Both the position numbers and the translations under genes were made by a program. Shown here piece after piece: positions 1 through 64,000 of a DNA stretch of 64,000 bases. The stretch's first letter is position 1; each line of letters opens with the position of its first letter. The notes under the pieces are model-generated. The model worked only from the letters and a program-made list of their open reading frames with translations, did not search any database and was not told the DNA's origin. This DNA comes from Pseudoxanthomonas sangjuensis (lineage in GTDB: Bacteria; Pseudomonadota; Gammaproteobacteria; Xanthomonadales; Xanthomonadaceae), in the NCBI RefSeq assembly GCF_010211755.1, contig NZ_PDWR01000012.1, forward strand, positions 1 through 64,000, written 5' to 3'.

Positions 1-16
1 CCTATTGGCTTGTTTT

Positions 17-82
17 CAAGCAAAAGACGGCACACTAAATTCGCCTTGTTCTCGTGGCCTCGGAAATTTGTATAAGAGCCAG
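17..82. other. Illumina P7 / Nextera index adaptor remnant (artefact)
   Basis: This stretch is not genomic. Bases 17-40 match the Illumina P7 flow-cell primer at 20 of 24 positions. Bases 41-48 match the reverse complement of Nextera index N701 at 7 of 8. Bases 49-82 match the Nextera read-2 transposase adaptor at 29 of 34, including the mosaic end (TGTATAAGAG at 69-78). The three parts are in the correct order with no gaps. The mismatches look like low-quality base calls. Bases 1-16 are also AT-rich compared with the genome and probably belong to the artefact. Genomic sequence most likely starts at base 83. Confidence 0.95.
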
Positions 83-143
83 GCCGCCCGCCAGCGCCGC
101 CCAGGTACTTCCCCGACTGTCCGCACGGGCTGGAGAACGGCGC

Positions 144-1448
144 GTGCTTGAGCTGTTCGCCATCGTCCTGCTGCTGATCCTGTGCAATGCGTTCTTCGCC
201 TTGTCCGAAATGTCGGTGGTCACCTCGCGCAAGCCGCGGCTGAAACAACTGCGCGGCAAGGGCGCGGACAAGGCGCTGGAACTGGCCGAGAACCCGGAGC
301 GGTTCCTGTCCACGGTGCAGGTCGGCATCAGCCTGCTCACCATCCTCACCGGCATGCTCGGCGGCGACGCGCTGAGCGCGATGATCGGCGCGCAACTGGC
401 GGAAGCGGTGCCGGCGCTCGGCGACTACGCGAAGACCGCGGGCGACGTGCTGGCCGTGGGCGCGATCACCTTCGTCAGCATCGTGCTGGGCGAGCTGCTG
501 CCCAAGCGCCTGGCGCTGCTGGCGCCGGAACGCCTGGCTGCGTTCGTTTCGCTGCCGATGCACTGGCTGTCGGTCATCGCCACGCCGGCGGTCTGGCTGC
601 TGAGCGTCAGCACGCGCGGGTTCCTGAAACTGTTGCGCCTGGAAAATGCCGGCGAAGCCCAGGTCACCGAAGAAGAGATCCGCCTGCTGGTCAGCGAAAG
701 CCACGAGCAGGGCGTGATCGACGACGACGAGCGCAACATGGTCAACCGCGTGCTGCGCCTGGGCGACCGCACCGCCGACAGCCTGATGACCCCGCGCACC
801 CGGATCGCGTGGCTGGACGTGGCGGCTCCGTACGAAGAAAACCTGAAGGCCATGCGCGAAGCGCGCTTCTCGCGCTTCCCGGTATACCGCGGCAACGACA
901 GCGACGTGGTCGGCGTGCTGGAAGTGAAGAGCCTGCTCGACAACCTGGGCGAGGCCGTGCCGGACCTGTTCGGCGAACTGCGCGAAACGCTGTTCGTCTC
1001 CGAATCCACCCACGCGATGAAGCTGCTGGAAATCTTCCGCGAGGAACAGCAGTCGCTGGCGCTGGTGGTCGACGAATACGGCGAGATCCAGGGCCTGGTG
1101 ACGGTCAGCGACCTGATGGGCGCGATGGTCGGCCGCCTGCAGGCCACGGAAAACACCGCCGACGACGCGCTGGTGGTGACCCGCGACGACGGCTCGCTGC
1201 TGGTCGACGGCTCGCTGCCGAACGACGACCTGCGCGAACTGCTCGGCGGCGTGGCCTTGCCCGGCGACGAGGACGACTACAACACCCTGGCCGGCATGGT
1301 GATCGAGCATTTCGGCCGCATCCCGCAGGTCGGCGAACACTTCGACTGGGCCGGCTGGCGCATCGAGGTGGTCGACCTGGACGGCGCGCGCATCGACAAG
1401 CTGCTGCTGCAGAAACTGCCGGAACACGATGACGCCGACGCCGACTGA
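144..1448 (+). CDS. Hemolysin-family membrane protein (CNNM + CBS pair + CorC/HlyC domain)
   Basis: An inner-membrane protein of about 434 aa in the HlyC/CorC (UPF0053) family, implicated in magnesium/cobalt homeostasis or efflux. The N-terminal half is a CNNM domain with several hydrophobic segments (a signal-like first helix ends near residue 20). Two CBS repeats follow in the middle: a segment around DSLMTPRTRI is the typical start of the first. A C-terminal CorC_HlyC domain contains the usual DEDDYNTLAG motif. I place the start at GTG 144, preceded by GGAG eight bases upstream; the longer open frame from 54 would translate adaptor sequence. The next gene overlaps its 3' end by 20 bases, suggesting co-transcription. 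The exact transported ion cannot be told from sequence. Confidence 0.9.
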   Translation: MLELFAIVLLLILCNAFFALSEMSVVTSRKPRLKQLRGKGADKALELAENPERFLSTVQVGISLLTILTGMLGGDALSAMIGAQLAEAVPALGDYAKTAGDVLAVGAITFVSIVLGELLPKRLALLAPERLAAFVSLPMHWLSVIATPAVWLLSVSTRGFLKLLRLENAGEAQVTEEEIRLLVSESHEQGVIDDDERNMVNRVLRLGDRTADSLMTPRTRIAWLDVAAPYEENLKAMREARFSRFPVYRGNDSDVVGVLEVKSLLDNLGEAVPDLFGELRETLFVSESTHAMKLLEIFREEQQSLALVVDEYGEIQGLVTVSDLMGAMVGRLQATENTADDALVVTRDDGSLLVDGSLPNDDLRELLGGVALPGDEDDYNTLAGMVIEHFGRIPQVGEHFDWAGWRIEVVDLDGARIDKLLLQKLPEHDDADAD

Positions 1449-2082
1449 TTCCGGGCCGCGGCACGACCGGCGCGCGGCGCGGACCAGCACCCGCGCGGTG
1501 CTGGACCATCTGGCCGACGGCGATCCGGAGCAGCGCCTGCCACTGGGCGAACTGCTGGCCGGCCTGCGCCAGAGCGCGTTCGGCCTGCTGCTGTTCCTCG
1601 GCGTGCTGACCGCCTTCATCCCGATCCCCGGCCTGGCCGGCGCGATCAGCGGGCCAGTGACGATGCTGGTCGGCCTGCAGCTGCTGTTCGGCCTGCGCCG
1701 GCCGTGGCTGCCGCGGATCCTCGCCGCGCGCGCGCCGCACCGGCGCGCGGTGGTGCGCTTTCGCAACATGCTGGCCGGCACGCTGCGCTGGCTGGAAGTG
1801 CTGGTGAAGCCGCGGCTGGAATGGGTGCTGGACCACCGGCTGGCCAGCGCGACCACCGGCCTGCTGTTGCTGGCGCTGGGCGCGCTGCTGTGGCTGCCGA
1901 TCCCGTTCACCAACTACATCTTCGGCGGCCTGCTGCTGCTGTTCGCCATCGCCCTGCTGGAGCGCGACGGCGTGCTGATGCTGATCTCGTGGCTGGCCGG
2001 CGCGGCCGCGGTGCTCGTGTTCGGCACGGCCGCGGGCAGCCTGCTCGAACTGGGTTTGTCCCTGCTGCAGCGCTGGCTCTGA
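1429..2082 (+). CDS. ExoD-family exopolysaccharide synthesis membrane protein
   Basis: A 217-aa integral membrane protein matching the ExoD family. Members were named after a Rhizobium gene affecting exopolysaccharide production and alkali tolerance; the biochemical activity is unknown. The pattern seen is a soluble N-terminal 45 residues, a hydrophobic hairpin carrying the family motif FIPIPGLAG (about residues 60-70), a positively charged loop, then two or three more hydrophobic helices ending in a short amphipathic tail. The ATG lies inside the preceding CNNM/CBS gene (20-base overlap), so translation is probably coupled. It ends 53 bases before the convergent GGDEF-EAL gene. The family is fairly certain, the function is not. 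Confidence 0.82.
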   Translation: MTPTPTDSGPRHDRRAARTSTRAVLDHLADGDPEQRLPLGELLAGLRQSAFGLLLFLGVLTAFIPIPGLAGAISGPVTMLVGLQLLFGLRRPWLPRILAARAPHRRAVVRFRNMLAGTLRWLEVLVKPRLEWVLDHRLASATTGLLLLALGALLWLPIPFTNYIFGGLLLLFAIALLERDGVLMLISWLAGAAAVLVFGTAAGSLLELGLSLLQRWL

Positions 2083-2135
2083 ATGGATGCCTTGCCCCGC
2101 CGGGGTTCGTGGAACGGGTGCCCGCCCGCTTCGCC

Positions 2136-4286
2136 CTACGAAGACTGCGACTGCATCCCGCCGTCGCCGCGCAGCAATTGCGCGAACTCCTCCGCGCCCA
2201 GCGGGTAACCCAGCCAGAAGCCCTGCGCCAGGTCGCAGCCGCGCTCGAGCAGCAGCTGCAGCTGGCCTTCCTTCTCCACCCCTTCGGCGACCACGGTGAT
2301 GCCCAGCGAATGCGCCATCGCGATGATCGCGGTGGTCAGCGCCAGGTCGTCGGGGTCGCGCAGCACGTCGGCGATGAAGCTGCGGTCGATCTTCACCCCG
2401 TCCACCGGCACCCGGCGCAGGTGGCTGAGCCCGGAGAAACCGGTGCCGAAATCGTCCAGCCAGACCTTGACCCCGGTGCGGTGCAGCCGCGCCAGCAGCG
2501 CGCTGGCATGGGCTTCGTCGGCGATCACCGCGGTTTCGGTCAGTTCCAGGTGCAGGCATGGCGCCGGCAGGCCGGTTTCGTGCAGCGTGGCGGCCACCAG
2601 GTCGGCCAGGTCGCCCTTGCGCAGCTGCCGCGGCGAAACGTTGACCGAAACGAACAGCGGCTCCCGCCCCTCGGCCTCGCCCGGCCAGCCCGCCGCCGCG
2701 GCGCAGGCCTCGCGCAGCGCCAGCGGGCCGATGGTTTCGATCAGCCCGCTCTGCTCGGCGACGTCGATGAACACCGACGGCGCGACCGCGCCCAGGCTCG
2801 GGTGCTGCCAGCGCAGCAGCGCCTCGGCGCCGACCAGGCGCCGGTCGGCGACCCGGTAGATCGGCTGGTAGACCACGCTCAGTTCGCCGCGGTCCCACGC
2901 GCCGCGCAGCTCCTGCTCCAGGTGCATGCGCCGCTCCACCGCCTGGTTCATCGCCCGGCTGTAGAAGCGATAGCAGTTCTTGCCGGCGACCTTGGCCTGG
3001 TACATCGCCACGTCGCCGTTCTTCATCAGCGCCGAGGCGGCGGAGGCGTCTTCCGGGAACAGGGTGATGCCGATCGACGTGCCCAGCGACACTTCGCGGC
3101 CCTGCACCGCCAGCGGCTTGCCGAGTTCCTGCACCAGGCGCTCGCCGAGCCGCGCAGCGGCGGTGCGCACGTCGCCGTTCTGGATCAGGATCACGAACTC
3201 GTCGCCGCCGAAGCGCGCCACCAGCGAATCGTCGCCGCCCAGTCGCTCCACCGCATCGCGGATGCGCCCAGCGACCTGCACCAGCACCTCGTCGCCGGCC
3301 TCGTGGCCCAGGCTGTCGTTGACCCGCTTGAAGTCGTCGATGTCGGCGAACAGCAGCGCCAGCTGGCGACCGCTGCCGTGCAGCATCAGCAGGCGGTGGT
3401 CGAGGCTTTCGCGGAACGCGAGCCGGTTGGTCAGCCCGGTCAGCGAATCGGTGTAGGCCATGCGCCGCACGTCGTGGCTGTGGCGGGCGACGCTGTCGCG
3501 CATGTCGGCGAAGGCGCGCACCAGCTCGCCCACCTCGTCGCGGCGCTGGCTGGTCAACGGCTTGCCGTCGTAGTTGCCGGTGCCGATCGCGCGCGCGGAA
3601 TCGGCCAGCAGGCGGATCGGCGACACCAGGGTGCGCTGCACGTACCAGATCGCGAACAGGCAGACCCCGGCCAAGGCCAGCAGCAGCGCCGCCAGCCAGC
3701 CGGTGTGGCGCCGACCCAGCTGCAGCAGCCGGTCCTGCAGCAAGCCGGCCGCATGCTGCTCCTCGGCGTGGATGTCGGCCAGCGAATAGCCGATCCGCAC
3801 CCCGCCCAGGCGCTGGCCGCCGAGGCTGATCGATTGCGTCACGTCCATCACCTGCGGCGACCACTGGGTCAGCAATCCCTCGGCGGCGACGGCGCGCGCG
3901 GCCAGCGGGTCGGTCATCGGCCGGCCGTACGCGGAAATGTCGTCGGAGCCGTCGTGGACGATGCGGCCTTCGGCGTCGTAGACCAGCACGTAGCTGACGT
4001 CGGGCTGGCGGTCGATGCCGCGAGCAAGCGCGCCGATCGCGCCCAGGTCGGAGTAGTACAGCGGGTTGGTCACCGCGTCGGCGAACTGCTGCGCCATCAC
4101 TTCGCCGCGCCGGGTCAGGCCGTCGGTGGCCATCTGGTGCACGGCATCGCGGCCGAGCACGCCGACCTCGCGCTGCATGCCCGCCTGCCGCATCAGCAGC
4201 ACCGCCAGCAACGCGCACACCACCGCCGTGGCGATCAGCATCGCGAGCAGGAAACGGGCCTGCAGGCCGAAACGCGGCTTCTTCAT
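2136..4286 (-). CDS. Membrane-bound diguanylate cyclase/phosphodiesterase with periplasmic sensor (HAMP-GGDEF-EAL)
   Basis: A 716-aa c-di-GMP enzyme. The order is TM helix (residues about 11-30), a periplasmic CACHE-like sensor of about 140 residues, a second TM (about 180-200), HAMP, GGDEF and EAL. The GGDEF signature is intact (RFGGDEF near residue 360). The EAL domain keeps EALLRW (near 487), ELTET, DDFGTG, KIDRSFI and EGVE, so both cyclase and phosphodiesterase activities are possible. The start is ATG 4286, which overlaps the stop of the upstream periplasmic binding-protein gene by 4 bases (ATGA). That tight coupling suggests the binding protein docks on the periplasmic sensor and switches output, as NspS does with MbaA in Vibrio cholerae (inference). 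Confidence 0.93.
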   Translation of the reverse strand: MKKPRFGLQARFLLAMLIATAVVCALLAVLLMRQAGMQREVGVLGRDAVHQMATDGLTRRGEVMAQQFADAVTNPLYYSDLGAIGALARGIDRQPDVSYVLVYDAEGRIVHDGSDDISAYGRPMTDPLAARAVAAEGLLTQWSPQVMDVTQSISLGGQRLGGVRIGYSLADIHAEEQHAAGLLQDRLLQLGRRHTGWLAALLLALAGVCLFAIWYVQRTLVSPIRLLADSARAIGTGNYDGKPLTSQRRDEVGELVRAFADMRDSVARHSHDVRRMAYTDSLTGLTNRLAFRESLDHRLLMLHGSGRQLALLFADIDDFKRVNDSLGHEAGDEVLVQVAGRIRDAVERLGGDDSLVARFGGDEFVILIQNGDVRTAAARLGERLVQELGKPLAVQGREVSLGTSIGITLFPEDASAASALMKNGDVAMYQAKVAGKNCYRFYSRAMNQAVERRMHLEQELRGAWDRGELSVVYQPIYRVADRRLVGAEALLRWQHPSLGAVAPSVFIDVAEQSGLIETIGPLALREACAAAAGWPGEAEGREPLFVSVNVSPRQLRKGDLADLVAATLHETGLPAPCLHLELTETAVIADEAHASALLARLHRTGVKVWLDDFGTGFSGLSHLRRVPVDGVKIDRSFIADVLRDPDDLALTTAIIAMAHSLGITVVAEGVEKEGQLQLLLERGCDLAQGFWLGYPLGAEEFAQLLRGDGGMQSQSS

Positions 4287-5221
4287 TCCAGCTGCTCGCG
4301 CACGTGCATGGTGTCCTTGCGCAGGCGCTCCAGCGCCAGCCGCGTCCTCGCATCCAGCGGAAGGAAGCGGGTGGTGCCGAAGAAACGCTCCAGCGCCGGC
4401 CGCGCGACCGGGTCGTCGGCGGCCTGCAGCAGCACCTCGCGCAGGCGTTCGCGCACCTTCGGATCCAGGTCGCCGCGCACCACTTCCAGCGCCCGCGGGT
4501 AATCCTCGGTTTCCGCGATGATCCGCAGGTCGAGGCGGAACGCCGCCGGCACCCGCTGCGGGTTGCTCCAGTCCAGGTTGCTGACCACGCCGGCGTCGAC
4601 CATGCGCTTGTGCACCCAGGCGGCGATGTTCTGCTCGGAGCGCGCGAACACGTAGCCCACCGTGTCCGGCGCCGGCCGGTCCTTCGGCGACAGCAGGATT
4701 TCCGGGACCAGCCCGGCGTCGAGCAGCGACGCCGCCGGCACCATGTAGGCGCTGGTCGAGGCGGTGCTCTGGAAGGCGATGCTGCGGCCCTTCAGGTCGG
4801 GCAGCGAAGAGATGTCGCTGTCGCGGCGGGCGAAGAACACCGAGTGGTAGCGACTGACCCCGTTGCGTTCGGTCAGCAGCAGCGGCTCGGCGCCGGCGCG
4901 CTGCTGCAACAGCATCGCGTTGCCCGCGGTCTCGGTGACCCAGTCGACCCGGCTGCGGCGCAGGTAGCTGGTCATCTGCTGCGGATCGCGCGCCATCAGG
5001 ATGCGCCCGCCGGTGATGCCGACGTCGCGCATGCGCGGCACCACGTAGTCGAGCAGCGGCTTCAGCTGCTCGTAATGGGCCTTCGGATCGTCGCTGATGC
5101 GACCCAGCACCAGGATGCGCTGGTCGTCGCCGCTTGCGGGCGGGGTCGCGCGTTCGGCGGCATCCGCCACCATGCCCGAGAACGCCAGGGCCAGGCCTAT
5201 CCAGGCTATGCGCAACTTCAT
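4283..5221 (-). CDS. PhnD-like periplasmic substrate-binding protein, orphan of any transporter
   Basis: A 312-aa secreted protein with a signal peptide (MKLRIAWIGLALAFSG..., cleavage after about residue 21). It belongs to the PhnD/phosphite-phosphonate-type solute-binding superfamily: an early segment reads LVLGRISDDPKAHYEQLKPL, and the middle contains the family pattern of DLKGRSIAF followed by a serine/threonine-rich stretch. No permease or ATPase gene is adjacent. The stop overlaps the start of the GGDEF-EAL gene, so a sensory rather than transport role is likely (inference). An alternative ATG at 5248 would add nine residues, but the signal peptide fits the start at 5221 better. The ligand is unknown: phosphonate, phosphite or an unrelated small molecule are all possible. 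Confidence 0.85.
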   Translation of the reverse strand: MKLRIAWIGLALAFSGMVADAAERATPPASGDDQRILVLGRISDDPKAHYEQLKPLLDYVVPRMRDVGITGGRILMARDPQQMTSYLRRSRVDWVTETAGNAMLLQQRAGAEPLLLTERNGVSRYHSVFFARRDSDISSLPDLKGRSIAFQSTASTSAYMVPAASLLDAGLVPEILLSPKDRPAPDTVGYVFARSEQNIAAWVHKRMVDAGVVSNLDWSNPQRVPAAFRLDLRIIAETEDYPRALEVVRGDLDPKVRERLREVLLQAADDPVARPALERFFGTTRFLPLDARTRLALERLRKDTMHVREQLE

Positions 5222-5317
5222 GGAATCCCGCGGAAAAATGCCGCTCATAGCCTAGCCGATAGCCCGGCCGCGGAACAGTGATGACGGCTGCGGAAATCCG
5301 GGCCGTCGGCCGCCCCT

Positions 5318-6091
5318 TCAGCCGGTCCCGGCGGCCTGCCGGGCCATGCGCTGGGCATCGGCCAGCACCCCGCGCAGCAGCCGCACTTCCCGCTCGCTGA
5401 GGTCGGCGCGCAGGAACAGCCGGCGCAGCTTGCGCATCGCCGAGTCGGGGCTGCGGCCCTTGTAGAAATCGATCTCGTCGAGGGTTTCGGCCAGCTGGGC
5501 GAAGAAGCTCTCCAGTTGCGCGTGCGAAGCCGGCTGTTCCCGGCCCGCCGCATCCCGGCCCGCCGGCCCGTCCCCGGCCGGACCGCGCGCCAGCCACGCC
5601 ATCCGCACCTCGTAGGCCAGCACCTGTACCGCCGCGGCCAGGTTCAGCGAGCTGTACTCCGGATTGGCCGGGATGTGCACCGCGGCATGGCACAGCTGCA
5701 GTTCCTCGTTGGTCAGGCCGGTGCGTTCGCGGCCGAACACCAGCGCGACCGGGCCGTCGCCGGCGAGGGCCAGCAGCTTCTCCCCGGCCGCGCGCGGGAC
5801 GAGCTCCTCCAGCTGCACGCGCCGGCTGCGCGCGGTGCAGCCGAGCACGAAGCGGCAGTCGGCCACCGCTGCAGCCAGGTCCGGCACGACCGCCGCCGCG
5901 GCCAGCACGTCCTCCGCCCCGGCCGCGCGGCGGCGCGCCTCCTCGGAGGGGAATTCTTCCGGCGCGACCAGCACCAGCCGCGACAGACCCATGGTCTTCA
6001 GCGCACGCGCCGCCGCGCCGATGTTGCCGGGATGCTGGGTGCCGACGAGGACGAAACGGATGTCCTGGGCGATGTTCGCGGGGGTTTCCAT
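5318..6091 (-). CDS. trmJ: tRNA (cytidine/uridine-32-2'-O)-methyltransferase TrmJ
   Basis: A 257-aa SPOUT-class methyltransferase that methylates the ribose of nucleotide 32 in several tRNAs using S-adenosylmethionine. The N-terminal region has the TrmH-type motif in [20 protein letters not shown] (residues about 13-32). The knot region contains [15 protein letters not shown] and a segment close to [17 protein letters not shown], both diagnostic of TrmJ/LasT. The ATG at 6091 fits the length of characterised TrmJ (E. coli about 246 aa). The gene diverges from suhB across about 95 bases, an arrangement also seen in enterobacteria and pseudomonads. The N-terminal residues before RFVLVG vary in the family. 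Confidence 0.94.
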
Positions 6092-6185
6092 GGACGGGAT
6101 GTTAAACTGCGCGGGCCGGCCGCCGCGCCGTGCCGCTCTTTTCCACCGCCCCGCCCCCGCACCGCCTGTCCGAGGTCCGTCCGCC

Positions 6186-7013
6186 ATGCTCAATCCCGTC
6201 GTCACCGTCATGGTCAAGGCCGCCCGCGCCGGGGGCAACGTGCTGCTGCGTTCGATCAACAAGCTCGATGCGCTGAACGTGGTGCAGAAGGACCGCATGG
6301 ACTACGCCAGCGAGGTGGACCAGGACGCCGAGAAGGCGATCATCAAGGAACTCAAGCGCGCCTATCCCGACTACGGCGTGGTCGGCGAGGAAGGCGGCGC
6401 GGTGCCGGGCCGCAACCCGCGCTACCACTGGGTCATCGACCCGCTCGACGGCACCAGCAACTACCTGCACGGCATCCCGCACTACTGCGTGTCGATCGCC
6501 CTGGTCGACAACGGCGAGCCCAGCGACGCGGTGATCTTCGACCCGTTGCGCAACGAACTGTTCACCGCCAGCCGTGGCGCCGGCGCGCAGCTCAACGAAC
6601 GCAAGATCCGCGTGGCCGAACGCAAGGGCCTGGACGGCGCACTGGTCGTCACCGGCTTCCCGCCGCGCGAACGCGCCCGCGTCGACGCGCACCTGGACTG
6701 CATCAAGGCGCTGCTGAAGGACGCCGAGGACGTGCGCCGCAGCGGCTCGGCCGCGCTCGACCTGGCCTACGTCGCCTGCGGCCGCGCCGACGCCTACTTC
6801 GAGGCCGGCGTGAAGGCCTGGGACATCGCCGCCGGCGTGCTGCTGGTACGCGAGGCCGGCGGCCGCGTCTGCGACTTCCGCGGCGCCAATACCGCGCGCA
6901 TGGACGGCACTGGCCCCGAGACCCGCCAGCTGGTCGCCGGCAATCTGAAGGTCAGCGATGCGCTGCAGAAGCTGATCGTGTCGTCGGGTTACGCGAAGGC
7001 GTTCGACAAGTAG
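6186..7013 (+). CDS. suhB: Inositol-1-monophosphatase SuhB
   Basis: A 275-aa magnesium-dependent phosphatase acting on inositol monophosphate. In E. coli SuhB also binds RNA polymerase/NusA and helps rRNA antitermination. Metal-binding motifs are present: GEEGG (first metal-ligand loop, about residue 66), [12 protein letters not shown] (about 82-93) and [11 protein letters not shown] in the C-terminal part. Start ATG 6186 gives the standard N-terminus [17 protein letters not shown]. The gene diverges from trmJ and converges on secF, with a strong bidirectional terminator between. Confidence 0.96.
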
Positions 7014-7037
7014 GTCGGCCGGTTCTCCGTCGCCCAC

Positions 7038-7066
7038 GAAAAAGCCGCGCAGTGCGCGGCTTTTTC
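7038..7066. terminator. Bidirectional rho-independent terminator between suhB and secF
   Basis: A perfect inverted repeat: 13-base arms (7038-7050 and 7054-7066) around a 3-base loop AGT. The GC core is GCCGCGC/GCGCGGC, with A5 on one side and T5 on the other, so it can act for suhB (+) and for the convergent secF operon (-). Confidence 0.93.
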
Positions 7067-7087
7067 GTTCCCGGCGATGCACGGGGC

Positions 7088-8089
7088 CTACGGCCGGCGC
7101 GCCAGCGCCTCCACGTCCTTCGCCTTCGGCATCAGGTCCTGCTTGGTCACCTTCAGGAAGCCGATGGTCAGCAGCGGGCAGGCGACGAAGATCGACGAGA
7201 TGGTGCCGATGACGATGCCGATCATCTGCGAGACCGCCATGCCTTCCAGCGAACCGCCGCCGTACAGGTACAGCGCCAGCACGGTCAGGAACGCGACGAA
7301 CGAGGTGATGATGGTGCGCGACAGGGTCTGGTTGACCGAGCGGTTCAGCACCTCGACCGGATCGACGCGCAGCGAGCGGAAGTTCTCGCGCACGCGGTCG
7401 AACACCACGATGGTGTCGTTGATCGAGAAACCCATCACCGACAGCAGGCCGGCGAGGATGGTCAGGTCGAACTCGCGCCCGGTCCAGGCGAAGTAGCCGG
7501 CGCAGATCAGCACGTCGTGCAGCGTGGTCAGGATCGCCGCGATGGCGAACTTCTTCTCGAAACGGAAGCCGATGTAGACCAGGAAACCGATCACCACGAA
7601 GGCCAGCGCGTACAGGCCGTTCAGCGCCAGGTCGCGGCCGACCTGCGCGCCGACGAAGGTCGGCTGCCCGTTCACCACGGCGACGTTGTCCGCGGTGGAC
7701 GCGGCCTTCGCCACCTCGCCGGCGGTGCGCGCGAGCACCTCTTCGCTGCCGGCCTTCGCCGCGTCGTCGCCGCTGTGCGGCTGCAGGCGCACCAGCAGGT
7801 CGCTGCCGCTGCCGTAGGTCTGGACCTGCGCGCTGGCGTAGCCGGCCGCCTCCAGCCGGTCGCGCACGCCGTCAACGTCGGCCGGCCTGTCGAAGCGCAG
7901 TTCGATCGAGGTGCCGCCGGTGAAGTCCAGCGCGTAGTTGAAGGCGGCGCCCTTGCCGAACTGGTTGTAGACGATCGCCCCGACCGCCGCCACCGCCAGC
8001 AGCAGCGCCACGGTCAGCGAGACCCAGCGCAAGCGCATGAAGTCGACGTTGGTGTCGTTCGGGATCAGGTGCAACGGGAAGATTTTCAT
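7088..8089 (-). CDS. secF: Protein translocase subunit SecF
   Basis: A 333-aa inner-membrane RND-superfamily protein which, with SecD and YajC, uses the proton-motive force to assist late steps of Sec-dependent export. Visible features are the N-terminal TM (residues about 20-40), the periplasmic P1-like domain with LDFTGGTSIEL (about 58-68), and five clustered C-terminal TM segments with the family motif VMGFSINDTIVVFDRVREN. It starts at ATG 8089, 22 bases after secD ends. The first 20 residues (MKIFPLHLIPNDTNVDFMRL) are typical of xanthomonad SecF. Last gene of the yajC-secD-secF unit. Confidence 0.97.
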   Translation of the reverse strand: MKIFPLHLIPNDTNVDFMRLRWVSLTVALLLAVAAVGAIVYNQFGKGAAFNYALDFTGGTSIELRFDRPADVDGVRDRLEAAGYASAQVQTYGSGSDLLVRLQPHSGDDAAKAGSEEVLARTAGEVAKAASTADNVAVVNGQPTFVGAQVGRDLALNGLYALAFVVIGFLVYIGFRFEKKFAIAAILTTLHDVLICAGYFAWTGREFDLTILAGLLSVMGFSINDTIVVFDRVRENFRSLRVDPVEVLNRSVNQTLSRTIITSFVAFLTVLALYLYGGGSLEGMAVSQMIGIVIGTISSIFVACPLLTIGFLKVTKQDLMPKAKDVEALARRP

Positions 8090-8111
8090 GTGCGTTTCTC
8101 TGGTGTTCCCG

Positions 8112-9998
8112 TCAGATCGCGAGGCTCTTGAGCTTCTTGCGGCGGCCGTAGACCAGCGTGGCCAGCGCGCGCGACACGGTCACCGCGGTGAACACCGAGG
8201 TCAGGATGCCGACGATCATGGTGATGGCGAAGCCCTTCAGCGGGCCGGTGCCGAACGCGTACAGCGCCACGCCGGCCAGCAGCGCGGTCATGTTCGAGTC
8301 GAAGATGGTGCCCGACGCCTTGTCGTAGCCGGTGGCGATCGACGCCAGCGGCGGCACGCCGGCGCGCAGCTCCTCGCGGATGCGCTCGTTGATCAGCACG
8401 TTGGCGTCCACCGACATGCCCACCGACAGCGCCAGGCCGGCGAAGCCCGGCAGGGTCATCGTCGCGCCGAAGATCGACATCACCGCGACCACCATCAACA
8501 GGTTCAGCAGCAGCGCCACGCAGGTGAACAGGCCGAACATGCGGTAGTAGACCGTGAAGAACAGCAGCGCGAACAGGAACGAGTACAACACCGCGCGGGT
8601 GCCGCGGGCCACGTTCTCGGCGCCGAGGCTGGGGCCGACCACGCGCTGCTCGACGAAGTCCATCGGCGCGGCCAGCGAACCGGCGCGCAGCAGCTTGGCC
8701 AGGTTGTCGGCCTCGACCTTGTCCAGGCCGGTGGTCTGGAAGTTCTTGCCGAACACGCCGGCGATGCGGGTCGGCGCCAGCGCCTCTTCCTTCACCCGCA
8801 CCGTGCGCACTTCCTTGCCGTCGACCACGGTCACCTGCGGAACGCGCTCGATGTACACCACCGACATCAGCTTGCCGACGTTCTGGCTGGTGAAGTCGAA
8901 CATGCGCTGGCCGGCGACGTTGTTCAGGGTCACGTCGACCGCGGGCAGGCCGTTCTGGTCGGTGCCGACGCGGGCATTGACCATCTGTTCGCCGGAGGCG
9001 AGCACGCGCTTGTTCAGCAGCACCGGGCCGCCGCCGTTGCGCAGGGTGTAGACCCTGGCTTCCGGCGGGACGAGGCCGGTGCGCACGGCCTCGGCGGCGT
9101 TGCCTTCGACCACGGCGCGGAATTCGATGGTCGCTGTCGCGCCGATCAGGCGCTTGGCCTCGGCGGTGTCCTGCACGCCGGGCAGCTGCACGACCACGCG
9201 GTCGTCGCCCTGACGCTGGATGATCGGCTCGGCCACGCCCAGTTCGTTGACGCGGTTGCGCAGCGTGGTGATGTTCTGCTCGATCGCGTCGCCGGCGATG
9301 CGCTGCAGTTCGCTTTCCGGCAGGCCGATGGTGATCCGGTTGCCTTCGACGTTGTAGGTCAGCGGTTGCGCGCCGACCAGCGCGGAACTTGCCGAACCGC
9401 TGGACGCCTGCAGCGCCTTGCCCAGCTCGGCGCGCGCCTTCTCCACGTCGGCGGCGTCGGCCAGGGTCACGACGATGTCGTTGTTGGCGCGGCGCTCGAC
9501 CGACTGGTCCCTCACCCGCGCCTCGCGCAGGGTCACGCGAGCGTCTTCCAGGTAGCCTTCGACGCGCTTGTCCAGCGCCGCCTTCTGGTCCACCTGCAGC
9601 AGGAAGTGGATGCCGCCCTGCAGGTCCAGGCCCTTGACCATCGGCCGCGCATGGAACCAGTCCAGCCAGTCCGGCACGGTCGACGCCAGGTTCGGCGCGA
9701 CCACGTAGTCCTCGCCCAGCGCGGGGCGCAGGGCGTCGTTGGCCTTGGTCTGCGCCTCCAGCGAGGGCAGGCGCACCAGCAGGTTGTCGTCCTGCTTTTC
9801 CACCGCCTTGGCCGACACGCCGGCCGACTGCAGCGCATCTTCGACGCGCCGGTTCAGCGCATCGTCGATGGCGAAGCCGCGGTTCGGGGTGATCTGCACC
9901 GAGGGATCCTGCGGGTACAGGTTCGGCAGCGCGTACAGCACGCTCACCGCCACGACCAGCAGGATGACGAAGTATTTCCAGCGCGGGAATTCGAGCAT
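8112..9998 (-). CDS. secD: Protein translocase subunit SecD
   Basis: A 628-aa partner of SecF. An N-terminal TM anchor (residues 8-25) is followed by a large periplasmic region with GLDLQGGIHFLLQVD, the conserved P1 entry motif, and then a five- to six-helix C-terminal membrane domain containing GFAGLALSVGMSVDANVLI and the RIREELRAG signature. Length and domain order match SecD. It starts at ATG 9998, 58 bases downstream of the yajC stop, and is followed by secF. Confidence 0.97.
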   Translation of the reverse strand: MLEFPRWKYFVILLVVAVSVLYALPNLYPQDPSVQITPNRGFAIDDALNRRVEDALQSAGVSAKAVEKQDDNLLVRLPSLEAQTKANDALRPALGEDYVVAPNLASTVPDWLDWFHARPMVKGLDLQGGIHFLLQVDQKAALDKRVEGYLEDARVTLREARVRDQSVERRANNDIVVTLADAADVEKARAELGKALQASSGSASSALVGAQPLTYNVEGNRITIGLPESELQRIAGDAIEQNITTLRNRVNELGVAEPIIQRQGDDRVVVQLPGVQDTAEAKRLIGATATIEFRAVVEGNAAEAVRTGLVPPEARVYTLRNGGGPVLLNKRVLASGEQMVNARVGTDQNGLPAVDVTLNNVAGQRMFDFTSQNVGKLMSVVYIERVPQVTVVDGKEVRTVRVKEEALAPTRIAGVFGKNFQTTGLDKVEADNLAKLLRAGSLAAPMDFVEQRVVGPSLGAENVARGTRAVLYSFLFALLFFTVYYRMFGLFTCVALLLNLLMVVAVMSIFGATMTLPGFAGLALSVGMSVDANVLINERIREELRAGVPPLASIATGYDKASGTIFDSNMTALLAGVALYAFGTGPLKGFAITMIVGILTSVFTAVTVSRALATLVYGRRKKLKSLAI

Positions 9999-10056
9999 TG
10001 CGATGACCCGCGCCGACCACGTGCGCGGCCGGCGCCTTGGCGTTAGCGGGAAAGGA

Positions 10057-10398
10057 TCAGGCGGACTTCAGCGTGCCCTTCGGCAGCACGTTGCCGATGG
10101 CGCCCTTCTGCACGCGGATGCGCACGTTGTCGGCGATCTCGACGGTGACGAAGTTCTCGCCGATCTCGGTCACGGTGCCGGCGATGCCGCCGTTGGTGAT
10201 GACCTCGTCGCCCTTGGACAGCTTGTCGAGCATGGCGCGGTGTTCCTTCTGCCGCTTCATCTGCGGGCGGATCATCAGGAAGTACATGACGGCGATCAGG
10301 ATGATCGGCATCAGCAGCATGCCGAGGCCGCCCCCCTGCGGCGCGGCGCCGGCGGACTGGGCGTAGGCGGAGGGGATCAGGAAATCGAGCAGAGTCAT
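10057..10398 (-). CDS. yajC: Preprotein translocase accessory subunit YajC
   Basis: A 113-aa single-pass inner-membrane protein of the SecDF-YajC complex. There is one TM helix (GMLLMPIILIAVMYFLMIRP, about residues 27-46), then a basic stretch RPQMKRQKEH and a small cytoplasmic SH3-like domain with GDEVITNGGIAGTVTEIGEN, the family signature. I chose ATG 10398 (MTLLDFLIPSAYAQ), the standard N-terminus; an upstream in-frame GTG would only add eight residues. It heads yajC-secD-secF and is itself downstream of queA-tgt, as in E. coli. Confidence 0.96.
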   Translation of the reverse strand: MTLLDFLIPSAYAQSAGAAPQGGGLGMLLMPIILIAVMYFLMIRPQMKRQKEHRAMLDKLSKGDEVITNGGIAGTVTEIGENFVTVEIADNVRIRVQKGAIGNVLPKGTLKSA

Positions 10399-10483
10399 CT
10401 TGATTGGGTCCGTATGGGCCAAAAACAGCCGGGAATTATGCCATGAGGGCGGCCGGGGGTGTCCGCAAGCCCCGGAATGCCCG

Positions 10484-10512
10484 AAAAGCGACGGATTTCA
10501 CCCAAATCCGCC
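10484..10512 (-). terminator. Possible weak terminator downstream of tgt
   Basis: CGGATTT (10492-10498) and AAATCCG (10504-10510) form a 7-bp stem with a 5-base loop. On the minus strand it is followed by a TCGCTTTTCG stretch. It lies 11 bases beyond the tgt stop. The stem is AT-rich at its tip and the T-run is short, so termination would be partial; the yajC operon may be read through from tgt. Confidence 0.4.
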
Positions 10513-10521
10513 GCACCCGGG

Positions 10522-13293
<2,772 letters not shown>

Positions 13294-13294
<1 letters not shown>

Positions 13295-13325
13295 TTCGAC
13301 CAAAATTGTCGTCTTTTCGACGAAA
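13294..13325. promoter_or_regulatory. Candidate operator for the divergent Lrp/AsnC regulator
   Basis: The start of the divergent intergenic region holds two overlapping dyads: CGAC(13297-13300)...GTCG(13308-13311) and TCGTC(13309-13313)...GACGA(13319-13323). The words TTTCGAC and TTTTCGACGAAA recur. Centres are about 12 bases apart, as expected for stacked Lrp-type sites on one DNA face. It overlaps the start codon region of the regulator, which would suit autorepression. Binding is inferred, not shown. Confidence 0.45.
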
Positions 13326-13426
13326 TAGCCCCGTTATTCGGTCGGATCATACCTGTGAAATGGCGCAAATATCCAGATAATGAGGCCTTCGAGCCGAAAC
13401 CGGCCATTTGCCGAGGGAAGAACACC

Positions 13427-14923
13427 ATGTCGCTCACCGCCAAACTCGCCCCGCTGCGCGCCCACGCCGGCCAGCGCCTAACCACCGGCCTGGACGACGC
13501 CACCGTCGAAAGGCTGGCCGCCTCGCACCCCGCCCTCGGCGCCGCGATCGACGCCGCCGTGGCCGAGTACGCACGGCTGAAGGACGAATTCGCCGACCTG
13601 CTCGACCTCGACGAGGAGGCGCAGCTGCGCGCGGTGCAGGCCGGCTACGTCAACTTCTACGCCGACGACGCGGTGCAGCCGTACGTCGCGCTGGCCGCGC
13701 AAGGGCCGTGGATGGTCACCCTGAAGGGCGCGGTGCTGTACGACGCCGGCGGCTACGGCATGGTCGGCTTCGGCCACAACCCGCCGAGCGTGCTGGCGGC
13801 GATGGCGAAGCCGCAGGCGATGGCCAACATCATGACCCCGTCGCTGTCGCAGCTGCGCTTCGACCAGGCGCTGCGCAGGGAAATCGGCCACGCGCGCGGC
13901 GGCAACCCGTATGCGAAGTTCATGTGCCTGAACTCCGGTTCCGAGGCCGTCGGCCTGGCCGCGCGCATCGTCGACATCAACGCCAAGCTGATGACCGACC
14001 CCGGCGCGCGGCACGCCGGCCGCACGATCAAGCGCGTGGTGGTCAAGGGCAGCTTCCATGGCCGCACCGAACGCCCGGCGCTGTACTCCGATTCGTCGCG
14101 CAAGACCTACCAGCAGTACCTGGCCAGCTACCGCGGCGAGGACTCGGTGATCGCGATCGAGCCCTACGACGTCGACGCGCTGAAGCGCGCCTTCGCCGAC
14201 GCCGACGCCAATGGCTGGTTCGTCGAGGCGGTGTTCCTGGAGCCGGTGATGGGCGAAGGCGACCCCGGCCGCACCGTGCCGCCGGCCTTCTACGCCGCCG
14301 CGCGCGAACTGACCCGCACGCACGGCAGCCTGTTTCTGGTCGATTCGATCCAGGCCGGCCTGCGCGCGCAGGGCGTGCTGTCGGTCGTCGACTATCCCGG
14401 CTTCGACCAGCTCGATCCGCCGGACATGGAGACCTACTCGAAGGCGTTGAACGCCGCGCAGTACCCGCTGTCGGTGCTGGCGGTCAACGAGCGCGCCGCC
14501 GGGCTGTACCGCAAGGGCGTGTACGGCAACACCATGACCACCAACCCGCGCGCGCTCGACGTGGCCTGCACGACGCTGGCGCTGCTGAGCCCGCAGGTGC
14601 GCGACAACATCCGCCGGCGCGGCGCCGAGGCGGTGCAGAAGCTGGAGCAGCTGAAGGCCGAGCTCGGCGGCCTGATCACCAAGGTCCAGGGCACCGGCCT
14701 GCTGTTTTCGTGCGAACTGGCGCCGCAGTTCAAGTGCTACGGCGCCGGCTCGACCGAGGAATGGCTGCGCATGCACGGCCTCAACGTGATCCATGGCGGC
14801 GCCAGCTCGTTGCGCTTCACCCCGCACTTCCTGATCGACGGCGACGAGCTCGATCTGCTGGTGTCGATGGTCGGCAAGGCGCTGCGCGAGGGACCGCGCA
14901 AGCAGGAAGCGCAGGCGGCCTGA
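13427..14923 (+). CDS. Class III PLP-dependent aminotransferase, substrate unknown
   Basis: A 498-aa fold-type I aminotransferase. The PLP-binding lysine is K339 in [11 protein letters not shown]. The phosphate-binding region reads [15 protein letters not shown] and the conserved GSFHGRT follows. Where most class III enzymes have DE-x-Q-x-G, this one has D306-S-I-Q-A-G, so the residue next to the PLP-aspartate is serine rather than glutamate. Long N- and C-terminal extensions make it larger than ornithine or GABA aminotransferases (about 400-430 aa). Start ATG 13427 follows GAGGGAAG at good spacing. Divergence from a Lrp regulator suggests an amino-acid substrate; lysine 6-aminotransferase is one possibility but not proven. 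A terminator follows. Confidence 0.88.
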
Positions 14924-14961
14924 CGCCGGGGCAGCCCCGCGCGCCCGGTCCATGCCACGGG

Positions 14962-14988
14962 AAAAGCCGGCCTAGCGCCGGCTTTTTT
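14962..14988 (+). terminator. Rho-independent terminator after the aminotransferase gene
   Basis: Perfect 10-bp stem, AAAAGCCGGC (14962-14971) and GCCGGCTTTT (14977-14986), with loop CTAGC and a run of six T. It lies 39 bases past the aminotransferase stop and isolates it from upp. Confidence 0.93.
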
Positions 14989-15069
14989 CATGGGCCGGGA
15001 ACACGGGCCGGCCTTCAAAGACCCAGGGCTTTGCTGCAGACTTCCCGCATCGCGCCCGAGGAAGCCCGC

Positions 15070-15702
15070 ATGAAGCACGTCGAAGTCCGCCACCCGCTGG
15101 TGCAGCACAAGATCGGCCTGCTGCGCGACGCCTCGCTCAGCACCAAGGGCTTCCGCGAGCTGGTCACCGAGCTCGGCACGCTGCTGGCCTACGAGGCCAC
15201 CGCCGACCTCGAGACCGAGGCGGCGACCGAGCAGGGCTGGGCCGGCCCGGTGCAGGTGCGACGCATCGCCGGCGCGAAGATCACCCTGGTGCCGATCCTG
15301 CGCGCGGGCCTGGGCATGCTGCCCGGCGTGCTGGCGCTGATCCCGGCGGCGAAGGTCAGCGTGGTCGGCCTGCAGCGCGACGAGGAAACGCTGCAGCCGC
15401 TGCCCTACTTCGAGCGCCTGGTCGGGCGCATGGACGAGCGCGATGCGCTGATCCTCGACCCGATGCTGGCCACCGGCGGCACGCTGGTCGCGACCATCGA
15501 CATGCTCAAGCGCGCCGGTGCGCGGCGGATCAAGGGCATCTTCCTGGTCGCCGCGCCCGAGGGACTGAGGGCGCTGGCGGCCGCGCACCCCGACGTCGAG
15601 GTCTACACCGCGGCGATCGACGAACGCCTCAACGACAAGGGCTACATCCTGCCCGGCCTGGGCGACGCGGGCGACCGGATCTTCGGCACCCGCATCGACT
15701 GA
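15070..15702 (+). CDS. upp: Uracil phosphoribosyltransferase
   Basis: A 210-aa pyrimidine salvage enzyme converting uracil and PRPP to UMP. The PRPP loop is DPMLATGGT (about residues 132-140). The family N-terminus [15 protein letters not shown] and the C-terminal uracil-binding segment [15 protein letters not shown] are present. ATG 15070 is preceded by GAGGAAG. It stands alone between a terminator and a convergent MBL-fold gene whose stop is only six bases away. Confidence 0.97.
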
Positions 15703-15708
15703 GGGGGC

Positions 15709-16599
15709 TCACGCCGCCAGCGGCCTCGCCTGCAACGACGCGAGTTCGTGCGCGGTAGCGAACCTGCCCTTGTCGTCGCGCGTGACCTGCGCCAGCGCGC
15801 AGTCGGTGTCGTGGGTGAAGAACAGGCGCACGTTGCGCGCCAGCTTGTCCTCGAGGAAGACGCGCTTCTCGTCGATCAGCAGTTCGGCGTTGCGGTCGTA
15901 GCCCATCGTGATCGGCACGTGCACCCAGAAGCGGCCGGGGATCAGGTCGGCGCAGAACGCGACGCCGCCATGCGGTTGGCCGCCGACGGTTTCGGGGCCG
16001 GCGATCTCGGCCAGCATCAGCCCCGGCGTGTGGCCGTCGCTGAAGCCGAAGCGGACGCTGTCGCCGAGCGCCTTCGAACGCTCGCCGTCGACCAGCTCCA
16101 GGCGGCCGCTGGCTTCGAGCAGGCCGGGCAGTTCGGGGATGAAGCTGGCGCGGTCGCGCGGATGCGGATGCCGCGCGCGCTCCCAGTGTTCCTTGCCGAC
16201 GACATAGGTCGCGTTCGGGAACAGCAGCGACGGGGCCTTGCCTTCTGCCCACGGCGCGAGCAGGCCGCCGGCGTGGTCGAAATGCAGGTGGCTCAGCACG
16301 ACCACGTCGATGTCCTCGTGCGAGAAACCGGCCGCGGCCAGCGAGTCGAGCAGGACGTGGCGGTCTTCCTGGATGCCGTAGCGCTGGCGCAGCTTCGGTT
16401 CGAAGAACGCGCCGATCCCGGTTTCGAACAGCACGGTCTTGCCGTTGAGCGGCGACGCGAGCAGGGCGCGGCAGGCCAGGTCGATGCGGTTCTGTTCGTC
16501 GGGAGGCGCCCATTTCTCCCACATCGCCTTCGGCGCGTTGCCGAACATCGCGCCGCCATCGAGCTTCTGCGAATTTCCGATGATCGACCAGAGTTTCAT
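15709..16599 (-). CDS. MBL-fold metallo-hydrolase
   Basis: A 296-aa metallo-beta-lactamase-fold enzyme. The metal site HLHFDHAGG (residues about 104-112) is intact, with further ligands likely in FSDGHTPG and FCADLIPG and the final histidine in FFTHDTD. This arrangement resembles lactonase/YflN-type hydrolases with a di-zinc site, but the substrate cannot be deduced. ATG 16599 ([12 protein letters not shown]) has GGAGAAG upstream and is preferred over a GTG nine codons earlier. Converges on upp with a six-base gap and no visible terminator between them. Confidence 0.85.
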
Positions 16600-16715
16600 G
16601 CGCTTCTCCACGTTGCGAATGGCCACGATTATCGCCCATTCGACCCGTAGCCCCGCGGCACGAGAAGCGGCGCAGGCCCGTCGCCCCGTTCAGGACGACG
16701 GCCGGGGAAGTTCCC

Positions 16716-16949
16716 TCATTTCCTGTCGCGGGAACCCGCGGACAGCACGAACACGCAAATCGTCAGGAAAACGGCCGCCAGCACGAAGACCGCCCCGGAG
16801 GCCAATGCGATCCAGAGCAGCCGGACCGCGGCCGGCCCGTGGCCCAGCCAGGCGGAGCCGATGGACAACAGGCCAAAGACGGCAAGCGCAAGCAATGCGA
16901 AGAAGGCGATCCGCTTCGCCGCCACGATCGCCTTGCCATCGACGTCCAT
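16716..16949 (-). CDS. Small two-helix membrane protein, unknown function
   Basis: A 77-residue open frame starting MDVDGKAIVAAKRI. It has two strongly hydrophobic segments (about residues 15-34 and 43-68) separated by a short GHGPAAVR loop, and ends in a charged SRDRK tail. It fits neatly in the gap between ggt and the MBL gene, 19 bases after the ggt stop, with a weak GGCAGG upstream of the ATG. I do not recognise a family. It could be a real small membrane protein or a chance frame in GC-rich DNA; the clean two-helix topology favours the former. Confidence 0.55.
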   Translation of the reverse strand: MDVDGKAIVAAKRIAFFALLALAVFGLLSIGSAWLGHGPAAVRLLWIALASGAVFVLAAVFLTICVFVLSAGSRDRK

Positions 16950-16968
16950 GATTCGCGCCTGCCCGGAT

Positions 16969-18702
16969 TCAGTTCGACGGCCCGGCAAGGCTGACCTCGC
17001 CGCTGCCGACCGGATTGCGCGGATCGCTGCCCGCCGACAGCGTGTTCGTCTTCTTGTCCCACGCCACCGTCTGCAGGTTGCCCCACGGATGGCTGGAGCC
17101 CAGCGTGCCGCCGCCGGCGCCGACCACCTTGTGCCCCATCGCCTCCAGGGCCTGCGCCGTTTCCGCCGTGATCGCACCCGGCTCGGCCTCGATGACGTCC
17201 GGCAGCCACTGGTGGTGGTAGCGCGGCAGCGCCGCGACTTCCTGCGCGCCCAGCCCGGCGTCGTAGCCGAGGATGCCCAGCAGCACCATCGTGATGATGC
17301 GCGTGCCGCCCGGCGTGCCGAGTACCGCGACCTGGTCCGCCGATTCCATGAAGGTCGGCGTCATCGAGCTGAGCATGCGCTTGCCCGGCTTCGGCGCGTT
17401 CGCCTCGAAGCCCATCACCCCGAACGCGTTCGGCGTGCCCGGTTTCAGCGCGAAATCGTCCATCTCGTCGTTGAGCAGCACGCCGGTACCCTTCGGGATC
17501 AGGCCCGAGCCGTACAGCAGGTTGACCGTCTGCGTGCCGGCGACGCGGTTGCCCTCGCCGTCGATGATCGAGAAGTGGGTGGTTTCTTCGTCCTCCAGCG
17601 GCGTTTCCTTGCCCGACAGCAGGTCGCTCGGCGTCGCCCTGTCCGGATGGATCGTCGCGCGCAGGCCCTGCGCATAGTCGCGGCTGGTCAGCACCGCCTG
17701 CGGGATGGCGGTGAAATCGGGATCGCCGAGGAAGAAGGTGCGGTCGCGGAACGCGCGGCGCATCGACTCGACCACCAGGTGCACGCGGTGCGCCGCGTCC
17801 ATCTTCTGCAGGTCGTAGGGCTCCAGGATCTGCAGCATCTGCGCCAGCGCGATGCCGCCGGAAGAAGTCGGCGGCGCGGTGGTGATCTTCCAGTCGTGGT
17901 AGTCGAAGCTGATCGGCGTGCGCTGCTTCACCGCGTACGCGGCGAGTTCGTCCTCGGTCCAGTGGCCGCCGGCCTGCTTCACCCCGGCGATCAGCTTCTT
18001 CGCCGTTTCGCCGCGGTAGAAGCCGTCGAAACCCTTTTCCGCCAGCAGCTCCAGCGTGTGCGCCAGCTCCGGCTGCTTGAACACGTCGCCCTCGGCGATC
18101 GGCTTGCCGTTGCGCTCGTAGACTTCGCGCGTGCCCGGATAGCGGCGCATCACGTCCATGCGCTGGCGGTAGCCGCGCGCCATGCGCGGGTACCCCGGGA
18201 AACCTTCGCGGGCGATGCGGATGGCCGGTTGCAGCGACTGCTTCAGCGGCAGGCGCCCGTGCTTCGCCGCCAGGTCGACCAGCAGCGCCGGCAGGCCGGG
18301 GATGCCGGCCGACCAGGGGCCGTTCTGCGCGCGGTCGCGATCGAGCTTGCCGTCCTTGTCGAGGTATTTCTCCGGCGTGGCCGCCGCCGGCGCGTATTCG
18401 CGCCCGTCCAGGAACAGGTCGTCGCCGCTTTTCGCGTCGTGCAGCAGGAACAGGCCGCCGCCGCCGAGGCCGGAACTGATCGGCTCGACCACGCCGAGCG
18501 TCGACGACACCGCTACCGCCGCATCGAAGGCGTTGCCGCCTTCGGCGAGGATCTGCATGCCCGCGTCGGTCGCCAGCTTGTGCCCCGAGGCGATGGCTGC
18601 GCCGGGCGGATGCTGCGCCGTGCCGGAAGCCGCGTCGGCCGCCCATGCGGCCGGGGTGGAGAGGAAGGCGATCAGCAGCCAGCCAAGGGCGCGCGGTTTC
18701 AT
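16969..18702 (-). CDS. ggt: Gamma-glutamyltransferase (glutathione hydrolase), periplasmic
   Basis: A 577-aa Ntn-hydrolase which cleaves and transfers the gamma-glutamyl group of glutathione. A signal peptide is present (MKPRALGWLLIAFLSTPAAWA, cleavage about residue 21). The precursor self-cleaves before the catalytic threonine, here T374 in EETTHFSIIDGEGN. SSGLGGGG near the N-terminus and PGGTRI near the C-terminus match substrate-binding segments. The ATG at 18702 overlaps the stop of the upstream ferredoxin gene (ATGA), so the two are probably translated together although no direct functional link is known. Confidence 0.95.
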   Translation of the reverse strand: MKPRALGWLLIAFLSTPAAWAADAASGTAQHPPGAAIASGHKLATDAGMQILAEGGNAFDAAVAVSSTLGVVEPISSGLGGGGLFLLHDAKSGDDLFLDGREYAPAAATPEKYLDKDGKLDRDRAQNGPWSAGIPGLPALLVDLAAKHGRLPLKQSLQPAIRIAREGFPGYPRMARGYRQRMDVMRRYPGTREVYERNGKPIAEGDVFKQPELAHTLELLAEKGFDGFYRGETAKKLIAGVKQAGGHWTEDELAAYAVKQRTPISFDYHDWKITTAPPTSSGGIALAQMLQILEPYDLQKMDAAHRVHLVVESMRRAFRDRTFFLGDPDFTAIPQAVLTSRDYAQGLRATIHPDRATPSDLLSGKETPLEDEETTHFSIIDGEGNRVAGTQTVNLLYGSGLIPKGTGVLLNDEMDDFALKPGTPNAFGVMGFEANAPKPGKRMLSSMTPTFMESADQVAVLGTPGGTRIITMVLLGILGYDAGLGAQEVAALPRYHHQWLPDVIEAEPGAITAETAQALEAMGHKVVGAGGGTLGSSHPWGNLQTVAWDKKTNTLSAGSDPRNPVGSGEVSLAGPSN

Positions 18703-18986
18703 CTGGGCGTGGGCTCCGTGGTTTCGTAGAGTTCGGGGTGGTCGTGCTGCAGGCGGCGCAATTTGGCCAGTAGGTCTTCCTGCGTTTCCGGGCGTTCGGG
18801 GTCGGGGTCGATGCATTCGACCGGGCACACCGCCACGCACTGCGGCTCGTCGAAATGGCCGACGCACTCGGTGCAGAGCGCCGGGTCGATCACGTAGATG
18901 CTTTCGCCCATCGAAATGGCCTTGTTGGGACAGACCGGTTCGCAGACGTCGCAGTTGACGCAGAGTTCGTTGATCTTCAGCGACAT
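18699..18986 (-). CDS. yfhL: YfhL-family 2[4Fe-4S] ferredoxin
   Basis: A 95-aa bacterial-type ferredoxin with two cysteine clusters: CVNCDVCEPVCP (residues about 9-20) and CTECVGHFDEPQCVAVCP (about 38-55), the second with the enlarged C-x2-C-x8-C spacing typical of YfhL/Alvin ferredoxins. A helical charged C-terminal extension follows. Electron partner unknown. Starts at ATG 18986, and its stop overlaps ggt. Located near coaD as in many gammaproteobacteria. Confidence 0.94.
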   Translation of the reverse strand: MSLKINELCVNCDVCEPVCPNKAISMGESIYVIDPALCTECVGHFDEPQCVAVCPVECIDPDPERPETQEDLLAKLRRLQHDHPELYETTEPTPR

Positions 18987-19123
18987 GGGGCGGGATCATC
19001 CTTCGTCCGCTCGCGGGCGGAAGAAGGCCGTGTGGGGTTCGGGACAAGTCTAATGCGATCCGGGGCAACGATTCGTCGCGCCCCGCAAACGCTCGATTCC
19101 ACGGGCCCCCATCCGCCCGCGGC

Positions 19124-19149
19124 GCCCTCTCCCGCGCGCGGGAGAGGGC
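19124..19149. repeat. 26-bp perfect palindrome (CCCTCTCCC-type intergenic hairpin)
   Basis: GCCCTCTCCCGCG (19124-19136) directly followed by its exact reverse complement (19137-19149). It lies 14 bases past the stop of the lipoprotein gene at 19163. Elements of the form CCCTCTCCC...GGGAGAGGG are common intergenic hairpins in proteobacteria. There is no T-run, so it is not a classic terminator, though it could stabilise the 3' end of the mRNA. Confidence 0.75.
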
Positions 19150-19162
19150 CTGGAACCGGCGG

Positions 19163-19651
19163 TTACTTGGCTTCGATGAACACGAAGTCGGCGCCCGACG
19201 GCGCCACCGCGGCCGCGACGCGGTCCTTCTCGGTCGCCTGGCCGATGAACAGGATGCGCACGCCCTTCATCGTGTCCGCCGGCACATCCTTGAACCCGGC
19301 CTCGACGATCTCGGCCATCTTCGCCGATTCCGGCGAGGCGAAGGCGATCAGGTTGCCGCCGACGACGCCGCGGCCCAACGCCGTCTTGACCTGGTCGAGC
19401 TGGCGGTCGTACTTGTCCTGGAATTCCGGATCGGCCTGGCTGGTCAGGTAATACACGAAGGGCTGGTTGCTGATGTTGCCCATGTTGCGCGGGATCACGT
19501 CCCGCAGGTAGTCCTTCCACGCGTTGTCGTCGCCGTTGGTCGGCGCCGCCACCGGCGCGGCCTCGGCGGGCGCGGCGGCTTCCTGCTTCTTGCACGCGGC
19601 GAACGGCAGCACGATGCAGGCGATCAGCAGCAAGCGGGTAATGGCATTCAT
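19163..19651 (-). CDS. Uncharacterised lipoprotein
   Basis: A 162-aa predicted lipoprotein: MNAITRLLLIACIVLPFAAC carries a lipobox (FAAC, lipidated Cys about residue 20), followed by KKQ and an Ala/Pro-rich linker of about 25 residues. The folded part begins near NAWKDYLRDVIP and contains YYLTSQADPEFQDKYDRQL and a C-terminal RILFIGQATEKDRV. I do not recognise a named domain. ATG 19651 gives the proper signal peptide. It stands between the ferredoxin/ggt pair and coaD, on the same strand, with about 80 bases to the latter. Confidence 0.8.
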   Translation of the reverse strand: MNAITRLLLIACIVLPFAACKKQEAAAPAEAAPVAAPTNGDDNAWKDYLRDVIPRNMGNISNQPFVYYLTSQADPEFQDKYDRQLDQVKTALGRGVVGGNLIAFASPESAKMAEIVEAGFKDVPADTMKGVRILFIGQATEKDRVAAAVAPSGADFVFIEAK

Positions 19652-19730
19652 TGGTTTTCCCCTCCGGTGAGTCATGGTTGGATCGGTTGTTGTTGCGGAC
19701 CGCGACGTCCGTGTGCCGCGCCTGCGTTCC

Positions 19731-20273
<543 letters not shown>

Positions 20274-20843
20274 TCAGCCATGCACCGCCGCGGCACGGAA
20301 CAGGGCGTAGCGCACCTCGCGGGTACGGCCCTCGCGGTGCGGCACCCAGTCCTCGGGCAGTTCCGGAGCCACGCCGGCCGGCGATTCCAGGTACAGCCAC
20401 GCGTCGGCGGCCAGCTTCGGCAGCAGCGCCGCCAGCGCCGGCCGCCACAGGTCCCGTGCGAACGGCGGATCGACGAAGGCGATGTCGAAACCGCCGTCGG
20501 CCTGCTGCGGCAGCCACGCCAGGGCATCGCCCTGGACGACTTCGACGCTGTCGCGCGCACCGAGCCGGTCCACGACCAGGCGCAGGTTCGCGGCCAGTGC
20601 CGCGTCGCGCTCGACCAGCACCGCGCTCGACGCCCCGCGCGACATCGCCTCCAGCCCCAGCGCGCCGGTACCGGCGAACAGGTCCAGCACGCGCGCGCCG
20701 GGCAGCTTCGGCATCAGCCAGTTGAACAGGGTTTCGCGCACGCGGTCGCCGCTGGGGCGCAGGCCGGGACGGTCCGGCACGACCAGTTTCGTACCCCGCC
20801 AGCGACCGCCAATGATGCGGACCGAGCCGGGCATGCGATTCAT
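20274..20843 (-). CDS. rsmD: 16S rRNA (guanine(966)-N2)-methyltransferase RsmD
   Basis: A 189-aa SAM-dependent methyltransferase modifying G966 of 16S rRNA. RIIGGRWRG and RPSGDRVRETLFNWL at the N-terminus, SAM motif I VLDLFAGTGALGLEA (about 52-66), and catalytic motif IV FVDPPF are all present. Starts at ATG 20843 and diverges from ftsY across 56 bases, as in E. coli and Pseudomonas. Confidence 0.96.
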   Translation of the reverse strand: MNRMPGSVRIIGGRWRGTKLVVPDRPGLRPSGDRVRETLFNWLMPKLPGARVLDLFAGTGALGLEAMSRGASSAVLVERDAALAANLRLVVDRLGARDSVEVVQGDALAWLPQQADGGFDIAFVDPPFARDLWRPALAALLPKLAADAWLYLESPAGVAPELPEDWVPHREGRTREVRYALFRAAAVHG

Positions 20844-20899
20844 CGGGATGCTGCGAAAGCGGGTGGTAACATTCGCTCATTCGCCGCGATTTCCCCGCC

Positions 20900-21964
<1,065 letters not shown>

Positions 21965-21976
21965 GCCGCGACTGCC

Positions 21977-23041
21977 ATGCCTCCGGCCGCGGCCCGCACC
22001 GCCCCCGCAAAAACTTTCGCCGGACGCCTGCTGTCGTGGTTCGACCGCCACGGCCGCCACGACCTGCCCTGGCAGCATCCGCGCACGCCCTACCGCGTGT
22101 GGTTGTCGGAAATCATGCTGCAGCAGACCCAGGTGGCGACGGTGATCCCGTACTTCCTGCGTTTCGTCGAAGCGTTCCCCACGGTAACCGCGCTCGCGAA
22201 CGCGGCGACCGACGAAGTGATGGCGCACTGGGCCGGCCTCGGCTACTACGCCCGCGCCCGCAACCTGCACGACGCGGCGAAGCGCTGCGTCGAACTGCAC
22301 GGCGGCGACCTGCCGCGCGACTTCGACGCCCTGCTCGCCCTGCCCGGCATCGGCCGCAGCACCGCCGGCGCGATCCTCGCGCAGGCCTGGGACGATCGTT
22401 TCCCGATCCTCGACGGCAACGTCAAGCGCGTGCTGGCGCGCTACCACGGCATCGCCGGCCATCCGGGATTGCCGGCCATCGAAAAACGGCTGTGGTCGCT
22501 CGCCGAATCGCACCTGCCTTCGTCGCGCCTTGCCGACTACACGCAGGCGCAGATGGATTTCGGCGCGACGCTGTGCACGCGCTCGAAGCCTGCGTGCGCG
22601 CTGTGCCCGCTGCAGGAAGACTGCGCCGCCCTGCGCGACGGCCTGACCGACGCGCTGCCGACGCCGAAACCGGGCAAGGCGATCCCGGAGCGCGAAGCCG
22701 TCGCGCTGTGGCTGGAGAACGCCGCCGGCGAAATCCTGCTGCAGCGGCGCCCGCCAAGCGGCATCTGGGCCTCGCTGTGGACGCTGCCGCAGGCCGACAG
22801 CGACGCGGCGATGCGCGAATGGTTCGACGAGGCGGTCCACGGCGATTACGGCCGCGCCGAGGCGCTGCCCGTCGTCGTCCACGCCTTCACCCACTTCCGC
22901 CTGCGCCTGCAACCGCTGCGCCTGCGCAAGGTCGCGTTGCGCGGAGTTGTGCGCGACAATGACGGGATGCGCTGGGTCGCGCGCGGCGAACTGGTTTCGC
23001 TGGGCCTGCCGGCGCCGATCCGCAAACTGCTGGAAGCATGA
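21977..23041 (+). CDS. mutY: Adenine DNA glycosylase MutY
   Basis: A 354-aa base-excision repair enzyme removing adenine mispaired with 8-oxoguanine. Helix-hairpin-helix [16 protein letters not shown] with the catalytic Asp downstream ([10 protein letters not shown]), [14 protein letters not shown] near the N-terminus, and a [4Fe-4S] cluster C-x6-C-x2-C-x5-C ([17 protein letters not shown]) are all visible. A C-terminal NUDIX-like domain recognising 8-oxoG ends in HFRLRLQPL. ftsY lies 12 bases upstream and yggX immediately downstream, the latter a conserved mutY-yggX pairing in gammaproteobacteria. Confidence 0.97.
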
Positions 23042-23046
23042 CCGCG

Positions 23047-23316
23047 ATGGCGAGGATGGTGTTCTGCGAATGCGAGAAGCGCGAGGCCGAGGGCCTCGAC
23101 TTCGTGCCGTGGCCCGGCGAACTGGGCAAGCGCATCTACGCCCACGTCGGCAAGAACGCCTGGGCCGCGTGGCTGGCGCACCAGACCATGCTGATCAACG
23201 AGAACCGCCTGTCGCCGCGCGATCCGAAGCACCGCGCCTTCCTCGAGGGCGAGATGGAGAAGTTCCTGTTCGGCGACGGCGCGGAGAAGCCTGAAGGCTA
23301 CGTGCCGGAAGGCTGA
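23047..23316 (+). CDS. yggX: Oxidative damage protection / Fe(II)-trafficking protein YggX
   Basis: An 89-aa YggX-family protein that protects iron-sulphur clusters and limits iron-driven damage. Family residues are clear: [15 protein letters not shown] with the conserved cysteine, PGELGKRIY, and [12 protein letters not shown] prefer ATG 23047 (MARMVFCE), which matches family starts; an ATG at 23038 overlapping the mutY stop would add three residues. Its 3' end overlaps the convergent lipoprotein gene by 19 bases. Co-transcription with mutY links repair of oxidised DNA with iron control. Confidence 0.95.
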
Positions 23317-23771
23317 GCCTCGCGCTCGACCACCTTCGCTTCGCGCAACTCCTTCTCGGCCTGCTTCAGCGCCTTCACGTCGAGCGGGCGGATCGTCTCG
23401 ATGCGGCACGGTATGCGGAAGTGCGACGAGCCGCCGCCATGGACGTAGACGTTGTCGAAGCGCGCCGACACCTGGCCCATCAGGTTGCTGATGCTGATCG
23501 CCGGCGCATAGTCCAGGTCCATGCACGGGCCGGTCAGCTCCAGCAGATAGGCCTGGCGGGGCCGTGTCCAGACCGCCAGCGCCTCGTCGCCCAGCGGGGT
23601 CCAGCCGCTCAGGCCGCTGCTGAAATAATGGAAGTCCTTGACCGGCTCGCCGGCGTGCTCGCGATACAGGGCCAGCCGCTCGGCATCGGTCTGCTTCGGA
23701 TAGCTGGAGCAGGCGGCGATGGCGGCGATCAATCCCATTGTCAAACCCAACTGCGGAATCTGGCGCTTCAT
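23298..23771 (-). CDS. Uncharacterised lipoprotein, DUF6491-like
   Basis: A 157-aa lipoprotein candidate with signal [21 protein letters not shown] (lipid-modified Cys about residue 21). The mature part has [20 protein letters not shown] and ends with [20 protein letters not shown], a pattern I associate with the DUF6491 family common in xanthomonads. Two conserved cysteines (GPCMDL and IPCRIE) may form a disulphide. Function unknown. Overlaps the end of yggX tail to tail by 19 bases. The lysine/glutamate-rich C-terminus looks helical. Confidence 0.82.
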
Positions 23772-23944
23772 GACTTTCTCCCGGGCGTTCCTGACGATCC
23801 GGGGAAATGATGCCTCCGCGGCACGCGGCCGGGAGATCGCCGCCGAAGGCACATTCAGCGAACATCCGGCTTGCCGTCCGCCAGCTGTATCCGTATCATT
23901 CCGCATCTTTCGCGGCGCCTGCCGCGGCACAATCCGGTTTCTCT

Positions 23945-24020
23945 GGCCGGGTAGCTCAGTTGGTAGAGCAAGGGATTGAAAATCCCTGTGTCGGGGGTTC
24001 GATTCCCTCCCCGGCCACCA
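23945..24020 (+). tRNA. tRNA-Phe (GAA)
   Basis: A 76-nt tRNA with encoded CCA. Acceptor GGCCGGG pairs with CCCGGCC. The anticodon arm AGGGA-TTGAAAA-TCCCT gives anticodon GAA at 23978-23980. The T-arm contains GGTTCGATTCC. A hairpin terminator follows 27 bases later. Confidence 0.98.
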
Positions 24021-24046
24021 TTTGAAATCAAAGGGTTGTGTGGAAG

Positions 24047-24071
24047 AAGGGGCCGCAAGGCCCTTTTCTTT
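24047..24071 (+). terminator. Rho-independent terminator after tRNA-Phe
   Basis: AAGGGGCC (24047-24054) and GGCCCTTT (24059-24066) form an 8-bp stem (one G-T pair) closed by a GCAA tetraloop and followed by a T-rich run TTTTCTTT. Also suitably placed to serve the convergent lpoP-like gene weakly. Confidence 0.88.
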
Positions 24072-24087
24072 GTCCGGCGTTTGCGCG

Positions 24088-24663
24088 CTACATGCGGTTG
24101 ACGCCCGGCACGGTGCAGGATTCGAACTTGCCCGTGGCCTCCGCCACCTGCATCGCCAGGAACGCTACCTGACCGGCCTGCTTGGCGGCATCCTTCACTT
24201 TCGGCTGCGCCGATGCTTCATCCAGTCGCGCCTGGCGCACCTGGCGGATCGTTTCCCAGTGGCGGCGACACAAGGGGCCGACTTCCGAGCCCAGGCCAAC
24301 GGCCCGCTGCGCCAGGGTTTCGGCGCGTTCGTACTCGCCCTGCACCAGCGCGACCTCGGCGCGTTCCTGCAATACCGCCGGGTCGTCGGCGACGATCAGC
24401 AGCGCCTGGTTCAATGCCTCGGCGGACGATGCGTAGTCGTGCGCGGACATCGCCTGCGCCGCCCTCATGCGCAGGTCCTCGACTTCCGGATCGCGCAATG
24501 GCTGCACCGACAACTCCTTGTCGTCGCCGCCGGCCGCGGCCAGCACCGCGGACAGGCGCTGTTGCGGCGACACCGCCGGCGCGGCGGGCTTGACCGGCTG
24601 CACCGGCGCGCAGGCCGGCACCGACAATACCGCCATGCAGGCGACGAGGGCGCAGCGTTTCAT
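24088..24663 (-). CDS. TPR lipoprotein, probable PBP1b activator (LpoP-like)
   Basis: A 191-aa outer-membrane lipoprotein candidate: MKRCALVACMAVLSVPAC has a lipobox with lipidated Cys about residue 18. After a Pro-rich linker come tetratricopeptide-like helices (residues about 60-130: DLRMRAAQAMSAHDYASSAE, AEVALVQGEYERAETLAQRA). A C-terminal WETIRQVRQARL segment follows. The start overlaps the stop of the PBP1b gene (ATGA). In Pseudomonas aeruginosa and Acinetobacter the TPR lipoprotein LpoP, encoded beside the PBP1b gene, activates it; the same design here makes this the likely activator (inference from context and architecture). Confidence 0.82.
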   Translation of the reverse strand: MKRCALVACMAVLSVPACAPVQPVKPAAPAVSPQQRLSAVLAAAGGDDKELSVQPLRDPEVEDLRMRAAQAMSAHDYASSAEALNQALLIVADDPAVLQERAEVALVQGEYERAETLAQRAVGLGSEVGPLCRRHWETIRQVRQARLDEASAQPKVKDAAKQAGQVAFLAMQVAEATGKFESCTVPGVNRM

Positions 24664-27062
24664 GGCGTTTCCCCTTCGGGTTGCGGTTGCGGCGTTTCTT
24701 CCCGCTTCGGCGGCAAGCCGAACCAGCTGCGCCAACCGCCGCCTTCCTGCGCCGGCCCGGGCTCGGCGCCGAACGTGCACGGCTGGTACGGCGGCGCATA
24801 ACCGGCCACGAACGGCAGGCGGCGCGCACCCGGGCAACCGGCATCGGTGCTGTTGCTGCCCACCACCCACTGCCAGTCCAGGCCCTTGCCCGATACCCGC
24901 AGCGGCGCGCTGGGCAGGCGCGAGAAGATCCCCGACCACACCCGCATCGCGCCGGTGGCGCCGTACAGGCCGGTTTCCAGGTTCTGGTCGTTGCCCATCC
25001 ACACCACCGCGAGGTGGTCGCCGGTGTAGCCGGCGTACCAGCTGTCGCGGCCGTCGTTGCTGGTGCCGGTCTTGCCGGCCGGCGACAGCCGGCCGAGGCC
25101 GTCGCCGAGCAGTTGCCGGCCGGTACCGCTGCTGACCACCTGCTGCAGGGCCACGGTGATCAGGTGCGCGGCGATCGAATCGCCTTCCTGCGCCGGCGCC
25201 GGCGCCTTGTCGTAACGTTTGAGCAGCTTGCCATCGGGGTCGAGCACGCCGCGCACCGCGTGCAGCGGCTGGATCTCGCCGCCGGAGGCGAGGAACTGGT
25301 ACAGCTGCGCCATCGCGTACGGGCTCTGGTCGGTGGAGCCGAGGATCAGCGCCGGGTTCGGTTCGGCCTCGATGCCGGCGAGCACGCGCAGCAGCGAGGA
25401 AAGCCGCTTCGGATCGACCTTCATGCCCACGCGCACCGTGGCCTGGTTGTACGAATGCGCCAGCGCGTCGACCAGGCGCACCGTGCCGTGGCTGCGATTG
25501 TCGGCGTTGGCCGGCTGCCACTTGCGGTTCTTGCCCAGTTGCACGGTCACCGGCGAATCGTCGACCCAGGTGGCCAGCGACCAGTTGTCCGGCCGCGCCA
25601 GCGCCAGCAGGTAGACGAAGGGCTTGAGCAGCGAGCCGACCGGGCGCTTGGCCTCGACCGCGCGGTTGAAGCCCGGCTGCGCCACGTCGCGGTTGCCGAC
25701 CACGGCCAGCACGTCGCCGTGGTGCACGTCGGTCAGCACCAGTCCCGCCTGCAGCGGCGGGCGGGTCTTGTGCTCCAGCGACTTGATCGTGCGCGCCACC
25801 GCGCCTTCGGCATAGGCCTGCGCCGACGGCGACATGCCGGTGAGCACGGAGAGGCCCGCGCCCTGCAGCGCGCTCTCCGGATAGTCGTGCGCCAGCTGGC
25901 GGCGGACCAGGTCGACGTAGGCCGGGAAGCGGTTCGCGGCGAGCAGGCCCGGCGCTTCGGTCACGCCCAGCGGCGCGGCGCGTGCGCGCTGGTATTCGGC
26001 ATCGCCGATCAGCCCGCTTTCGTGCATCTTGTCCAGCGCCAGGTTGCGCCGGTCGAGCGCGCGCTCGGGATGCCGGCGCGGATCGTAGTACGACGGCCCC
26101 TTGACGATGCCGATCAGCAGCGCGATCTGCTCGGTGCTGAGCGAGTCGAGGTCGCGGCCGAACCAGAATTCCGACGCCGCCGACACGCCGTGGATCGCCT
26201 GCCTGCCGCGCTGGCCCCAGTAGACCTGGTTGAAGTAGGCCTCGAGGATGGTGTGCTTGTCGTAGCGCGCCTCCAGGATCAGCGCGTAGATGATTTCCTT
26301 GAACTTGCGCACCGGGGTCTGCTCCTTGCCGATGCCGAGCAGGCCGCTGCGCGCCAGTTGCTGGGTCAGCGTGCTCGCGCCCTGGCGGATGCGGCCGCCG
26401 GACTTGACCGCGACCCACAACGCGCGCGCCATGCCGCTGAAGTCGATGCCGTGGTGGCGGCTGAAGTCGCGGTCCTCGACCGCCTGCAGACCGGTGACCA
26501 GCTTCTCCGGCACGTCCTCGAGCCGGACCAGCCGGCGTTCCTCCTGCTTCTGCCCGTACAGCGTGGCGATCCGCGCCGGGTCCAGCCGCGCCGCCTTCAG
26601 GCCCTGCTTGCGATCGGCATCGCGCAGCGAAGCGACCTGGCCGCCGGACAGCGCCACCTGCACCCGGCGCGGCGCGACCCGACCGTCGACGTCGATGTAG
26701 CCCCGGCTGGAGATCGTGAAGCGTCCGCCGTCGCGCGCATAGGTGCCCGGCGCGGCGCCCTTGCCGTCGTCGCGGTACGCGGCCGCGTCCAGTTCGGTCT
26801 TCAGCGTCTGCGCGTCCATCGCCAGCCCCGGCGCCAGCTGCAGCGGCCGCGCGTAGACCCGGGTCGGCACCTGCCACTGCAGCGCGCCGAACCTCTCGCT
26901 GACCTGGTGGTTCAGGTAGAACACGTACGGGACCAGGAAGCCCAGGCCGAGGCCCAGCGCCGCCAACGCTCCCTTCAGCAACCAGTCGCGCCAGGCCGGC
27001 GCCCGGGTTCCACCCTCGTCTTCGTCGTCGAGGTAATCGTCTTCTTCGTCGTACTGGGCCAC
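24660..27062 (-). CDS. mrcB: Bifunctional penicillin-binding protein 1b
   Basis: An 800-aa class A PBP that polymerises and cross-links peptidoglycan. Order: acidic cytoplasmic tail (DEEDDYLDDEDEG), TM helix (about 30-50), UB2H-type region, glycosyltransferase domain with VEDRDFSRHHGIDF (catalytic Glu about 194) and GASTLTQQLAR, then transpeptidase with SLLK (nucleophile Ser about 477), SYN-equivalent SYNQ and KTGTSND. A short proline-rich tail (PQPQPEGETP) ends it. The start appears to be GTG 27062. A TPR lipoprotein, probably its activator, is translationally coupled downstream. Confidence 0.95.
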   Translation of the reverse strand: MAQYDEEDDYLDDEDEGGTRAPAWRDWLLKGALAALGLGLGFLVPYVFYLNHQVSERFGALQWQVPTRVYARPLQLAPGLAMDAQTLKTELDAAAYRDDGKGAAPGTYARDGGRFTISSRGYIDVDGRVAPRRVQVALSGGQVASLRDADRKQGLKAARLDPARIATLYGQKQEERRLVRLEDVPEKLVTGLQAVEDRDFSRHHGIDFSGMARALWVAVKSGGRIRQGASTLTQQLARSGLLGIGKEQTPVRKFKEIIYALILEARYDKHTILEAYFNQVYWGQRGRQAIHGVSAASEFWFGRDLDSLSTEQIALLIGIVKGPSYYDPRRHPERALDRRNLALDKMHESGLIGDAEYQRARAAPLGVTEAPGLLAANRFPAYVDLVRRQLAHDYPESALQGAGLSVLTGMSPSAQAYAEGAVARTIKSLEHKTRPPLQAGLVLTDVHHGDVLAVVGNRDVAQPGFNRAVEAKRPVGSLLKPFVYLLALARPDNWSLATWVDDSPVTVQLGKNRKWQPANADNRSHGTVRLVDALAHSYNQATVRVGMKVDPKRLSSLLRVLAGIEAEPNPALILGSTDQSPYAMAQLYQFLASGGEIQPLHAVRGVLDPDGKLLKRYDKAPAPAQEGDSIAAHLITVALQQVVSSGTGRQLLGDGLGRLSPAGKTGTSNDGRDSWYAGYTGDHLAVVWMGNDQNLETGLYGATGAMRVWSGIFSRLPSAPLRVSGKGLDWQWVVGSNSTDAGCPGARRLPFVAGYAPPYQPCTFGAEPGPAQEGGGWRSWFGLPPKREETPQPQPEGETP

Positions 27063-27155
27063 GGGGATGCGACAATGGGGACTCCGGCGAGTCTAGCGCA
27101 GCCCGTGGTGGCGCGGCCGGGAACCGGTCCATGCCTTGCGGGAGTCGTTCACATA

Positions 27156-29258
27156 ATGCCGTTCCTTGCCGATGCGCGCTTCGGGTGGGCCAATGCGCGG
27201 TTCCTGCTGCGCCGCCTAGTCACCAGCCTGCGCGAGGACGACCTGGGCACCACATGGCAACGGATCGCGCGCCGGCTCTACCCGGCCAAGGTCGCGCTTG
27301 GGTTGCGTGGCGACCTCTACCAGCCCGCCGACACGCCTTTCGCCCCCTTCGCCCTGCCCCGCGACCCGGAGCCGTCGGCCAGCATCATCATCCCCGTCTA
27401 TAACCAGGCCAGGCATACCCTTGCCTGCCTGCGGGCGATCGCCGAACACTCTCCCGCCGCCAGCATCGAGGTGATCGTCGTCGACGACGGTTCCAACGAT
27501 GAAACCGTCGTATGGATGCCGCAGATCGAGGGCTTGCGCTACAGCCGCCGTACGCGAAACGAGGGCTTCATTGCCGCCTGCAACGGTGGTGCGGCGCAGG
27601 CGCACGGCAAGTACCTGGTCTTCCTCAACAACGATACCGTGCCACAGCCTGGCTGGCTGGACGCGCTGCTGGCGACTTTCGACCTGCACGCGAATGTCGG
27701 TCTTGCCGGCGCGCAGCTGCTGTATCCGGACGGCCGCCTGCAGGAGGCCGGCGGCGTGGTGTTCTCCGACGGCTCGGCATGGAACTACGGGCGCTTCGAA
27801 TCGCCGTACGACCCGCGCTTCGGCTACGTGCGCGACGCCGACTACTGCTCCGGCGCAGCGATCGCGATCCCGCGCGCGCTGTTCGAATCGCTCGGCGGTT
27901 TCGACACGCGCTATACGCCGGCGTACTACGAAGACACCGACCTGGCTTTTGCAGTACGCGCCGCTGGCAAGCGCGTTCTGTACCAGCCAGAAGCGCGCGT
28001 TGTGCACAAGGAGGGCACCACCGCCGGCACCGACACGTCGAGCGGGACCAAGGCTTACCAGGCGCGAAACGCGAAGATTTTCGCCGAAAAATGGAAGCGG
28101 GCACTGGCGTCGCAATTGCTGCCGGATACGACTCTAGAACCGGCAAACCTGCACCGCCGCCAGCTACAGGTACTGGTGGTGGATGCGCTGCCACCGCAAC
28201 CCGACCGGGACTCCGGTTCGATGCGCTTACTCAACCTGTTGCGCCTGCTGCACGACGAAGGTGCGCACGCATGCTTCCTCCCGCTGCATACCGCCGGACT
28301 GGAATCCTGCCTGCTCCCCCTGCAGCGGCTGGGCGTGGAGACCTGGTATAAGCCTTGGGCCGGACGAGTCGCGCGCTTCCTGCAGCGACAAGGCGCCCGT
28401 TTCGACGTAGTGATGCTCAGCCGCCACTACGTGGCCACGCCGCTGCTGCCGCTGGTCCGCCGGCACGCGCCGCAGGCGCGGATCGTGTTCGACACGGTCG
28501 ACCTGCATGGCCTGCGCGAACAGCGCGCCGCCGATCTCGGCAACGATGCGGTGCTGCGGCGCACGGCGCGAGCCACGACCAAGGCCGAACTGGCGGTCGC
28601 CGCCACCGTCGACGCGACCGTGGTGGTCAGCGCCTACGAACGCGACTGGCTGCGCGAAAGGCTGCCGGACGCGCGCGTCGAGGTGCTGTCGAACCTGCAC
28701 GAGGTGCGCGGCCCTGGCCTGCCGTTCGCGCAACGCCACGACCTGGTCTTCGTCGGCGGGTTCCGCCACCCACCGAACGTCGATGCGGTGCTGTGGTTCG
28801 CGAACGCGGTCTTCCCGCCGGTCCGCTCGCGCCTGCCGGGCGTGCGCTTCCACTGCATCGGCGGCGATTGCCCGCCGGAAATCCTCGCGTTGTCGGCGCT
28901 GGACGGCGTCGTCGTGCATGGCCACGTGCCCGACATCGCGCCGTACATGGACGGCGCGCGCGTCGCACTGGCGCCGTTGCGCTATGGCGCCGGGGTGAAG
29001 GGCAAGGTCAACCTGAGCATGGCGCACGGCCAGCCGGTAGTGGCGACCTCCTGCGCGGTCGAAGGCATGCACCTGCAGGACCGCTACGACGTGCTGGTCG
29101 CCGACGACGCGGCCGGGTTCGCCGACCGCGTGGTCGAACTGTACCGGGACGAAGCGCTGTGGAACCGGCTGTCCGCCAACGGCCTGGACAACGTGCGCAC
29201 GCATTTTTCGCTGGAGGCCGCGCGCGGCACCGTGCGGCGCCTCTTCTTCGAAGGCTAG
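27156..29258 (+). CDS. Two-domain glycosyltransferase (GT2 + GT4)
   Basis: A 700-aa protein with two glycosyltransferase units. Residues about 75-320 form a GT2 domain: SIIIPVYNQARHTLACL, VIVVDDGSNDET and FLNNDTVPQPGW carry the nucleotide-sugar and metal-binding aspartates, and YYEDTDLAFAVRAAGKRVLY is the typical acceptor-side ED motif. Residues about 345-700 form a GT4/GT-B domain with DLVFVGGFRHPPNVDAVLWF and PLRYGAGVKGKVNLSMAHGQ. Such fusions build surface polysaccharide or glycosylate pili/flagella. No other polysaccharide genes are nearby. The start at ATG 27156 has GGGAG about 12 bases upstream. Its base composition is slightly less GC-biased than neighbours. Confidence 0.88.
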   Translation: MPFLADARFGWANARFLLRRLVTSLREDDLGTTWQRIARRLYPAKVALGLRGDLYQPADTPFAPFALPRDPEPSASIIIPVYNQARHTLACLRAIAEHSPAASIEVIVVDDGSNDETVVWMPQIEGLRYSRRTRNEGFIAACNGGAAQAHGKYLVFLNNDTVPQPGWLDALLATFDLHANVGLAGAQLLYPDGRLQEAGGVVFSDGSAWNYGRFESPYDPRFGYVRDADYCSGAAIAIPRALFESLGGFDTRYTPAYYEDTDLAFAVRAAGKRVLYQPEARVVHKEGTTAGTDTSSGTKAYQARNAKIFAEKWKRALASQLLPDTTLEPANLHRRQLQVLVVDALPPQPDRDSGSMRLLNLLRLLHDEGAHACFLPLHTAGLESCLLPLQRLGVETWYKPWAGRVARFLQRQGARFDVVMLSRHYVATPLLPLVRRHAPQARIVFDTVDLHGLREQRAADLGNDAVLRRTARATTKAELAVAATVDATVVVSAYERDWLRERLPDARVEVLSNLHEVRGPGLPFAQRHDLVFVGGFRHPPNVDAVLWFANAVFPPVRSRLPGVRFHCIGGDCPPEILALSALDGVVVHGHVPDIAPYMDGARVALAPLRYGAGVKGKVNLSMAHGQPVVATSCAVEGMHLQDRYDVLVADDAAGFADRVVELYRDEALWNRLSANGLDNVRTHFSLEAARGTVRRLFFEG

Positions 29259-30844
29259 TTGCGCCCCGCCCGCGCGTCGCGCACCCGCTGCGCGAACTGC
29301 GCCAGCCCCGGCGCGCCCGGATCGAGTTCGCGCGCCTGCCGCGACGCCCGCTCGGCGAAGGCGATGTCGCCGGCGCCGAGGCGCTCGTCGCCGACCGCCA
29401 GCCATTTCAGCGCCAGCCGGTGCCGCGCCGTGGCCAGCGTCGCCTCGCCCGGCGCCATCGCCGCCCAGGCGTCGTAACAGGTACGCGCCAGGGCCGGGCG
29501 GTTCGCGTTGAGTCCGCCTTCGAAGCAACCGCGCACCGACGCCAGCAGCTTTTTCGCCGCGGCCGACACCGCCGGATCGCCCGGCGCCAGCGCCTGCGCG
29601 GCGCGCAGCCGGTCGTAGGCGCTTTCGCCCGGCGGCGTCAGCCAGTCGCCGCGCGCCTGTGCGGCATCGGCCTGCGCGAGCAGCGCCTGCACGCGCTGCC
29701 GGCGCTGCGGCGACGGCGGCGTGGCCGGCGCCTCCTGCGCGTGCGACTTGCGCACGCGTTGCAGGTATTGCCCGGCGGCGGCGACCTCGGCACCCTGCGG
29801 CGCGATCTCGCGCGCCTGCGCCAGCGCCTCCTCGGCTTCGGCGAAACGGAAATCCCCGGCCAGCCGGTGCGCCTTGTCCGCATAGGCCGCGGCAACGCGG
29901 GCCAGGCCCTGTTGCGCCGGCCCGGCCAGTTGCGCGTTGTCGCCCGCGGCCTCGGCCAGGGCGCGATAACCGGCCGCCGCGCGTTCCAGCCGGCCGTTGC
30001 GCAGGTCGGCATCGGCCCGCTTCGAAGCGGCTTCCAGCGCGGCCGACAGCCGCGCCTGCGCGTCGGGCAGGTCGATGTGCCCCGGGTCGTAGCCGCGCAC
30101 GGCAGCGACCAGCGCCGCGCCGCGCTGCATTTCCCCGGCGGCCAGCGCCTTTTTCGCTTCCTGCAGCAGGTCGGTCAGCGCGTCCTCGCGCCCCTCCAGC
30201 GCGGCGGTGTGGTCCGGTTGCAGGGTGAGGATGCGCGAATACAGCGGCAACGCCGCGCCCGGATCGCCATCGAGATGGCCGGCGGCCTGCGCCTCCCGCG
30301 CCTGCCGCAGCAACTGGTCGAGGCCGGCGTGCGAAGCGTCGCGCCGGCGCAATTCATCGGCGACCGCGTTGGTTTCGACCAGCGGCGCCTGCAGTTCGCG
30401 GGCCAGCGCCAGCGCCCGCTCGGCCTCGTCGAGGCGGTTCGCGCGCAGCGCCGCGCGCGCCTGGCCCAGCGCCGCGTTCGCCACCCGGGTCAGGCCGGCG
30501 CGCGCCTCGCTGCGGTCGTTGTCGAGCGCCTGCGCGGCCTCGTACAGCTGGCGCGCGCCACTGCCGTCGGCGGCGTCGAGCTTGCCCGCCGCCAGCGCGG
30601 CATCGGCCGACTGCAGCAGTTGCTGCACCTGGCTGCCCGGCCAGAACGCATCGGCCAATGGCTTGCGCAACAGGAACAGCACCAGGAACACCGCGGCCAA
30701 CACCCACAGCACCCGGCGCCACGCCCGGCGGTTGCGCCAGCCGGGCGCCGGCTCATATTCGGCCGAACGGAACTCGACGGTATCCCAGCCGCCCATCGTC
30801 GGCTCGACGCGTTGCCTGGCGTTCTTTCCGCGCTTGTCGTTCAC
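29255..30844 (-). CDS. Membrane-anchored TPR-like protein, unknown function
   Basis: A 529-aa Ala/Arg-rich protein. A cytoplasmic N-terminus of about 40 residues precedes one TM helix (RVLWVLAAVFLVLFLLRKPL, about 44-63). The remaining 460 residues consist of repeated amphipathic helices such as LDEAERALALARELQ, LQEAKKALAAGEMQRGAALV and FAEAEEALAQAREIAPQ, which look like degenerate TPRs. The start is GTG 30844, or ATG 30796 (MGGWDTVEF). It converges with the glycosyltransferase gene, sharing four bases. I do not recognise the family. A scaffold role at the membrane is a guess. Confidence 0.75.
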   Translation of the reverse strand: MNDKRGKNARQRVEPTMGGWDTVEFRSAEYEPAPGWRNRRAWRRVLWVLAAVFLVLFLLRKPLADAFWPGSQVQQLLQSADAALAAGKLDAADGSGARQLYEAAQALDNDRSEARAGLTRVANAALGQARAALRANRLDEAERALALARELQAPLVETNAVADELRRRDASHAGLDQLLRQAREAQAAGHLDGDPGAALPLYSRILTLQPDHTAALEGREDALTDLLQEAKKALAAGEMQRGAALVAAVRGYDPGHIDLPDAQARLSAALEAASKRADADLRNGRLERAAAGYRALAEAAGDNAQLAGPAQQGLARVAAAYADKAHRLAGDFRFAEAEEALAQAREIAPQGAEVAAAGQYLQRVRKSHAQEAPATPPSPQRRQRVQALLAQADAAQARGDWLTPPGESAYDRLRAAQALAPGDPAVSAAAKKLLASVRGCFEGGLNANRPALARTCYDAWAAMAPGEATLATARHRLALKWLAVGDERLGAGDIAFAERASRQARELDPGAPGLAQFAQRVRDARAGRN

Positions 30845-30881
30845 GCGCGCAAGGATAAGCCCTGCACCTGAACGCCGGTCT

Positions 30882-33032
30882 TCACCCCGGGCGCCGTGCC
30901 GCCTCGACCCCCGGCAGCGCGTCCAGCTTGCCCAGCAGGGTCGACAACTGGCCGTAGTCGGCCACCTTCAGCCGCAGGCGCAGGCGGATGCGTCCGCTGT
31001 TGCGCAAATTCTCGCTGTGGATGGCCAGCACGTGCGCGTCCTCCTGCGCGATCAGGTTGGTCACGTCCTTCAGCAGCCACTTGCGGTCGATCGCGGTGAC
31101 CTCGGCGTCGACCTCGTAGCCGCCGCCGGCCACGCCCCATTCCACCGGCAGCACCCGTTGCGGGTTGAGCGCGGCCAGGCGCCGCAGCGAAGCGCAATCG
31201 GCGCGGTGCACGGTGACGCCGCGGCCGCGGGTCAGGTAACCGGCGATCGGTTCGCCGGCGACCGGCTGGCAGCACTTGCCCAATTGCACCAGCAGGTTGC
31301 CGACGCCCTGCACGGTGAAGCGCGATTTCTCCGCGCCGGGCGCGCGCGAAGGAACGCGGCGCGACGCGCTGGAGACCGCGGGATGGACGACCGGCTGCGC
31401 GAGCCTGGCCTGCGCTTCCTCGTGCAGCGCGCGGCCGACCTGGTTCGGCCCGGTGTCGCCGAGCGCGACCTGCACGTACAGGTCGTCGACGTTGTCGGCG
31501 TGGAAGCGCTTCAGCACCGTGTTGAGATCGTGCTGGTGCAGGCCGAGGCGCTTGAGCTCGCGTTCGAGCATGTCGCGTCCGGCCTGCACGTTGTTGGCCT
31601 TGTCGAGCTTGTGGAACCATGCGCGCACCTTGTCGCGCGAACGCCCGCTGGCGAGGAAGCCGTTCGCCGGCAGCAGCCAGTCGCGGCGCGGCTCCGGCTC
31701 CTTCGCGGTGAGGATCTCGACCCGGTCGCCGCTGCGCAGCTTGTGGTTGAGCTGGACGATGCGGCCGTTGACCTTGGCGCCGCGGGTGCGGTGCCCGACC
31801 ATCGTGTGCACGTGGTAGGCGAAGTCGAGCGGCGTCGAGCCGGTCGGCAGGTCGATCACCTCGCCCTTCGGGGTCAGCACGTAGATGCGCTCCTCGACCA
31901 GCTCGGCATCGAGCCCGCCGCCGACTTCGTCGCCCTGCTCCAGCAACTGCCGCATCCACGCGATCTTCTTCTCGAAGGCCTTGTCGCCGCCCTTGCCGCC
32001 TTCCTTGTATTTCCAGTGCGCGGCCACGCCGAGTTCGGCCTGCGCGTGCATCTCGTGGGTGCGGATCTGCACTTCCAGCGTGCGCCCCTCCGGGCCGACC
32101 ACCGCGGTGTGCAGCGAACGGTAATCGTTGGCCTTGGGCCGCGCGATGTAGTCGTCGAATTCGCTGGGGATCGGCGCCCACAGCGCGTGGACCACGCCGA
32201 GCGCGGCGTAGCAGGCGGCGACGTCGTCCACCGCGACGCGCACCGCGCGCAGGTCGTAGAGCTCGTCGATCGACGCCTGCTTGCGCTGCATCTTCCGCCA
32301 GATGCTGTAGATGTGCTTCGGCCGGCCGCTGATTTCGGCGGCGATGCCGTGTTTCTCCAGTTCGACGCGCAGCTCGCGCTTGACCCGCTCGATGTAGCGC
32401 TCGCGCTCGGCCCGCTTCTCGTCGAGCTGCTTCGCGATCCGCTTGTAGGTATCCGGCTCGAGATGGCGGAACGCCAGGTCCTCGAGCTCCCATTTCAGCT
32501 GCCAGATGCCGAGCCGGTTGGCCAGCGGCGCGTGGATGTCGCGGGTCAGCAGCGCCAGTTCGCGGCGTTGCCCTTCGGGCAGCCTCGCTGCCGCGCGCAT
32601 CTTCGCCAGTTGCCGCGCCAGCAGGATCGGCACCACGCGCAGGTCGCGGACGATCGCCAGCAACAGCCGGCGCAGGCCCTCGCTGTTGCCGCCGCGGCCG
32701 GGCGCCGCGTTTTCCGCATGCAGCGCCCAGACCTGCCCGGCCGCGGCCTGGCCTTCGAGCAGCGGCGCCACGCCCGGCAGCTTCGCCAGCACCGCCTTGC
32801 GCGAGTCCGCGGGCCATTCGGGCAACGCGAAACCGAGCGCGGCGACCAGCGTTTCCGCATCGGCCGACAGCTGCGCGAGGATGTCGAGGGTTTCGGCGAT
32901 CTCATTGCCCGCGGCCGGTGCCGGTGGCGCAGCCTCCAGCGCGGCCCGCAACACATCGCGCACCGCCGGCGGCAGGGATTGCAGCGCCGGATGCGAAAGC
33001 AGCCTGGTCGGTTCGTCGCGGGGAATGCCCAT
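30882..33032 (-). CDS. relA: (p)ppGpp synthetase RelA
   Basis: A 716-aa ribosome-associated alarmone synthetase of the stringent response. The hydrolase-like N-terminal domain lacks the HD motif of active SpoT/Rel. The synthetase domain has SEFDDYIARPKANDYRSLHT, with the ExDD motif (about residue 290) typical of monofunctional RelA, and QIRTHEMHAQAELGVAAHWK. TGS (VLTPKGEVIDLPTGSTPLDF), zinc-finger/helical region (GKCCQPVAGEPIAGYLT) and a C-terminal ACT domain follow. It begins at ATG 33032, ten bases after hrpA ends, so it probably lies in the hrpA transcript. Confidence 0.96.
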   Translation of the reverse strand: MGIPRDEPTRLLSHPALQSLPPAVRDVLRAALEAAPPAPAAGNEIAETLDILAQLSADAETLVAALGFALPEWPADSRKAVLAKLPGVAPLLEGQAAAGQVWALHAENAAPGRGGNSEGLRRLLLAIVRDLRVVPILLARQLAKMRAAARLPEGQRRELALLTRDIHAPLANRLGIWQLKWELEDLAFRHLEPDTYKRIAKQLDEKRAERERYIERVKRELRVELEKHGIAAEISGRPKHIYSIWRKMQRKQASIDELYDLRAVRVAVDDVAACYAALGVVHALWAPIPSEFDDYIARPKANDYRSLHTAVVGPEGRTLEVQIRTHEMHAQAELGVAAHWKYKEGGKGGDKAFEKKIAWMRQLLEQGDEVGGGLDAELVEERIYVLTPKGEVIDLPTGSTPLDFAYHVHTMVGHRTRGAKVNGRIVQLNHKLRSGDRVEILTAKEPEPRRDWLLPANGFLASGRSRDKVRAWFHKLDKANNVQAGRDMLERELKRLGLHQHDLNTVLKRFHADNVDDLYVQVALGDTGPNQVGRALHEEAQARLAQPVVHPAVSSASRRVPSRAPGAEKSRFTVQGVGNLLVQLGKCCQPVAGEPIAGYLTRGRGVTVHRADCASLRRLAALNPQRVLPVEWGVAGGGYEVDAEVTAIDRKWLLKDVTNLIAQEDAHVLAIHSENLRNSGRIRLRLRLKVADYGQLSTLLGKLDALPGVEAARRPG

Positions 33033-33041
33033 GGCGGCATC

Positions 33042-36000
33042 CTAGCCCGCTTTCAGCGCCGAGAGGCGTTGCGCCAGCTTCTTCGCCGACACGCCGCCGC
33101 GCGCGGCGAGCTCCTGCGCGAACAGCGAAACGCGCAGTTCCTCGAGCTCCCAGCGCAAGGCCTGCCACTCCGGCTTCGCCGCGACGCCCCGCGCCGCGGC
33201 GTCCTTCAGCGCGTCGGCGAACGGCTTGAGCCCGAGCATGCGCTGCTGGTCGCGGGTCGGGTCGCGCTTGGCACGCTCGCAACGCAGGATCATCGCCTTC
33301 AGGTAGCGCGGGAACTGCGCCAGCGCGTCGGCCGGCGTGTCGCGCAGGAAGCCCGGGCGCACCAGCGCGGCAAGCTGTTCGCGCAGGTCGTCGAGGTTGC
33401 CCTTCGCCCAGCCCATCAATGGCGATTCCAGCTGCGGCTTGAGCTCGCCGGCGAGGGAAAGGATGCCTTCGGCGAGCTTGAGCCGCTCCATCGCCTCGCC
33501 GAACAGCTTCTTTCCCGCCTCGTCGCGACGCCCGTCGAACGCGGCGCGGTCGCGGATCCCGCCCAGCCCCTGCGCGAGGACCGCATTCATCGCCGCATCG
33601 ACCAGGTCGCCACGCAACCGTTCCTGCGATTCGATGGCCGCGTACAGCAGCCCGGTCTTCGGCGACACCGGCAACTGCTTGCGCGCCTGCCTGGCCTTGT
33701 CGGCGAGCGCGATCTCGAGCAGGCGGCGCACGCCCTGCGGATGCGCGGCGTCCGCCTCGTTGCGGTCGGCGAACATGCGCAACGCGACCGATTCGCCTTC
33801 GTCCGCCAGCGCCGGGTACGCCGGCACGCCGGCCTCGCCGGGGACCTGCAACGGAATCGGCTGCCGCGGGAATTCGCGCAGGCCCTCGGCCGCCATCGCC
33901 CGGCCCGCGCGCGCGGCGAAGGCATGGCCGGCGCGTTCGCCGAACTGCGCGCGCAAGGCATCGAGGTCGCGCGACTCGGCGATCACCCTGCCCCTGTCGT
34001 CGCGCAGGCGCAGGTTCATGCGCAGGTGCGGCTCGACCGCGGCCTCGTCGAAATCGATCGCCGCGACCGGCGCGCCGGTGGCCTTCGACAGGAAGCGGGC
34101 GAGTTCGCCGCGGATGTCGTCGGCGCCCGGCTTCGGGAACGCCTCGAAGAACGCGCGGCCGAAATCCGGCGCCGGCACGTAATGGCGGCGCTGCGCCTTC
34201 GGCAGGCTGCGGATCAGGCCGGAGGCCTTGTCGGCGACGAAGCCCGGCGCCAGCCACGACAGCCGCGCCGGATCGAGCGCGTTGAGCAGGTGCAGCGGCA
34301 CCTCCAGCGTCACGCCGTCGTCCGGCGCGCCCGGCTCGAACTTGTAGTGCAGCGGCAACCGCGCGTCGCCGAGCGCGAAATACTTCGGATAACGGTCTTC
34401 CTCGCTGCCCTCGCCCGGCAGCAGGTCGGCGGGCGACCAGTGCAGCGCACGGCGCTTGTCCGGCGCGAGCGACTTCCACCACGCATCGAGGCCGGCGGCG
34501 GAATGGATGTCCGGCGGCACGCGGTCCAGGTACCAGCGCGCCTGCCAGTCCTCGTCGGCGACGATGCCGGCGCGGCGCAGCTTGGCTTCCTCTTCGCGCG
34601 CCTGCTCCAGCGCCTTCAGGTTGTCGGCGACGAAGCCCGCCCGGGTGTTGATTTCGCCGGTGACCAGCGCCTGGCGCACGAAGATGTCGTGCGCGCCGAC
34701 CGGGTCGATGCGACCGTAATGCACCGGCTTGTTGGGGGCGAGCACCAGGCCGAACAGGCCGATCTGCTCCGACGCGACCACGTGGCCTTGCGCGCGCGAC
34801 CAGTGCGGATCGAAATGCTTGCGCGCCAGCAGGTGCGGCAGCTCGGCGACGACCCAGTCCGGCTCGATCGCGGCGTTGGTCAGGCCCCAGACGCGCGCGG
34901 TGTCGAGCAGGTTGGCGCTGAGTACCCACGGCGGCGGTTTCTTCGCCAGCGCCGAGCCGGGAAACAGGTGGTAGCGGCGCTGGCGCGGGCCGGTGTAGTC
35001 GCCCTTTTCGGTGCGGTGGCCGACCTGGGTCGGCAGGCCGGCGATCAGCGCGCGATGCAGGAACAGGTAGGCGCCCTGCTTCTGCTTCTCGGTGGCGCCT
35101 TCGTCGAGCAGCGGCGAACCGCCGTTCGGCTTCCAGCCGAGTTCTTCGCACAGCAACAGCAGTTGCCGGTGCAGCTCGCGCCACTCGCGCATGCGCAGGA
35201 AACCGAGGAAATGCCTGCCGCACCAGTCGCGCAGCTTCGACTGGGTGAGGTCCTCGTGCGCGGCGCGGTAGGCCTCCCACAGTTTCAGGATGCCGACGAA
35301 TTCGGAACGCGGGTCGGCGAACTTCGCGTGCGCGTTGTCGGCGGCCTCGCGCGCTTCCGGCGGGCGTTCGCGCGGGTCCTGGATACCGAGGAACGACGCG
35401 ATCACGAGCATCTCGCGCAGGGTGCCGTTCGCCTGCGCGGCGACCAGCATCCGCGCCAGCTTCACGTCCACCGGCAGGCGCGCCATCTGCCGGCCGATGC
35501 CGGTCAGCTTGCGCTCCTTGTCGACGGCGCCGCGTTCGGACAACTGCTGCCAGCCGTCGGCGATGGCGCGTTCGTCCGGTGGTTCCAGGAACGGGAAGTC
35601 CTCGATCCGGCCGAGCCCGAGCTGCAGCATGCGCAGGATCACGCCGGCCAGCGACGAACGGCGGATTTCCGGATCGGTGAACTCGGGGCGCGACGCGAAA
35701 TCCGCTTCCGCGTACAGCCGGTAGCAGATGCCTTCGGCGATGCGTCCGCAGCGGCCCTTGCGCTGGTTGGCGCTGGCCTGCGAGATCGGTTCGATGTGCA
35801 GGCGGTCGAGCTTCTGCCGCGGGCTGTAGCGCTTGACCCGCGCGTAGCCGGGATCGACCACGTAACGGATGCGCGGCACGGTCAGCGACGTCTCGGCGAC
35901 GTTGGTGGCGAGGACCAGGCGCCGCTTCGTGCCGGGGTTGAACACGCGGTCCTGGTCCTTCGCCGACAGCCGCGCGTACAGCGGCAGCACTTCGGTCTCG

Positions 36001-36971
36001 CGGTACTTGCGCCGTTCCAGCGACTGGTGCGCGTCGCGGATCTCGCGCTCGCCCGGCAGGAACACCAGCACGTCGCCGCGCGGGTCGTGGCGGGTGATCT
36101 CGTCGATGGCGGACACGATGGCGTCGTTGACGGTGCGATCGCTTTCGCGCGCCTCGCCTTCCCCGTCGACCTCGCCTTCGAGCGGGCGATAGCGGACTTC
36201 GACCGGGTAGGTGCGGCCTTCGACCGAGATCACCGGCGCGCCGTCGAAATGGCGGGCGAAGCGCTCGGTGTCGATGGTCGCGGAAGTGACGATCAGCTTC
36301 AGGTCGCGGCGCTTGCGCAGCAGTTGCTTCAGGTAACCGAGCAGGAAGTCGATGTTGAGGCTGCGCTCGTGCGCCTCGTCGACGATGATGGTGTCGTAGG
36401 CGGACAGCCAGCGGTCGGAAGCGATCTCCGCCAGCAGGATGCCGTCGGTCATGAACTTGATGCGGGTGTCGTCGCCGACGTTGTCGGTGAAGCGCACCTG
36501 GTAGCCGACCGCGCCGCCGACCGGCGCCTTCAGTTCCTCGGCCACGCGCCGCGCCACCGCGCGTGCGGCGATGCGGCGCGGCTGGGTGCAGCCGATCATG
36601 CCGGCGGCGCCGCGGCCGGCGGCCAGGCACAGCTTCGGCAACTGCGTGGTCTTGCCGGAGCCGGTTTCGCCGGCGACGACCACGACCTGGTGGCCGCGGA
36701 TCGCGGCGACGATGCTTTCCGCCTCGCGCGCGATCGGCAACGCCTCGTCCAGCGTCACTTCCGGCGCCGAGGCTTCGCGCGCCTGCCGCGCCGCCAGCGA
36801 CGCGGCCAGCGCCTGCGCGAACGCGGCCTGCGCGGCGGCGTCCTTCTGCTGGCGCTGCCAGCGCGACCACAGGCCGTGCAGGCGGCCGTGGTCGCGGCTC
36901 AGCGCGCGGGCGATCGCGCGGCGGCCGGCCTCGAGCCCGGTCGTTCGGGAAGGGGATTCCATCGGTTCCAT
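33042..36971 (-). CDS. hrpA: ATP-dependent RNA helicase HrpA
   Basis: A 1309-aa DEAH-box RNA helicase, used in E. coli to resolve stalled or collided ribosomes. Walker A VVVAGETGSGKTTQLPKL, motif II IIVDEAHERSLNIDFLLGYL and motif III VTSATID are near the N-terminus; NVAETSLTVP and QRKGRCGR are motifs V and VI. The HA2 and OB-like regions follow, then the long HrpA-specific C-terminal domain. ATG 36971 is chosen over an adjacent TTG; ATG 36962 is also possible. Diverges from dps. Confidence 0.95.
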   Translation of the reverse strand: MEPMESPSRTTGLEAGRRAIARALSRDHGRLHGLWSRWQRQQKDAAAQAAFAQALAASLAARQAREASAPEVTLDEALPIAREAESIVAAIRGHQVVVVAGETGSGKTTQLPKLCLAAGRGAAGMIGCTQPRRIAARAVARRVAEELKAPVGGAVGYQVRFTDNVGDDTRIKFMTDGILLAEIASDRWLSAYDTIIVDEAHERSLNIDFLLGYLKQLLRKRRDLKLIVTSATIDTERFARHFDGAPVISVEGRTYPVEVRYRPLEGEVDGEGEARESDRTVNDAIVSAIDEITRHDPRGDVLVFLPGEREIRDAHQSLERRKYRETEVLPLYARLSAKDQDRVFNPGTKRRLVLATNVAETSLTVPRIRYVVDPGYARVKRYSPRQKLDRLHIEPISQASANQRKGRCGRIAEGICYRLYAEADFASRPEFTDPEIRRSSLAGVILRMLQLGLGRIEDFPFLEPPDERAIADGWQQLSERGAVDKERKLTGIGRQMARLPVDVKLARMLVAAQANGTLREMLVIASFLGIQDPRERPPEAREAADNAHAKFADPRSEFVGILKLWEAYRAAHEDLTQSKLRDWCGRHFLGFLRMREWRELHRQLLLLCEELGWKPNGGSPLLDEGATEKQKQGAYLFLHRALIAGLPTQVGHRTEKGDYTGPRQRRYHLFPGSALAKKPPPWVLSANLLDTARVWGLTNAAIEPDWVVAELPHLLARKHFDPHWSRAQGHVVASEQIGLFGLVLAPNKPVHYGRIDPVGAHDIFVRQALVTGEINTRAGFVADNLKALEQAREEEAKLRRAGIVADEDWQARWYLDRVPPDIHSAAGLDAWWKSLAPDKRRALHWSPADLLPGEGSEEDRYPKYFALGDARLPLHYKFEPGAPDDGVTLEVPLHLLNALDPARLSWLAPGFVADKASGLIRSLPKAQRRHYVPAPDFGRAFFEAFPKPGADDIRGELARFLSKATGAPVAAIDFDEAAVEPHLRMNLRLRDDRGRVIAESRDLDALRAQFGERAGHAFAARAGRAMAAEGLREFPRQPIPLQVPGEAGVPAYPALADEGESVALRMFADRNEADAAHPQGVRRLLEIALADKARQARKQLPVSPKTGLLYAAIESQERLRGDLVDAAMNAVLAQGLGGIRDRAAFDGRRDEAGKKLFGEAMERLKLAEGILSLAGELKPQLESPLMGWAKGNLDDLREQLAALVRPGFLRDTPADALAQFPRYLKAMILRCERAKRDPTRDQQRMLGLKPFADALKDAAARGVAAKPEWQALRWELEELRVSLFAQELAARGGVSAKKLAQRLSALKAG

Positions 36972-37009
36972 CAATGCAAATAAGCCGGAACGGCCATCGG
37001 TCCGGGAAG

Positions 37010-37039
37010 TTGAAGCGCGCTATTGTGCCGCCATATAAG
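37010..37039 (+). promoter_or_regulatory. Candidate sigma-70 promoter of dps
   Basis: TTGAAG (37010-37015) and TATAAG (37034-37039) are separated by 18 bases, followed by the dps RBS AAGGAG at 37063-37068. The -10 region is one of the few AT-rich spots here. No OxyR or Fur site is obvious. Confidence 0.55.
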
Positions 37040-37074
37040 ATGTGGCATCGAGACCCGAACCCAAGGAGCGCCCC

Positions 37075-37599
37075 ATGGCCAAGGCCAAGCCGAAGAGCAA
37101 GCCCGCGATTTCCGCCGCCGGCACGCCCGCGATCGACATCGGCATCGACGCCGGCGACCGCAAGAAGATCGCCGATGGCCTGTCCGCCTTCCTCGCCGAC
37201 AGCTACACGCTGTACCTGAAGACCCACAACTTCCACTGGAACGTCACCGGGCCGATGTTCAACTCGCTGCACCTGATGTTCATGGAGCAGTACAACGAGG
37301 AATGGACCGCGCTGGACGAGATCGCCGAGCGCATCCGCGCCCTCGGCTTCAAGGCGCCCGGCTCCTACGCCGAGTACGCCCGGCTGTCCACGGTCGTGGA
37401 ACAGGCCGGTCGCGACGCGCCGGAATGGATGGAAATGGTGCGGCAGCTGGTCGCCGGCAACGAAGCCGTGTGCCGCACCGCGCGCAAGGCGCTGCAGCTC
37501 GCCGACAAGGCCGGCGACGATCCCAGCGTGGACCTGCTGACCCAGCGCCTGCAGGTCCACGAGAAGAACGCGTGGATGCTGCGTTCGTTGCTCGAATGA
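37075..37599 (+). CDS. dps: Dps-family ferritin-like DNA-protection protein
   Basis: A 174-aa Dps. A Lys-rich N-terminal tail (MAKAKPKSKP) could bind DNA. The ferroxidase signature is intact: HNFHWNVTGPMFNSLHLMF followed by EEWTALDEIAERIRALG, supplying the His, Asp and Glu ligands at the dimer interface. Dodecamers oxidise Fe(II) with peroxide and shield DNA. ATG 37075 has AAGGAG seven bases upstream. Length fits the family (about 160-180 aa). It precedes recQ with an 80-base gap holding a strong hairpin. Confidence 0.96.
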   Translation: MAKAKPKSKPAISAAGTPAIDIGIDAGDRKKIADGLSAFLADSYTLYLKTHNFHWNVTGPMFNSLHLMFMEQYNEEWTALDEIAERIRALGFKAPGSYAEYARLSTVVEQAGRDAPEWMEMVRQLVAGNEAVCRTARKALQLADKAGDDPSVDLLTQRLQVHEKNAWMLRSLLE

Positions 37600-37647
37600 G
37601 GCGCTCCCCCGGCGTTTCCCGACGTTCCGCCGGGCCGCACCCCGACT

Positions 37648-37668
37648 GACCCGCCGCCCCGGCGGGTC
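37648..37668 (+). other. Strong hairpin just upstream of recQ
   Basis: GACCCGCCG (37648-37656) and CGGCGGGTC (37660-37668) form a perfect 9-bp stem with a 3-base loop. There is no T-run. It ends 11 bases before the recQ ATG, in the place where a ribosome-binding site would be, and no clear Shine-Dalgarno is visible there. It may end the dps mRNA or limit recQ translation. Confidence 0.6.
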
Positions 37669-37679
37669 GAACTGATCGC

Positions 37680-39491
<1,812 letters not shown>

Positions 39492-39582
39492 CCGGCGCGA
39501 CAGCACGCGTTCAAGCGGCGCTTGCTAGCTTGCCGGCAGCGGGCATTCCCGTCCGCCGCACGACCACAGGTGGTATCCGCAC

Positions 39583-40056
39583 ATGAAGACTGCCCTTCCG
39601 CTGCTTGCCTGCCTGCTGGTCGCCGTTCCGGCACTGGCCGAAGACAGGCCCGCCGGCGCAGACGCCGCGACCAGCGCCGGGAAACTGGACCTGAGCCTGC
39701 CCCGGTCCGCGGCCGACTACCGCAACGATCCGCCCGGTACCTGGTACGGCGACACCAGCGGCGTTCCCGCTTCCGCCGAATCCAAGGAGCGCGGGGAAGC
39801 GACGGCGCGCGAGGAACAGTGCCAGGGCGAGCTGCACGGCAGCGTCGCCGCCGGCATCGGCCATGCCAGCCGCGGCGGCAACAGCAACTGGCAGGCGGTC
39901 AACCTGCACGGCTGCAAGACCTACTACAACGACGACGGCGAAGCCCGCGAAGTCGGGGTCAGCATCAGCGTCGGCCAGTACGACGGGCCCGATGGCCGTT
40001 ACCGCGGCGGCCGGCGGCCGATGGCGCCGCCCCCGGCGGGCGGTCCGCGGCGCTGA
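39583..40056 (+). CDS. Small secreted protein, unknown function
   Basis: A 157-aa protein with a signal peptide (MKTALPLLACLLVAVPALA, cleavage about residue 19). The mature region has a low-complexity start and then CQGELHGSVAAGIGHASRGG and LHGCKTYYNDDGEAREVGVS, with two cysteines that could pair. A Gly/Arg/Pro-rich tail (RRPMAPPPAGGPRR) ends it. I do not recognise a domain. A strong terminator 35 bases beyond the stop and a possible leader support a real transcription unit. Confidence 0.75.
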   Translation: MKTALPLLACLLVAVPALAEDRPAGADAATSAGKLDLSLPRSAADYRNDPPGTWYGDTSGVPASAESKERGEATAREEQCQGELHGSVAAGIGHASRGGNSNWQAVNLHGCKTYYNDDGEAREVGVSISVGQYDGPDGRYRGGRRPMAPPPAGGPRR

Positions 40057-40090
40057 AGATGCGCACGCACTTCGCCGACCGCACATGCAC

Positions 40091-40120
40091 CGAAAGCCCC
40101 GCGCTTCGCGGGGCTTTTCG
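40091..40120 (+). terminator. Rho-independent terminator between the secreted protein gene and tRNA-Lys
   Basis: AAAGCCCCGCG (40093-40103) and CGCGGGGCTTT (40107-40117) form an 11-bp stem with loop CTT, flanked by A3 and T4. It can act on both strands, for the + gene and for the minus-strand tRNA-Lys. Confidence 0.92.
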
Positions 40121-40154
40121 CATCCGTTCGCCGGATGCCCGGCGGCGTCCTGCA

Positions 40155-40230
40155 TGGTGGGCCGTGTTGGAATCGAACCAACGACCAGCGGATTAAAAGT
40201 CCGATGCTCTACCGACTGAGCTAACGGCCC
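40155..40230 (-). tRNA. tRNA-Lys (TTT)
   Basis: A 76-nt tRNA on the minus strand with encoded CCA. Acceptor GGGCCGT pairs with ACGGCCC; D-arm GCTCAGTCGGTAGAGC; anticodon arm TCGGA-CTTTTAA-TCCGC gives anticodon TTT; T-arm GTTGG-TTCGATT-CCAAC. Follows queC, as in Pseudomonas. Confidence 0.98.
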
Positions 40231-40302
40231 GGGTTGCAGAAAACGCGTCCCGGCCTTGCGCCGGGGTGCGAATTCTAACCCACGCCGCGCAGCATCGCGA
40301 AA

Positions 40303-40983
40303 TCATGCGTAGCGCGTCGGATCGGCCACGCCGGCGTCGGCGAACCCCTGCGCGCGCAGGCGGCAGGCATCGCAGTGGCCGCAGGCACGGCCGTCGGCGT
40401 CGGCGCGGTAGCACGACACGGTCTGCGCGAAATCCACGCCCAGGCGCGCGCCTTCGCGGACGATGTCGGCCTTGCTCAGGCGGATCAGCGGCGCCTGGAC
40501 GCGCAGGCCCGCGCCTTCGACGCCGGCCTTGGTCGCCAGGTTGGCCAGCTTCGCGAAGGCCTCGATGAATTCCGGCCGGCAGTCCGGGTAGCCCGAGTAA
40601 TCGACCGCGTTGACCCCGCAGAAGATGTCGCTGGCGCCGAGCACTTCGGCCCAGCCCAGCGCGATCGACAGCATCACCGTGTTGCGCGCCGGCACGTAGG
40701 TGACGGGAATGGCCGCCGCGTTCGGATCCTTGTCGGTATCGACCGGCACCTCGATGTCGTCGGTCAGCGCCGAGCCGCCGATGCTGCGCAGGTCGACGTT
40801 CACCGTCTTGTGCGCGACCGCGCCGAGCGACTGCGCCACGCGCGCCGCGGCCTCCAGTTCCGAAGTATGGCGCTGGCCGTAGCTGACGCTGAGCGCGTGG
40901 GCGGCGAAACCCTGCTCGCGGGCGATGGCGAGGACGACGGCGGAATCCATGCCGCCGGAGACGAGGACGACTGCTTTTTTCAT
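40303..40983 (-). CDS. queC: 7-cyano-7-deazaguanine synthase QueC
   Basis: A 226-aa ATP-dependent enzyme converting CDG to preQ0 for queuosine synthesis. The PP-loop motif [13 protein letters not shown] is at the N-terminus (residues 6-18). [18 protein letters not shown] and [19 protein letters not shown] are family signatures. Zinc ligands lie in [20 protein letters not shown]. Starts at ATG 40983. Downstream partner of queE, but separated from it by about 205 bases that contain the tRNA-like element. Confidence 0.97.
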
Positions 40984-41079
40984 CGCATTAAACTTGAAAT
41001 TAAAGATTTAGAGGGAGTCATAACCATTTCTGCCCGCCATCCAGCGAGACAGGAATACGGCGCGGCAGCAACTCAAGGA

Positions 41080-41168
41080 GCCGACGACAGGGCTTGAACC
41101 TGCACCCTTCCGGGATATCCCATGGAGACCACTGTAGTGGTACGTCTACCAAATTCCGTCACGTCGGC
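41080..41168 (-). pseudogene. tRNA-Leu-like element lacking an anticodon (tRNA pseudogene or tRNA-like RNA)
   Basis: Reading from 41168 downward: acceptor GCCGACG pairs perfectly with CGTCGGC; TG spacer; D-stem ACG/CGT around loop GAATTTGGTAGA (class II, Leu-like); A; a 5-bp stem CCACT/AGTGG with only AC as loop; a 25-base variable region that can fold as CC-GGG-ATAT-CCC-GG; T-stem GCAGG/CCTGT with consensus loop TTCAAGC; then TCCT instead of a CCA end. A normal tRNA would have a 7-base anticodon loop in place of AC. It starts 21 bases after queE and ends 96 bases before queC. It may be a decayed tRNA or a tRNA-like processing/regulatory element. Confidence 0.8.
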
Positions 41169-41188
41169 GAAAACGATTGTGTAGCTTC

Positions 41189-41869
41189 TTACCTGCCCGG
41201 CTCGTCGTTCCAGAGCAGCTTGTGCAGTTGCATCTGGAAGCGTACCGGCAGGCGGTCGGCGACGATCCAGTCGGCCAGGTCGCGCGCCGGCAGTTCCGAC
41301 TTGCTCGGCGAGAACAGCACGTCGCAACGCTGGTCCAGCCCGTGCTCACGGACCACGTCGCGCGCCCATTCGTAGTCGGCGCGGCCGCACAGCACGAACT
41401 TGACCTGGTCGCGCGCGGTCAGCAGCGGCAGGTTTTCCCAGCGGTTGCGCCCGGCCTCGGCCGAGCCCGGCGTCTTGATGTCGAGCACGCGCGACACGCG
41501 CGGGTCGACCGCGGCGATGTCGATGGCGCCGGACGTCTCCAGCGACACGTCGTGGCCGGCGTCGCACAGCCGCTTCAGCAGGCCGATGCAGCGTTTCTGC
41601 GCCAGCGGCTCGCCGCCGGTCACGCAGACGTGGCGCACGCCGTAACCGGCGACCTCGGCCAGGATGTCGTCGATCTCCCGCCACTTGCCGCCGTGGAAGG
41701 CGTAGGCGGTATCGCAGTACTGGCAGCGCAGCGGGCAGCCGGTCAGGCGCACGAACACGGTCGGCCAGCCGACGGCGTCGGCCTCGCCCTGCAGCGACAG
41801 GAAGACCTCGGTGATCTTCAGCCGGTCGAGCGACGACTGCACGATTTCGCTGGGAACGGAAAAGTCCAT
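41189..41869 (-). CDS. queE: 7-carboxy-7-deazaguanine synthase QueE
   Basis: A 226-aa radical-SAM enzyme making 7-carboxy-7-deazaguanine from CPH4. The cluster motif C-x3-C-x2-C is TGCPLRCQYCDTAYAFHGG (residues about 43-61). GEPL in VCVTGGEPLAQK binds SAM. FLSLQGEADAVGWPTVFVRL precedes them. ATG 41869 (MDFSVPSE) is chosen; an upstream TTG frame would run through the repeat pair. Next gene on the strand is queC, with the tRNA-like element in between. Confidence 0.96.
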   Translation of the reverse strand: MDFSVPSEIVQSSLDRLKITEVFLSLQGEADAVGWPTVFVRLTGCPLRCQYCDTAYAFHGGKWREIDDILAEVAGYGVRHVCVTGGEPLAQKRCIGLLKRLCDAGHDVSLETSGAIDIAAVDPRVSRVLDIKTPGSAEAGRNRWENLPLLTARDQVKFVLCGRADYEWARDVVREHGLDQRCDVLFSPSKSELPARDLADWIVADRLPVRFQMQLHKLLWNDEPGR

Positions 41870-41878
41870 GCGCCCATT

Positions 41879-41954
41879 GTAGAGCGGGGCTTGCCCCGCT
41901 GCCTTGGCTTGCATGTCGGAAACGGCGAGAGCAGCGGGGCAAGCCCCGCTCTGC
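41879..41954. repeat. Inverted pair of GTAG-type REP elements
   Basis: Two 22-base arms (41881-41902 and 41931-41952) are exact reverse complements, with a 28-base spacer. Each arm is itself a hairpin, AGCGGGGC-TT-GCCCCGCT. The left copy is headed by GTAG (41879-41882); the right copy, read in reverse, by GCAG. GTAG-headed REPs are known from Stenotrophomonas and relatives, where RAYT transposases mobilise them. This is the only pair seen in the window and no RAYT gene is present. It lies between cpoB and queE. Confidence 0.88.
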
Positions 41955-41962
41955 GGCGCGAA

Positions 41963-42802
41963 TCAGCGGATGCTGCGGCCGAACTGGATCGATTTCAGGC
42001 GATCGTCGGCGGTACGGGCGACGTCGCTGCCGGGATACTTGCTGACCACGGTGGCCAGCGTGCTCTCGGCCTGCTCGACCTTGCCCAGGCCGTATTCGCA
42101 CAGGCCGAGCTTCAGCAGCGCGCCCGGCGCCTTGTCGTGGGTCGGATAGCGGCCCAGCAAGGTATTGAACTGGTCGGCGGCGAGCTGGTAGTTCTGGGTG
42201 ACGTAATAGCTCTCGCCCAGCCAGTACAGCGCGTTCGGCGCGTACACGCCGCCCGGGTACAGTTCGAGGAAGCTGGTGAACAACCGCGCCGAATCGACGT
42301 AGTTGCCGGCCTTCAGCGCGTCGAAGGCGACGTTGTAGGCGGCGCGTTCGTCGCCGGCCTGGGCCATCGCACCGACATCGCCATGCACCGACGGCGCGCT
42401 GTCGGCGGCCACGGCGGGCGCCGCCGCGGGCGCATTGGCCGCGGAAGGCGGCGCGGGCAGGGCCACCGGCGGCGCAGCGGAGGGCGGTGCACCGCCCTCG
42501 ATGCGGCTCAGGCGGCTGTCGAGGTCCAGGTACTGGTCGCGGTTGCGCTGCTTGAGCTGCTCGTTCTCGTTCTGCAACTGCTCGACCATGCCGCGCAGCT
42601 GGACAACCTCCCTGCGCAGCTGGTCCAGCTGGTTCAGCAGGTCGACGTTGCCGCGGTCGTTGGCCGCGCGTTGCTCCAGCGCGGCCACGCGGTCGGCCAG
42701 GCTGACGCGCTGCGCGTGCGCCGGCGCGGCGCCGAGGCCGAGCAGCACGGGAACGAGCAGCATGGGGGCGAGCGACGTGTGGAGCGGACGGAACGGATTC
42801 AT
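41963..42802 (-). CDS. cpoB: Tol-Pal-associated cell-division coordinator CpoB (YbgF)
   Basis: A 279-aa periplasmic protein coordinating outer-membrane constriction with PBP1b activity. Signal peptide (cleavage after AHA, about residue 30). A coiled coil (VSLADRVAALEQRA to LKQRNRD, residues about 33-90) forms trimers. An Ala/Pro-rich linker follows, then three C-terminal TPRs starting AYNVAFDALKAGNYVDSARL. ATG 42802. A terminator separates it from pal, so it may have its own promoter, and it heads cpoB-queE-queC. Confidence 0.95.
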   Translation of the reverse strand: MNPFRPLHTSLAPMLLVPVLLGLGAAPAHAQRVSLADRVAALEQRAANDRGNVDLLNQLDQLRREVVQLRGMVEQLQNENEQLKQRNRDQYLDLDSRLSRIEGGAPPSAAPPVALPAPPSAANAPAAAPAVAADSAPSVHGDVGAMAQAGDERAAYNVAFDALKAGNYVDSARLFTSFLELYPGGVYAPNALYWLGESYYVTQNYQLAADQFNTLLGRYPTHDKAPGALLKLGLCEYGLGKVEQAESTLATVVSKYPGSDVARTADDRLKSIQFGRSIR

Positions 42803-42836
42803 GGTCGTCGGTTATCGCAGGGCTGGAACGGAGGGC

Positions 42837-42880
42837 CGAAAAACGGATGGCTCGCGGCAGGATACCCGCCGCGAGCCATC
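42837..42880 (-). terminator. Rho-independent terminator downstream of pal
   Basis: GATGGCTCGCGGC (42846-42858) and GCCGCGAGCCATC (42868-42880) form a perfect 13-bp stem with a 9-base loop. On the minus strand it is followed by CCG then five T. It is 22 bases past the pal stop and ends the tol-pal transcript. Confidence 0.9.
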
Positions 42881-42902
42881 TTTGCCTTTCCCGCCTGAAC
42901 GG

Positions 42903-43415
42903 TTACTTGGCCGTGTAGATGATCTCGACGCGGCGGTTGCGGGCCCAGCACTCCTCGTTCGACTCGGTGCAGACCGGGCGCTCTTCGCCGTAGCTGACCA
43001 CGCTCAGCTGGCCGCCGGAGCCGCCGTTGGCCTGCAGCGCGGACGACACGGCGTTGCCGCGGCGCTCGCCCAGGCCCTGGTTGTAGTCGCGGCTGCCGCG
43101 CTCGTCGGCATTGCCTTCCAGGGTGATGCGCGAGGACGGACGGTCGCGCAGGTACTTGGCGTGGCAGCCGACGATGGCCTGGAATTCCGGCTTCAGCGCA
43201 TCCTGGTCGAAATCGAAGTAGATCACGCGCTGGCGCAGGCAGGCGTCGGTGTCCAGGTCCTCCGGGCCGTACAGGCCGTCGTCGACCGGGGCCGGGGTGG
43301 TGGCGACCGGGGCCGGGGTTTCGGCCGGCGGGGTTTCCTTGACCTGCTTCTTGCAGCCGGCGATGACGGCCACGGACAACATCGAAAGCGCGATGACTCG
43401 AATGCTGGTGTTCAT
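42903..43415 (-). CDS. pal: Peptidoglycan-associated lipoprotein Pal
   Basis: A 170-aa outer-membrane lipoprotein binding peptidoglycan and TolB. Lipobox VIAGC (lipid Cys about residue 21), a Pro/Thr-rich linker, then an OmpA-like domain with VIYFDFDQDALKPEF, ITLEGNADERGSRDYNQGLGERR (given as ITLEGNADERGSRDY then NQGLGERR) and a C-terminal ECWARNRRVEIIY. The diaminopimelate-binding Asp and Arg are present. Starts at ATG 43415; a terminator follows its stop. Confidence 0.97.
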   Translation of the reverse strand: MNTSIRVIALSMLSVAVIAGCKKQVKETPPAETPAPVATTPAPVDDGLYGPEDLDTDACLRQRVIYFDFDQDALKPEFQAIVGCHAKYLRDRPSSRITLEGNADERGSRDYNQGLGERRGNAVSSALQANGGSGGQLSVVSYGEERPVCTESNEECWARNRRVEIIYTAK

Positions 43416-43540
43416 GGGGAAAAATCCTCGGGTTCAGCGGGGTGGAAAACGCTCGGCAGTCTACTCCGGAATCGGTTCAGCTTGTGCGAACCGGACCCCG
43501 GAACCTGCACCGGATTCCGGTTGTTCACTGCAGCATGGCC

Positions 43541-44860
43541 TCAGCGCGGGGTGCGGAACGGCCCCCACGCCGGTTCGCGCACGTCGCCGTCGGCCAGCAC
43601 CAGGCGCTGGCGCACGCGCGCATCGGCCGAGACCGCGTACAGCACGCCGCGCCCGCCTTCGCGCGCCGCATACAGCACCATGCTGGCATTCGGCGCGAAG
43701 CTGGGCGATTCGTCCAGCGAGCCCGGCGACAGCGTGTTCCAGCGCGGCGAACCGAGGCTGCTGTCCATCAGCACGATGCGGTAGGTGTTGCCGCTGCCCT
43801 GCGCCAGCGCGATCTTCTGGCCGTCGTAGGACACGCTGGCCGAGGCGTTGTAGCTGCCCTGGAAGCTCACCCGCGTGGCGCTGCCGCCCGAGGCCGGCAT
43901 GCGGTAGATCTGCGGGCCGCCGCTGCGGTCGGAGGTGAAGTAGAGGGTATTGCCGTCGGCGCTCCAGGTCGGCTCGGTATCGATGCCGAACTGGTTGGTC
44001 AGCTGGGTCAGCGCCTTGCTGCCCAGGTCCATCACGTAGATCTCGGGGTTGCCGCTGCGCGACAGGGTCAGCGCCAGCTTGCGGCCGTCGGGCGAGAACG
44101 CCGGCGAGCCGTTGATGCCGCGGAACGCGGCGACCAGTTCGCGCGCGCCGGTGGACACGTCCTGGATGTAGATCGACGAATTGCCGCGTTCGAAGCTGAC
44201 GTAGGCCAGCTTGCGCCCGTCCGGGCTCCACGACGGCGACAGCAGCGGCTCGGACGAACGCACGATGGTCTGCGGGTTGAAGCCGTCGGAGTCGGCCACC
44301 ATCAGCGTGTAGCGCGCGGCGCTGCCGACGCCGGTCTGGGTGATGTAGGCGATGCGGGTCCAGAACGCGCCGCGCACGCCGGTGATCTTCTCGTAGATGG
44401 CGTCGGCCATCTGGTGGGCGACGTCGCGCATCGCGTTGGCGCGCGCGGTCAGCGCCAGGCCGAGCAGGCGCTCCTGCTTGGCGATGTCGTACAGCTCGTA
44501 TTCGACCCGGTAGCCGCCATCGCCGCCGTCGACCACGCGGCCGACCACGATGTAGTCCTGGCGCAGCGCCTTCCAGGTCGGGTAGTTGATCTCGCCACCC
44601 CGGACCGGATGCTCGACCATGGCGCCCTCGGGCAGGGTGCGGAACTGGCCGGAGCGGTTCAGGTCGGCGGCGACCACCTTGGCCACGTCGGTCTGCGGGG
44701 CCGCGGCCGACCCCTGGTACGGCATCGGCACCACGGCGATCGGCAACGCCGAGGCGTTGCCGCCGATGATGTCGATTTCCAGTCCCTGCTGCTGCGCCGA
44801 AGCGGCCAGCGGAACCAGGACCAGGGCGATTGCGGCGAGCCAGCGCGGCAGTGTCTTCAT
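43541..44860 (-). CDS. tolB: Tol-Pal system periplasmic protein TolB
   Basis: A 439-aa periplasmic protein: signal peptide MKTLPRWLAAIALVLVPLA, an N-terminal alpha/beta domain with VVAADLNRSGQFRTL, and a six-bladed beta-propeller with repeated WSPDGRKLAYVSFE, FSPDGRKLALTLSR, WSADGNTLYFTSDR and FAPNASMVLYAAR. It binds Pal and is displaced by TolA. ATG 44860 is preferred to a GTG two codons upstream. Follows tolA after a 96-base gap, and 125 bases separate it from pal. Confidence 0.97.
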   Translation of the reverse strand: MKTLPRWLAAIALVLVPLAASAQQQGLEIDIIGGNASALPIAVVPMPYQGSAAAPQTDVAKVVAADLNRSGQFRTLPEGAMVEHPVRGGEINYPTWKALRQDYIVVGRVVDGGDGGYRVEYELYDIAKQERLLGLALTARANAMRDVAHQMADAIYEKITGVRGAFWTRIAYITQTGVGSAARYTLMVADSDGFNPQTIVRSSEPLLSPSWSPDGRKLAYVSFERGNSSIYIQDVSTGARELVAAFRGINGSPAFSPDGRKLALTLSRSGNPEIYVMDLGSKALTQLTNQFGIDTEPTWSADGNTLYFTSDRSGGPQIYRMPASGGSATRVSFQGSYNASASVSYDGQKIALAQGSGNTYRIVLMDSSLGSPRWNTLSPGSLDESPSFAPNASMVLYAAREGGRGVLYAVSADARVRQRLVLADGDVREPAWGPFRTPR

Positions 44861-44956
44861 GGGCACGTCGTGTGATTTTTGGGGCCGGCTAGGGATACCA
44901 GCCCGAGCGTGAACGTTTTCGCAATTGTGAACGAAAACCGGGAAATATCGGCCGGG

Positions 44957-45955
44957 TCAGCGATCCTGCGCGACGAAATTGAAGTTGAGCTGGCGGCTGA
45001 ACACCGGCTCGAAGCCACGGTATGGCAGCGGCTGCGCCTTCAGCACCGCGCGCTCCAGCGAGTCCCGCCCGGCCTGATCCATCGCGCAGCCCGGCTGCAC
45101 CTGCGCGTCGATGACCTCGCCGCCCGGCAACTGCTTGATGATGACGCGGCACTTGGTGCCCAGCGGCACCGAATCCGGCCGGGTCCACTGCTGGCTGACC
45201 GCGGCCTGGATCGCCGCGACGTACTGCGCCAGCAGGCCATCGTCGGTACCGCCCTGCCCGACCGGACCTGTGGCGGCGGCCGGGGCCGTGGCGGCGGCGT
45301 TGCGCGAACGCGCGTCGGCCAGCTGGCGCAGCTTCTGCTCGGCCAGTTGCGCCTCGCGCGCGGCCTGCTCGCGCTTGCGGCGGATCTCGGCCAGCTTCTT
45401 CTGCTTTTCCTCTTCGGCCAGCCGCTGCCGCTCCTCTTCCTGCTGCCGCGCCAGCCGCTGCCGCTTCTCGGCCTCTTCCTGGCGCTGGCGTTCGGTCAGG
45501 TCGATCTGCTCCTGGCGGCGCTTGGCTTCCTGTTCCTGGCGCAGCTTCTCCTGCGAGATCGCCTCGCGCCGCGCCTCTTCCTGGTCGATCTGGTCGGGAA
45601 CGGGGATGCGTTCCTGCGCCTCCACCTGCCGCGGCACCGGCGAATCCTGCGGCACCGGCTCGGGCAGCGGCTGCGGCGGCGGCGCGGCTTCCTCCTCGAC
45701 CGGCTCCGGCTGCGGCGGGACCACGGGCTCGGCGTTCAACGCGCGCTGCACCGCGCGGTCCTCCGCCGCGCTGCTGACCATCGTCGCCTCGATCGTCGCG
45801 CCCGCCGCCGAGGAAACGTCGTGGTCCCACTTCAGCCACGACGACAGCCACAGGAACAGCGCCAGCAGCACGTGCAGGCCGATCGCGAAGGCGAGCGGTC
45901 GGCCGATGCCTTCTTCGTCGTAGCCGTTGTTGCGCGGAAGCGTTCCGGCGTTCAC
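44957..45955 (-). CDS. tolA: Tol-Pal system protein TolA
   Basis: A 332-aa protein linking the TolQR motor to the outer membrane. One N-terminal TM (about 20-40), a long Glu/Arg/Gln-rich helix (QEEARREAISQEKLRQEQEA through REAQLAEQKLRQL, residues about 120-215) and a C-terminal globular domain with CRVIIKQLPGGEVIDAQVQ and CAMDQAGRDSLERAV, whose cysteines match those of TolA domain III. The start is taken as GTG 45955; TTG 45961 is possible. It lies seven bases after tolR. Confidence 0.93.
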   Translation of the reverse strand: MNAGTLPRNNGYDEEGIGRPLAFAIGLHVLLALFLWLSSWLKWDHDVSSAAGATIEATMVSSAAEDRAVQRALNAEPVVPPQPEPVEEEAAPPPQPLPEPVPQDSPVPRQVEAQERIPVPDQIDQEEARREAISQEKLRQEQEAKRRQEQIDLTERQRQEEAEKRQRLARQQEEERQRLAEEEKQKKLAEIRRKREQAAREAQLAEQKLRQLADARSRNAAATAPAAATGPVGQGGTDDGLLAQYVAAIQAAVSQQWTRPDSVPLGTKCRVIIKQLPGGEVIDAQVQPGCAMDQAGRDSLERAVLKAQPLPYRGFEPVFSRQLNFNFVAQDR

Positions 45956-45962
45956 TGCCAAC

Positions 45963-46391
45963 CTATTGCTTGGTCCACAGCACGACGTTGGTCACCTTGG
46001 CCTTCTTCAGCGCCTCGGTGGCGTCGATGACGCGCTGGTACGGGGCTTCGCCATCGCCGGCGAGCAGGACCCGCAGGTCGTTGCCCTGTTGCTCCCTGAT
46101 CGGGGCGAGCAACGTCGCCAGCCCCGCTTCGTCCACCTGCCGCGGCTGCTTGTCGCCGGGCAGTTGCAGGCCGAAACGCCCGTCCGGGTAGGCGATGACG
46201 ATGATCGGCTCCTGCTTGCTGTCCAGCGCCTTCGCCGTCGACGACGGCAGCTTGACGTCGACCGACAGCGTCAGCAGCGGCGCGGTGACCATGAAGATGA
46301 CCAGCAGCACCAGCATCACGTCGATGTACGGCACGACGTTGATCTCGGACTTCAGCTTGTGCCGCTTGCGGTGGAAGATTCCGGAGGCCAT
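45963..46391 (-). CDS. tolR: Tol-Pal system protein TolR
   Basis: A 142-aa ExbD/TolR-family proton-channel subunit. Cytoplasmic basic start (FHRKRHKLKSEINVVPYIDV), a single TM (MLVLLVIFMVTAPLL) with the essential Asp in YIDV at its start, then a periplasmic domain ending AKVTNVVLWTK. Works with TolQ to convert proton-motive force to TolA movement. ATG 46391, 15 bases after tolQ. Confidence 0.97.
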   Translation of the reverse strand: MASGIFHRKRHKLKSEINVVPYIDVMLVLLVIFMVTAPLLTLSVDVKLPSSTAKALDSKQEPIIVIAYPDGRFGLQLPGDKQPRQVDEAGLATLLAPIREQQGNDLRVLLAGDGEAPYQRVIDATEALKKAKVTNVVLWTKQ

Positions 46392-46406
46392 GGCGGATCG
46401 GGTCCG

Positions 46407-47180
46407 TTACTCGTGCGTCGCCTGGCGCTGCAGGATCGAGCTGAATTCCTCGGCGAAGGTCTCGTAGCGCACCGACAGCCGGTCCACGCGCGTGGTGAAG
46501 CGGTTGTAGGCCCACACCGCCGGGATCGCCACGAACAGGCCGATCGCGGTGGCGAACAGCGCCTCCGAGATGCCCGGCGCCACCGAGGCGATGCCGGCCT
46601 GCTCGCCGCTGCGGAGCATGTCGTGCATCGTCACCATGATCCCGAACACGGTGCCGACCAGGCCCACGTACGGCGCGGTCGAGCCGATGTTGGCCAGCAG
46701 CTCGAGGTTGCGCTCCAACTGGCCGACCTCGCGCACGTAGGTCGCGCGCATCGCGCGCTGCGCGCCTTCCAGTTGCGCGCGCCCGTCGTGCACGCGCTTG
46801 TCGCGCAGGCGGGTGAATTCGCGGAAGCCGGCCTCGAACACCGCTTCCAGCCCGCTGACCACGCGGTTGCGGTCGGCCGCGGCCGAATACAGCTTGTGCA
46901 GCTCGGCGCCGGACCAGAAGCGGCCCTCGAACTCGTCGGCGTCGCGGTCGGCCAGCTTGAAGACGCGCGCCTTGCGGAAAATGATCACCCAGCTGATCAG
47001 CGAACCGAGCAACAGCAGCACCACGATCAACTGCACCGGCAGGCTCGCCTTCGCCACCAGTTCGAAGTAGTTGATGCTGCCGTGCGCGGCCTCGGCGGCG
47101 GCCGCCGCGGCGGTCGAGGCCGCGTCTTCCGGCAGCGCTTCGGTCACGGTGGCCAGCAGGGCCGTGGGCATCGCGATCAT
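46407..47180 (-). CDS. tolQ: Tol-Pal system protein TolQ
   Basis: A 257-aa ExbB/TolQ-family membrane protein with three TM segments: LIVVLLLLGSLISWVIIF (about 51-68) and two near the C-terminus around IGSTAPYVGLVGTVFGIM and ALFATAIGLFVAIPAVWAYN. The pore-lining Thr residues of the family are present. ATG 47180 is used (MPTALL at 47171 is possible). First gene of the tolQRAB-pal run after ybgC, 47 bases downstream of it. Confidence 0.97.
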   Translation of the reverse strand: MIAMPTALLATVTEALPEDAASTAAAAAAEAAHGSINYFELVAKASLPVQLIVVLLLLGSLISWVIIFRKARVFKLADRDADEFEGRFWSGAELHKLYSAAADRNRVVSGLEAVFEAGFREFTRLRDKRVHDGRAQLEGAQRAMRATYVREVGQLERNLELLANIGSTAPYVGLVGTVFGIMVTMHDMLRSGEQAGIASVAPGISEALFATAIGLFVAIPAVWAYNRFTTRVDRLSVRYETFAEEFSSILQRQATHE

Positions 47181-47227
47181 CCGTTTTCCTCAGTCATTCT
47201 TTCGGTTCGTTCGGGGGAGGTCCGGCT

Positions 47228-47650
47228 TCAACCAGGCGTTTCCAGCGCCTTCAGTTGCCGGTACAACGCATCGGGGATCGCGACGGGGTTGAACGCCGAG
47301 GCCCGCACCGCCGCCGCCCGCACCGTCGCGGTCAGCAGTACGGTCCCGTCGCGCGCGATCGACTGCGCGAACACGAAGCTGGCCTTGCGGCACTGGCGCA
47401 GTTCCGCGCGCACCTCGAGCAGGTCGTCCAGCTTCGCCGGTTTCAGGAAATCGATCTGCATTTCCCGCACCACGAACACCACGTCGTGCTCCTCGCGCAG
47501 CTTCTCCTGCCCCAGCCCGATGGCGCGCAGCCACTCGGTCCGCGCGCGCTCGAGGAAGGCCAGGTACTGCGCGTGGTAGACCACGCCACCGGCGTCGGTA
47601 TCTTCCCAGTAAACCCTTGTCGGAAGGCTGAACACCCGGTTATCGGCCAT
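47228..47650 (-). CDS. ybgC: Acyl-CoA thioesterase YbgC
   Basis: A 140-aa hot-dog-fold thioesterase. The catalytic motif is YWEDTDAGGVVYHAQYLAFLERARTEWL (written here as YWEDTDAGGVVYHAQY and LAFLERARTEWL), with the active Asp in EDTDAGG. In E. coli it interacts with the phospholipid machinery beside Tol-Pal. ATG 47650 (MADNRVF) is chosen over an upstream GTG. Between ruvB and tolQ, as in E. coli where ybgC heads the tol operon. Confidence 0.95.
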   Translation of the reverse strand: MADNRVFSLPTRVYWEDTDAGGVVYHAQYLAFLERARTEWLRAIGLGQEKLREEHDVVFVVREMQIDFLKPAKLDDLLEVRAELRQCRKASFVFAQSIARDGTVLLTATVRAAAVRASAFNPVAIPDALYRQLKALETPG

Positions 47651-47686
47651 GACGCAGTCCACGTTTTCGGCAATCCGGCATCGCGC

Positions 47687-48739
47687 TCAGGCTCCGCCCC
47701 CGGTTTCCCCGCCGGCGGCGTCGAACAGGTCCGCCGCCGCCGATTTCGGCTTCAGCCCGAGGTGCAGGTACGCCTTGCGCGTGGCCATGCGCCCGCGCGC
47801 GGTGCGGACCAGGAAGCCCTGCTGGATCAGGTACGGCTCGACCACGTCCTCGAGCGTGCCGCGCTCTTCCGACAGCGCCGCGGCCAGCGAGTCCACGCCG
47901 ACCGGGCCGCCGTCGAAGCTGTCGACGATGATGCGCAGCAGGCGGCGGTCCAGCTCGTCGAAACCCTCCGGATCGACCTTCAGCATCGCCATCGCCGCCG
48001 CCGCGACCGCGGCATCGATGCGACCGCCGGCCTTGACCTGCGCGTAGTCGCGCACGCGCCGCAGCAGGCGGTTGGCGATGCGCGGGGGGCCGCGCGAGCG
48101 CTTGGCGATTTCCGCCGCGCCCTCGGCCGCGCACTCGATGCCGAGGATGCGCGCCGAACGCTGCACGATGCGGGTCAGCTCGTCGGCGGTGTAGAACTCC
48201 AGCCGCTGCACGATGCCGAAGCGGTCGCGCAGCGGCGCGGTCAGCAGGCCGGCGCGGGTGGTCGCGCCGATCAGGGTGAACGGCGGCAGGTCGAGCTTGA
48301 TCGAGCGCGCGGCCGGGCCCTCGCCGATCATGATGTCGATCTGGAAATCCTCCATCGCCGGGTACAGCACTTCCTCGACCAGCGGCGACAGGCGGTGGAT
48401 CTCGTCGACGAACAGCACGTCGTGCGGCTGCAGGTTGGTCAGCAGCGCGGCCAGGTCGCCGGCCTTCTCGATCACCGGGCCGGAGGTGACGCGCAGGTTG
48501 ACCCCGAGCTCGTTGGCGATGACGTGGCTCAGCGTGGTCTTGCCCAGCCCCGGCGGGCCGAAGATCAGCACGTGGTCGAGCGCCTCGCCGCGGCCGCGGG
48601 CCGCCTCGATGTAGATGCCCAGCTGCTCGCGCACCGGCTGCTGGCCGAGGTATTCGTCCAGCCGCTTCGGGCGGATGCTGGCCTCGAGGGCGTCGTCCTC
48701 GCGGGTGGCGCCGGCGGAAATGATGCGGTCTTCGCTCAT
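47687..48739 (-). CDS. ruvB: Holliday junction branch-migration helicase RuvB
   Basis: A 350-aa AAA+ motor. Walker [12 protein letters not shown] (about residues 60-70), Walker [13 protein letters not shown], sensor 1 LIGATTRAG and arginine finger in DRFGIVQRL are all present, followed by the winged-helix C-terminal domain with [17 protein letters not shown]. Works with RuvA and RuvC. ATG 48739. Separated from ruvA-ruvC by kup and an inverted repeat. Confidence 0.97.
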
Positions 48740-48751
48740 GCGACGGGGAAC

Positions 48752-48826
48752 GGGAGGCGGGAAACGGGGGACGGAACGATCCGGAGCATGGCTTTATCGT
48801 CTCACGTCTCCCGTTTCCCGTCTCCC
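48752..48826. repeat. Intergenic imperfect inverted repeat between kup and ruvB
   Basis: Arms of 21 bases, 48752-48772 (GGGAGGCGGGAAACGGGGGA...) and 48806-48826 (GTCTCCCGTTTCCCGTCTCC...), match as reverse complements at 19 of 21 positions, with a 33-base spacer. The right arm nearly abuts the kup stop. It has no T-run but would fold strongly in RNA. A similar arrangement occurs upstream of aspS. Confidence 0.8.
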
Positions 48827-48831
48827 GGGCT

Positions 48832-50739
48832 TCAGATCTCCACCTGCGACCCCAGCTCCACCAACCGGTTGCCGGGGATGCGGAAGAAGCCGGTGGCCGG
48901 CGCGGCGTTGCGGTGCATCAGCGCGAACAGCTTGTCGCGCCAGATCGGCATGCCACGGCGCGCGCTGGCGACCACGGTTTCGCGGCTGGCGAAGTAGGTC
49001 GTCTCCATCGGGTCGAACAGCGGCCCGCCGCGGTCGCAGCTGAGCATCAGCGCCTGCGGCACGTCCGGCGTCTCCATGAAGCCGAACTTGACCACGACCC
49101 GGTAGAACTCGTCGCCGATCGGATCGATCTTCAACCGCTTCTCCTTCGGCGCGTACGGCACGTTGAGGGTTTCCACGGTCAGGAACACGTTGCGCTCGTG
49201 CAGCACCTTGTTGTGCTTGAGGTTGTGCATCAGCGCGTGCGGCACCACGTTCTTGTCGGCGGTCATGAACACCGCGGTGCCCGGCACCCGCACCGGCGGC
49301 GCCAGCATCAGCCCGGGCAGGAAGGTGTCGAGCTGGATGCCTTCCTTGCGGACTTCCGCATGCAGCAGCTCGCGGCCGCGGCGCCAGGTGCGCATGATCG
49401 TGAACAGGACGACGCCCAGCACCACCGGGAACCATGCCCCCTGCAGCAGCTTGGCGCCGTTGGCGACGACGAAACCGACGTCGCCGACCACGAAGAACGC
49501 GCACAGCGGCAGCACCCACACGCGCCATTTCGGCCACAGCGCGCGCGCGACCAGCGCCAGCAGCACCGTGTCGATCAGCATCGTCGCCGACACCGAGATG
49601 CCGTAGGCCACCGCCAGGTTGCTGGAACTGCGGAACGCCAGCACCAGGCCGATGACGACGAGCATCATCGACCAGTTGATCGCCGGGATGTAGATCTGGC
49701 CGATGGTGTGCTTCGAGGTGTGCTTGACGATCATGCGCGGGATGTAGCCGAGCTGCATCGCCTGCCGGGCCACCGAGAAGCCGCCGGTGATCACCGCCTG
49801 CGAGGCGATCACCGTCGCCGCCGTGGCCAGGACGATCATCGGGATGCGCCCCCATTCGGGCACGCCGATGTAGAACGGGTTGCGGATGGCTTCGGGGTGC
49901 TCCAGCACCAGCGCGCCCTGTCCCAGGTAGTTGAGCATCAGCGCGGGCAGCACGAAGAAGTACCAGGCGTAGCGGATCGGCTTGGCGCCGAAGTGGCCCA
50001 TGTCGGTGTAGATCGCCTCGCCGCCGGTGACCGCCAGCACCACCGCGCCGAGGATGAAGACGCCGTGCCAGCCGTGGGTGGCGAAGAAATTCACCGCCCA
50101 GTACGGGTTGATCGCCTTCAGCACTTCCGGGTCGTGCAGGATGTTGACCGCGCCCAGCACCGCCAGTATCGCGAACCACAGCATCGTGACCGGGCCGAAC
50201 ACCTTGCCGACCTTCTCGGTGCCGTAGCGCTGCATCACGAACAGCGCGACCAGGATCGTCACCGTCAGCGGCACGATCAGCGCGTGCATTTGCGGCGCCA
50301 CCACCTCCACGCCCTCGACCGCCGACAGCACCGAGATCGCCGGGGTGATCACGCCGTCGCCGAAGAACAGCGAGGCGCCGAAGATGCCGACGATGCCGAT
50401 CACGTAGGCGGTCCTCGAACCGGACGGGAACGTCCGCTGGGCCAGCGCCATCAGCGCCATGATGCCGCCCTCGCCGTCGTTGTCGGCGCGCATGATGATC
50501 GCGACGTACTTCAGCGTCACCACGACCATCAGCGACCAGAAGATCAGCGACAGGACGCCGAGCACGGTGTTGTGGTCGGCGACCAGCCCGTAGTGCGGCG
50601 AGAACGCCTGCTTGATCGTGTACAGCGGGCTGGTGCCGATGTCGCCGAACACGACGCCGATGGCCGCCAGCACCAGCCCGGCCAGTCCGGCCTTGCCGTG
50701 GCTGTCGGGATGGGAGGCCGTGTGGGAAGCGTTGGACAT
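48832..50739 (-). CDS. kup: KUP-family potassium uptake protein
   Basis: A 635-aa potassium-proton symporter with about 12 TM helices. Family signatures are [19 protein letters not shown] (first helix), [37 protein letters not shown] and [13 protein letters not shown]. The cytoplasmic C-terminal domain includes [23 protein letters not shown] 50739 (MSNASH) is favoured over TTG 50751. It lies between ruvA and ruvB on the same strand, an order I associate with xanthomonads; no functional link to branch migration is known. Confidence 0.96.
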
Positions 50740-50778
50740 GCGGTGTTCCAAACCCTGCTGGTACTGGCCCGGCGGCGC

Positions 50779-51363
50779 TCAGCGCAGCGCCGATTGCAAC
50801 GCCTTGCGGATGATCGCGGCGGCATCGTCGCCGGCCTTGGCGGCATCGCGCGCCATGCGCGCGGCCTCGGCCGGCTTGTAGCCCAGTTGCTGCAGGGCGA
50901 CGGTCGCCTCGGACTGCGGGTCGCCGGGCAGGCCGGTCAGGCCCGGCGCCGCGCCGCCGAAGTCGCCGACGCGATCGCGCAGTTCGACCACGATGCGCTC
51001 GGCGGTCTTCTTGCCGACGCCGGGGATCTTGGTCAGCGCGGCCACGTCGCCGGCCTGCACCAGTCGCGCGAACTCGTCGACCGGCACGCCGGACAGGATC
51101 GCCAGCGCGATCTTCGCGCCGATGCCGCTGACCTTCTGCACGTCGCGGAACAGGCGGCGCTCGCCCTCGCGCAGGAAGCCGTACAGCGACACGCTGTCCT
51201 CCTTCTGCGCGTAGTGGGTGAACAGCGCGACTTCGCGGCCGAGGTCGGGCAGGTCGTAGAAGGTGCTCATCGGCGCCTCCAGCTCGTAGCCGACGCCGCC
51301 GACGTCGATCACCAGCCAGGGCGGCGACTTGGACGCGAGGATGCCGCGCAGGCGACCGATCAT
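50779..51363 (-). CDS. ruvA: Holliday junction DNA helicase RuvA
   Basis: A 194-aa junction-binding protein. N-terminal OB fold [20 protein letters not shown], helix-hairpin-helix motifs [16 protein letters not shown] and [17 protein letters not shown], and a flexible linker to the C-terminal RuvB-binding domain ([19 protein letters not shown]). ATG 51363, 13 bases after ruvC. Confidence 0.97.
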
Positions 51364-51376
51364 GCCATTCCCCCTG

Positions 51377-51901
51377 TTATTTCCGGCTCCACGCCGTGCG
51401 CGCATCGACGCCGATGCGGTTCGCCGTCGCGCGCCCGTGCGCGTGGGTGATCGCCACCGCCAGCGCGTCGGCGGCGTCGGCCTGCAGCTTGCCCTTGAGG
51501 CCGAGCATCAGCCCGACCATGTGCTGGACCTGTTCCTTCTCGGCGCCGCCCTTGCCGACCACGGCCAGCTTGATCTCGCGCGCCGCGTATTCGTGCACCG
51601 GCAGGTCGCGCAGCACCACCGCGCCGATCGCCGCGCCGCGCGCCTGCCCCAGCTTCAGCGCCGAATCCGGATTGCGCGCCATGAACACCTTCTCGATCGC
51701 CACTTCCTGCGGCCTCCAGGTTTCGATGACCCCGGTCAGTTCCTGCAGCAACAGCTTCAACCGCTGCGGGAAACCGTCGGCCCCCAGCAGCACCAGCGGC
51801 GCATGATAGACGTGATGCGTGCGTCCCGCCGCATCGACGTCGATGATGCCAATGCCAGTCCTCTGCGAACCGGGGTCGATGCCGAGGATTCGGGTGCGCA
51901 T
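51377..51901 (-). CDS. ruvC: Crossover junction endodeoxyribonuclease RuvC
   Basis: A 174-aa RNase H-fold resolvase cleaving Holliday junctions. Catalytic acidic residues are visible in [14 protein letters not shown] (first Asp), [20 protein letters not shown] (Glu) and C-terminal [16 protein letters not shown] (Asp pair). ATG 51901 gives [12 protein letters not shown]. First gene of ruvC-ruvA. A hairpin lies upstream. Confidence 0.97.
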
Positions 51902-51939
51902 GCTAGCGGGCGCCCTCGAGGCGCACGCTGCGCACCCGG

Positions 51940-51965
51940 CTGCCCGGCCATGCATGACCGGGCAG
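51940..51965. other. Hairpin in the yebC-ruvC intergenic region
   Basis: CTGCCCGG (51940-51947) and CCGGGCAG (51958-51965) form an 8-bp stem with a 10-base loop that includes the palindrome ATGCAT. No T-run follows on either strand, so read-through from yebC to ruvC is probable. Confidence 0.55.
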
Positions 51966-52031
51966 GACTGTCCGAAGCCGCACGATTGGCGCCATGGACG
52001 GCAGCGATTTCATTCGACTGGATCCTGCACC

Positions 52032-52763
52032 TTACGCGTAGGCGTCGGCACCGAGCTCGGCGTTCGAGTAGACGTTCTGCACGTCGTCCATGTCCTCCAG
52101 CCAGCCCAGCAGCTTGACCACCTGCTGCGCGGTCTCGCCGGACACGGCGATGTCGTTGTCGGCACGGAAGGTGACTTCGGCCAGGTCCGGCTTCAGGCCC
52201 GCGGCCTCGATCGCGGACTTCACCGATTCGAACGATTCCGGCGCGGTGATCACGTCGATCGAACCGTCGTCCGGATAGACCACGACGTCGTCGGCGCCGG
52301 CCTCGATCGCCGCCTCGGTGATCTTCTCCTCGTCGGCGCCCGGGGCGAAGCTGAGCACGCCGAGCTTCTTGAACATGAAGGCGACCGAGCCTTCGGTGCC
52401 GAGGTTGCCGCCGAACTTGCCGAAGGCGTGGCGCACGTCGGCCACGGTACGCACGCGGTTGTCGGTCAGGCAGTCGACGATCACCGCGACGCCGCCGGGC
52501 GCGTAGCCTTCGTAGCGGATTTCCTCGAATTCGACGCCTTCCAGCTCGCCGCTGGCCTTCTTGATCGCGCGCTCGATGGTGTCCTTCGGCATGTTGACCG
52601 CCAGGCCCTTGTCGATGGCGGTACGCAGCGCCGGGTTGTTGGCCGGATCCGGCACGCCCTTGCGGGCGGCAACCGAAATCTCGCGAATGATCTTGGTGAA
52701 AATCTTGCCGCGCTTGGCGTCGGACGCGTTCTTGCGCGCTTCGATGGAGGGGCCACGACCCAT
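52032..52763 (-). CDS. yebC: YebC/PmpR/TACO1-family protein
   Basis: A 243-aa protein of the YebC family. Members were first described as DNA-binding regulators; recent work shows they help ribosomes through proline stretches. The canonical start [20 protein letters not shown], the segment [28 protein letters not shown] and [19 protein letters not shown] are present. ATG 52763. Upstream of ruvC, as in E. coli. Confidence 0.96.
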
Positions 52764-52809
52764 GTGTCAATCCAGCGGTGGTCTGTTGCGAAGCGGCAAT
52801 TTTAGCCGA

Positions 52810-53424
52810 TCAGCGCCGGAAGCGGCCTTCGCGCAGGAATTGCCCCGCCTGCCCCGCCGCCTCGGCCGAAAACACCAGCCCGGTATGGCTGCTGTGGACG
52901 ACGCAGTGGTCGGCCAGCCCCGGCAGGCGGGTTTCGTCGAGGCCGACGGTGCCGTCCGACGCCCCGTCGATGCGGGAAAACAGCCGCCCCGCGCCGCGCG
53001 CCACGTCGCCGGCGACCATGCCGACCTCGGCCGGGCCGGTCCACTCGCCCAGCCCGCTCTGCAGCAATCCCGCGCTGCGGCCGAGCAGCGGGCGGCTCCA
53101 GGCACGCGCGGCGAGGCGGCGCGCGGTATGGCTGCCGCGCAGCGGCGACCCCAGGCAGACCACCCGCGCCACCGGCAGGCCGGGGGCGCGGCGCAACGCC
53201 TCCAGCGCGATCAGCCCGCCCAGGCTGTGCCCGACCAGCGCATCGAACGGCTCCTCGCGCAGGCGTTCGACCAGCCCCGGTATCGCCCGTTCCGGGCCGT
53301 CGAGGAGGCTGGAATAGCCGAAGATCTCCGTCGCGAAGCCCTGCGCGCGCAGGCGCGAGGCCAGCCGCCACAGCCAGCAGTTGGCGTTGAGCAGGCCATG
53401 GATGAGCAGGACGCGCCGGGTCAC
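52810..53424 (-). CDS. Alpha/beta-hydrolase, lipase-like
   Basis: A 204-aa alpha/beta-hydrolase. N-terminal VLLIHGLLNANCWLW gives the oxyanion region; the nucleophile elbow is LVGHSLGGLIALEAL (Ser about residue 67). An Asp in ASDGTVGL and a His in HSSHTGLVFS complete a plausible triad. Lacks a signal peptide and a lid-sized insert. The start is GTG 53424. Substrate unknown: an esterase or PGAP1-like activity is possible. Co-directional with the acetyltransferase 19 bases upstream. Confidence 0.83.
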   Translation of the reverse strand: MTRRVLLIHGLLNANCWLWRLASRLRAQGFATEIFGYSSLLDGPERAIPGLVERLREEPFDALVGHSLGGLIALEALRRAPGLPVARVVCLGSPLRGSHTARRLAARAWSRPLLGRSAGLLQSGLGEWTGPAEVGMVAGDVARGAGRLFSRIDGASDGTVGLDETRLPGLADHCVVHSSHTGLVFSAEAAGQAGQFLREGRFRR

Positions 53425-53443
53425 CGCGCGAGTGTCGCCAATG

Positions 53444-53971
53444 TCAGGCGGCTTGGCGAGCGGCGCGGCGCAGGATGAACTCGTCGTCGAGGGTCTTGCC
53501 GACCGGGAACTTGTAGCCGCCGACCTTCTCGAAGCCGTGGCGCATGTAGAAGCGCTGCGCGCCGAAGTTCTCCGACCATACGCCGATCCACAGCGTGCGC
53601 GGGCCGTCGCGTTCGAGCCATTGCAGCGCGGTCTCGAACAGCTTGCCGCCCCAGCCGCCGTTGTGGAATTCGCGCAGCACGTACAGCCGCTTCAGCTCGC
53701 CGTCGCCCTCGGCCACGTCCGGATGCGGCAGCCCGCACGGACCGGCGAAGGCGTGGCCGACGGCGACGCCGCCCTTCTCCAGCAGCCACATCGCCTTGCG
53801 CGGGTCTTCGAGGTCCCTGCGCTGCGCCTCGATGGCGTAGCTGGTGCGCAGGAAGAAGTCGAGGTCTTCCGGCGGATACAGGTGGCCGAAGGTCTCGGTG
53901 AAGGTCGCCGCGGCGATCTTCGTCACCGTTCCGGCGTCGTCCGGGGTCGCGCGGCGGATGGCGAAGTCCAT
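53444..53971 (-). CDS. GNAT-family N-acetyltransferase
   Basis: A 175-aa acetyltransferase. The acetyl-CoA loop is LREFHNGGWGGKLFETALQW (motif A), followed by WIGVWSENFGAQRFYMRHGFEKVG (given as WIGVWSENFGAQ and RFYMRHGFEKVG), typical of GNAT enzymes. FTETFGHLYPPEDLDFFL in the N-terminal part is common in PaiA-like members that act on polyamines or peptides. Substrate not determined. Starts at ATG 53971. Confidence 0.88.
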   Translation of the reverse strand: MDFAIRRATPDDAGTVTKIAAATFTETFGHLYPPEDLDFFLRTSYAIEAQRRDLEDPRKAMWLLEKGGVAVGHAFAGPCGLPHPDVAEGDGELKRLYVLREFHNGGWGGKLFETALQWLERDGPRTLWIGVWSENFGAQRFYMRHGFEKVGGYKFPVGKTLDDEFILRRAARQAA

Positions 53972-53979
53972 GGAATCGG

Positions 53980-54051
53980 TCGCTGGTTCGTGGTTGTCGG
54001 TTGTCGGAAACAGACGGTTGCCGGCCTGGGCCATCAACCAGGAACCAACGA
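53980..54051. repeat. Intergenic imperfect inverted repeat between aspS and the GNAT gene
   Basis: Arms of 21 bases (53980-54000 TCGCTGGTTCGTGGTTGTCG..., and 54031-54051, reverse complement TCGTTGGTTCCTGGTTGATG...) match at 17 of 21 positions with a 30-base spacer. The left arm ends nine bases from the GNAT start. Size and spacing resemble the repeat at 48752, but the sequence differs. Confidence 0.7.
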
Positions 54052-54065
54052 CCCGGATCCCGCCG

Positions 54066-55814
54066 TCATTGCTTCGCCCGCACCTGCACGTGCACCTCGG
54101 CCAGTTGCGCGTCCGGCACCGGCGACGGCGCACCGGTCATCAGGCACTGTGCGCTGGTGGTCTTCGGGAACGGGATCACGTCGCGGATCGACTCGGTGCC
54201 GGCCATCAGCGCGGCGATGCGGTCGATGCCGAAGGCGATGCCGCCGTGCGGCGGCGCGCCGTACTTCAGCGCGTCGAGCAGGAAGCCGAACTTGGCCTCG
54301 GCCTCTTCCGCGCCGATGCCCAGCAGTTCGAACACCGCGCTCTGCATCTCCGGGCGGTGGATGCGGATCGAACCGCCGCCGATCTCGTTGCCGTTCAGCA
54401 CCATGTCGTAGCCGCGCGACACCGCGGTCTTCGCGTTCGCCTTCAGGTCGGCGATGTCGTCGACCGCCGGCGCGGTGAACGGATGGTGCAGGGCGACGTA
54501 GCGCTGCTCTTCCTCGTCCCATTCGAACATCGGGAAGTCGGTGACCCACAGCGGGCGCCAGCCTTCGGCGACCAGGTTGAAGTCCTTGCCGGCCTTCAGC
54601 CGCAACGCGCCCATGAAATCGGAGACCTTGTTGTACTTGCCGGCGCCGAAGAACACGATGTCGCCGTTGCCGGCGCCGACGTAGCGGAGCAGCGCGGCGA
54701 AGGCTTCCGCGGGGAAGAACTTGGCGATCGGCGAGGTCAGCTCGCCGTTCTCGGCGATCTTGGCGTAGGCCAGGCCCTTGGCGCCGAACTTGGCCGCGTG
54801 CGCGGCGTAGTCGTCGATCTGCTTGCGCGACAGCGCGGCGCCGGCGGGGATGCGCAGCGCGGCGACGCGGCCGTCGGCGTCGGCGGCGGCATCGGCGAAG
54901 ACCTTGAATTCGCTGTCCTTGACCAGCTCGGCGACGTCGACCAGTTCCAGCGCGATGCGCAGGTCCGGCTTGTCCGAACCGTAGCGGCGCATCGCCTCGG
55001 CCCAGGTCATGCGCGGGAACTGCGCGTCGAGTTCGACGCCGATGGTTTCCCTGAACGCGGCGCGGATCAGGTCCTCGACGGTGTCCTGCACGTCGCGCTC
55101 GCGGACGAAGGCGAATTCCATGTCGAGCTGGGTGAACTCGAGCTGGCGATCGGCGCGCAGCGCCTCGTCGCGGAAGCAGCGCGCGATCTGGTAGTAGCGG
55201 TCGAAGCCGGCCATCATCAGGATCTGCTTGAACAGCTGCGGGCTCTGCGGCAGGGCGTAGAACTCGCCCGGGTGCATGCGCGCCGGCACCAGGAAGTCGC
55301 GCGCGCCTTCCGGGGTGGCCTTGGTCAGGATCGGGGTCTCGATGTCCTGGAAGCCGCGCGCGTCCAGCCAGCGGCGCAACGCCTGCACCAGCTTGATGCG
55401 GGTGCGCTGCATGCGCTGCATCTCCGGGCGGCGCAGGTCGAGGTAGCGGTACTTGAGGCGGATTTCCTCGTTGGCGTTCTCGTGGGCGTGGAACGGCAGC
55501 GGCGCGGCCTTGTTCAGCACCACGATCTTCGTCGCGACCACTTCGACCTTGCCGGTGCGGATCTTGTCGTTGACCGCATGGCGCGCCCGTACCGTGCCCT
55601 CGACCTGCAGCACGTCCTCGTAGCCCAGCCCGGCGGCGACGGCGAACACCTCGGCGTTGTCGGGTTCGACCGTGACCTGGACGATGCCTTCGTGGTCGCG
55701 CAGGTCGATGAAGCAGACGCCGCCGAGGTTGCGGGCGACGTCGGTCCAGCCGCACAGGGTGACGGCCTGGCCGATCAGGGTCTCGTCGACGAGACCGCAG
55801 TAATGGGTACGCAT
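54066..55814 (-). CDS. aspS: Aspartyl-tRNA synthetase
   Basis: A 582-aa class IIb synthetase charging tRNA-Asp. N-terminal OB anticodon-binding domain ([38 protein letters not shown]), class II motif 2 [20 protein letters not shown], a bacterial insert domain, and motif 3 [16 protein letters not shown]. Leu30 after the ARN segment is the residue typical of discriminating bacterial AspRS (E. coli has RRRDLG here). ATG 55814. Downstream lie a repeat and the GNAT gene. Confidence 0.97.
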
Positions 55815-56089
55815 GGACAAGGGAAACTCCGGATAAAGACGTTCCGGCCGGCGCCGGATGGATTTACAACGGCCGAAGGCTGGTCAAGCCGCGTAGTTTA
55901 ACTTGCGGCCAGCCTTTGCGGCTTTTCCGCGCCCTCCGCCGGCCCATGGCGGCCCGCCGCAACATTTCTTTCATGTGGACTTGGGCATGTTGCGCCCGTC
56001 GGCCGCCGCACCGTGGCCGGCCATGACGGCCCTCGGCCGCCGCCCCCGCGGCGGCACGGTGGCTTCCCTGACTCCTACCCGGGAAACGC

Positions 56090-58216
56090 ATGCACCCCCT
56101 GCTTCCGCTGGCCCTCGTGGCCCTGCTCTGCCTGCTGGCCGCTTCGCGCAAATGGATCTGGACCAAGGCGGCGCTGCTCGCCCTGCTGCTGCTGGCGCTC
56201 AGCGCCTGGTGGCTGGTCGACCGGCTCAGCGGCGACGGCATCAACGCCGCCACCCTGTACCACCTGCGCGCCGGCGTGGACGGCGCCGGGATCAGCGACT
56301 TCAGCGACCAGATCGCGGCCTTCCTCGCCCTGGCGGCGGTTTCCCTGGTGGTACCGCTGGGCCTGGCGTGGCTGAGCCCGGCCCGCGGCGGCGGCCGCCG
56401 CGGCGCATTGGCGCTGGCCGGGTTCGTCGCCCTCTTCGCGCTCACCGTGCGGTTCAGCCCGTTGTACACGGACGGCCAGCGCATCGCCCGATCGCTGCGC
56501 CCGGCCGATGCCGCCGCGGTCGCCGCCGAATACCGGCAACCGGCCGTGCCGTTGCGCAACCGCAAGAACATCGTCTGGATCTACGGCGAAAGCCTGGAAC
56601 GCACCTACCTGGATCCGCAGGCCTTCCCCGGGCTGATGCCGAACCTGTCGCGACTGGCCGGCGAAGCGCTGGATTTCCGCGACGTAGCCTCGGCCGAAGG
56701 CAGCGGCTGGACCATCGCCGGGCTGGTGGCGTCGATGTGCGGGGTGCCGCTGACCACCGCGCCCGGCGACGAGAACAGCATGGGGCGGATGGACCAGTTC
56801 CTGCCCGGCGCGCACTGCCTGGGCGACTACCTGAAGGAACAGGGCTACGCCACCCGTTTCCTCGGCGGCGCCGACGCCGATTTCGCGGCCAAGGGCGCGT
56901 TCCTGGCCAGCCACGGCTTCGACCGGGTCAAGGAAAAGAACGACTACCGCGCCGCCGGGGTATCGCGGCGGCACTTCTCCAACTGGGGCGTGCACGACGA
57001 CGTGCTGCTGGACGACGCCTGGGACAGCTTCCAGCAGCTGTCGCGCGCCGGCCGGCCGTTCCTGCTGACCGCGCTGACCATGGATACGCACCACCCGGCC
57101 GGGCACCTGCCGGTGAGCTGCCGCGACATCCGCTACGACAGCCCCTATGGCGACATCGGCCTGCTGAAGGCGCTCAAGTGCAGCGACCGACTGATCTCGC
57201 GGCTGGTGGAAAGGATCCGCCGCAGCCCCTGGGCCGACGACACGATCATCGTCGTCGCCTCCGACCATCTGGCCATGCCCAACGACCTCAGCGAGGTGCT
57301 GGCCGGGCTGCACCGCGAGAACCTGCTGCTGTTCCTCGGCCCCGGCATCCGGCCGCGCAGCATCGCCCGCGGCGGCAGCACGCTGGACAGCGGCGCGACC
57401 CTGCTGCAGTTGCTGGATCCGGACAAGCAGGCGCTCGGCTTCGGCCGTTCGCTGCTGGCTGCCGGTGCCACGGCCAGCGCCAGCGCCGCCGCCAGCCGCG
57501 ACGGCGGCAAGGACTACCCGCGCTACCTGGCCTTCGCCCGCCAGCTGTGGACCGGCACCGACACGCGCACCCTGCGCGTCGACGACGACGGCCGGGTCGT
57601 GGTCGGCCGGCAGCGGATCCAGCCGCCGCTGATGCTGGAATACGACCGCGACTGGAACATCCGCGCGATGGTGCTCAACGACGCGCCGCGCCAGTTCATC
57701 GACCGCCAGCCGGACAACGTGCTGGCCTACGTCGACCGCTGCACCGCCTTCCTCGACGATTCGCTGCGCGGCGAGTGGTGCGCCGCGCTGTGGGACCGCA
57801 ACGACAACCTGCAGCTGTACACCGGCGCGCAGTTGCGGCACGGGGTGCAGGTCAGCGCGTCGCCGGCGTACACCGACGTGCCGCGGCCGCGGCCGCGCCG
57901 GCCGCTGACGATCGGCGTCGAGGACCAGCGCATGCGCGCCGGCGGCTACCAGTTGCTGCTGCGCGCGCGCGACCTGCCGGCGCATCCGTTCTGGCTGGAA
58001 GCGGTGTCGTCGCAAGGCAGGGTCATCCATGCCCGCGAATGGATACAGCCGGGCGCGCAGGCTGGCGACCTCCTGCGCCTGCCGCTGTGGCTGGACACGA
58101 GCGTGGAAGGCCTGGAAGTCCGGGCCTGGCTGGACTACACCGAGTTCATCCAGGTCGACCGCATGGCCGTGGTGCGCGACCGCAATGCGCGCGTGGCCCA
58201 GGCCACGCACGGTTGA
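56090..58216 (+). CDS. OpgB-like phosphoglycerol transferase (sulfatase/LTA-synthase fold)
   Basis: A 708-aa alkaline-phosphatase-superfamily membrane enzyme. Four N-terminal hydrophobic segments (about 5-20, 26-42, 75-95, 105-120) precede a periplasmic domain with IVWIYGESLERTYL, a probable nucleophile Thr208 in EGSGWTIAG, and metal-binding DTHHPAGHL and SDHLAMPN. E. coli OpgB (763 aa) moves phosphoglycerol from phosphatidylglycerol to osmoregulated periplasmic glucans; the sequence best fits this subfamily. A C-terminal beta-rich extension of about 150 residues follows. ATG 56090 lies downstream of a 275-base region with no other gene. Named as OpgB-like because opgC/opgGH are not in the window. 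Confidence 0.85.
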   Translation: MHPLLPLALVALLCLLAASRKWIWTKAALLALLLLALSAWWLVDRLSGDGINAATLYHLRAGVDGAGISDFSDQIAAFLALAAVSLVVPLGLAWLSPARGGGRRGALALAGFVALFALTVRFSPLYTDGQRIARSLRPADAAAVAAEYRQPAVPLRNRKNIVWIYGESLERTYLDPQAFPGLMPNLSRLAGEALDFRDVASAEGSGWTIAGLVASMCGVPLTTAPGDENSMGRMDQFLPGAHCLGDYLKEQGYATRFLGGADADFAAKGAFLASHGFDRVKEKNDYRAAGVSRRHFSNWGVHDDVLLDDAWDSFQQLSRAGRPFLLTALTMDTHHPAGHLPVSCRDIRYDSPYGDIGLLKALKCSDRLISRLVERIRRSPWADDTIIVVASDHLAMPNDLSEVLAGLHRENLLLFLGPGIRPRSIARGGSTLDSGATLLQLLDPDKQALGFGRSLLAAGATASASAAASRDGGKDYPRYLAFARQLWTGTDTRTLRVDDDGRVVVGRQRIQPPLMLEYDRDWNIRAMVLNDAPRQFIDRQPDNVLAYVDRCTAFLDDSLRGEWCAALWDRNDNLQLYTGAQLRHGVQVSASPAYTDVPRPRPRRPLTIGVEDQRMRAGGYQLLLRARDLPAHPFWLEAVSSQGRVIHAREWIQPGAQAGDLLRLPLWLDTSVEGLEVRAWLDYTEFIQVDRMAVVRDRNARVAQATHG

Positions 58217-58301
58217 CCCCGGCGCGCCGCCGCCGGCACCGGCCCGCGCAACCTGCGCGCCGCGGGATTAAGCTAGCGGCCGACGCCCCGGGGGACATCG
58301 C

Positions 58302-59015
58302 ATGCAGACGGCTTCCAACCATCGCAACCTGATCGCCGCGCTGCTGGTCGCCGCCGGCCTGGCCGCCGCCGGCTGGTTCGCCGCGCAGGGCATGGCGCGG
58401 CTGCGCACCGCCGACCGCTTCGTCACGGTCAAGGGCTCGGCGGAAAAGATCGTCGACGCCGACCTGGTGGTCTGGCCGCTGGCGCAGACCGTGGTCGGCA
58501 ACGACCTGGCCGCGGTGCAGGCCGGGCTGGAAAGCAACAACGCGACGATCCGCGCCTTCCTGACCGGGGCCGGTTTCAAGGACGACGAGATCGTGGTCTC
58601 GCCACCGCGGCTCGAGGACCGCTGGGCCTGGTCGTACGGCGACAACCGCCCGCCGGAGCGCTACCGCTATTCGAACACCGTGACCCTGCGCAGCAACCGC
58701 GTCGCCGAAGCGCTGGCGGCGTTGCGCCGCAGCGGCGACCTGGTCGGCAAGGGCGTGATGCTGAACGCCGAGGAAGGCGGCGGCCCGGATTTCGAATACA
58801 CCCGGCTCAACGAGATCAAGCCGGCGCTGATCGCCGAGGCGACCGCGAACGCGCGCAAATCGGCCGAACAGTTCGCCAAGGATTCCGGCGCGCGGCTGGG
58901 AGGCATCCGCAGCGCCAACCAGGGCGTGGTGTCGATCACCGACCGCGACCGCGGCAGCCCGCAAGTCAAGACCGTGCGCGTGGTGACGACGGTGGAGTAT
59001 TTCCTGAAGGACTGA
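58302..59015 (+). CDS. SIMPL-domain periplasmic protein
   Basis: A 237-aa protein with an N-terminal signal/anchor helix (LIAALLVAAGLAAAGWFAA, about 10-28) and a SIMPL/DUF541 fold: FVTVKGSAEKIVDADLVVW, IRAFLTGAGFKDDEIVVSPP and AEATANARKSAEQFAKDSGA are typical. E. coli YggE, a SIMPL protein, lowers oxidative stress by an unknown route. Starts at ATG 58302. It is 85 bases after opgB-like and converges closely (eight bases) with the FmdB gene. Confidence 0.88.
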   Translation: MQTASNHRNLIAALLVAAGLAAAGWFAAQGMARLRTADRFVTVKGSAEKIVDADLVVWPLAQTVVGNDLAAVQAGLESNNATIRAFLTGAGFKDDEIVVSPPRLEDRWAWSYGDNRPPERYRYSNTVTLRSNRVAEALAALRRSGDLVGKGVMLNAEEGGGPDFEYTRLNEIKPALIAEATANARKSAEQFAKDSGARLGGIRSANQGVVSITDRDRGSPQVKTVRVVTTVEYFLKD

Positions 59016-59022
59016 GCGCGGC

Positions 59023-59376
59023 TCAGCCCGACGTCGCCGCCGGCTTGCTCTCGGCCTTCGCCGGCGCGGACTCGGCCGGCTTCGATTCGGCCGGCTTCGA
59101 TTCGGCCGGCTTCGATTCGGCCGGCTTCGATTCGGCCGGCTTCGATTCGCCACCGCCGGCGCCGTCGCCGGCGAGGTTGCGTTTCTTGTCGCCGTCCTTC
59201 TTGAAGTCGGTCTCGTACCAGCCGCCGCCGGCCAGCCGGAACGACGGCGCGGTCAACTGGCGCCTGATCGCCGGCTTGCCGCAGGACGGGCAGTTCTCCG
59301 GGTCGGGATCGGACAGCTTCTGCAGGCGGTCGAAACGATGGCCGCATTCGGCGCATTCGAAGGCATAGATCGGCAT
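59023..59376 (-). CDS. FmdB-family zinc-ribbon protein with ESKPA tandem-repeat tail
   Basis: A 117-aa protein. The first 40 residues form a zinc ribbon with C-x2-C...C-x2-C (FECAECGHRFDRL and CPSCGKPA), the FmdB-family regulatory-protein signature. A Gly-rich hinge leads to a C-terminal tail made of five ESKPA units followed by an imperfect ESAPA and AESKPA. The tail is coded by a 15-bp DNA tandem repeat, so copy number is probably variable among strains. In many bacteria the family sits beside aspS; here aspS is 3 kb away. Confidence 0.87.
   Translation of the reverse strand: MPIYAFECAECGHRFDRLQKLSDPDPENCPSCGKPAIRRQLTAPSFRLAGGGWYETDFKKDGDKKRNLAGDGAGGGESKPAESKPAESKPAESKPAESKPAESAPAKAESKPAATSG
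59071..59145. repeat. 15-bp tandem repeat, five copies, within the FmdB gene
   Basis: TTCGGCCGGCTTCGA is repeated four times exactly (59086-59145), preceded by one copy with a single change (59071-59085). On the minus strand it codes for ESKPA. The unit length is a multiple of three, so copy-number changes keep the reading frame. Confidence 0.97.
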
Positions 59377-59590
59377 GGCGGGCGTTGGCGGAGAATGGAA
59401 GCTGCCGCCGATTTTAGGGCAAACGCCGCGTTTTCAAGCCTTTCCGGCGCCGCGACCGGGGGGCCGCGCCCGGCGCCCGCGGGATTGGGGCCCGCGATGA
59501 ATACGAATGCAGCCGCCCATGTTGCGCCCGCACCGTCCCCGATACTTTGCCCGCCCCCACGCATATCCACTTCCCGAAAAGGACGACGTC

Positions 59591-61915
59591 ATGCGGAACC
59601 GGTTGTCGTGGCTGTTCCTCCCGCTGTTGCTGTCCCTCGCGGCATTGCTGTTCGCGCCATCGGCGAACGTGCAGGCGGCGATCAACGCGCAGAACCTGGG
59701 CGCCAAATACGACGCGTCGCAGGGCAACATCACCTTCCGCGTCTATTCGTCGCGGGCCAGCCGCATCGAGGTGTGGCTGTACAAGACCGCGTCCGGCGCG
59801 CAGGAAAGGGTGCGCTACGTGCTGACCAAGGACGCCGCGAGCAACGTCTGGTCGAAGACGGTTTCGGTGGCCACGCTGCGGAACTCGTACGGCATCACCG
59901 GCACGGTCTACTACGGCTACCGCGCGTGGGGCCCGAATTGGCCTTACAACAGCGGCTGGACCAAGGGCAGCGGCACGGGCTTCGTCAGCGACGTCGACGC
60001 CGGCGGCAACCGCTTCAACCCGAACAAGCTGCTGCTCGACCCCTATGCGGTCGAAATCAGCCAGGACCCCCAGACCGCCAGTTGCACCGACGGCACGATC
60101 TACGCCAGCGGCGCCAGCCACCGCAACAAGGACAGCGGCGCCTGCGCGCCGAAGGGCATCGTGCTGGCGGCGGACGCCACTTCCACCGGCACCAAGCCGA
60201 CCCGCGCCTTCAAGGACGACATCGTCTACGAGGTGCACCTGCGCGGGCTGACGATGAACGACACCTCGCTGCCGGTGGCGCTGCGCGGCACCTATGCCGG
60301 CGCGGCGACGAAGGCCGCGTATCTCGCCGGCCTCGGGGTCTCCGCGGTCGAGTTCCTGCCGGTGCAGGAAACCCAGAACGACCAGAACGACATCGACCCG
60401 GATTCGGACAGCGGCGACAACTACTGGGGCTACATGACCCTGAACTGGTTCGCGCCGGACCGCCGTTATTCGTCGGACAAGAGCCCCGGCGGCCCGACCC
60501 GCGAATGGAAGTCGATGGTCAAGGCCTTCCACGATGCCGGCATCAAGGTCTACATCGACGTGGTCTACAACCACACCGGCGAGGGCGGCGCGTGGGGCGG
60601 CACCGATGGGGTGAGCGTCTACAACGTCCTGTCGTGGCGCGGCCTCGACAACCCAACCTACTACTCGCTGACCGGCGACTACCAGCATTCGTGGGACAAC
60701 ACCGGCGTCGGCGGCAACTACAACACCCGCAACACGATCGCGCAGGACCTGATCGTCGACTCGCTGGCGTACTGGCGCGACGCGCTGGGCGTGGACGGCT
60801 TCCGCTTCGATCTCGCCTCGGTGCTCGGCAACACCTGCCAGCACGGCTGCTTCAACTTCGACAAGATGGATTCCGGCAATGCGCTGAACCGCATCGTCGC
60901 CGAACTGCCGCCGCGCCCCGCGGCCGGCGGCAGCGGCGTCGACCTGATCGCCGAGCCGTGGGCGATCGGCGGCAACTCCTACCAGGTCGGCGGCTTCCCC
61001 AGCGGGTGGTCGGAATGGAACGGCGGTTTCCGCGATGCCGTCCGCAAGAAGCAGAACAAGCTCGGCGTCGAAACCGTCACCACCGGCACGCTGGCGACGC
61101 GCTTCGCCGGTTCGTCCGACCTGTACGGGGACGACGGCCGCAAGCCGTGGCATTCGGTGAACTTCCTCGTCGCCCACGACGGCTTCACGCTGAACGACCT
61201 GTACGCCTACAACAGCAAGCAGAACAACCAGGCCTGGCCGTACGGACCGTCCGACGGCGGCGAGGACAACAACAACAGCTGGAACCAGGGCGGCGTCGCC
61301 GCCGACCAGCGCAAGGCCGCGCGTACCGGCATGGCCCTGCAGCTGCTCAGCGCCGGCGTGCCGATGCTCACCGGCGGCGACGAAGCGCTGCGCACGCTGT
61401 TCGGCAACAACAATCCGTACAACCTGGATTCGCCGGCGAACTGGCTGTACTGGACCCGCGACGGCTACGAGGCGGATTTCCAGACCTTCACCCAACGTCT
61501 GATCGCGTTCCGCAAGGCGCATCCGTCGCTGCGCCCGTCCGCGTTCTATTCGGGCGCGGACAACAACGGCAACGTGATGGAACAGCTGCGCTGGTTCAGG
61601 CCGGACGGCGCGCAGGCCGACGCCGCCTACTTCAACGACGTCAACAACCACGCGATCGCTTGGCGCATCGATGGCAGCGAATTCGGCGATCCGGCCAGCG
61701 CGATCTACGTCGCCTACAACGGCTGGTCCGGGCAGGTGAACTTCACGCTGCCGTGGCCGGGCAACGGCAAGCAATGGTACCGGGTCACCGACACCGCGAC
61801 GTGGAACGAAGGCGGCGGGACGGTGAAGCTGCCCGGCACCGAGGATTTCATCGGCGGCGAATGGACGAGCTACGGCCTGCAGGGCCGCTCGGTGCTGGTG
61901 CTGATCGCGAAGTGA
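59591..61915 (+). CDS. Secreted isoamylase (glycogen debranching, GH13_11)
   Basis: A 774-aa extracellular enzyme hydrolysing alpha-1,6 branch points of glycogen and amylopectin. Signal peptide of 29 residues ends ANVQA; the mature start AINAQNLGAKYDASQGNITF closely follows Pseudomonas isoamylase. An N-terminal CBM48-like domain precedes the catalytic barrel with D407 (VDGFRFDLAS, nucleophile), E455 (LIAEPWAIGG, acid/base) and D530 (VAHDGFTLNDL). YNHTGEGGAWGG and NNNPYNLDSPANWLYW are further family segments. Start ATG 59591 with AAGGA upstream. No other glycogen or starch gene is nearby. Confidence 0.93.
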   Translation: MRNRLSWLFLPLLLSLAALLFAPSANVQAAINAQNLGAKYDASQGNITFRVYSSRASRIEVWLYKTASGAQERVRYVLTKDAASNVWSKTVSVATLRNSYGITGTVYYGYRAWGPNWPYNSGWTKGSGTGFVSDVDAGGNRFNPNKLLLDPYAVEISQDPQTASCTDGTIYASGASHRNKDSGACAPKGIVLAADATSTGTKPTRAFKDDIVYEVHLRGLTMNDTSLPVALRGTYAGAATKAAYLAGLGVSAVEFLPVQETQNDQNDIDPDSDSGDNYWGYMTLNWFAPDRRYSSDKSPGGPTREWKSMVKAFHDAGIKVYIDVVYNHTGEGGAWGGTDGVSVYNVLSWRGLDNPTYYSLTGDYQHSWDNTGVGGNYNTRNTIAQDLIVDSLAYWRDALGVDGFRFDLASVLGNTCQHGCFNFDKMDSGNALNRIVAELPPRPAAGGSGVDLIAEPWAIGGNSYQVGGFPSGWSEWNGGFRDAVRKKQNKLGVETVTTGTLATRFAGSSDLYGDDGRKPWHSVNFLVAHDGFTLNDLYAYNSKQNNQAWPYGPSDGGEDNNNSWNQGGVAADQRKAARTGMALQLLSAGVPMLTGGDEALRTLFGNNNPYNLDSPANWLYWTRDGYEADFQTFTQRLIAFRKAHPSLRPSAFYSGADNNGNVMEQLRWFRPDGAQADAAYFNDVNNHAIAWRIDGSEFGDPASAIYVAYNGWSGQVNFTLPWPGNGKQWYRVTDTATWNEGGGTVKLPGTEDFIGGEWTSYGLQGRSVLVLIAK

Positions 61916-61960
61916 CCCCGATGCGGCCCGTCCGGCCGTGGTGCGGCGCGGGCGGCGGGG

Positions 61961-63211
61961 TCAAGGATCCGGTGGCGCGGACTTCCCGCCGCCGGCATGC
62001 AGTTCCGAGGTTCCCGGGGGAAGCAGCGTCGCGGCCGCACCGCCGGCCGCCGGCGCGCGCGGCTCGCTCGGCTCGTTCTCGATCGGATCGATGTCGAACG
62101 GCGAACGGAACACCAGCGACGGCAGCAGGGTATTCAACGCGGCGTACAGCAACAGGCCGCCGAACAACGCGTCGGGCACGGCGAAGCGCGTGCGCAGGAC
62201 CGCCGCCAGCACCAGGGTGAACACCAGGGTCGGGGTCAGCGCCAACGACACGCGCAGGCTGCTGCGCGCGCTTTCGCCGAACAGCAACCGCCGCTGCACC
62301 CAGACCATGCCGATGCGCAGCGGCAGCACCAGCAGGGTCATGGCCAGGCCGATCGCCAGCGCGTCCACGCTCAGCGCCCCGGCCGGCACCTTGGTGCCCG
62401 CCTCGAAGAAATAGAACGGCACGAAGAACGAGGCGAACAGGCGCAGCGCGTGCAGGTTGTCGTGCGAGGCCAGCGACGGCATCCGCGCCTGCAGCAGGCG
62501 CGCGACCAGGCCGGCGATGAAGGCGCCGACCAGGTAGTACACGCCCAGCTTGTAGGTGATGAAGGCCGCGACCATGCCCACCATCACCAGCAGCGAGAAT
62601 TCCGAACCCGGCGCGTGCGGCGCCACCCAGCGGCCCATGGCCACGAAGAACAGCGGCAGCCCCGCCAGCATCGCCAGCATGGCCGCGGTGGACAGGCCCA
62701 TGCGCAGCGGGTCGCCGGCCTGCAGCACCACGAACAACGCGGCCAGGGCGAGGATTTCGCCGGCGATGGCCTTGCTGGTGACCCAGAACCGCTCGTTCGC
62801 GTCCAGGCCCAGCCGGGCCAGGGTGTCGAGGATGAAGCCGGTCGAGGGAGTCAGCAGGGCCAGCGCCAGCAACGCCGCCGGCTGCCACGGCAGGTCGAAA
62901 TAGCGCCACGCCAGCCACGCCGTGCCGGCCAGCGTGGCGCCGCGCACGGCCAGGTGCGCCAGCAGCGGCCACAGGCCGCGGCGCAGTTCGGCCAGGTCGA
63001 CTTCCAGGCCGGCGAACAGGAACAGCGAGGAAATGCCCAGCGTGGACAGCAGCACGATCACCGGGTCGTGCGTGCGCTCGCCCAGCCACAGCATCGCGCC
63101 GATGCCGAACGCCAGGCAGGTCAGCGGCGCCGGGATCTTCCAGCGCTGCAGCGCGCGCGGGATCACCAGCAGGGCGAAGATCAGCAGCAGGTAGACCAGT
63201 TCCTTGCTCAT
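61961..63211 (-). CDS. CPA2-family cation:proton antiporter
   Basis: A 416-aa membrane protein of the Na+/H+-exchanger (CPA2, KefB/RosB-like) superfamily. About 12 hydrophobic segments are seen; GIGAMLWLGERTHDP, FLFAGLEVDLAEL (the acidic residues are typical of ion binding) and LLALALLTPSTGFILDTL belong to the first repeat, and GAFIAGLVARLL to the second. A soluble Pro-rich tail of about 45 residues replaces the usual RCK domain, so nucleotide regulation is unlikely. ATG 63211 follows GGAAGGA and a poly-C tract. Converges with the isoamylase gene. Confidence 0.87.
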   Translation of the reverse strand: MSKELVYLLLIFALLVIPRALQRWKIPAPLTCLAFGIGAMLWLGERTHDPVIVLLSTLGISSLFLFAGLEVDLAELRRGLWPLLAHLAVRGATLAGTAWLAWRYFDLPWQPAALLALALLTPSTGFILDTLARLGLDANERFWVTSKAIAGEILALAALFVVLQAGDPLRMGLSTAAMLAMLAGLPLFFVAMGRWVAPHAPGSEFSLLVMVGMVAAFITYKLGVYYLVGAFIAGLVARLLQARMPSLASHDNLHALRLFASFFVPFYFFEAGTKVPAGALSVDALAIGLAMTLLVLPLRIGMVWVQRRLLFGESARSSLRVSLALTPTLVFTLVLAAVLRTRFAVPDALFGGLLLYAALNTLLPSLVFRSPFDIDPIENEPSEPRAPAAGGAAATLLPPGTSELHAGGGKSAPPDP

Positions 63212-63224
63212 GCGGTCCTTCCGT

Positions 63225-63233
63225 GGGGGGGGG
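63225..63233. other. Nine-base G homopolymer in the antiporter leader
   Basis: Nine G on the + strand (C9 on the coding strand), starting 14 bases before the antiporter ATG and directly upstream of the RBS GGAAGGA. Such tracts can slip in replication or be miscounted in sequencing. Confidence 0.85.
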
Positions 63234-63275
63234 CAGTTCCCGCCAATTCCTAATCGCTGGCGGCTTAGGGAATGG

Positions 63276-64000
63276 TTAAGCGGCGTCGTACAGCGCCGAC
63301 CACGCCTGCTCGGCCGCTTCCAGCCCGCGCTGCACGGCTTCGCGCTCGCGGCCCAGTTCGGCCAGCTTCGCCGCATCGGAGAAGAATTGCGGATCGGCCA
63401 GCTGCGCGTCGATGGCGGCGAGCTTTTCCTCGAACTTCGCCACCTTCGCCTCGGCCTCGGCCAGCTTGTGCGGGTTCGGCGGTTTCTTCGCCGGCGCGGA
63501 CACCGGCTTGGGCGGCGGCGCCGGCGCGAGCTCGGCCATCTTCTGCCTGGTGCCCTGCGCCGCCGGGCGCGTGCGCAGCCACGCCGCGTATTCGTCCAGG
63601 TCGCCGTCGAACGGCTCGACCGCGCCGTCGGCGACGCGCCAGAACGTGTCGCAGACCAGGCCGATCAGGTGGCGGTCGTGGCTGACCATGACGATGGCGC
63701 CGTCGAAGTCGCTCAACGCCTCGGCCAGCGCTTCGCGCATCTCCAGGTCGAGGTGGTTGGTCGGTTCGTCGAGCAGCAGCACGTTCGGCTGCTGCCACGC
63801 GATCAGGGACAGCGCCAGGCGCGCGCGTTCGCCGCCCGAGAAGCCGTCGACCGGCTCGAACGCGCGGTCGCCGGGGAAGTTCCACTTGCCGAGGAAATCG
63901 CGGAACGCCTGGGTCGGCGCGTCCGGCGAGATCTCGCGGAAGTGGTCGATCGGCGACTGGCCTTCGTGCAGCGACTCGACCGTGTGCTGGGCGAAGTAGC
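63276..64000 (-). CDS. ABC-F ATPase, YheS-like, partial (5' end beyond window)
   Basis: The C-terminal 241 residues or so of an ABC-F translation factor, running off the right edge. The open frame continues to base 64000: it includes GYFAQHTVESLHEGQSPIDH, the ABC signature FSGGERARLALSL and Walker B LLLDEPTNHLDLEMREAL, then VMVSHDRHLIG with the switch His. A Pro/Lys-rich linker and a helical coiled-coil C-terminus (AKFEEKLAAIDAQLADPQFF) resemble E. coli YheS. ABC-F proteins bind the ribosomal E site. Which subclass is moderately sure; the start is unseen. Confidence 0.88.
   Translation of the reverse strand, partial: YFAQHTVESLHEGQSPIDHFREISPDAPTQAFRDFLGKWNFPGDRAFEPVDGFSGGERARLALSLIAWQQPNVLLLDEPTNHLDLEMREALAEALSDFDGAIVMVSHDRHLIGLVCDTFWRVADGAVEPFDGDLDEYAAWLRTRPAAQGTRQKMAELAPAPPPKPVSAPAKKPPNPHKLAEAEAKVAKFEEKLAAIDAQLADPQFFSDAAKLAELGREREAVQRGLEAAEQAWSALYDAA

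Follow-up and report, generated by a model that had tools for sequence, protein, structure and literature searches.

A family of tRNA-like elements with a capped anticodon arm in Lysobacterales, partly located in integron cassettes

The tRNA-like domain of tmRNA has no anticodon. The elements described here also lack an anticodon, but they form a full cloverleaf with a D-arm, a capped arm, and a variable arm. In allo-tRNAs, an anticodon is present and the branches are 8/4 or 9/3, whereas the present elements have a 7/5 branch and no anticodon loop. tRNA-Leu is a class II tRNA with A15-U48 and a 3-bp D-stem, and the discriminator A73 is typical of it. The elements share with tRNA-Leu the class II cloverleaf, the D-arm GGAATTGGTA, A15/U48, and the T-arm, and they differ from it in having no 7-base anticodon loop and no A73, and in a longer variable arm (22-25 nt plus U48).

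The pseudo-tRNA tRNAOther from Bacillus cereus is presented in its description as a tRNA-shaped RNA working outside translation; it adjoins an island of foreign DNA and is transcribed within a larger RNA (PMC3399842). Non-translating tRNAs of this type are recognized by being expressed, poorly charged, and absent from polysomes. tRNAOther and the present elements are both bacterial tRNA-shaped RNAs with a proposed non-translational role. They differ in that tRNAOther has a Trp anticodon (PMC3399842), whereas the elements are class II, have no anticodon loop, and are partly found in integron cassettes. The tRNA-Sec-like allo-tRNAs are non-canonical class II tRNAs (PMC7609411). Non-coding RNA borne by an integron is described from Xanthomonas, where it is designated as sRNA-Xcc1 (RF02221), (PMC12444791), and the location in integron cassettes is common to sRNA-Xcc1 and some of the present elements. 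sRNA-Xcc1 and symE are described as opposite to the direction of Pc, whereas the capped elements lie in the cassette sense (PMC12444791). The main text of that paper contains no occurrence of tRNA.

The Rfam models of sRNA-Xcc1 (RF02221) and sX15 (RF02234) gave no match at the elements, and their matches lie elsewhere in the loci L214 and L219. These sX15 and sRNA-Xcc1 matches are located at L219 9954-10102 and L214 15861-15948, within several kb of two of the elements. No description of a capped-anticodon family was found among the papers listed from the open-licence PMC literature, which were covered by titles and the starts of abstracts, with subscription papers mostly outside. Because tRNA finders sort by anticodon, a tRNA-shaped RNA without an anticodon is easily missed.

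The element between queE and queC

The window (the whole analyzed stretch of 64,000 nucleotides from Pseudoxanthomonas sangjuensis) contains the following features, listed by coordinates and strand.

40303-40983, minus strand: queC, co-oriented and downstream (TIGR00364, 205.4 bits, cut-off 150.3)
41076-41079, minus strand: 3' end TCCT (U73 C C U instead of ACCA)
41080-41168, minus strand: body of the tRNA-like element, 89 nt, class II cloverleaf without an anticodon loop
41080-41086, minus strand: acceptor stem, 3' strand CGTCGGC, 7 bp with no mismatches
41087-41103, minus strand: T-arm GCAGG-TTCAAGC-CCTGT
41105-41127, minus strand: long variable arm, predicted from the alignment as an outer stem and an inner hairpin, with some broken cells
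41128-41141, minus strand: capped anticodon arm ACCAC-TACA-GTGGT, the tetraloop TACA closing a 5-bp stem
41142-41159, minus strand: D-arm, 3-bp stem ACG/CGT, loop GAATTTGGTAGA
41162-41168, minus strand: acceptor stem, 5' strand GCCGACG, paired with 41080-41086
41169-41188, minus strand: leader of 20 nt, from the queE stop codon to the element
41189-41914, minus strand: queE ORF, co-oriented and upstream (TIGR04349, 368.9 bits, cut-off 300)

The TIGR04349 match of queE begins at residue 32, and translation may actually start at a position further inside this ORF. Where the ORF begins, there is a perfect 20-base inverted repeat AGAGCGGGGCTTGCCCCGCT, with the arms at 41881-41900 and 41933-41952. 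Each arm is nearly palindromic, and the repeat resembles a repetitive element.

An earlier note, made from the sequence of the window, had described a near-complete class II cloverleaf on the minus strand. Its coordinates and sequence were verified, including GG in the D-loop and the T-arm. The comparison with a tRNA covariance model proposed in that note gave a match of the Rfam tRNA model RF00005 to 41079-41168 on the minus strand with 34.6 bits, above the gathering cut-off of 29. The e-value in the whole genome is 2e-5, and the element is thus more than a chance resemblance. The anticodon arm had been read as the stem CCACT/AGTGG closed by two bases. The absence of a 7-base loop in this capped arm holds, but the register is better taken as ACCAC/GTGGT with the tetraloop TACA, because the innermost T-A pair is missing in some relatives.

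The element was absent from a whole-window Rfam scan with fast filters, and ARAGORN gave no call for it. In single-sequence folding, it shows z = -1.10, and 26 of 200 shuffles fold equally well or better; the fold energy of the window element alone is not decisive. Its minimum free energy structure is not the cloverleaf, which lies 1.3 kcal/mol higher. Among the nine family members described below, the cloverleaf is the minimum free energy structure in four, and it lies 0.7-4.9 kcal/mol above the minimum in the remaining five.

The genome of P. sangjuensis contains 46 matches above the Rfam tRNA cut-off, 45 of them besides the element. The tRNA-Leu set is complete, with CAA, TAA, TAG, CAG, and GAG recognized by ARAGORN on 42 matched stretches, and thus the window element is not a needed tRNA. 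The host tRNAs inspected carry an encoded CCA. A fragment in the same genome (L176, C19:9303-9369) matches the 3' part of tRNA-Lys(CTT) and lies just before tRNA-Leu(TAG); it could be the remnant of an element integrating into tRNA genes.

Relatives with a capped arm and the conservation of their fold

With a covariance model of the window element alone, six further genomes with scores of 62.8-74.5 bits were found among the matches listed from 395 genomes of the bacterial family, and the next-best of the listed matches scored 52.2 bits or less. Among these lower matches, the nine inspected (L191-L199) have 7-base loops and are ordinary tRNA-Leu. Searching 398 genomes of the order with a seven-member model (E 1e-11) added the genomes G617 and G652. 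The eight relatives overall score 62.8-75.6 bits with the model of the window element alone. A covariance search of 369 genomes of the class gave no member besides that of P. sangjuensis, and 233 genomes of the bacterial family of G617 gave the same two carriers only. In the covariance searches of the family, order, and class, scoring was limited to the 10 or 11 top first-look candidates of each genome, and misses are possible. Carriers are 2 of 11 genomes in the genus of G259 and 2 of 5 in the genus of G150. In the genus of P. sangjuensis, no other high scorer was among the matches listed in the search of 395 genomes. The capped-arm family looks rare and patchy.

These relatives were not found with BLAST. 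Among the matches listed from 38 genomes of the genus at E up to 10, there were only short pieces besides the full-length match of the element to itself, and the best two pieces (L083 and L084), located after a recQ-like gene, were judged as chance. Phages and plasmids gave only pieces of 34% of the query or less in distant blastn searches with the window element and L188, some of these short pieces falling in phage tRNA genes. The sole pattern match in viral contigs (L220) lies in a large terminase-like ORF with no family-like continuation and was judged by eye as chance; two further patterns gave no matches in viral contigs. A phage or plasmid origin was set aside on these short pieces and this lone match. 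The phage, plasmid, and viral-contig searches consisted of blastn and patterns, and the covariance model was used on genomes only.

RF00005 scores 38.4-45 bits on five of the eight relatives, and it gives no match at E 0.1 in three of the nine members (L185, L186, and L190). ARAGORN labels three relatives as tRNA-???. A few kb off the element in the genome G284, there is a class II tRNA with a TCG anticodon (L218 5333-5427), which ARAGORN assigns to tRNA-Arg; a long variable arm is odd for tRNA-Arg.

The anticodon stem consists of 5 bp, is fully paired, and is closed by the tetraloop NNCA in all nine members. Double changes are seen at four of its five pairs, with all five pairs kept in every member. 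The six other arms are ACTAC-CTCA-GTAGT, ACTGC-CACA-GCAGT, ATCGC-TACA-GCGAT, ACCGC-CACA-GCGGT, GCCAC-TGCA-GTGGC, and ACCAC-CACA-GTGGT, and the last two members again have ATCGC-TACA-GCGAT. The seven acceptor pairs are intact in 9/9 members, with a single A-U pair replaced by G-U in one member. The D-stem is paired in all nine, and its first pair shows a double change from A-U to G-C in three. Across the whole structure, 99.1% of cells are paired and 8 pairs show double changes among the nine sequences, while 26-48% of cells are paired in slid controls. None of 500 shuffles reaches the observed covariation, a comparison in which the shuffles ignore relatedness and the sequences are only nine and related. 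RNAalifold, unprompted, predicted the same cloverleaf with the tetraloop, and eleven of its predicted pairs show kept double changes.

The mean pairwise identity is 0.98 in the acceptor, 0.88 in the T-arm, 0.80 in the D-arm, 0.67 in the anticodon stem, and 0.51 in the variable arm. This gradient indicates that the acceptor and the T-arm are held in sequence and the rest in shape only. With nine patchily found members, common descent may account for some of the acceptor conservation. C32, C35, A36, and G37 (numbered along the first sequence) are invariant in the alignment, and thus CAG is present in every capped arm. It is possibly a relic of the Leu CAG anticodon. The columns of A15 and U48 are also invariant and match the tRNA-Leu scaffold.

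Position 73, an A in tRNA-Leu, is G in six members and T in three, and this G/U73 was the reason for rejecting a leucine-charged tRNA. CC follows position 73 in seven of the nine members, with the final A in only part of these. CCA is encoded in four, and the window copy has TCCT. The base at -1 is a pyrimidine in all nine. None of the nine members has the 7-base loop and the anticodon of a translational tRNA.

Integron cassettes and the queE-queC locus

In the genome G231, an attC site ends 15 nt before the element, and the next attC begins 233 nt after the first base of the element. The corresponding distances in G617 are 17 nt and 215 nt. Both copies thus show the arrangement of an integron cassette, which carries an attC at its 3' end and is preceded by an attC or attI; no such arrangement was recognized at the window copy. 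The G259 copy has on one side an integron integrase gene (TIGR02249, 475.9 bits, cut-off 265), whose start lies 143 nt before the element on the other strand, and on the other side an attC that starts 256 nt after it. The five attC sites flanking these three copies have a single orientation relative to the element, as judged from the asymmetric inner motifs. The element is directed away from the integrase gene in G259 and G617, and cassette transcription usually runs away from the integrase gene. No convincing ORF was found in the cassettes of G231, G617, and G259, where the small frames have 71 codons or less and mostly run into the attC or the element.

The attC sites were found with a crude script, which is blind to orientation since the core motifs mirror each other, and for which one shuffle per locus gives 1-4 sites. 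It found 7 sites in L219, 13 in L223, and 1 in L216, the L216 shuffle also giving 1. The call in L216 rests on the canonical site sequence, a stricter first script (run with no shuffle), and the adjoining integrase gene. Near six of the nine elements, the one in the window included, the script recognized no attC. The copies of the window, G150, G218, and G284 are located outside arrays recognizable by the script, and in G213 and G652 only degenerate attC-like sequence was seen by eye.

Integron integrase matches were obtained from five of the nine carrier genomes, P. sangjuensis included, and from both added non-carriers, while the carriers G150, G218, G213, and G652 gave none at E 1e-20. The integrase ORF of P. 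sangjuensis is open over 339 aa. This gene (L231, C30) adjoins an ORF that resembles a CCA-adding enzyme by eye, and it is so close to the contig end that the cassette array is not visible. The leader of the window element and the cassette leader in G231 both contain AATCGTTT at a nearly equal distance from the element. As a link of the window copy to a cassette, this common motif is suggestive only.

In the queC regions of 80 named genomes, the model of the element gave no match at E 0.001; four of these regions extend less far before queC than was requested. QueC is present in 37 of the 38 genomes of the genus, and 30 loci were compared, that of P. sangjuensis included; nothing was found at the 29 others, and the window copy was recovered. 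The copy between queE and queC is a lineage-specific insertion. Because the element is absent from these 80 and 29 loci, its queuosine context is probably a coincidence. That the setting in a tRNA-modification operon is meaningful, as hinted at in the earlier note, gains no support at either set of queC loci, and the relatives sit elsewhere. That note had also named an unconserved spacer, together with missing transcript ends, as a refutation. As to the first half, the spacer itself is not conserved, but the relatives are conserved at other sites, and therefore an unconserved spacer is a poor test for a mobile element.

No promoter or terminator was recognized in 40950-42050, but the promoter scan has little power, since it is also empty in shuffles, with an expectation near zero. 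The queE-queC spacers of L007, L157, L158, L166, and others are filled by tandem GATTCCC heptamers of very different lengths, and the 420 bases compared of the L157 spacer are entirely tandem repeat. Several spacers of genus members agree by eye with those of named Pseudoxanthomonas loci (L152 with L009, L151 with L011), which places the window probably in or near that genus. The queE-queC spacer seems to be a tolerant place for insertion.

Possible nature of the capped-arm RNA

It is judged somewhat probable that the element is a non-decoding tRNA mimic mobilized by integrons, which would be cut from read-through transcripts and would act in trans on a putative partner via its acceptor and elbow. 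The window element belongs to a family of tRNA-like RNAs, rare, conserved, and non-decoding, in the order Lysobacterales; these RNAs have a tRNA-Leu scaffold, with a tetraloop substituted for the anticodon loop and G or U at position 73. Some members make up the content of ORF-less integron cassettes, and others, such as the copy at queE-queC, would have settled elsewhere on the chromosome, possibly from a cassette. The element would be co-transcribed with the upstream gene or array. The 15-17 nt between attC and element in the two clear cassettes leave no room for a full promoter within the cassette, which argues for transcription from upstream. The RNA would be excised by RNase P and 3' processing. 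Bacterial RNase P accepts a kept elbow and acceptor, a pyrimidine at -1, and CC after position 73, and since the elements retain these features (the pyrimidine in 9/9 and CC in 7/9), excision by RNase P is plausible from their sequences. Once released, the RNA would be small and stable and would mimic a tRNA, with its acceptor, elbow, and T-arm contacting a tRNA-binding partner. The kept acceptor and elbow, together with the absence of decoding and of A73, are best explained by a tRNA mimic. Action in trans is suggested mainly by the mobility of the element and its differing neighbors.

A role in cis would also make use of processing enzymes: as a substrate of RNase P and RNase Z, the element would cut the mRNA between the flanking genes, and the excised RNA would have no job of its own. 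This punctuation agrees with the sense orientation in the clear cassettes, with co-oriented queE 20 nt upstream of the window copy, and with the conserved acceptor, T-arm, and CC (7/9 members), but it is rather unlikely, because it leaves unexplained why compensatory changes preserve the pairing of the capped anticodon arm and why the element is the sole content of its own cassette. The calls of ORFs upstream of the G652 copy are mixed, and the long ones are divergent.

Charging of the RNA, with Ser or another amino acid as the G/U73 and the long variable arm would allow, and its use as an amino-acid donor outside translation is improbable. LeuRS and SerRS of Escherichia coli need no contact with the anticodon, and the complete acceptor, T-arm, and elbow, with CCA encoded in 4/9, would suit such an RNA. 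It would have to be reconciled with the five members in which CCA is not encoded, though the inspected host tRNAs carry it, and no constant transferase neighbor was noticed among the neighbors, which were viewed without family searches.

The elements are very unlikely to be pseudogenes that go back to the capture of a tRNA-Leu, a single loss of its anticodon loop, and drift ever since. Drift would account for the patchy distribution and for some copies whose 3' end is altered or whose flanking sites are degenerate; it would not account for the eleven RNAalifold pairs with kept double changes, nor for an anticodon stem paired in 9/9 members despite its diverged sequence. The opinion of the earlier note that a freely decaying pseudogene is unlikely is borne out by this structured element, whose stems are paired with compensatory changes in the relatives. 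A recent deletion in, or a misassembly of, a normal tRNA-Leu gene at queE-queC, the former having been among the suggestions of that note, is refuted by eight relatives with the same architecture, the same capped arm, and compensatory changes in it, and is further opposed by the absence of such an element at the 29 other loci of the genus and by the presence of all five Leu isoacceptors elsewhere in the genome.

If the preferred reading as a trans-acting tRNA mimic is followed one step further, it is conceivable, though doubtful, that a new class of mobile non-coding genes is represented here, in which integron cassettes would deliver a non-decoding tRNA that is freed by tRNA-processing enzymes from any host transcript. 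Such an RNA, having no anticodon, would be immune to anticodon nucleases, and it might serve as a decoy or stress regulator on tRNA-binding enzymes, or as an amino-acid carrier for non-ribosomal use. The nine sequences make the questions of processing, charging, and partner directly testable. With a conserved capped-anticodon tRNA that moves in cassettes, the cargo known from integrons would be extended by a structured RNA, and a natural molecule would be available in which what acceptor and elbow do in a tRNA can be studied apart from decoding.
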